A DNA stretch of 24,980 nt from positions 1 to 24,980 of the IMG/VR virus record IMGVR_UViG_3300029787_000304; one strand, given 5' to 3'. The notes beneath the pieces were generated by a model. The model made no database searches. It was not told where the DNA came from and worked only from the letters and a program-made list of their open reading frames with translations. Shown one piece after another: positions 1-24,980 of the stretch; the stretch's first letter is position 1, and every line of letters begins with the position of its first letter. This DNA is from a virus. The translations under genes were made by a program, and so were the position numbers.

Positions 1-891
1 ATAAATAATACCACTAGCAGCAGTGCCTGCATCTAAGGTTATACCTCCTGCTGATTCAATATTAATACTATCTACAGCAGTACCATCTGCTACAAGATCT
101 AAGTCTCCGTCTGCATTTGAATGCACATAAGTACCTGTATCATTAAAAGTTAATTTATTGGTACCATTTAAAGTTAAACCAGTACCATCCGTATGAGTAA
201 GAGTTGTATCATTATCAGCTCCAAAACCTAATACAGAACTGTCTGTGTTTAATTTAACATCGTGATTAAAAGTTGCTGTTCCTGCATCACTACCATCAAG
301 AGTTAACATAGTAATATCTGCAGTATTATCTGTACCTTTAAAAATTATATCAGTATCATTACCTTGTGCATCAACAGTTATGTTACCTGCAGAAGTTGCT
401 AAAGTAGATGCTGCATCTCCAGTAGCTATATCATCTAAGGCTATTGATAAGCCTATTTTAGTTCCTACTGATATAACTTCATCACTACCATCGCAATATA
501 TTATGTCTGATTTAGCAGGAGCAATAGTAACAGTTTGTGCTGCTGAGCCTTGTGCCATAATTATATTTTGACTACCACTTGTACCATTTTCAATAATAAA
601 GTATGCTGTTGTGGTTGTTGGTGCTATAGTTATTGTACAAGCTTGACTTAAAGATCCAGTAAATTTGATAACTCTAAACATACCATCTTGTACATTACTA
701 GAACCACTACTAGGTGAACCTGCTGCTACTGTTAGAGTTGCTGTTGCTGCGTCTGATAAAGCTACTGCTTTAAATGCTGCGATTCTATCTAATATATCTA
801 AGTTGTGATTAGTAGTTGTACCCCATGTGCCAGATTGGTCACCTGTGGCCATTTTTTCTATTTTAAAATTTGTTGAGTATGAACTTGCCAT
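1..891 (-). CDS. Tail-fibre-like virion structural protein, 3' part outside window
   Basis: The reading frame opens with ATG at 891 and stays open for 297 codons to the left edge, so the C-terminus is missing. An AAGGA ribosome binding site sits about 10 nt upstream, beside the stop of the preceding gene. The N-terminus contains the motif GDQSGTWGTTTNHNLD (residues 17-32), which I associate with N-terminal regions of marine phage tail-fibre or structural proteins. The rest is rich in Thr, Ser, Gly, Ala and Asp, with motifs such as DGTGLTLNG and GGITLDAGTA, typical of beta-structured fibres. It is the last visible gene of the tail block. Structural role is likely; fibre versus other appendage is inference. 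Confidence 0.7.
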   Translation of the reverse strand, partial: MASSYSTNFKIEKMATGDQSGTWGTTTNHNLDILDRIAAFKAVALSDAATATLTVAAGSPSSGSSNVQDGMFRVIKFTGSLSQACTITIAPTTTTAYFIIENGTSGSQNIIMAQGSAAQTVTIAPAKSDIIYCDGSDEVISVGTKIGLSIALDDIATGDAASTLATSAGNITVDAQGNDTDIIFKGTDNTADITMLTLDGSDAGTATFNHDVKLNTDSSVLGFGADNDTTLTHTDGTGLTLNGTNKLTFNDTGTYVHSNADGDLDLVADGTAVDSINIESAGGITLDAGTAASGIIY

Positions 892-892
892 A

Positions 893-1309
893 TTAGTCTA
901 TCCTTATTATTGCGTTGGCTCCTGCTGCTGGGAACACTATTTTAAATGTACCACCACTTACTGTAAAATCACCACCAAAGTCTAAAACTGCTATAGCTTT
1001 ATCACTATTGGTACTGTTATAAATTAATGCACCTCTTGCTGTAAAACTTGCTCCTGTCCATGTTGGGTCTGCTGCATCAAAGTATGCAGTTGTACTGGTG
1101 GTTGTTACTACTTTACTACTTAAAGCTTCACCACCTGCACTATAACCAGTGCCTGATATTTCATTGCTGGTAGAGTATGCTGTGGTTGATGCTCCTAAAC
1201 TAGCACTGCTAGTAAATAAAGCTATTTTTATAGTATCAGCTACTAAGTCGTGTTGTTCGTCTAATATTTCAGCTTTAAAGCTGGTGCACATTGCTTGAGA
1301 TATTGCCAT
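893..1309 (-). CDS. Conserved virion/tail structural protein
   Basis: A 138-aa protein with a strong GGAGGA ribosome binding site lying inside the last codons of the upstream connector-like gene, so the two are probably translationally coupled. The N-terminus SFKAEILDEQHD followed by DTIKIALFTSSASL and later SGTGYSAGGEAL matches a pattern I remember from small structural proteins next to tail fibres in marine phages. The composition (Ser, Thr, Gly, Ala) and alternating hydrophobic pattern suggest a beta-sandwich. No signal peptide or membrane segment is seen. Its place between a connector-like protein and the fibre-like protein supports a tail role. The exact function is unknown. Confidence 0.65.
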   Translation of the reverse strand: MAISQAMCTSFKAEILDEQHDLVADTIKIALFTSSASLGASTTAYSTSNEISGTGYSAGGEALSSKVVTTTSTTAYFDAADPTWTGASFTARGALIYNSTNSDKAIAVLDFGGDFTVSGGTFKIVFPAAGANAIIRID

Positions 1310-1311
1310 GT

Positions 1312-1935
1312 TTATATTCCTCCGTCATATTCTGATTGATAATTTCTTTTCATCTCTTCGCCTAATAAAGTTATTGCTTCATCAAACTGAGTCTTGTATG
1401 TTGCTAATGTTTCTGGTGCTTTTAGGAATGCACTAGCTTCATATAAACAAGCACTTAACAAAACATTTTCCGCATTATCACCAACCCAATTATTAGAGTT
1501 ACTACTCGACAAACCAGTTTCTGGCTTAATAAAGTCGACAAAATAAGTATAGTTTGAATTTGGTGTAGGAGCAAGTGTAATAATTACACCAGATGTTGTT
1601 GCTTGTTTTGTTGCATATATTTCAGGTTGTGCTTGAGTTGAGCTGTTCTTCCAATAATCATGTAAATAAGAATCTACTCTATGATTTAAAAACACCCTTT
1701 CATTACTAACTATTATAGAAACATTCCTAATCATTCTAGCTGTTGATACTGTATAATCTGTTGTGCCTGCTGTTAGTGTAGCTGAAGTTATATTTCTGTA
1801 GCATGGTAGATTTGGTGCTCTTTGAAATATAAGTCTTTCTGCTTGAGTTATTATAGTAGGTATAGAAGTTTCAAACTCTGTGCTATCATCTTCTATAAAA
1901 TTTTTAATGTTTGTTACTAATGTTGTATAATTCAT
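1312..1935 (-). CDS. Head-to-tail connector / tail tube adaptor-like protein
   Basis: The best start is ATG at 1935 (MNYTTLVTNIKNFI), giving 207 aa. It lies 2 nt after the upstream stop and has a GGGGAC ribosome binding site. An earlier in-frame ATG at 1974 would overlap the upstream gene by 38 nt and is less likely. The protein has a helical start, the segment TLTAGTTDYTV, then NHRVDSYLHDYW and a predicted helical C-terminus (ENVLLSACLYEASAFLKAPE). This order resembles the gatekeeper/adaptor proteins of short-tailed phages (T7 gp11-like). The 222-aa protein encoded at 3102-3770 shares the TLTAGT-x-x-Y element, so both may belong to a broad connector group. Adaptor assignment is from memory of the family, not a search. 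Confidence 0.6.
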   Translation of the reverse strand: MNYTTLVTNIKNFIEDDSTEFETSIPTIITQAERLIFQRAPNLPCYRNITSATLTAGTTDYTVSTARMIRNVSIIVSNERVFLNHRVDSYLHDYWKNSSTQAQPEIYATKQATTSGVIITLAPTPNSNYTYFVDFIKPETGLSSSNSNNWVGDNAENVLLSACLYEASAFLKAPETLATYKTQFDEAITLLGEEMKRNYQSEYDGGI

Positions 1936-1936
1936 T

Positions 1937-3100
1937 TTATTGTCCCCATGGATCTGCACCCCATGTACTATCACCCCATGAAGTTGTTGTAATTGTTATT
2001 GACTCACTACCTGTATTACCAGTACCAGCTACTCCAGTTTCAGTTAATTCTATTGTAGGTGTTTCTGTACCTATGTTACCAGTAGCTTCAACACCTGTTA
2101 CACTTACATCTACAGTTGTTAAGCTTTGTCCCCAAGCACCACCACCCCATGTGCCTACACCCCATGTTGGGTTATCTAACTCAATAGATATTGTACCTAT
2201 AGCACCAGTACCTATCACACTAGTCTCAGTAATATTAATACCTAAATTACTACCCACACTAGCCACAGCACCAGTACCAGCAACACCTGTTACAGCTTGT
2301 TCAGTTTCTATAGACTCAGTACCTGTATTACCAGTAGCATTAACTGATGTAGCCATAGTAGTAATAGCACCACCCATACCAGAATGAACAGAACAATAAT
2401 AATATAAAGTAGGTGCACCTGTTGCTACAGTTATAGTAGTTGTATAAGCTGAATCGTCTTTAACTACTCCAGTAGTATATTCACTACCACTATTGTGTGT
2501 GCCGTCTGAGGTTGTTGAAAATCTAAATGGGTGACTTGTTGCTGCTGACCAGTTAAATACATAAGTGCTACCTTCTTTTAGTAACATTGTAGATTGTTGT
2601 ACTCCGTCTATAAAATATTTATTTGCACCTTCAACACTTTGAACTGTAACTGTATAGTTTGCACTTTGACCTATGCTATAGTCTATAATAGATTGTCTTT
2701 CATCTTCATTATTAGCATCTACTAAGATAGTAGCACCAATACCTGTAACTGCAGCTTCTCTATTAAATTCTATAGCTACTCTACCGACGTTACCTTTAGC
2801 CCTCATACCTATAGTAGGTGGAGCATCATAATCATTAGCCATCATGCTGTTTTTAGGAGCAAACCAATTAAAGCCTATAAATATAGATATATTTTCAGGA
2901 TCGTTATCTGGGCGAGGTTGAAATAAAGTTTGAGCATCTATTATATTTTTAGGTGGACTAAGTTGAGGATGTTTAGGTTCATACTCTCCTGGTTCAACTC
3001 GTAGTTTATTCCACTCTGTTTTTAAGTTCCTATAAGGTACTCTAAAACCACTACGATCTGATATTGCATAAGATCTTTTACCTTTTGCATATCTGGCCAT
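1937..3100 (-). CDS. Tail-associated protein with cupredoxin-like domain and Gly/Thr repeats
   Basis: This 387-aa protein has three parts. Residues 1-115 are a basic N-terminal region (MARYAKGKRSYAISDRSGF) with no family I recognise. Residues about 157-248 look like a plastocyanin-type beta-sandwich: YVFNWSAATSHPF followed by APTLYYYCSVHSGMGG. H190, C236, H239 and M242 fall in the spacing expected for the four ligands of a type-1 copper site. Similar domains occur in marine phage structural proteins, often as folds without proven copper binding. Residues about 251-387 are degenerate repeats of VTGVAGTG / TGNTGTES units, with two Trp-rich blocks, WGVGTWGGGAWGQ (313-325) and WGDSTWGADPWGQ (375-387). 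The neighbours are connector-like, so a tail or appendage role is inferred. Confidence 0.6.
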   Translation of the reverse strand: MARYAKGKRSYAISDRSGFRVPYRNLKTEWNKLRVEPGEYEPKHPQLSPPKNIIDAQTLFQPRPDNDPENISIFIGFNWFAPKNSMMANDYDAPPTIGMRAKGNVGRVAIEFNREAAVTGIGATILVDANNEDERQSIIDYSIGQSANYTVTVQSVEGANKYFIDGVQQSTMLLKEGSTYVFNWSAATSHPFRFSTTSDGTHNSGSEYTTGVVKDDSAYTTTITVATGAPTLYYYCSVHSGMGGAITTMATSVNATGNTGTESIETEQAVTGVAGTGAVASVGSNLGINITETSVIGTGAIGTISIELDNPTWGVGTWGGGAWGQSLTTVDVSVTGVEATGNIGTETPTIELTETGVAGTGNTGSESITITTTSWGDSTWGADPWGQ

Positions 3101-3101
3101 G

Positions 3102-3770
3102 TCAATATAAATTTAGACCAGAAGGTCTAACCCTCAGAGTTACACTCGCACCTTCTTCGTCTGAAGCAAATTTAAAAGCTCTCTCATAAAGAACATATAA
3201 CCCTTCAGCTCTTTCAGGTGCAAATTTAGTTGCTAGTTTTGCTGCTAAGCCTGCACACATTGCGTCTGTCCATCTATAGGGAACATCAGTATCTTGATAA
3301 GATGCTGTTATGTCTTCAACTTGATACACACCATAATATCTAATTGTATCATCAGCACTATCAGGTACTGGCCATACATTTATTGTTGGAGTATATTGGC
3401 GGTCTAACATAAATTGTGATGATTTACCTGATGTGGTCTTTTCTGGTAATTGATTATACTCGGATATTGATATTCTTTGCATAGGTTGGTCATTACTATT
3501 ATTTCTATAAACCATATCTATTACATCTACTATGCCTGAAGTTAAACTATAATTAGCAGTGCCTGCAGTTAAAGTTATGGTATTGTACTGAACAGTCCAA
3601 TAGTTATAACCTCTATTAGACCATTCAGTAAAAAGTAAATTTAAACTTCTTCTGGCACTGGTAGCTTTTTGACCTGTTTGAGTTTGTGGGTCTATACCAC
3701 ATCGCTCAAAAGACTCTGCTATAACTTCTTCTATATTAGGTCTGTATGCTACTGTTCCTGAAGTTGCCAT
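3102..3770 (-). CDS. P22 gp4-like head-completion / tail accessory protein
   Basis: A 222-aa protein whose start overlaps the upstream stop by one base (TAATG). The N-terminal helices EVIAESFERCGIDPQ and ARRSLNLLFTEWSNRGYNYW, then TLTAGTANYSL and VIDMVYRNN, are the pattern I associate with phage proteins annotated as packaged-DNA stabilisation proteins (P22 gp4-like). Those bind below the portal and close the DNA channel. A later YTPTINVWPVPD segment and the C-terminal helices (AMCAGLAAKLATKFAPERAEGL) fit. The large P22-size portal elsewhere in the operon supports a podovirus-type neck. Family membership is from memory. Confidence 0.7.
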   Translation of the reverse strand: MATSGTVAYRPNIEEVIAESFERCGIDPQTQTGQKATSARRSLNLLFTEWSNRGYNYWTVQYNTITLTAGTANYSLTSGIVDVIDMVYRNNSNDQPMQRISISEYNQLPEKTTSGKSSQFMLDRQYTPTINVWPVPDSADDTIRYYGVYQVEDITASYQDTDVPYRWTDAMCAGLAAKLATKFAPERAEGLYVLYERAFKFASDEEGASVTLRVRPSGLNLY

Positions 3771-4183
3771 TAATATTTCTTCTTCAATCTCATTACAATT
3801 TGATATGAATCACCAGCAGCACCTAACCCAGTAGTAGTAAATTTAATATCGCCTGTTGGGTTTGTGCCTAAAGTTTTAGTATTAGGTAAACCTCCTACAG
3901 ATCTAAAATCTACATAACCTGATTGGTTTTCTGTAAGGTGAAGCATTATAACATTAGTATCTGCTGCTGCTAATACTTGTACAGTCATAGTTGATATAAC
4001 CCAAGTACACTCTAATATCTTAACCCCAGTACAAGCATCTCCATTAGAGTTAACTTGTAAGCCTGATACATCTACTTTTAATTCTGCTGATTCATCTCCT
4101 GTATCAACATATTGAAGTTGAAAAGCATAAACAACCTCATTTACACTTTCAGAAAGTTTAGTGGTTGTTACTATATTAGCCAT
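3770..4183 (-). CDS. Virion structural protein of unknown function
   Basis: A 137-aa protein rich in Thr, Val, Asp and Gly, starting MANIVTTTKLSESVNEVVYAF and ending in a basic tail MRLKKKY. It has no membrane segment or signal peptide. The alternating hydrophobic pattern suggests mostly beta structure. Its stop codon overlaps the start of the gp4-like gene by one base, and an AGGAG site precedes its ATG. It is co-transcribed with tail and connector genes, so a structural role (neck, tail or decoration) is likely. I do not recognise a specific family. Confidence 0.55.
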   Translation of the reverse strand: MANIVTTTKLSESVNEVVYAFQLQYVDTGDESAELKVDVSGLQVNSNGDACTGVKILECTWVISTMTVQVLAAADTNVIMLHLTENQSGYVDFRSVGGLPNTKTLGTNPTGDIKFTTTGLGAAGDSYQIVMRLKKKY

Positions 4184-4195
4184 TTAAAACTCCTA

Positions 4196-4711
4196 TCAAC
4201 TATCAGCGAATGGTGTAGCTACTGTGCCAGAACCTATTAAAACTCCTTGCACTAGATATTCAGCACTTGCTAATGCTGTAATTTCAACATATGAATTTTT
4301 ATCTCCACCTGTAGTGCTACCATTCAAAGAAATAACATCATTTGTTGATGCTGGTATAAATGATTTTTTACTGCCATCAGTTACTGCTACCATTATAGAA
4401 CCTACGAATTTATCTGTTCCGTCTGTTTTAATATCTAAATCAGTAGCATCTGTACCAATAAAAAATCTGTAAACTGCACCTTGATGGTTTATTACATTAG
4501 GATCGTTTTCTCCTGCTGATGCTGCTTTGCTATTAGCTTTTAGTGATGGTAATGTTACAGCACCGTCTGCATCATTAATCTCTATAAGCTTACCAGCATG
4601 GTCTGCAAAAGTTAAAGTTGTTTCTGCTGTGATGTTTACTACTGCGTCTGGACCAGCAGAGATAAATCCTCTCATGGATCTTACTGGACCTGAAAATGTT
4701 GTTCTTGCCAT
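4196..4711 (-). CDS. Virion structural protein of unknown function
   Basis: A 171-aa protein starting MARTTFSGPVRSMRGFISAG with a very strong ribosome binding site (GAGGAGGT, 5 nt before the ATG). The middle contains TTLTFADHAGKLIEINDADG and AVTLPSLKA, a pattern I recall from secreted or virion-surface proteins of marine phages that follow the capsid block. The strong initiation site and the hairpin just upstream suggest a highly expressed virion component, perhaps a tail or decoration protein. There is no catalytic motif. Function is inferred only from position and composition. Confidence 0.55.
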   Translation of the reverse strand: MARTTFSGPVRSMRGFISAGPDAVVNITAETTLTFADHAGKLIEINDADGAVTLPSLKANSKAASAGENDPNVINHQGAVYRFFIGTDATDLDIKTDGTDKFVGSIMVAVTDGSKKSFIPASTNDVISLNGSTTGGDKNSYVEITALASAEYLVQGVLIGSGTVATPFADS

Positions 4712-4735
4712 ATTGACCTCCTCAAAAAGGGTTTA

Positions 4736-4776
4736 CTATAAGGTCTTTTGAGAGTCTGCTGGGACAGTCCTTATAG
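4736..4776 (-). terminator. Hairpin between the 910-aa gene and the tail genes
   Basis: CTATAAGG (4736-4743) and CCTTATAG (4769-4776) form a perfect 8-bp stem around a 25-nt loop. Read on the minus strand it is followed within about 10 nt by a short CCCTTTTTG tract and then the strong ribosome binding site of the next gene. It could be a weak terminator or attenuator, or an RNA processing site that resets expression at the start of the tail block. The loop is long for a classic Rho-independent terminator. Confidence 0.4.
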
Positions 4777-4806
4777 CTTAAAATTCCCAGAATAATTATT
4801 TATACC

Positions 4807-7539
4807 TTATAAACCAGTTATTGGAAAGCCTTGTTCAATAATCTGCTCTTTTACAGTATCAGGTAATTCAACTATAAATTTAGCATTTTGGTCTAAACCT
4901 ATAATGCCTAATTGTGTTAACTCTTCTTTTTTAGCTTTAGATAGATTATTGATAACTTCTTTTTCTGCTTTACGTGAAGCTTGTATTAAAGATATATTGA
5001 ATAGATCTTCAAGATTATTAACATCTGTTCTTTCAGTTAATCCTTCTACTGCGCCATCATCACGTGATAAAGCACGTAAAGCAGCATCATAATTTTCTCT
5101 TGTTTGTTCGGTTATGTCACTAAATATTTCAGAAGCTAACCTAACAGATTTAGATTCTGTATTTTTAGCCATAAGTTCAAAGCCTTCTACTGCGCCATCC
5201 CAATCTATTATATTTAACATGTCTGACTTAAATATAAAATCTTTTGGATTATTAAAAACTTCTGCATTAAATCTTGACTCAGCTTGAGCAAAGTCGTCCA
5301 TTGATGGGCCACTTACATCGTCTGCATAATCTTCTCTTAGATTCCTAATCCTATCAATTTGCTTTCTTGTGGCATCAACTAAGATAGTTTCATAAGGGCT
5401 AGTTCCTAGATTAAGCATTGGTCCTTGTAAAGTTCCTGAAGTTGCATCAGTAAGGTCTGCTAAGTTTTCTAAATTTGCTTTTTCATTTACAAATATTTCT
5501 ACGAGATTATTATTGTCTAAGTCTACTTTGCCTTCTAACCTAAAAGGTATGTTATACTTTTTACTAAGTTTAGTTAGAACTTGACCTATTTTACCTTTAT
5601 AGCCTTTTTTACTATCAGAAACTAAACTATAGATAGTATTTAAAAATTGTTCATTTTGTCCTCTGTTTGACCAATATCTTACAGGCTCTTCTCCTGGAAG
5701 GATAAATTTATTAGCATCTTCTTTTGCAGCCTTCTCAAGGTGCTTTTTTATTTCAAACTCAACATAGTCTAAATTTTTCATTAAAGGAGTCTGAGGTGGT
5801 ACACTGCCTGAATTTAAAGCATTAGCTGTTGATAGAGTATCAAAGTCGTTTATATCTCCTTCTACTTTTTTAAATGCACTATAAACTTCATCTTGTTCTG
5901 AATTAAAGCCTAAAGTACTGAAATCATCTCTGTTATAAGAAGGGTGTAAGTCATTAACTTTTTTCTGTAAAGCATTATAAACAGAGCTATATAAAGATCT
6001 AGGAGAAGTTGTATAACCTCTAGCTGTCATGTCTAAAATCTCTATAACGTTTGCTCCTTTAGACTCTCCTGAGTCTAAGCTATGGACTATATTATCTTTC
6101 ATGCGTTTTCTAGTAAGGTCTATAAATTCGTCTTTTTCATATTTATTTTTAAATGCTTTATCAGTAGATAAATCATAAAGCTTACCTAAATATTCGTCTG
6201 TATAGAGACTATCAACTTCTTTTAATGCACCTTTATAATTATTAAATACTGCAGCAGCATAGCTGTCTACTGCATTACCACCACCTACAGCATCACCCTT
6301 ACCATATAGCTCTATTATTTTACTCCTTTTACTAGGTAAAAATATTGTATTTAAATCTGGTAACTGTCCACCACCAGGACTTAAATCTAAATATATATTT
6401 CTCTCACCACGCATATCTTTATAAGATTGTTTAAGATCTTGATACATATTATTTTTAGGACTACCTAATATACCGAACTTGTGCGCATCTGAAGCCATGT
6501 CACTTTGTATCTCTGTAATTTCGTAAGCATTATTATCTTTTTTAATTAGTGAGTGGCTTATGATACCTTGCTCACCACCATGGTGAGTTCCTGCGTCTCT
6601 AGTTATATAGTTAGCTATTTCTAATAAATCTTTAGGTACATTACCATCTTTAGGTAATTCTATTTTAGTAGTTTCCATATTACCTAGTCTATTAAAATAA
6701 GCAGGGCTAGTTTTTTCAGATATAAAAGATGTATAATATTGGTCTTCTAAAATTTTTACCATCTCATCTTTGGTCAATAATTTATCGTCCAACTTATTAT
6801 TTTTTATAAGTCTCATCATATTTTCAACTTCGCTAGTTTTTATAGGTATTTCCATATTGTTAACTTTAAGAGTAGAACCACCTTTTAACATACCACCCAT
6901 CCAGTTCTCAGGTTTTTGCTTAACCTCTTCTCCTCTAGCTTTACTAGGTGCACCTTTTATTTTTTCTACTACAGCACTAAATAATCCAGGAGAGCCAATT
7001 ATCTTAACTGCCTCAGCATCAAAAGGCATAAATGCAGAACCAGCAGCAATAAGTTTTTGATATTTAGGAGACATAGATCTTGATAAAAATCCTGCCATAC
7101 CAGTTTGTAATGGATCTCTTGTAAGTGCACCTTCAATTAAATCTATACCTATAGCTAAAGGTTCAGTAAATTTAGAAAAGTATAGTGGTAGAGTTTTTAA
7201 GCCATATAAAAGACTTCTTCTATCTGCTTCTTGTTTAGGTGCTTCTAGTATTGTTTCTGGTGTATATTTATATTTAGGAACTTTAATCCTTAAATCAGGA
7301 CTACCTAATACTCCATAATTAGGATTTATTGTAAATTCATATGCTGGTCTTTCAGGTCTAGGATAACTTGGTCCTCTAGCCCTACCATATTTTTGTGTTG
7401 TTTCTATAGGCATGCCAGAACTTTTCCATGTCTGATAAGACTCCATAGGGTTTTCTGAATTAGGAAAAAGGTTTCTAGCTATTTGTATTTCAGCTGCAGA
7501 CGGAAGAGCTCCGTCTTTTTTATTTAGGTTTAATTCCAT
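4807..7539 (-). CDS. Large (910 aa) phage protein with polyvalent-protein-type EIQSD domain
   Basis: The largest gene of the window, between the capsid gene and the tail block. Residues about 195-220 (PENWMGGMLKGG) and 318-360 (THHGGEQGIISHSLI, then YEITEIQSDMASDAHKFG) resemble the segments with HVR...EIQSDW that I know from phage large polyvalent proteins and related multi-domain virion proteins. The EIQSD motif is at 343-347, with H319, H320 and H329 upstream. The remainder is largely hydrophilic and probably helical; no transmembrane pair or peptidoglycan hydrolase motif was seen. Such proteins are often packaged and ejected with the genome, so an internal virion or ejected effector role is plausible but unproven. 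The start lacks a clear ribosome binding site and follows a stable hairpin. Confidence 0.55.
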   Translation of the reverse strand: MELNLNKKDGALPSAAEIQIARNLFPNSENPMESYQTWKSSGMPIETTQKYGRARGPSYPRPERPAYEFTINPNYGVLGSPDLRIKVPKYKYTPETILEAPKQEADRRSLLYGLKTLPLYFSKFTEPLAIGIDLIEGALTRDPLQTGMAGFLSRSMSPKYQKLIAAGSAFMPFDAEAVKIIGSPGLFSAVVEKIKGAPSKARGEEVKQKPENWMGGMLKGGSTLKVNNMEIPIKTSEVENMMRLIKNNKLDDKLLTKDEMVKILEDQYYTSFISEKTSPAYFNRLGNMETTKIELPKDGNVPKDLLEIANYITRDAGTHHGGEQGIISHSLIKKDNNAYEITEIQSDMASDAHKFGILGSPKNNMYQDLKQSYKDMRGERNIYLDLSPGGGQLPDLNTIFLPSKRSKIIELYGKGDAVGGGNAVDSYAAAVFNNYKGALKEVDSLYTDEYLGKLYDLSTDKAFKNKYEKDEFIDLTRKRMKDNIVHSLDSGESKGANVIEILDMTARGYTTSPRSLYSSVYNALQKKVNDLHPSYNRDDFSTLGFNSEQDEVYSAFKKVEGDINDFDTLSTANALNSGSVPPQTPLMKNLDYVEFEIKKHLEKAAKEDANKFILPGEEPVRYWSNRGQNEQFLNTIYSLVSDSKKGYKGKIGQVLTKLSKKYNIPFRLEGKVDLDNNNLVEIFVNEKANLENLADLTDATSGTLQGPMLNLGTSPYETILVDATRKQIDRIRNLREDYADDVSGPSMDDFAQAESRFNAEVFNNPKDFIFKSDMLNIIDWDGAVEGFELMAKNTESKSVRLASEIFSDITEQTRENYDAALRALSRDDGAVEGLTERTDVNNLEDLFNISLIQASRKAEKEVINNLSKAKKEELTQLGIIGLDQNAKFIVELPDTVKEQIIEQGFPITGL

Positions 7540-7546
7540 TTGAAGT

Positions 7547-7569
7547 TAGGGGAGTATGTAACTCCCCTA
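7547..7569 (-). terminator. Stable hairpin directly after the capsid gene
   Basis: TAGGGGAGT (7547-7555) and ACTCCCCTA (7561-7569) form a perfect 9-bp, GC-rich stem with a 5-nt loop in the 47-nt gap after the capsid stop. On the minus strand the stem is followed by ACTTC and not a T-run, so it is not a standard Rho-independent terminator. Partial termination, protection of the capsid mRNA 3' end, or RNase processing are the likely roles. Confidence 0.55.
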
Positions 7570-7586
7570 CCTTTATTGTGAATATA

Positions 7587-8498
7587 TTAAGCAGCACCTT
7601 CGGTACCGAATATTCCTCTCCAGTCAGTAAAACCGAAACTGTATCTTTCTCTAACTTTGTAGCGAACATTACCAGTTTCAAACTCACCTTCAATACCTTT
7701 TTTCAAGGCAGTTCTTTGGAACATTTTAAGTCCGTCAGGTACGTCTGTCTTAATAAAGAAACCATCACTATCAGACAATCTTCTCATTACATGAAACCCT
7801 TGTGGTAAGTAATTACCAGAGTTAATTGCATTAAGATCGTTGTCTGCTGTGCCAGTTCTTAGAGTAGACTCAAGTAATCTTTGAGCAGTAAAAATGTAAG
7901 CAGTAGGAATAATTAACATTGTTCCTTGTGCTGCGATTCTTAGTCCTCTGTCATCTTTCATATCAGCTATGTTAATTAACATAGTCTCAAGAGATGTCTC
8001 ACTTAAATCTGCTGCGGTTGCTAGTGTGTTACTTTGGTTACCAGCTCTAGTTGGATGACTAGTGCTTAATAAAGCAACACCATCTCCACCAGCAAATGCT
8101 CCTGCTGATGTGGCATTATTTAAAATATTTGCAGCTTTGATTTCTTTAGTTGAAGCCATTGACCTAGCTAAAGCCTTAGTATACCTACCAGCGATGGAAC
8201 CATATTGGCCATCTTCTTCTGCTTCTTCAGTGATACTAAAAGCTAGTGCAATAGTTTCGTGTTGATATCTAGCTGTAAATCCTTGACTCGCTGAGTCATA
8301 ACTTACAGGTGCGCCTTCACCTTTTACAGGTGCATTACCGAATCCCTCAAGCAATACATCCTCTTCAAATGCCCTGTTAGAAGTATTTGATTCAAATACT
8401 TTTTGATACTCTTCAGGGTATCTTGCATACTCTAGCCCGAATAAGGTATTCAATCCTGGCTCTAGCATTTTAGCAAATTGTGCTCTATTCATTGCCAT
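7587..8498 (-). CDS. Major capsid protein, HK97 fold (Mu gpT-like)
   Basis: A 303-aa protein, the usual size for an HK97-fold capsid protein without an attached protease. It starts MAMNRAQFAKMLEPGLNTLFG, with an AGGAG site that overlaps the end of the decoration-like gene. Diagnostic stretches are YDSASQGFTARYQHETIALAF (E-loop/P-domain-like), EIKAANILNN, LLSTSHPTRAG, TMLIIPTAYIFTAQRLLES and the C-terminal VRYKVRERYSFGFTDWRG. These match the pattern of phage capsid proteins annotated as Mu gpT-like head subunits. The order scaffold, unknown, decoration, capsid is typical. No N-terminal delta-domain protease is visible. Confidence 0.88.
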   Translation of the reverse strand: MAMNRAQFAKMLEPGLNTLFGLEYARYPEEYQKVFESNTSNRAFEEDVLLEGFGNAPVKGEGAPVSYDSASQGFTARYQHETIALAFSITEEAEEDGQYGSIAGRYTKALARSMASTKEIKAANILNNATSAGAFAGGDGVALLSTSHPTRAGNQSNTLATAADLSETSLETMLINIADMKDDRGLRIAAQGTMLIIPTAYIFTAQRLLESTLRTGTADNDLNAINSGNYLPQGFHVMRRLSDSDGFFIKTDVPDGLKMFQRTALKKGIEGEFETGNVRYKVRERYSFGFTDWRGIFGTEGAA

Positions 8499-8509
8499 AA
8501 TTTAATCTC

Positions 8510-9061
8510 CTATATTCCTGCTGTTTGTTTTAGAATGTGCTCATTTAATAGAACTTCCATAACTGCGTTTGCCCCAAATGCATTTTCTGGGGATTCATAA
8601 AGTCCAATTAACTTACATGTTCTTGTTCCTGATGCCATGCTTGAATTAAGTTGAAAACCAGACTGTCCAGTAGTTGTTGAACCTGCGTCAGCTACTACTT
8701 CTGCATTAGAACCGATATCGGTCTGTGCTGGTGAGCCGTCTGATTGAACTTTGTATACAATGTAAGGATCGTCATACACATAAGCTATAATATTTGTACC
8801 TGTTGTGCCTGATGGCCAGTACTCACTAAACTTATAAGAACCATCTGAAGCTGTATAAGACACTCCAGCAAATACACCAATATTATTTTCTTCACCAGCT
8901 GTGTGAGGAGTTATAACCCCATCAGCAGTCAGAATAACTAAATCACCATTAAAGATGTTTTCAGCTAATCCACTAGTAATAGTATATTTGTTTGTTCTTA
9001 TAGGAGAACCAGACATATGCCTAGATGGTACAAAACCAAATGGTGAATCTACGTTTGCCAT
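8510..9061 (-). CDS. Capsid decoration / stabilisation-like protein
   Basis: A 183-aa protein directly upstream of the capsid gene. It opens MANVDSPFGFVPSRHMSGSP and continues with NGDLVILTADGVITPHTAG and NIGVFAGVSYTASDG. This pattern (a small beta-barrel with a G-D-x-V-x-x element) is what I associate with phage head decoration or DUF2190-like proteins. Its stop codon lies within the ribosome binding region of the capsid gene, which couples the two. No catalytic motif is present. The decoration role is inferred from position and fold-like pattern. Confidence 0.6.
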   Translation of the reverse strand: MANVDSPFGFVPSRHMSGSPIRTNKYTITSGLAENIFNGDLVILTADGVITPHTAGEENNIGVFAGVSYTASDGSYKFSEYWPSGTTGTNIIAYVYDDPYIVYKVQSDGSPAQTDIGSNAEVVADAGSTTTGQSGFQLNSSMASGTRTCKLIGLYESPENAFGANAVMEVLLNEHILKQTAGI

Positions 9062-9092
9062 ATTTACCTCTCTATAAAAAAATTAAAAATTG

Positions 9093-9575
9093 TTAATCGT
9101 CCATGACTGATATGTCTCTGCCACGACTAACACTACTTTTTCTTGTCTCCTGAATCGGAATACCACCAGCTCTTTCTGCAGTTCGTAAATCACTGCTTAC
9201 GGACATGTTTTGTTCTATATCTTTTTCTTTGTAATAAGCCTTCATTTGACTGAATTTTTCTTCTGGCATTTCACAAAGTATCATGCCTTCAACACCGATA
9301 CAACCTGCCCACTGACCATGATTCAAAGTAGGCACTGCAAAAGTTCCCACTGTGTCTGATGGTCTTGGTTCCCAACCTGCTCTTTTTCTTTTATAAACAT
9401 TGTCGGGAGTTTCCTTCCCCAGAATCGAGGTAGCTATCCACCTTTGCACCATTCCTGGTCGTGCTGGAGGAGCGTCCAGTAATGATGGTGGTTTCCAGCT
9501 TGTATTGTCACGAGCATTTTGCTCACGAGAATTAGATTGAGTTTCTTGAGCTCTTACGTTTCTTTTTTCTACCAT
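9093..9575 (-). CDS. Conserved phage protein of unknown function beside the scaffold
   Basis: A 160-aa hydrophilic protein. Its start codon overlaps the scaffold stop by one base (TAATG). The N-terminus is polar and probably disordered (VRAQETQSNSREQNARDNTS). It is followed by a conserved-looking block SWKPPSLLDAPPARPGMVQRW, NVYKRKRAGWEPRP and LNHGQWAGCIGVEGMILCEMP. I recall this Pro/Trp-rich block in marine phage proteins next to scaffold and capsid genes, always without assigned function. A head assembly role is likely by position only. Confidence 0.6.
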   Translation of the reverse strand: MVEKRNVRAQETQSNSREQNARDNTSWKPPSLLDAPPARPGMVQRWIATSILGKETPDNVYKRKRAGWEPRPSDTVGTFAVPTLNHGQWAGCIGVEGMILCEMPEEKFSQMKAYYKEKDIEQNMSVSSDLRTAERAGGIPIQETRKSSVSRGRDISVMDD

Positions 9576-10444
9576 TAGGTTCTCTCCTGTTTTTTAAGTT
9601 CTTCTGCATAAGCTTTAATTTGGTCAGGTGTTGTTAAACCTATTTCTCTAGCCATGCGTAATTGCTCCTTTGTCATCTTAACTCTATTGCCTGTTTTCGT
9701 TGACCCACCTGCAGATGGTGCGACTACTGTTTGACTGCTTTTTGGTCTCGTTTTAACTTGCATATCTGGTTTTGATATTAACTCGGGAAATATTTTTTGT
9801 AAACGATTATTTAAAGTTTCATAATATTGGTCAGATTCTTTATCATAACCTTCTAAATCTAATTGAACATCTATAGACCTAGCAGCAGCAGTTTCTCTCT
9901 CATATCCAGAAGAGTTAAACCACTGATTCTTACCCCACCAGTCCATAGCCTTTTTTGGAGCTTGGGGTTGGGCAGCACGACCTACAGTAGGTGATTGAGT
10001 TTTTTGTTGAACAGTTTGTTGCCTTTGAAGTTCTGATACTTTCATTGCTGCACGGATGTCAGCTAATTGTTCTGCATAGTCAACTTGCTTAGCTGTGTCA
10101 CCTTCTTCTATAGCTTTTTGCATCTCTTGCTTTACAGAAACATATCTATCTTCAAACTGCTTTTGAGCCTTTACTGTTTCACCTTGTTCGAGTCTTTCTA
10201 ATCTTTGTTTTAATGCAGTGAGCTCTTGGTCTTTTTCTTCAGCTTTAGCATCAGACTCTTTACGTTGTTGTACTAATTTATTTATTCTACGTTGAACCCT
10301 TTGAGAGTATTCTTCGTCGTCTTCTGTTGGAGTTGCTTCTTGTTTTGTTGGTTGGGGTTCTTCTACTATCTCTGGTTCTTCAGTTTTAGTTTCTTCTATT
10401 TCTACTTCAAGTTCTTCTTGTTCTTTTTCATTTTCCATGGTCAT
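9575..10444 (-). CDS. Capsid scaffolding protein
   Basis: A 289-aa acidic protein. Residues 1-45 are Glu/Pro/Thr-rich and disordered. Residues about 46-145 form a long charged coiled coil (RVQRRINKLVQQRKE, ELTALKQRLERLEQGE). Residues 146-200 are a Gln/Pro linker ending in KKAMDWWGKNQWFNSSGYE. The C-terminus is basic and helical (RVKMTKEQLRMAREIGLT), as expected for the capsid-binding helix of phage scaffolds. The position before the decoration and capsid genes agrees. Translation starts at ATG 10444 with an AAGGA site; a second ATG two codons later is possible. Confidence 0.75.
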   Translation of the reverse strand: MTMENEKEQEELEVEIEETKTEEPEIVEEPQPTKQEATPTEDDEEYSQRVQRRINKLVQQRKESDAKAEEKDQELTALKQRLERLEQGETVKAQKQFEDRYVSVKQEMQKAIEEGDTAKQVDYAEQLADIRAAMKVSELQRQQTVQQKTQSPTVGRAAQPQAPKKAMDWWGKNQWFNSSGYERETAAARSIDVQLDLEGYDKESDQYYETLNNRLQKIFPELISKPDMQVKTRPKSSQTVVAPSAGGSTKTGNRVKMTKEQLRMAREIGLTTPDQIKAYAEELKKQERT

Positions 10445-10465
10445 GAGCCAAGTCCTTTCATTAAG

Positions 10466-10864
10466 TTATGGTAAATAATTTTGTATGTTACATCCTTTAG
10501 GTATAACAGAAGTAATCTCATCATCATTTAAAAGTAATAATTTTACTCTTTCTATGATAAGCTTTTGTCCTGCATATTTCCCAAAGGTAACATGGTCGCC
10601 AACTTTAGCCCAAAGACCACCTTGCCATTCTTTACCTGATGCTCTCTCGCACCATGCTAGAGAACCAATAGCCAATATAATACCATGGGCTGTTAAATAC
10701 TCTTCATTGTCTTGAGATTGTGATGGTAAATAAATGCCACCTGTAGTTTTCTTTTTTGGGGCTTGTGGTTGAATTAAAACTCGCCATCCTGTAGGTTCTG
10801 GTAAGTTTTTAGGAACGTTTGTTTCTGGGTCGTTGTCCCAGTTTGCTGCATGGAGATGAGCCAT
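10466..10864 (-). CDS. GroES-like co-chaperonin (Cpn10)
   Basis: A 132-aa protein with the core features of a 10-kDa chaperonin: PTGWRVLIQPQAP (residues 24-36), the mobile-loop-like segment KKKTTGGIYLPSQ (37-49), GIILAIGSLAWC (61-72), and VGDHVTFGKYAGQKL (88-102). GroES forms a seven-membered lid on GroEL. The GGI-hydrophobic element is the part that contacts GroEL. It is longer than bacterial GroES (about 97 aa), with an extra 24-residue N-terminus and an insertion around 72-87. No GroEL gene is visible, so it would work with host GroEL, as T4 gp31 does. Location just before the scaffold and capsid genes suggests capsid protein folding. Confidence 0.82.
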   Translation of the reverse strand: MAHLHAANWDNDPETNVPKNLPEPTGWRVLIQPQAPKKKTTGGIYLPSQSQDNEEYLTAHGIILAIGSLAWCERASGKEWQGGLWAKVGDHVTFGKYAGQKLIIERVKLLLLNDDEITSVIPKGCNIQNYLP

Positions 10865-10866
10865 GT

Positions 10867-11064
10867 TTATTCATCCTCTCTGTCTAATTGTTTATAAACT
10901 CTATCGATTTCAATGGTGGCTTGTTTTAAGCCTTCAGCAATACCGACAGTCTTTTGATATTGAGCAAAATCACTTATCCTGCCCTCTATCATCTCGTTCG
11001 CTAGATTTTGTCTCTGGCTTTCTAACGTCTTCTTTATCTTCTCCAGTAGGTCTGTTATTGTCAA
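10867..11064 (-). CDS. Small helical phage protein, TTG start
   Basis: A 65-aa protein (MTITDLLEKIKKTLESQRQ...) starting from TTG at 11064 with a well-spaced GAGG site (GCGAGGTGCAACTTG). It is charged and likely two helices. The pattern LLEKIKKTLESQRQNLANEMI then KTVGIAEGLKQATIEIDRVYK resembles small proteins I remember between lysis and head genes in marine phages, with no known function. Its first 95 nt overlap a second frame (10970-11122). It ends 2 nt before the co-chaperonin start. Confidence 0.65.
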   Translation of the reverse strand: MTITDLLEKIKKTLESQRQNLANEMIEGRISDFAQYQKTVGIAEGLKQATIEIDRVYKQLDREDE

Positions 11065-11122
11065 GTTGCACCTCGCTTTTTGAAGAAACTCCAGTTACAT
11101 TAATTGTTACATCATTTTGCAT
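10970..11122 (-). CDS. Small polar protein overlapping the next gene out of frame
   Basis: A 50-codon frame, ATG at 11122 to TGA at 10970, encoding MQNDVTINVTGVSSKSEVQL followed by a highly charged tail (TGEDKEDVRKPETKSSERDD). An AAAGGAG sequence lies about 13 nt before the ATG, slightly far. Most of its 3' half (95 nt) overlaps the start of the 65-aa gene in another frame. Either both are real, as an overlapping pair, or this is only leader sequence. I do not recognise it. Confidence 0.4.
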   Translation of the reverse strand: MQNDVTINVTGVSSKSEVQLDNNRPTGEDKEDVRKPETKSSERDDRGQDK

Positions 11123-11201
11123 TTTTCTTTTTTCTCCTTTTCTTCTTCTTCTTTTTGTTAGGTTTTAAAAGTTTGCTAAACTTTGCTCTAATTAATGTCA
11201 T
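11112..11201 (-). CDS. Possible 29-aa lysine/arginine-rich peptide
   Basis: A short frame, ATG at 11201 to TGA at 11112, encoding MTLIRAKFSKLLKPN followed by a run of Lys and Arg. 16 of 29 residues are Lys or Arg. It fits between the lysozyme stop and the next small frame, which it overlaps by 11 nt. There is no convincing ribosome binding site. Similar very basic mini-proteins occur in the cassette at 13133-14388, which is why I list it. It may be chance translation of an A-rich leader. Confidence 0.3.
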   Translation of the reverse strand: MTLIRAKFSKLLKPNKKKKKKRRKKKNAK

Positions 11202-11232
11202 TTATTATAACCACAATTATTTAAAAGTAAAA

Positions 11233-11697
11233 TTACCATTGGTCAGTTAACATCATTTTACTTAGCCTTTCAGCTCTTGATTTAACTTGCTTTGACCAAG
11301 AAGAGTCTAACATCTCTTTAGAAGCTTTTTCCCAGTTATGGTCTTTTATTGCTCCGAAGAAGTTCGGCCATTTATTAGGATTGAATCTAGTTCTGCCCAT
11401 GTTGAAGAGCATGTCTATAATGACGGCTTGTCTTACTTCACTTAACCCATTAAAAAATACCCAGTTTTTAGCTTCACCTGTTACTCTGTTAATATCGTTG
11501 ACTAGGATAAAATTTATTTCTTCTATACTTAAACCTAGCCCATCACTAGCTACATTCCTACCAACACCAATAGTAGGATGACCAACTAACGTATCACCAG
11601 CTTTAATCTCCTTACCATTAGCATCATCATACACTCTATACTTAACACCTTCATGTAAAGATATTAAGTCTATTAATTTACTTTTAAGATCTGCCAC
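11233..11697 (-). CDS. Endolysin, T4-type lysozyme (GH24 muramidase)
   Basis: A 154-aa protein that hydrolyses the MurNAc-GlcNAc bond of peptidoglycan to release phage from the host. The motif HEGVKYRVYDD (15-25) followed by GHPTIGVGRN (39-48) places the catalytic triad as E16, D25 and T42, corresponding to T4 lysozyme E11, D20 and T26. A later segment RQAVIIDMLFNMGRTRFNPNKW (about 88-109) matches the conserved helix of the family. No signal peptide is seen, so a holin is needed for release; small membrane proteins precede it. The start is GTG at 11697, overlapping the upstream gene by 14 nt, with a GGGAG site. Confidence 0.88.
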   Translation of the reverse strand: MADLKSKLIDLISLHEGVKYRVYDDANGKEIKAGDTLVGHPTIGVGRNVASDGLGLSIEEINFILVNDINRVTGEAKNWVFFNGLSEVRQAVIIDMLFNMGRTRFNPNKWPNFFGAIKDHNWEKASKEMLDSSWSKQVKSRAERLSKMMLTDQW

Positions 11698-12022
11698 CTT
11701 TTACTCTCCCTTTAACATGCTTTTGACTTTTTGGTGGATTCTTTTTAGAACCCTTTTCACCAGACCAAAAAACTTTGTTCGCCCAGAATGCAGCACTTGT
11801 TTTACCTTTTTTAATATTTTTAGCATGCCGTTGTTTAAAGTTTTTACGAGCTTCATCACTATAGTTGTGACCCATTTTTTGGTCGCCAAAGCGAATAATT
11901 TTAATTTTTTCACCATCTTTGATTGCCACTATACCTTTCTTTGTTGGGTGGTTTGGGGTTCGTTTAGGTTTATTTAACCCTTTTAAACCATACTTTTTAA
12001 GTTTAGCTTCTTTATCACTCAC
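11684..12022 (-). CDS. Small basic conserved phage protein
   Basis: The best start is GTG at 12022 (VSDKEAKLKKYGLKG), giving 112 aa, with GGGAAG about 6 nt upstream and an 8-nt overlap with the preceding gene. A longer frame from 12070 would overlap by 56 nt and has no good site. Motifs are KKYGLKGLNKPKRTPNHPTK, KIIRFGDQKMGHNYSDEARKNF and KRHAKNI-like/KGKTSAAFWANKVFW. This combination is familiar from small basic proteins of marine phages and large DNA viruses that are annotated only as domains of unknown function. The basic C-terminus (GSKKNPPKSQKHVKGR) suggests nucleic acid contact. Function is unknown. Confidence 0.7.
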   Translation of the reverse strand: MSDKEAKLKKYGLKGLNKPKRTPNHPTKKGIVAIKDGEKIKIIRFGDQKMGHNYSDEARKNFKQRHAKNIKKGKTSAAFWANKVFWSGEKGSKKNPPKSQKHVKGRVKGGRS

Positions 12023-12218
12023 TCTTCTTCCCACTACCACAGTATAAACCGAACCATGCAGCACCAGCACCTACTACAACACTAACAAAAGCAGATTGTG
12101 CATTGGTTGGGTCTTGAAGTTGCATAAACCACTCTATAACTCTATAAAAAGCTAACCCATATAAAGTTATTAATAGTCTTGGCCATATGCGCCATTTATC
12201 TAAGTTTTCTGGTGTCAT
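12015..12218 (-). CDS. Two-TM membrane protein, holin candidate
   Basis: A 67-aa protein with two hydrophobic segments, about residues 13-32 (PRLLITLYGLAFYRVIEWF) and 41-60 (QSAFVSVVVGAGAAWFGLYC), and a short charged tail GSGKKSE. The N-terminus MTPENLDKWRIWPR is polar. Size, two TM helices and a position just before the lysozyme fit a class II holin, which would permeabilise the inner membrane for the endolysin. I recall close lookalikes in marine phages annotated only as membrane proteins. No clear ribosome binding site is seen. The holin role is inference. Confidence 0.6.
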   Translation of the reverse strand: MTPENLDKWRIWPRLLITLYGLAFYRVIEWFMQLQDPTNAQSAFVSVVVGAGAAWFGLYCGSGKKSE

Positions 12219-12256
12219 GCTATATTTATACTGTTAAAATGTAAATTAAGCAATAA

Positions 12257-12883
12257 TTATTTACTATCATCTATTATCCAATTATCTTTTTCCATTTGAT
12301 AATCTAGATATAATTGAGTGTCTGCATAACCTCTGCCTTCACTCATACAGATAAGAAAATATTTAGGCTCATATAATTTACAAGAAGTTTCATCACCTTC
12401 TACAGGATGGGCTAATACAAACTTTATAGTTATACCTATAGCTACTACAACAAACAACATTATAGCTATTCCTATCATAATCATTCTTATCATATCGTAC
12501 ATTTCCTTTTGTTTTTTTAACTTCTTGGCTTTAGCTTCTTTGATTGCTTGTTTTTGTTTATCTAGTCTTTTTTTACGTTCTTCTAATATAAAAGACCATG
12601 TACCATGACCAAACCTGTGGTCAATTAATTGTTTCATTTCATATAATTGTTCTTGTGCTAGTTTTGCGTCAATAACTTCTTTTGCTACATTTTCTACAGC
12701 AAAGTGGTCTACATTAGCTTTGTCTCTGTCTTTTATTACTTGTTGTTGTCCATTTAAAGCTTTATCTACATGACCAATAATATCACCAATATCTTGAGCT
12801 GTGCCTATATTTGTTTTTATAAAATCTACTGACTTTTTTACTAAGGCTATACCTGTTAAGACTGCTGTTACTGGTTCAACCAT
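12257..12883 (-). CDS. Single-TM protein of the lysis region, unknown function
   Basis: A 208-aa protein with an amphipathic N-terminus (MVEPVTAVLTGIALVKKSVD), a charged helical middle that becomes strongly Lys-rich (ERKKRLDKQKQAIKEAKAKK), one membrane segment at about 132-158 (MIMIGIAIMLFVVVAIGITIKFVLA), and a 50-residue C-terminal domain with two Cys (C168 and C179). The positive-inside rule suggests the long N-terminal part is cytoplasmic and the Cys-containing tail periplasmic. It overlaps the upstream gene by 8 nt. A lysis-associated or spanin-like role is possible by context, but no known spanin motif is present. Confidence 0.6.
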   Translation of the reverse strand: MVEPVTAVLTGIALVKKSVDFIKTNIGTAQDIGDIIGHVDKALNGQQQVIKDRDKANVDHFAVENVAKEVIDAKLAQEQLYEMKQLIDHRFGHGTWSFILEERKKRLDKQKQAIKEAKAKKLKKQKEMYDMIRMIMIGIAIMLFVVVAIGITIKFVLAHPVEGDETSCKLYEPKYFLICMSEGRGYADTQLYLDYQMEKDNWIIDDSK

Positions 12884-13133
12884 TTTGCTTTTCTATCACT
12901 CTATCAAGTTTCTCTTCGATTCTTTGCATGTGGTTTACTAATTGTTTTATATCACCACTTAAATCTTGTTTTTGTTGATAGAGATCTTGCTTATTTGCAT
13001 ATTCCTCTCTAGTTTTATTTAGTAATATTTGTAGTCTTTTAATCTCTGAGAACATTTTATTAAATGCCCAACCTATAGGTAGTACAACTATGCTCAGGAT
13101 TATATTCCAGAACATCATCGGATCTATAGTCAT
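12876..13133 (-). CDS. N-terminal TM plus coiled-coil protein (lysis region)
   Basis: The likely start is ATG at 13133, overlapping the previous stop by one base (TGATG), giving 85 aa; a TTG one codon earlier is less likely. One membrane segment at about 7-27 (MFWNIILSIVVLPIGWAFNKM) is followed by a charged coiled coil from 28 to 82 (EIKRLQILLNKTREEYANKQ, MQRIEEKLDRVIEK). The layout (short N-terminus, TM, coiled coil) resembles i-spanin-type or phage holin-associated proteins near endolysins. No partner o-spanin lipobox is seen nearby. Function is unproven. Confidence 0.6.
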   Translation of the reverse strand: MTIDPMMFWNIILSIVVLPIGWAFNKMFSEIKRLQILLNKTREEYANKQDLYQQKQDLSGDIKQLVNHMQRIEEKLDRVIEKQNG

Positions 13134-13324
13134 CAAACTGTTCCTGCCGTTTGAGACTGTGCTAATACTTTTAAGGTTTGTGTAAAAGATTTATCAAGTT
13201 CTTTTGAAGCCATTGCAAATAACCTCGGAGGGATATCAGTGGCTTTAAATCCTTTACGTTCTAAAAATTTTTTTGCAGCTCTAATTTCTGCTGCTGCCAC
13301 CTTTTTTATTTTTGCTTTTGCCAT
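13133..13324 (-). CDS. Small basic helical protein
   Basis: A 63-aa protein, MAKAKIKKVAAAEIRAAKKF..., from ATG at 13324 with an AAAGG site; it overlaps the preceding small gene by 44 nt. A longer in-frame ATG at 13390 would run 134 nt into that gene through MIIHPTQEQLKKHLS and has weaker support. The protein is Lys/Ala-rich and helical, then less basic (FKATDIPPRLFAMASKELDK). I do not recognise the family. It is the last member of the basic mini-gene cassette before the membrane proteins. Confidence 0.6.
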   Translation of the reverse strand: MAKAKIKKVAAAEIRAAKKFLERKGFKATDIPPRLFAMASKELDKSFTQTLKVLAQSQTAGTV

Positions 13325-13466
13325 TTTTATGTACCTTTTGTATCTCGAAAGATGCTTTTTTAACTGCTCCTGTGTGGGGTGTATAATCACCCTTCATTAA
13401 TTTAAAACCTTTACCTGCTTTCATCCAATGAAAACCTTTGGGTGGTTCAACTGTCTTTTTTACCAT
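13281..13466 (-). CDS. Small basic protein with PKGFHWMKAGKGFKLMKG motif
   Basis: A 61-aa protein beginning MVKKTVEPPKGFHWMKAGKG and continuing FKLMKGDYTPHTGAVKKASF. This dense motif of Gly, Lys and aromatic residues is one I remember from small proteins of phages and some bacteria, with no assigned role. The C-terminus is very basic (KNGKSKNKKGG). It overlaps the zinc-ribbon gene by 20 nt upstream and the 63-aa gene by 44 nt downstream. Its ATG lies within the preceding gene, with TGAGGA about 8 nt upstream as the binding site. It is probably real because the motif does not look like noise. Confidence 0.65.
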   Translation of the reverse strand: MVKKTVEPPKGFHWMKAGKGFKLMKGDYTPHTGAVKKASFEIQKVHKNGKSKNKKGGSSRN

Positions 13467-13620
13467 TTAATTTTTCCTCAAAACAATTTTTACAATAATA
13501 CTTAAATTTCTCATAATGCATAGCTTTATTTGAACAGAAGGAACAAGTTTTGTGCTGTATTAGTTTTTTCCAGTGTGTGCTTGTACCATCTTTCTGGATT
13601 ACTTTTTTAGCCTTTGGCAC
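13447..13620 (-). CDS. Small zinc-ribbon protein, GTG start
   Basis: I translated this frame by hand: GTG at 13620 to TGA at 13447, 57 aa. It reads VPKAKKVIQKDGTSTHWKKL, then IQHKTCSFCSNKAMHYEKFK and YYCKNCFEEKLNGKKDS. Cys 26, 29, 43 and 46 form a CxxC-x13-CxxC zinc-ribbon pattern. The N-terminus is basic. An AAGGA sequence lies about 10 nt before the GTG. It overlaps its neighbours by 14 and 20 nt, as do the other genes of this cassette. A nucleic-acid-binding or protein-protein role is usual for such ribbons; the actual function is unknown. Confidence 0.65.
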   Translation of the reverse strand: MPKAKKVIQKDGTSTHWKKLIQHKTCSFCSNKAMHYEKFKYYCKNCFEEKLNGKKDS

Positions 13621-13741
13621 CTTTCTTTTTCCTTTTAGAAGCCATGATTGCTCTGCCTTGCTTTTCTGCTAAAGCTTTAGTAGGGTAGATTTTACCTTTA
13701 CTACCCCACCTATAGCCACCTTTGACTTTTCTGACTGGCAT
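13607..13741 (-). CDS. 44-aa basic protein with GGYRWGSKGKIYP motif
   Basis: Hand translation from ATG 13741 to TAA 13607 gives MPVRKVKGGYRWGSKGKIYP followed by TKALAEKQGRAIMASKRKKK and GAKG. The motif GGYRWGSKGK followed by a helix with KQGRAI is familiar from very short phage proteins (about 45-60 aa) of unknown role, so I believe this frame is translated. Its ATG overlaps the preceding TAA (TAATG). It may bind nucleic acid given its charge. Confidence 0.68.
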   Translation of the reverse strand: MPVRKVKGGYRWGSKGKIYPTKALAEKQGRAIMASKRKKKGAKG

Positions 13742-13869
13742 TAACTATAAGAAGAAGTTTTCTTCTTTTTCTTTTTACCCTTCATTTTTCTAAGCTTTGC
13801 CATTTTATCTTTCATGGTCATCTTTTTAGTTGTTTTCTTTTTCATTTTCTTTTTTCCGTGGTCCATCAT
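13741..13869 (-). CDS. 42-aa lysine/methionine-rich protein
   Basis: Hand translation from ATG 13869 to TAA 13741 gives MMDHGKKKMKKKTTKKMTMK, then DKMAKLRKMKGKKKKKKTSS and YS. 20 of 42 residues are Lys or Arg and seven are Met. The start overlaps the preceding stop (ATGA) and the stop overlaps the next start (TAATG), which argues for translational coupling. GGAGGT lies about 6 nt before the start. Such an extreme composition suggests DNA or RNA binding, or a charge-neutralising packaged peptide. No homologue is known to me. Confidence 0.55.
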   Translation of the reverse strand: MMDHGKKKMKKKTTKKMTMKDKMAKLRKMKGKKKKKKTSSYS

Positions 13870-14159
13870 TTACCTCCTTTTTTTGTTGATGATGTTTTCT
13901 TTTTCTTACCTTTGTTCTTTCTACGATAAGCTTGTATTTGTTCCCACTGCTTTTTATCAACTTGTCTAGCTTTACCACCTGTCAATACAGAGTTAACTCT
14001 AGCCATAGCCCAAGCTGAAGGTGAGACTCCTGGACGACGACCGCCACTAGCAGCAGCACCTAACCCTTTATTGTAAATAGTAGTTAGAGCACCTAGTGGT
14101 GCGTTGGCTTTTTCTGCTTTATTTTTTAGAGCCTTTTTTTGTTTTGCGTTTATTGCCAT
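13866..14159 (-). CDS. Small basic protein with GRRPGVSPSAWAMARVNS motif
   Basis: A 97-aa protein starting MAINAKQKKALKNKAEKANA. Its centre, GRRPGVSPSAWAMARVNSVL (about residues 40-59), matches a motif of the form G-x-R-P-G-x-x-P-x-x-W-A-x-A-R-V-N-S that I associate with small proteins from marine phages and large DNA viruses. The C-terminus is a Lys-rich tail (RRKNKGKKKKTSS). It overlaps the previous gene by 41 nt. The charged tail suggests nucleic acid binding; no enzyme motif is visible. Confidence 0.65.
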   Translation of the reverse strand: MAINAKQKKALKNKAEKANAPLGALTTIYNKGLGAAASGGRRPGVSPSAWAMARVNSVLTGGKARQVDKKQWEQIQAYRRKNKGKKKKTSSTKKGGK

Positions 14160-14388
14160 ACATTTTCCTAAATTTTTTAGTGTATATAGATTCTTTTGTT
14201 TTCCTTTTTTTACCAGAAGGTGTTTTATCTCCTGGAAGATCTCCTAGAACTTTACCTGATTTACGCATTTTTTCAAGGGCTAATAATCTCTTCTTGCGTT
14301 GTTCACCACTTAACCCAGCCACATACTTAGCTGGTACCATGTAACCTCCTGGAGTTTTTACTTTTTTTACTTTAGGTAGTTTAGCCAC
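14119..14388 (-). CDS. Small basic protein with GYMVPAKYVAGLSGEQRKKR motif
   Basis: An 89-aa protein whose ATG overlaps the stop of the 371-aa gene by one base. The segment GYMVPAKYVAGLSGEQRKKR (14-33), followed by LLALEKMRKSGKVLG and KESIYTKKFRKMYG, is similar in layout to short DUF proteins of viruses in which a V-P-K/A-K-Y-L/V block precedes an R-K-K-Q/R helix and a final F-x-x-x-Y-G. More than a third of the protein is Lys or Arg, and it ends KRKTKKGSKK. It opens the basic mini-gene cassette. Function is unknown. Confidence 0.65.
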   Translation of the reverse strand: MAKLPKVKKVKTPGGYMVPAKYVAGLSGEQRKKRLLALEKMRKSGKVLGDLPGDKTPSGKKRKTKESIYTKKFRKMYGNKRKTKKGSKK

Positions 14389-15503
14389 TATTTATCTCCT
14401 TTGAGTTGATTTAAAAATTGCTCTGAATCTATTTTAGCTGTTTTACCTAGCTTTTTGTCTGTATAAGTGTAAGGTCTTTCACTATCAACAAATTTAATTC
14501 CAGGACCATCTTCTAAACTTAAATCTGTAAAATCACCTATTGAACCTACATAAGCAGCATCTTCTCCGTCAGCTAAAACTTCCTCTTCATAGCTAAATTC
14601 TGTTTCACTTTTTTTATGTAAGTTGGGTATGGCTTTTATATCTTTCTTTTTAACTGCGTATACATCAACTTTTTGTCCTGCGCTAAAAATATTAGGCTTA
14701 TCAACAGGACTCATAGAAAAAGAAAGTGGTCCTCTGGCTAATCTGCCTTGTCGGAATAAATAAATAGTATCTCCTAAACCTTTATCATCTAAATACTCTT
14801 GCGCAGCATTTTTAAAATAATCTACAACATTACTATGGTCAGGGATTTTTTCTGGGTAAAAACCAGCATAGTCTAATAATTCTTCTCTAGTGTTGACTCC
14901 TATTTGCTCCATATATTCCTCAGCATCTGTTGTATTTTCAGGGTAGTAAGATTTAGTAAAGCTAGAATATTGGTCGGTATTTCTGTAGCCCATTAGTTCG
15001 CCTTTTTCATTTCTAAATGTATCAGTATAATAATCGTTATACAATAATTCATCATTATCATCTATAATACCTTTTATAGTATCCGCAGTACCACCCATAG
15101 GGCTACTACCATCAAACATTAAATCATTAGCAAAATTATCTAATACAGGATCTCCTGTTTCAATTGTTCCTGTTGATTTAGTTAGACCTTCAAGAGTTTT
15201 AGTTGGGCTAGTAGGTCTACCAGCTTGACCCATTTCAGTAGCTGTAGTTTTACCAGACTTACCAGGACTATAAGGAATATCTTTTAGTGCACCTAAGTTT
15301 ACTAAGTCTCCTAAGTTTACAAAAGGCAATGCACCCAACTCAGCTTCACTAGGCTCTCTACCATATATTTCTTTAAATAGGTCTGCGTTTCTGAGTGCTG
15401 CTCTTTCTAAATTTTGCTTAGTAGGTATTGTACCTGAAGGTGGATTAGTTTTTGGGGTTTGCTTAAATAGGTTAAGCAATGCTCCTGGAGTAAGTTTAAC
15501 CAT
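14388..15503 (-). CDS. Candidate ADP-ribosyltransferase-like phage protein (371 aa)
   Basis: The N-terminus GALLNLFKQTPKTNPPSGTI followed by PTKQNLE is shared with the next upstream 334-aa protein. Residues about 245-320 have the order of an R-S-E class ADP-ribosyltransferase: TIYLFRQGR (candidate R251), GPLSFSMSP (candidate S261 or S263), VDVYAVKKKDIKAI as a beta strand plus turn, and FSYEEEVLADG with an E-x-E at 306-308. Such enzymes move ADP-ribose from NAD+ to a target protein; T4 Alt is a packaged phage example. Residues 60-245 show no motif I know. It starts one base after the 334-aa stop, with a GGAAGGAG site. The enzymatic call is tentative, because the motif can be mimicked by chance and the domain is small. 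Confidence 0.5.
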   Translation of the reverse strand: MVKLTPGALLNLFKQTPKTNPPSGTIPTKQNLERAALRNADLFKEIYGREPSEAELGALPFVNLGDLVNLGALKDIPYSPGKSGKTTATEMGQAGRPTSPTKTLEGLTKSTGTIETGDPVLDNFANDLMFDGSSPMGGTADTIKGIIDDNDELLYNDYYTDTFRNEKGELMGYRNTDQYSSFTKSYYPENTTDAEEYMEQIGVNTREELLDYAGFYPEKIPDHSNVVDYFKNAAQEYLDDKGLGDTIYLFRQGRLARGPLSFSMSPVDKPNIFSAGQKVDVYAVKKKDIKAIPNLHKKSETEFSYEEEVLADGEDAAYVGSIGDFTDLSLEDGPGIKFVDSERPYTYTDKKLGKTAKIDSEQFLNQLKGDK

Positions 15504-16508
15504 CTATTCTCCTTCCAATAAAAGTTTTAGTCTTTTTTCTTCGTATTCTTTTGCATTCATTTTACCACTTTTATAAGAATTTTTTAATAAGTAAAACCCT
15601 ATATCCTCTTTAATTTCACCTGTATCTGACTTACTTAGATTCCTTAATATTCGTTTAGGATTATTATATTCACTGCCTACAGATAAATTTACAGCTTTTC
15701 TATAAATAAACTTTTTTTGATTATTAGGAAGTTCATCAAACCCTTTAGGCTTATCCATACCAGGAATTAAACTCCAATCATATATTTTTTTCCGTATGTT
15801 TATTGCTAATGGTTTAGAATTAGGGTTTTTAAAAAGTCTAGTTTCTAACTCAGCTTCAGCACCTGCTTCGTCTGATTTTCCTATAGCATTGGCTATATCC
15901 TCTGCAGAGTCTTCTGGATATTGTTTCATTAAATCTTCAGCGAATTTATTAGGAGGGTTGCCCTCTGCACCACGTCTAAAATATTCGTAAGCTTTTTTAA
16001 ATGATGGCAAATTTTCACCAGCAGGAAAATATTCAACAAACTCTTCAAATAATTCGTCTGTTGTTATAGAAGGGTCTTCTGCCATAGCTTTAAAATCAGG
16101 AAGTTCAGGATTAGAACCTTGATACTTTCCTTTTAAAGCTCGTTCAACTACCTCAGATTTTAATGTATCTAACACAATAGGTATTTTAAGTGGATCTTCA
16201 AAACTAACTATACTAGGTAATTTTTTAGCTACTGCTTTAGTTGTAGGCTTAACCATTTTAGATATTTGACCTAAAGTGCCTACATCCATAGCTGTATTCA
16301 TTATAGTACCTAAAGCACCTCTCATGAGCTCTCTTCGGTCTACATTGGTGGCTTTTTGAAGTTGGTTAGATATTTTTTCTAAATCGGCTTGAGGTAATTT
16401 TTCTAACTCAGCTTTAGTGGGTATGACTAAATCTGTACTTTTAGAAGTTGGGGTTTGTTTTACTAAACCTTTTAAAAGGTTTAAAACTCCTGTAACTTTA
16501 TCAGCCAT
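15504..16508 (-). CDS. Phage protein of unknown function, shared N-terminal tag
   Basis: A 334-aa protein. Residues 7-36 (LNLLKGLVKQTP, then LVIPTKAELE) resemble the N-terminus of the downstream 371-aa protein. Residues 56-80 contain NVDRRELMRGALGTIMNTAM, a double-Arg plus hydrophobic stretch that looks like an internal membrane-active or Tat-like segment but is not at the N-terminus. The remainder is hydrophilic and helical, with no enzyme motif. It overlaps the preceding gene by 8 nt. Position between portal and lysis genes, large size, and the shared tag suggest a virion-internal or ejected protein. That is inference. Confidence 0.55.
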   Translation of the reverse strand: MADKVTGVLNLLKGLVKQTPTSKSTDLVIPTKAELEKLPQADLEKISNQLQKATNVDRRELMRGALGTIMNTAMDVGTLGQISKMVKPTTKAVAKKLPSIVSFEDPLKIPIVLDTLKSEVVERALKGKYQGSNPELPDFKAMAEDPSITTDELFEEFVEYFPAGENLPSFKKAYEYFRRGAEGNPPNKFAEDLMKQYPEDSAEDIANAIGKSDEAGAEAELETRLFKNPNSKPLAINIRKKIYDWSLIPGMDKPKGFDELPNNQKKFIYRKAVNLSVGSEYNNPKRILRNLSKSDTGEIKEDIGFYLLKNSYKSGKMNAKEYEEKRLKLLLEGE

Positions 16509-17211
16509 CTACATCTTTTGGGTCAACCATAGTTTCACCCATAGGTTCTATAGGACCAGGAGCTCCTTCTATACCTGAAGTTTGCTCCATAAAATCATCA
16601 ATATTATCATAAACCTCATCACCAACAACAAACCTACCATCAGGACGATGATATCCTTTTTCTGACTTAGATTTTTCTATAGCTTTAAGATCTAAATTTG
16701 GTTTACCTAATTCACCACCATCTACTTTTTTAAGCATGTTATTTAATATTTTAACATTCTCTGGGTCGTACTCAAAACCTCCAAGTAGAAATCTATCATT
16801 TAACAACTTTAACATTTGCTCGTTAGATACTCCTAAATTATGAAGTTCTTTGCCTACTTGCAATATTTGTCCTGATTGTTCACCAATTTCATCCCAAGAC
16901 ATTTTACCTGTTAATAATTCATCCATGTCTAAATCATTAATGCCAAGTTTAAAATCTTCAGGATTATCTTTTAATAGTTTTTCAAAATCAGCTTCTGAAA
17001 AATCTTTAAATCTAGGATTATTATATTCTTGAGAACCTACTTTTCTAGCTTGTTCATTCTTTAAATTTTTAAAAGTTTTTAAATTACTAAGAGTTTCCCA
17101 TATATTATCAAAGTAAACAGCATCTTTACTAGGGATATCTATTTGTTTTACAGGCTTACCTTTACCACCCATATTAAAAAGTGCACCTAAATTTTTAGGT
17201 ATCTTGGGCAT
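16501..17211 (-). CDS. Phage protein of unknown function (236 aa)
   Basis: A hydrophilic protein starting MPKIPKNLGALFNMGGKGKP, then VKQIDIPSKDAVYF. The LGALFNMG...IPSK arrangement is a weaker echo of the N-terminal tag of the two proteins downstream. Later blocks are acidic and helical (EADFEKLLKDNPEDFKLGIN), with a GYHRPDGRFVVGDEVYDNID segment near 185-205. No membrane segment or catalytic motif is visible. It overlaps the preceding small gene by one base and the next gene by 8 nt. Confidence 0.55.
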   Translation of the reverse strand: MPKIPKNLGALFNMGGKGKPVKQIDIPSKDAVYFDNIWETLSNLKTFKNLKNEQARKVGSQEYNNPRFKDFSEADFEKLLKDNPEDFKLGINDLDMDELLTGKMSWDEIGEQSGQILQVGKELHNLGVSNEQMLKLLNDRFLLGGFEYDPENVKILNNMLKKVDGGELGKPNLDLKAIEKSKSEKGYHRPDGRFVVGDEVYDNIDDFMEQTSGIEGAPGPIEPMGETMVDPKDVDG

Positions 17212-17438
17212 TACATATCCTCCATCATTGATGAACCTTTGCCTATCTTAATTATTTTTACAGAACCACTCTTCATAGGCTCTTCGTCTTCCATGTGTTC
17301 TTCTTCTGGTAAACCTAACATTTGTTGCTGACAGAGGAGCATGAACTGTGTTACTTGTTCTTCGGTCATTGGTACTTCACTAGCTGAAAAGCCCATCTTA
17401 GCTTCAAACATTCCCATTACATCTACATTATTTGGCAT
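17211..17438 (-). CDS. Small acidic protein of unknown function
   Basis: A 75-aa Met- and Glu-rich protein, MPNNVDVMGMFEAKMGFSAS followed by VPMTEEQVTQFMLLCQQQML, with a basic-hydrophobic end (SGSVKIIKIGKGSS). One-base overlaps link it to both neighbours. It is probably a helical adaptor or portal-associated factor judging only by position behind the portal gene. I do not recognise a family. Confidence 0.5.
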   Translation of the reverse strand: MPNNVDVMGMFEAKMGFSASEVPMTEEQVTQFMLLCQQQMLGLPEEEHMEDEEPMKSGSVKIIKIGKGSSMMEDM

Positions 17439-17851
17439 TATTGTCCTACCTTTCTACCTAAGTTACTTAAAAAATCGTCTACATTATTTATCATACTACC
17501 CATAGGGCTGACTGCTTGTGGCATTGTTTTTTGCATAAACTGCATATCTTGGTCGGTTACTGTTCCTGGTAGTGAGCCCATATTATCTTGAGGTGTGCTA
17601 GGTATTTCATTAAACATTGATGCGTCAACACCTTCAGGAATCTTTATTGGTCCTGTTGTGTAGTCTGCGGATGGTCCTGGGTCAGCCATCTTGTTCATAA
17701 ATTCTAATTCTTTGTCGCTAACTGCTCCTGTCATGTTCTTTTTCATATCAGCAAACACTTGATTAACGTCTTCACCTTTGGCTTGAGCATCTGTGAATTT
17801 GCTAAATGCTGCCATGTAGCGATCCATAAAATTTTTTTCGTCTTGTTCCAT
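17438..17851 (-). CDS. Small protein of unknown function after the portal gene
   Basis: A 137-aa protein that starts directly after the portal stop, with GGAGAC 8 nt upstream. It begins MEQDEKNFMDRYMAAFSKFT. Two similar segments occur, VSDKELEFMNKMADPGPS and VTDQDMQFMQKTMPQAVS, giving an internal repeat of the form V-[ST]-D-[KQ]-[ED]-[LM]-[EQ]-F-M-x-K. No membrane or catalytic motif is seen. The location suggests a head or portal-vertex component. Confidence 0.52.
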   Translation of the reverse strand: MEQDEKNFMDRYMAAFSKFTDAQAKGEDVNQVFADMKKNMTGAVSDKELEFMNKMADPGPSADYTTGPIKIPEGVDASMFNEIPSTPQDNMGSLPGTVTDQDMQFMQKTMPQAVSPMGSMINNVDDFLSNLGRKVGQ

Positions 17852-20266
17852 TTAAGTCTCCTTATTAGCTTTTATAATTTCTTTTTCTCTGGCTATTTGT
17901 ATTTCAGCTTGAAGTTTAGCCATTTTACCTTCAAGTTCAGCTTTTAACTTTTGCATAGATTTTTGAATATCGACTTGTGCTTTAGCTTGGTCAATCTGGA
18001 TATCTGATTTTGCCTTTGCTTGGTCAGCTTGGATTTCGGCTTGAGTCCTTGCCTTAACTGCTTCGGCTTCAATTTTAGCGAGTTGTTGTGCATAATTCAT
18101 TGGGTCTCCTCCACCTAGTTTATCTACTCCTGGGATTGGCTTCATCTTTGGAGCTTGTTGTATGACTTGTGCTGCTCTTTCAGCAATCATATTGTCCATC
18201 TGTGGCGACACATCTTCAAACTTAAATTTAGGATCTCTGATATCTGGTAGTGGTGGTAATTCTACACCCATAGCTTTTTGCATCCTGACTCTATAAAGTA
18301 GAGCCATGTGTTCCGCAATATGGGCAATCAATACAGGACCAATAGTCTTTTGTGCTAACTTATTACCAGCTAAGGATGGGTCTGATAAAAACTGCATATG
18401 TACGGCAATGTGTGCTTCATGGTCTTGGTCAATAAAGGCTTTTATAGGTTTACCTAACATGACGGCAATATTCTCGTCTACTGGGTCAAGCTTTGGAGCT
18501 TCCTCAGGCTTTTTTAATATCTCGTCAATATTGGGTACTCGTATAGCTTCATACATTCTTTTATAAGCTTCATATACATCGTGGAGTTGTGGTGCTGATT
18601 GAGCGAGTTGTAGTATGGCTTGGGCTTGTGCGATACGTTGAGTAGAACTAAAAATACTAGGATCGCTAACTGGGATAATATCTATTCTATCATCAAAGTC
18701 CGCAGCATTAATCATCTTGCTCGCACCACTCGCAGCAAACTTAAATACCTCAGGCAACGTCTCAGCATTCAACTTAGCTATCATTTTAAACTCTTGACCT
18801 TGTGCGTAGTGTAATCTTTTATGAATAGCTGAGAAGATTTTAGAACCTTGTTCCAACATTGCTATAGTTGTGCCCACAGGTGCATTAGGATTAGCATCAC
18901 CCACATTTAAATCTGCTACTGCTGCATATCTTCTACCAGCATCAACAATAAAACCTAATAAATTAAATAATGTACCACTAGGCTCTTTAAAAGGTAAAGG
19001 CAATATAGCCTTATTCACATCATCAACCGCAGCATCTAAATCAACAAACTCTCCAGGATTGATTTGCATCTCTCCTCCTGGAACTCTACCTTTTAATTTA
19101 AAGCCACCTTGCATATTTGAAAATGCTGCAGAGTCTAGTAATGCTCTTAGTGAACCAGTAGCAGCACGACCCAGCCCACCAATTAAGTGGTAAAGTCCAA
19201 AGCCATAAAATCCTAATCCTGGTAAGAACTTATATTCTACAAACCAGTTACGTTTCTTTTTATCTTCGTCTTGTTCGTCCCAGTTACGTCTTACAGAGAC
19301 GATACGTTGCGAACCTGAATCTATAGTTATTACATAAGGTAGTGCTACAAAGTTTTCGTCCTCAATATTGGCTCCATCAATACCATCTAATATTCTATAA
19401 GTGTGCATCTCTAGTAAGGTCATCTGTTGGTCAACACTTTCAGAACCCTCTGGGGCAACACCTTCAACCTCGTATATAGTTTCATCATAACTATCCCCAC
19501 CATCGCCTGAATAACTATCTACAGGTAGATAATACCCAGCTTGTACAAATCTATTATATTCATTACGAGGTAATTGAATAACATGCGTATATCTAGGAGA
19601 AGTTAAAAGGTCAGTACTCTCTGCAGCAACCACGAAGTCTTCAGCTTTAACAAAGCGACTCGTAACTCTGCCCATGCTAGGGTCGTACCATACTTTTTTA
19701 AAAGTTTGACCGATGAGTGGTAAGTGAAATAACATCTGGTCTATATCTGGGAAGTATTCAGGCATCTCTTGTAAGAGTTGATAATTCATATAATCTTTAA
19801 CTCTGTTGGCTTGTTCTTTGACTGCTTCGTCTGATTCACCTACTGTTACAGTCTTTACTGGACCAGCAGCAGGGAACAACTCGGCTATAGCCCTAGATTG
19901 AAATTGTGTTGCAGCTTCAGCTATCATAGGATGTACAACTTGGCTTAATCCTCTTGCTGCTCTTTCTGAGTCGTCTTCTTGGAGACCTCCGTCTGGGTCA
20001 AGGGTTTTTAAACCTTCTTTGTATCGCTCTTCCCAGTTGGATCTTGCTTCTCGGTCTGTGTGGTAGTAGTCTAGCAACTCTGAGGAGTGTACTAATAATT
20101 CTCTTTCGTCGATTTGTTCTGCTAGGTTACTGTAAAAATCTGTTTTTGTTTCTGTGGTTTCTTCTGCTTCACCTATAAGAACATTACCATCATCCGTCTC
20201 TTCTACTTCAAGGTCATCAGGAGGAGCACCTTCGGTAAAGGGTATTACATTTTTATCTTCAGCCAT
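17852..20266 (-). CDS. Portal protein, P22-size, with C-terminal coiled coil
   Basis: An 804-aa protein placed directly after the large terminase, with an 8-nt overlap. The portal forms a dodecameric ring at the capsid vertex through which DNA is packaged and ejected. Signature-like stretches are TDREARSNWEERYKEGLKTL (near residue 50), QVVHPMIAEAATQFQSRAIA, FLPGLGFYGFGLYHLIGGLG and VGTTIAMLEQGSKIFSAIHK (about 485-505). I associate these with long portals of podoviruses. Residues from about 723 to the end form a long coiled coil built of near-repeats such as AEIQADQAKAKSDIQIDQAK, consistent with a barrel or helical tunnel domain as in P22. No truncation is seen. Confidence 0.85.
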   Translation of the reverse strand: MAEDKNVIPFTEGAPPDDLEVEETDDGNVLIGEAEETTETKTDFYSNLAEQIDERELLVHSSELLDYYHTDREARSNWEERYKEGLKTLDPDGGLQEDDSERAARGLSQVVHPMIAEAATQFQSRAIAELFPAAGPVKTVTVGESDEAVKEQANRVKDYMNYQLLQEMPEYFPDIDQMLFHLPLIGQTFKKVWYDPSMGRVTSRFVKAEDFVVAAESTDLLTSPRYTHVIQLPRNEYNRFVQAGYYLPVDSYSGDGGDSYDETIYEVEGVAPEGSESVDQQMTLLEMHTYRILDGIDGANIEDENFVALPYVITIDSGSQRIVSVRRNWDEQDEDKKKRNWFVEYKFLPGLGFYGFGLYHLIGGLGRAATGSLRALLDSAAFSNMQGGFKLKGRVPGGEMQINPGEFVDLDAAVDDVNKAILPLPFKEPSGTLFNLLGFIVDAGRRYAAVADLNVGDANPNAPVGTTIAMLEQGSKIFSAIHKRLHYAQGQEFKMIAKLNAETLPEVFKFAASGASKMINAADFDDRIDIIPVSDPSIFSSTQRIAQAQAILQLAQSAPQLHDVYEAYKRMYEAIRVPNIDEILKKPEEAPKLDPVDENIAVMLGKPIKAFIDQDHEAHIAVHMQFLSDPSLAGNKLAQKTIGPVLIAHIAEHMALLYRVRMQKAMGVELPPLPDIRDPKFKFEDVSPQMDNMIAERAAQVIQQAPKMKPIPGVDKLGGGDPMNYAQQLAKIEAEAVKARTQAEIQADQAKAKSDIQIDQAKAQVDIQKSMQKLKAELEGKMAKLQAEIQIAREKEIIKANKET

Positions 20267-21764
20267 ATAGTGGTTTCCTATCTATAGTTTCTTGTTCTTC
20301 ATCTTCCCAATCTTCTGAGTGGGTCAAGAACCAAGACTTACGTAGCCTTAGCCATGCTTGTGTGCATGTATCTACTATATCGTCATTCTCTCCTGTTGGA
20401 AAGGAAGAACATATTTCAATCAGATCTTTTGCCCACTTCTTTTTTGCTGGGTACCATATTCTACCATCTTCTAAAAGTGCGGATGCTGCATGGGCACGTG
20501 CTTCTTTGTCTCGGTCTGGCATATAGGGTAACACAGGTACACCACTCATGCGGAGGTCTTGTATTAGGGATTGACCACTAGCCTTCTTTTCAATCAACAC
20601 AACATCAGGCTCATACACGTCATATGCATCTTGTGCTTCTCTGCGGAGGTCAGGATAGCTAACTCTATCATACCAACAATCAATAGCTATAGCATTCCAG
20701 CAACCTTCATATTTAAAAACACCCCAAGTAGTTCTGGCAGAATAACTTGACTTCTCTTTTGTTGAGTAGGCAGTGTCCCATGATTGTATTACATACTCTA
20801 CAGGAGGTAGGTGGTCAGGCTCTTCCCACTCTCGCCACCATCGTTGTTTTAATATTGAGCCACCTTTGGGTGATGGTCTTTGTTGTAATTGACCAGAAGC
20901 AGCATACATGCCTAATGATTGCTCAAGCTTGTCTAGTGTGGACTCGTCTATCCTGTTTGGCCAAAGTAGTTCTCCTTCTTCAGTGCGTGGGTCTTTGAAG
21001 CCTATGGTAGAGGTGGATGGGTATGGGTGCTTAGATTCATGTCTGGCTGGTAGGCATAAGTGGTCCCAGTCATAGTCGTTGCTAAGTATATGACCAGTTA
21101 GGTCATTGTCGTGTACTCGTTGCATGATGATAATGAATGCACCTGTCTTTGGGTCATTGAGTCTGGTTTGCATGGCTTGGTCCCACCAATCAAGAACACC
21201 TTCACGTACTGTTGTAGATTCTGCTTCTCTGACATTGTGTGGGTCATCTATAACTATGATGTCACCACCTTCACCAGTCAATGCTCCATCAACTGACGTA
21301 GCTATGCGCATCCCAGTTTTATTATTCTCAAACCTTTGCTTTTGGTTTTGGTCAGTAGTTAAGTCAAACATATCTCCAAAATGCTCTTGATACCATTTAC
21401 TATCTATTAATCTTCTACATTTTACAGAATCTCTTATTGACAAAGAGTTGGCATAACTAGCAAACAGGAATCTCTTGTTAGGGTATTTAGTCCAGCACCA
21501 TGCTGGTAGTGCCACTGATGCTGTAATTGACTTCATGTGTCTTGGTGGTATGTTAATTATTAATCGCCTAATGTCACCTTCAACTACTGCTTGTAAGTGT
21601 TCACATATAGCATCAATGTGCCAATTATCGTGGAAGTCTCTTCCAGGTTCAACTGTTGTCCAGCTGTTTTTGATAAACTCCTTCAGACTCCTCCTGCTCT
21701 TCTCTGCCTTCACTTGATTCAATGACAGAGTGCTCAAGAGCTCGTTCAATGGTATTGAGGTCAT
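20259..21764 (-). CDS. terL: Terminase large subunit (ATPase and nuclease)
   Basis: A 501-aa motor protein that pumps DNA into the prohead and cuts the concatemer. The ATPase has a deviant Walker A, IINIPPRHMKS (69-79), and a Walker B with its adjacent catalytic acid, DIIVIDDPHN (168-177). The nuclease domain is RNase H-like: SWDTAYST (D330), VVLIEKKASG (E392) and GENDDIVDTCTQAWL (D461, D462, D465). Length and motif order match Terminase_6-type TerL proteins. The first in-frame ATG is at 21764; it lies inside the small-terminase gene, giving a 116-nt overlap. No internal ATG occurs before the ATPase core. Confidence 0.95.
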   Translation of the reverse strand: MTSIPLNELLSTLSLNQVKAEKSRRSLKEFIKNSWTTVEPGRDFHDNWHIDAICEHLQAVVEGDIRRLIINIPPRHMKSITASVALPAWCWTKYPNKRFLFASYANSLSIRDSVKCRRLIDSKWYQEHFGDMFDLTTDQNQKQRFENNKTGMRIATSVDGALTGEGGDIIVIDDPHNVREAESTTVREGVLDWWDQAMQTRLNDPKTGAFIIIMQRVHDNDLTGHILSNDYDWDHLCLPARHESKHPYPSTSTIGFKDPRTEEGELLWPNRIDESTLDKLEQSLGMYAASGQLQQRPSPKGGSILKQRWWREWEEPDHLPPVEYVIQSWDTAYSTKEKSSYSARTTWGVFKYEGCWNAIAIDCWYDRVSYPDLRREAQDAYDVYEPDVVLIEKKASGQSLIQDLRMSGVPVLPYMPDRDKEARAHAASALLEDGRIWYPAKKKWAKDLIEICSSFPTGENDDIVDTCTQAWLRLRKSWFLTHSEDWEDEEQETIDRKPLYG

Positions 21765-22215
21765 CGCTTGATATCCTTGTTATGTCAATTACTTTCTTTT
21801 GCTCAACTGTTGAATTAATTTCTACAGCTTTTAAATCAGGAACACATTTACCTAACAGAGTTTTTGCTGCCATGACTCTTAATTCTGGGTCTGCTGATAC
21901 TTTGCCTACATGTTCTACTTTACCTTCATCATCTTGCTTGTATACTGGGAATATTTCTTTGCCTGTCATCACTGCACCAAGAAAGCCTGCAGGATCTGCT
22001 TGTCCCATAATCCAGTTTATTAATGCTTGATGGTTCCACTTATATCTCTTTTTCCTAAAAACCTTTTCTGTGCCTAATGGCTCAACAGATTTAAAAGAAC
22101 CATTGAATTTATTACGTGGTCCATTTTTAATTGGTCTTTGCACTTGCACCTTTGGTTCTGGTGGCTTTGGTGGTCTTCCTCTTTTTCTTTTATTTTCTGT
22201 ATTTTCTTCCGACAC
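21649..22215 (-). CDS. Terminase small subunit-like protein with AT-hook
   Basis: The best start is GTG at 22215 (VSEENTENKRKRGRPPKPPE), giving 188 aa, with GAGG six nt upstream. An earlier TTG at 22239 lacks such a site. Residues about 9-17 contain KRKRGRPPK, an AT-hook-type minor-groove binding sequence. The middle (YKWNHQALINWIMGQADPAG, DPELRVMAAKTLLGKCVP) resembles phage small terminase or TerS-like proteins, which recognise the packaging site and regulate TerL. The position immediately upstream of TerL supports this. The acidic C-terminus (SSEGREEQEESEG) is encoded by DNA that also encodes the TerL N-terminus in another frame. Confidence 0.68.
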   Translation of the reverse strand: MSEENTENKRKRGRPPKPPEPKVQVQRPIKNGPRNKFNGSFKSVEPLGTEKVFRKKRYKWNHQALINWIMGQADPAGFLGAVMTGKEIFPVYKQDDEGKVEHVGKVSADPELRVMAAKTLLGKCVPDLKAVEINSTVEQKKVIDITRISSDDLNTIERALEHSVIESSEGREEQEESEGVYQKQLDNS

Positions 22216-22362
22216 TTTATCCTCGCATAAATGTTGCAATTACTAATTAAAATAAAAAATAACTTATGAAAATCAACACTTTTAATTTATATGTGCAAAT
22301 TTATTTGATTAATAACTTATTTAACACTTTATTTTTATTTATTGAAATAAGATAATTATTTC

Positions 22363-22470
22363 TTGAGCCAGAAAAAATATTAACAAAAACAATTGTAAAT
22401 ATAAATTTGTGGATAAATTACTATATATAATTTGTTGTGTTAATTTTTATTTTTTTAAATTCTGGCTCAA
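22363..22470. repeat. Long-spaced 11-bp inverted repeat
   Basis: TTGAGCCAGAA (22363-22373) and TTCTGGCTCAA (22460-22470) are perfect inverted copies, about 86 nt apart, in otherwise AT-rich DNA. The arms are the most GC-rich part of the spacer. They may be two operator half-sites for one protein, or ends of an RNA stem. Neither arm is next to a T-run. Confidence 0.6.
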
Positions 22471-22481
22471 AGTTTTTAAAA

Positions 22482-22530
22482 AAGGCTACTTCTTAGATTT
22501 TGAGACGTAAAATTGGAGTGAAGTAGCCTT
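22482..22530 (-). terminator. Terminator-like hairpin after the 213-aa gene
   Basis: AAGGCTACTTC (22482-22492) and GAAGTAGCCTT (22520-22530) form a perfect 11-bp stem around a 27-nt loop. Read on the minus strand, the stem is followed directly by a T-run (CCTTTTTT), as expected for a Rho-independent terminator of the gene at 22559-23200. The large loop is unusual; it may fold internally. Confidence 0.6.
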
Positions 22531-22558
22531 AGAGAATAATTATTATGAATAACAATCC

Positions 22559-23200
22559 TTAAAAGTTATAGTCGTAAAACTTATGAGGTTCAAATGATAA
22601 AACAAATCTGTTGTTATATTTATCATACCAGTATCCATCTTTTCTTCTACGGATTCTTTTTCTTGCACCATTAGGATTAGATTCTATAAACCATTCTTGG
22701 TCTCTTTGATTAACACAATGACCAGCAAATCCTCCAGCTACCCATTTAAGTTTAACAGAATCATCTTTAGTAGCAGTCATCTCTTTAACTTCAATAGTCT
22801 TCTCACTAACTATCATAGTAACCTCCCAAGGGTTAACATCAGTCCAACCCATATGGTTAGCATACTTATAATGAACAGGAGACTTTCTATGCTCTAAAGT
22901 TTTCTTAAAAAATTTTACTAAATCAGATAAGTCCCACCAATCACTAATAAAAACATCCATAGGTTCTTCACCATATTTCTCTACATGGTCTACTATCTTT
23001 CTAGAGTGAACATAAACTTTTCTCTCATCATCATTATAAAACCTACAACGACCTTCTTGTATATGTTTTTTAATTTCGTGAAAATCTATAGCAAAGCTTT
23101 GCCAACTTACAGTTTCATTACCAGTGTACTTTTTTCTGTACTCAGGATTCCTTCTAAAAGTTTCAATTGGTTCGCCTTTATAATTATATTGTACTATCAT
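22559..23200 (-). CDS. Phage protein of unknown function, minus side of the divergent promoters
   Basis: A 213-aa protein with an AAAGGA site before its ATG at 23200, and its own putative promoter and terminator, so it is likely a single-gene transcript. It is rich in aromatic and charged residues. Blocks are MIVQYNYKGEPIETFRRNPE, FISDWWDLSDLVKFFKKTLE, YKYANHMGWTDVNPWEVTMI and RIRRRKDGYWYDKYNNRFVL. The first block has a weak NUMOD-like look, but nothing else supports a homing endonuclease. The protein ends shortly after this basic/aromatic block. I do not recognise it. Placement opposite the early genes suggests a regulatory or host-takeover role. Confidence 0.6.
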   Translation of the reverse strand: MIVQYNYKGEPIETFRRNPEYRKKYTGNETVSWQSFAIDFHEIKKHIQEGRCRFYNDDERKVYVHSRKIVDHVEKYGEEPMDVFISDWWDLSDLVKFFKKTLEHRKSPVHYKYANHMGWTDVNPWEVTMIVSEKTIEVKEMTATKDDSVKLKWVAGGFAGHCVNQRDQEWFIESNPNGARKRIRRRKDGYWYDKYNNRFVLSFEPHKFYDYNF

Positions 23201-23228
23201 AATTTATTCCTTTCTCAGTTATAACTAT

Positions 23229-23257
23229 GTTATACGCCATCTGCACAAATAAGTAAA
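23229..23257 (-). promoter_or_regulatory. Sigma-70-type promoter for the minus-strand gene
   Basis: On the minus strand, TTTACT (23257-23252) and TATAAC (23234-23229) are separated by 17 nt. This matches the -35 and -10 spacing of bacterial sigma-70 promoters. Transcription would begin near 23222, leading into the 213-aa gene. Confidence 0.6.
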
Positions 23258-23264
23258 GCCTAAA

Positions 23265-23375
23265 GTTACCAAAGTATTAAAAAAGTTACCAACAGATTCT
23301 TACTCTGGTTACCCAGATATAATCCTTACTAACTAAGGCTTACAGAGATTAAGTTACCGCAGTTACCAAGTTACC
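23265..23375 (+). repeat. Six direct GTTACC repeats between divergent promoters
   Basis: GTTACC occurs on the plus strand at 23265, 23285, 23308, 23353, 23362 and 23370 (first base). Five are preceded by A; the one at 23308 is within TCTGGTTACCCAGA, which has 5-bp inverted arms. A CCTTA-CTAAC-TAAGG inverted repeat lies at 23324-23338. In about 110 nt one would expect far less than one copy of a given hexamer. The array occupies exactly the space between the two putative -35 boxes. Operator array or replication iterons are the main options. Confidence 0.7.
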
Positions 23376-23397
23376 CCAGATCCTAGGAAAAAAATAT

Positions 23398-23426
23398 TTT
23401 ACTTTAAATTATTTTCTATATATAGT
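23398..23426 (+). promoter_or_regulatory. Sigma-70-type promoter for the plus-strand genes
   Basis: TTTACT (23398-23403), a 17-nt spacer, and TATAGT (23421-23426) give the same design as the minus-strand promoter. Transcription would begin near 23432, upstream of AAAGGAA and the ATG at 23455. Confidence 0.6.
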
Positions 23427-23454
23427 ATAACAGTATTACTGAGAAAGGAATTTA

Positions 23455-23829
23455 ATGGCAACAGTCTACTTAGTACAACGACCACGAGAGAATAAATTTG
23501 GATGGACTCCTGATTTAACAGATGCTACTCGTTATGGTTCAATGAAGGTTATATTTGAGCCTAATGAAAAGCCTCAGTTCTTAACAGGACCATCCATCTT
23601 GAAAGCTCGTAGGTTATTAAAAGACTTCAGTCCCAATGACTATATACTTTGGGCAGGAGGTGGAGATCCAATAGCAGTGATGATAGTATCAGCTTTGGCT
23701 GCAGAAGTATCTCCAATTATTAATGTTCTCAGATGGGAACGTAACATCGAGCAAGGTGATAGGGATAGAAGAGCTGGCTGGTACATGCCGACCACCTTGG
23801 AATTTAGAAAGGAAATAAAGCATGACTAA
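23455..23829 (+). CDS. Conserved phage protein of unknown function, first plus-strand gene
   Basis: A 124-aa protein, MATVYLVQRPRENKFGWTPD followed by LTDATRYGSMKVIFEP, then FLTGPSILKARRLL and DYILWAGGGDPIAV, and late LRWERNIEQGDRDRRAG. I recall this order (VQRP, GWTPDLT, YG, GPS, DYILWAGGDP, LRWER) in many marine phage proteins without known function. It is small, soluble and without a membrane segment. It has an AAAGGAA site 5 nt before the ATG and overlaps the next gene by 8 nt. The early-gene position suggests a host or replication role, not shown. Confidence 0.65.
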   Translation: MATVYLVQRPRENKFGWTPDLTDATRYGSMKVIFEPNEKPQFLTGPSILKARRLLKDFSPNDYILWAGGGDPIAVMIVSALAAEVSPIINVLRWERNIEQGDRDRRAGWYMPTTLEFRKEIKHD

Positions 23830-24415
23830 AATAAACTTGCTAGAGGATGTAGCACCTTCATCCAATGAAATAGGTGCATGTAGTGAGTTAGCTGAAAGAC
23901 AAATCAATCTCGAAGATGAGGTGAGTCGTCTTGAAGAGCAACTCAAACTAGCGAAGCAGAACTTACGACAAGTTTCTGAAATAGACTTACCAGAGTTAAT
24001 GAACAACCTTAACGTAAAAGAGTTTAAGTTAAACGATGGTACAAAGGTTTCAGTGAATGATGTAGTTTCTGGGAGCACACCTAGTAATGGTGCCATAGAT
24101 AGAGCCAAAGGTGAACTCAAGCAGGAGCTCCTACAACGTAAAGATAGCTGTTACACTTACCTTAGAAGTAATAAGGCTGAGTCTTTAATTAGTAACAACT
24201 ATGTAGTTCAGTTTCAAACTGGTGAAGACACTAAGGCTTTAGAATTTGAAAAGATATTAAATGATAAAGAATTAGACTTTGCTAACAAGTCTGAAGTAAA
24301 TCCTAGGAGACTTAACTCTTGGCTCAAAGAACAAATAGCCAATGGTAAAGAAGTTCCCTATGACGTTTTTAAAATTTTCACTGGCCATCGTGCCGTTATA
24401 AAAAGGAGTAATTAA
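23822..24415 (+). CDS. Coiled-coil phage protein of unknown function
   Basis: A 197-aa protein. Residues about 20-60 form a coiled coil (SELAERQINLEDEVSRLEEQ, LKLAKQNLRQVSEIDLPEL). It continues with NNLNVKEFKLNDGTKVSVND, a central helix-rich region (CYTYLRSNKAESLISNNYVV) and a C-terminal block EVNPRRLNSWLKEQIANGKE. This layout is familiar from early-region proteins of marine T7-like phages, without a function I can name. It shares 8 nt with the previous gene and precedes the next by 2 nt. Confidence 0.62.
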   Translation: MTKINLLEDVAPSSNEIGACSELAERQINLEDEVSRLEEQLKLAKQNLRQVSEIDLPELMNNLNVKEFKLNDGTKVSVNDVVSGSTPSNGAIDRAKGELKQELLQRKDSCYTYLRSNKAESLISNNYVVQFQTGEDTKALEFEKILNDKELDFANKSEVNPRRLNSWLKEQIANGKEVPYDVFKIFTGHRAVIKRSN

Positions 24416-24417
24416 TT

Positions 24418-24980
24418 ATGGTGAAAGCAATACAAAAGAAGAATGATAAAGCAGTATCAACAATTGACCCAGCTATGCTAATGGAAGATGCTAGTGTCGG
24501 TCAAGAAGGTATGACCAACGAAGACTACATGATTCCCAGACTTCAAGTCTTACAAACTAATTCCCCACAAGTTAATAAAAGGGATGGTAAGTATATTGAA
24601 GGTGCTGAGGTTGGGGATATTATGAACTCAGTAACTAAAGATATCTACAGTGGAGAAAAGGGTGTAACAGTAATCCCAGTCAACTATAGTAGAAAGTATA
24701 TTGAGTGGAAGCCTAGAGATGCTGGTGGTGGTTTAGTTAAAGACCATGGTACAAATAGTGGTATCCTAGAGATGTGTGAGAAGCCTCAAGGCTCAATGAA
24801 AGACATCACCTCCGAGGGTAACGAAGTAGTTACAACAGCCGAATACTTTGTATACTTATATAACGATAAAACAGGAGCCACAACCCAAGCTTTAATATCT
24901 ATGACTAGCAGTATGTTAAAGGTTGCTCGTAGGTGGAATAGTATGACTGCTGCTCTACAAGTTCCTAAGCCTGATAATAG
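24418..24980 (+). CDS. Conserved early-region phage protein, 3' part outside window
   Basis: An ATG at 24418 with a strong AAGGAG site opens a frame of 187 complete codons that runs off the right edge. The visible part contains NEDYMIPRLQVLQTNSPQVN, then YIEGAEVGDIMNSVTKDIYS, VTVIPVNYSRKYIEWKPRDA and FVYLYNDKTGATTQALISMT. It resembles a conserved marine phage protein found with replication or recombination genes; a single-stranded-DNA-binding-type role has been suggested to me only by that context. No catalytic motif is visible in the part shown. Confidence 0.6.
   Translation, partial: MVKAIQKKNDKAVSTIDPAMLMEDASVGQEGMTNEDYMIPRLQVLQTNSPQVNKRDGKYIEGAEVGDIMNSVTKDIYSGEKGVTVIPVNYSRKYIEWKPRDAGGGLVKDHGTNSGILEMCEKPQGSMKDITSEGNEVVTTAEYFVYLYNDKTGATTQALISMTSSMLKVARRWNSMTAALQVPKPDN

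Follow-up and report, generated by a model that had tools for sequence, protein, structure and literature searches.

A fixed-geometry GTTACC array between outward promoters as the probable iteron cluster of a phage replication origin

What does an array of six direct hexamer repeats do when it fills the gap between two promoters that point away from each other? The question is raised by a locus in an IMG/VR virus record, of which we analyse a stretch of 24,980 bases, here called the window. A first-pass annotation had read the array as one control element for the genes on both sides, bound by a dedicated protein. We use a combination of motif statistics, comparison with relatives, scans of viral and bacterial sequence and structure prediction to study the interplay between the array, its promoters and its neighbouring genes. 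By analogy with known systems, we find that the array is probably the iteron cluster of a phage replication origin of the SaPI/PICI/Sfi21 type, since its spacing matches that of a mapped phage origin and of the presumed origins of phage satellites.

The array, its promoters and its genes

The basic layout is as follows. A motif search places GTTACC on the + strand at 23265-23270 (iteron 1, offset 0), 23285-23290 (iteron 2, offset 20), 23308 (iteron 3, offset 43), 23353-23358 (iteron 4, offset 88, which opens the inner cluster), 23362-23367 (iteron 5, offset 97) and 23370-23375 (iteron 6, offset 105), so that six copies span 23265-23375. From iteron 3 to iteron 4 the distance is exactly 45 bp, as it is in relatives and in the Sfi21 origin; the iteron 3 site itself lies on the opposite strand in most relatives (GGTAAC, offset 42). 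Both strands of the whole window hold 14 GTTACC against 9.5 expected, with clustering confined to 23265-23375. When the window is shuffled 300 times with dinucleotides preserved, the densest same-strand cluster of any hexamer within 111 bp reaches 3-5 copies compared with six in the real sequence, and for the local AT-rich segment, shuffled 5000 times, the maximum is 4. The repeats are thus a real element, as the first-pass annotation had supposed.

The promoters are equally easy to locate. The pattern TTTACT-17-TATARY occurs exactly twice in the window, at 23229-23257 on the minus strand (TTTACT-17-TATAAC, before the minus-strand gene) and at 23398-23426 on the + strand (TTTACT-17-TATAGT, before the replication operon), and both promoter-like sites face outward, at gaps of 7 nt (23258-23264) and 22 nt (23376-23397) from the array. 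These positions confirm the matched pair around six repeats that had been described. By chance 0.09 such patterns are expected, and two are reached in 2 of 100 shuffles. A general sigma-70 scan accepts the + promoter only, at 9/12, and in a 5-kb region it returns 22 such matches against 15 expected, no clear excess; by themselves, therefore, the promoters are weak evidence. Within the clade the minus promoter is preserved: L113 and L115 have TTTACT-17-TATAAT or TATGAT around a spacer that has diverged. The + promoter keeps its TATA box in relatives and loses its -35 box. Past the inner iterons lies an AT-rich stretch (23386-23430) that overlaps the + promoter and is a candidate unwinding element; other carriers of the array have AT-rich DNA in the same place.

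Iteron 3 sits within a short palindrome, TCTGG-TTAC-CCAGA (23304-23317), which could in principle point to a structure in RNA, with the array acting as a leader or attenuator. We give this very little credence, because the array lies upstream of the transcripts from both predicted promoters, has no Rfam match, and in relatives beyond the near clade lacks the palindrome.

To the right of the array, the + strand carries a Pam3 gp32-like gene (PF23992; 23455-23829), the first of the replication operon, then a gp33-like gene (PF23984; 23822-24415) and a gp34-like gene (PF23977; 24418-24978) that runs past the end of the window. In a near-identical record of 51,883 bp (G001), whose gp32-like protein is identical and whose TerL is 98% identical, the gp34-like gene is followed by genes for an AEP primase, a UvrD helicase, ThyX, a 3'-5' exonuclease and Pol III alpha, and it is from this gene order that we place the array at the head of a replication operon. 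The cumulative GC skew of the same record reaches its lowest point 400 bp away from the array, which supports an origin and cannot discriminate, since the minimum falls where gene direction switches. Among named phages, Roseobacter phages CRP-901/902 come nearest in TerL, at about 71%. No such array is present in the divergent intergenic region inspected in CRP-902, and the window as a nucleotide query against named phages gives no matches.

The two divergent genes also have matched leaders, a point that the first-pass annotation does not mention: ATTCCTTTCTCAGT at 23206-23219, which on the minus strand is the leader or ribosome-binding motif ACTGAGAAAGGAAT of the minus-strand gene, and ACTGAGAAAGGAAT at 23438-23451 before the + strand operon; neither recurs elsewhere in the window at up to 2 mismatches. 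In nearly all relatives inspected TGAGAAAGGA is found before the homologous gene, sometimes in two copies; judged by this recurrence, it is a phage-wide conserved translation or leader signal that is separate from the array.

To the left, on the minus strand, are a 213-aa gene, a 196-aa gene in the TerS position, TerL and the structural genes. TerL and the gene before it are about 1-2 kb from the array, and iteron clusters can serve partition or packaging roles, so a partition (centromere-like) or packaging (pac/TerS) site deserves consideration. We regard it as quite improbable: no ParA/ParB-like gene is recognised among the genes examined, and across the lineages described below the neighbours of the array are primases and helicases, not TerS.

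Conserved spacing and changing hexamers in relatives

Now we consider how the array behaves in relatives. Near relatives keep it at 98.6-100% identity compared with 83-96% for the adjoining genes, and the minus-strand gene is sometimes replaced. In one such case (L103) the array is 98.6% identical, the adjoining coding DNA is 83-94% identical, and the minus gene does not align; in L105-L121 a different gene stands on the minus side. Relatives that are 72-75% identical in the next gene hold the sites at 0, 20, about 42 (opposite strand), 87 and 96; in individual members some of the sites have degenerated. That spacing is kept in relatives only 72% identical in the next gene supports the reading as an origin.

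In still other relatives the hexamer itself is different. It is GAAACC in L133, at distances of 23, 45 and 9, and similar layouts are built from GTTCCC (L137/L140 and L122/L127), GATGCC (L135/L141) and GTAACC (L119). Hexamer swaps at fixed spacing fit a sequence-specific protein whose preference would drift within a fixed nucleoprotein architecture. Judged from these patterns, the element very probably binds a sequence-specific protein, and to this extent the dedicated DNA-binding protein of the first-pass annotation stands. Its other suggestion was a host factor; a widely conserved one is unlikely because the hexamer changes among close relatives and the spacing stays constant. The same observation, together with an operon that encodes a replisome, supports an origin, and the swaps offer a natural system in which to find the initiator and how it reads DNA.

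The number of iteron sets also varies. The window's clade has one set, with no second mirrored set, and in a related clade, that of L105, L106, L182 and L203, a second, inverted set follows 100-108 bp further on. The more distant L144-L175, which have a gp32-like gene, carry other upstream arrays (e.g. ATGGCA/TGCCATAAA) at different spacing; no homologues of the other operon genes are detected there.

How do these data bear on the view that the array is only an operator, to which a phage repressor or activator would bind in order to switch the divergent promoters? In the window the two promoters are intact and GTTACC clusters only at the array, and the clade conserves the minus promoter, all as an operator would have it. 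We nevertheless hold it unlikely. The array is kept where the promoters and the minus gene are replaced, and the promoters are conserved with the array only inside the window's clade; in carriers outside that clade the promoters and the minus-strand gene are altered or missing. A 45-bp spacing that stays fixed through hexamer changes would not be expected of a simple operator. In unrelated elements, moreover, the genes that flank the array point the same way, the one immediately before it encoding a primase-helicase, and the geometry of the array recurs inside the annotated Sfi21 origin. The earlier description as one control element is right in that the element is real, conserved and set between outward promoters; a role that is primarily that of a promoter operator finds no support.

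The same geometry in mapped origins and unrelated elements

Streptococcus thermophilus phage Sfi21 (NC_000872, 34487-34784) has an annotated 302-bp 'origin of replication', which is described as an independent origin activated by infection (PMC6356513). Its layout is a reverse site, 45 bp, an inner pair 8 apart, an AT-rich gap and then a mirrored set, with GTTACT as the iteron. The window likewise has 45 between 23308 and 23353, spacings of 9 and 8 among 23353, 23362 and 23370, and AT-rich DNA after them. It differs from Sfi21 in the orientation of site 3, and Sfi21 differs from it in the iteron, in the mirrored second set and in a location 3' of a primase gene.

Similar reasoning applies to the satellites. 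The origins of PICI follow rep directly on its 3' side and have two iteron sets that flank an AT-rich region, and Pri-Rep-ori segments of PICI drive plasmid replication (PMC6092414). Like SaPI/PICI origins, the window has a cluster of short iterons (six GTTACC) beside AT-rich DNA, and its offsets of 20, 43, 88 and 97 compare with 20, about 40 (reverse), 86 and 94 in a Javan334-like streptococcal satellite. Unlike PICI, the window's clade has one set in place of two, and the array is 5' of the replication operon with no adjoining Rep-type helicase gene. Because these two defining features (two sets; 3' of rep) are missing, we do not class the array as a PICI origin, and infer instead, by analogy, that it works like one. 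The geometry shared with the annotated Sfi21 origin and with the streptococcal satellite supports a putative origin activity in the window's phage. Against it speak the single iteron set, the 5' position, a site 3 whose strand is flipped relative to most relatives, and the failure to see an SF3-type initiator helicase or residues that track the hexamer.

A further comparison is with the SCCmec Cch/Cch2 replicons, in which an initiator helicase binds direct repeats that adjoin its own gene (PMC7581432). DUF927-HTH_56 (Cch-like) genes adjoin several GTTACC arrays, the iteron of Cch2 differs (AAGTG, 3' of the gene), and the window's family shows no Cch-like helicase. Lambda-type and iteron-plasmid origins, too, combine direct-repeat iterons with an AT-rich unwinding region; they have another iteron length, another spacing and other initiators (O, RepA), and are likened here by description alone. 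Among the papers found for GTTACC/GGTAAC and iterons, none describes this origin in its title or abstract opening.

To see how far the geometry extends, we turn to a scan of viral contigs that required three GTTACC sites and gave 55 stretches, or 44 distinct sequences. Elements outside the family were selected by GTTACC, so the common hexamer is partly a product of selection and the evidence lies in the unselected sites, the spacing and the gene neighbourhood. An unselected opposite GGTAAC is present in the gap in 34 of the 44 distinct matches, nearly always at offset 42-45, and an unselected extra GTTACC lies next to the inner site, again in 34 of 44. Many elements add a mirrored second set across 60-110 bp of AT-rich DNA. 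The neighbouring genes are just as consistent: of the 17 lineages that can be assessed, 16 have the array directly after the 3' end of a primase-helicase or helicase gene or, in two cases, inside its 3' part, the gene types being DUF927/HTH_56, VapE, D5/DUF5906, AEP and RepA-like (AAA_25). The exception (L195) has only partial architecture, and one element that starts at the array (G027) is left out of the count. Among controls without the full architecture, a helicase neighbour is seen in 1 of 10. These unselected features and the primase-helicase neighbours, recurring in unrelated elements, argue for an origin.

The viral matches include a satellite phage of Streptococcus that shares 99% identity with Javan334 and Flavobacterium phage snusmum6-1, and S. 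thermophilus phage CHPC1282, from Sfi21's host species, has the GTTACC form. The identical three-site scan of bacterial genomes gives 22 matches, about the estimated chance number. About eight of these show most of the architecture, and seven of the eight adjoin or overlap helicase genes (in Nostoc, Clostridia, Coprococcus, Bacteroidales, Geobacteraceae, Oscillochloris and an uncultured cyanobacterium); the eighth, in Blautia, is an element also found as G026. The geometry is thus seen in a marine tailed-phage family, in Flavobacterium and S. thermophilus phages and in prophages of several phyla, and it provides a concrete signature for locating phage origins from sequence.

As a separate observation on L293, L294 (G035, 59.5 kb) and G040, one contig carries three GTTACC elements of this geometry. 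The 3' part of an AAA_25 (RepA-like) helicase ORF contains one of them, and the others are near an integrase and a Rha-like gene. Satellite P4 has ori and crr copies, of which the three-element contig is reminiscent.

A wider proposal is possible, and we put it forward tentatively. A fixed-geometry iteron half-set with a swappable hexamer (GTTACC, GAAACC, GTTCCC, GATGCC, GTAACC) may be widespread across tailed phages and satellites of several phyla, and the marine clade may be a one-sided form in which a winged-helix primase replaces the SF3-type initiator helicase, perhaps with initiation that runs in one direction and is tied to the early promoter.

Proposed initiation and candidate binders

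If the array is an origin, a phage initiator would bind the six hexamers in fixed geometry and would help to melt the adjacent AT-rich DNA, presumably at 23386-23430, where the replisome that is encoded downstream (AEP primase, UvrD helicase, Pol III alpha) could be loaded. The outward promoters of the replication operon and the minus-strand gene share the region of the array, an overlap that suggests transcriptional coupling, in which initiator binding may also affect transcription.

Which protein might read the hexamer? One candidate is the AEP primase, on the strength of a predicted C-terminal winged helix. The model of this domain (residues about 400-490) has pLDDT mostly 72-89 and the element order of a winged helix, and in a structure search the N-terminal AEP domain matches the CRISPR-associated Prim-Pol 7nqe; a match to SaPIBov1 Rep is weak (E 0.09) and we set it aside as evidence. 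The primase C-terminus has no significant homology to HTH_56 or VapE C-termini, the HTH_56 score being no higher than that of the reversed control. In the primase tree GTTACC is not restricted to one clade, no hexamer-tracking residues are found in gp32, gp33, gp34, the primase or UvrD, and a genome-wide comparison finds no hexamer-tracking gene.

The first-pass annotation had instead pointed to the 213-aa protein (PHROG 19789; minus strand, 22559-23200), for which we find no support. It is an unlikely binder, given that the array persists where another gene adjoins it (L103, L105-L121) and that its C-terminal domain is present in other phages with no such array nearby; its predicted fold (pLDDT 53) is too poor to judge by. 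This domain, the C-terminal ~100 aa, is mobile, ends in KFYDYNF, and has relatives in phages of Pseudomonas, Yersinia, Bacillus and Roseobacter. A terminator-like hairpin (AAGGCTACTTC ... GAAGTAGCCTT) occupies 22482-22532, in the intergenic region that separates the 213-aa gene from the gene before TerL, and there is another inverted repeat (GAGCCAGAA ... TTCTGGCTC) at roughly 22365-22470.
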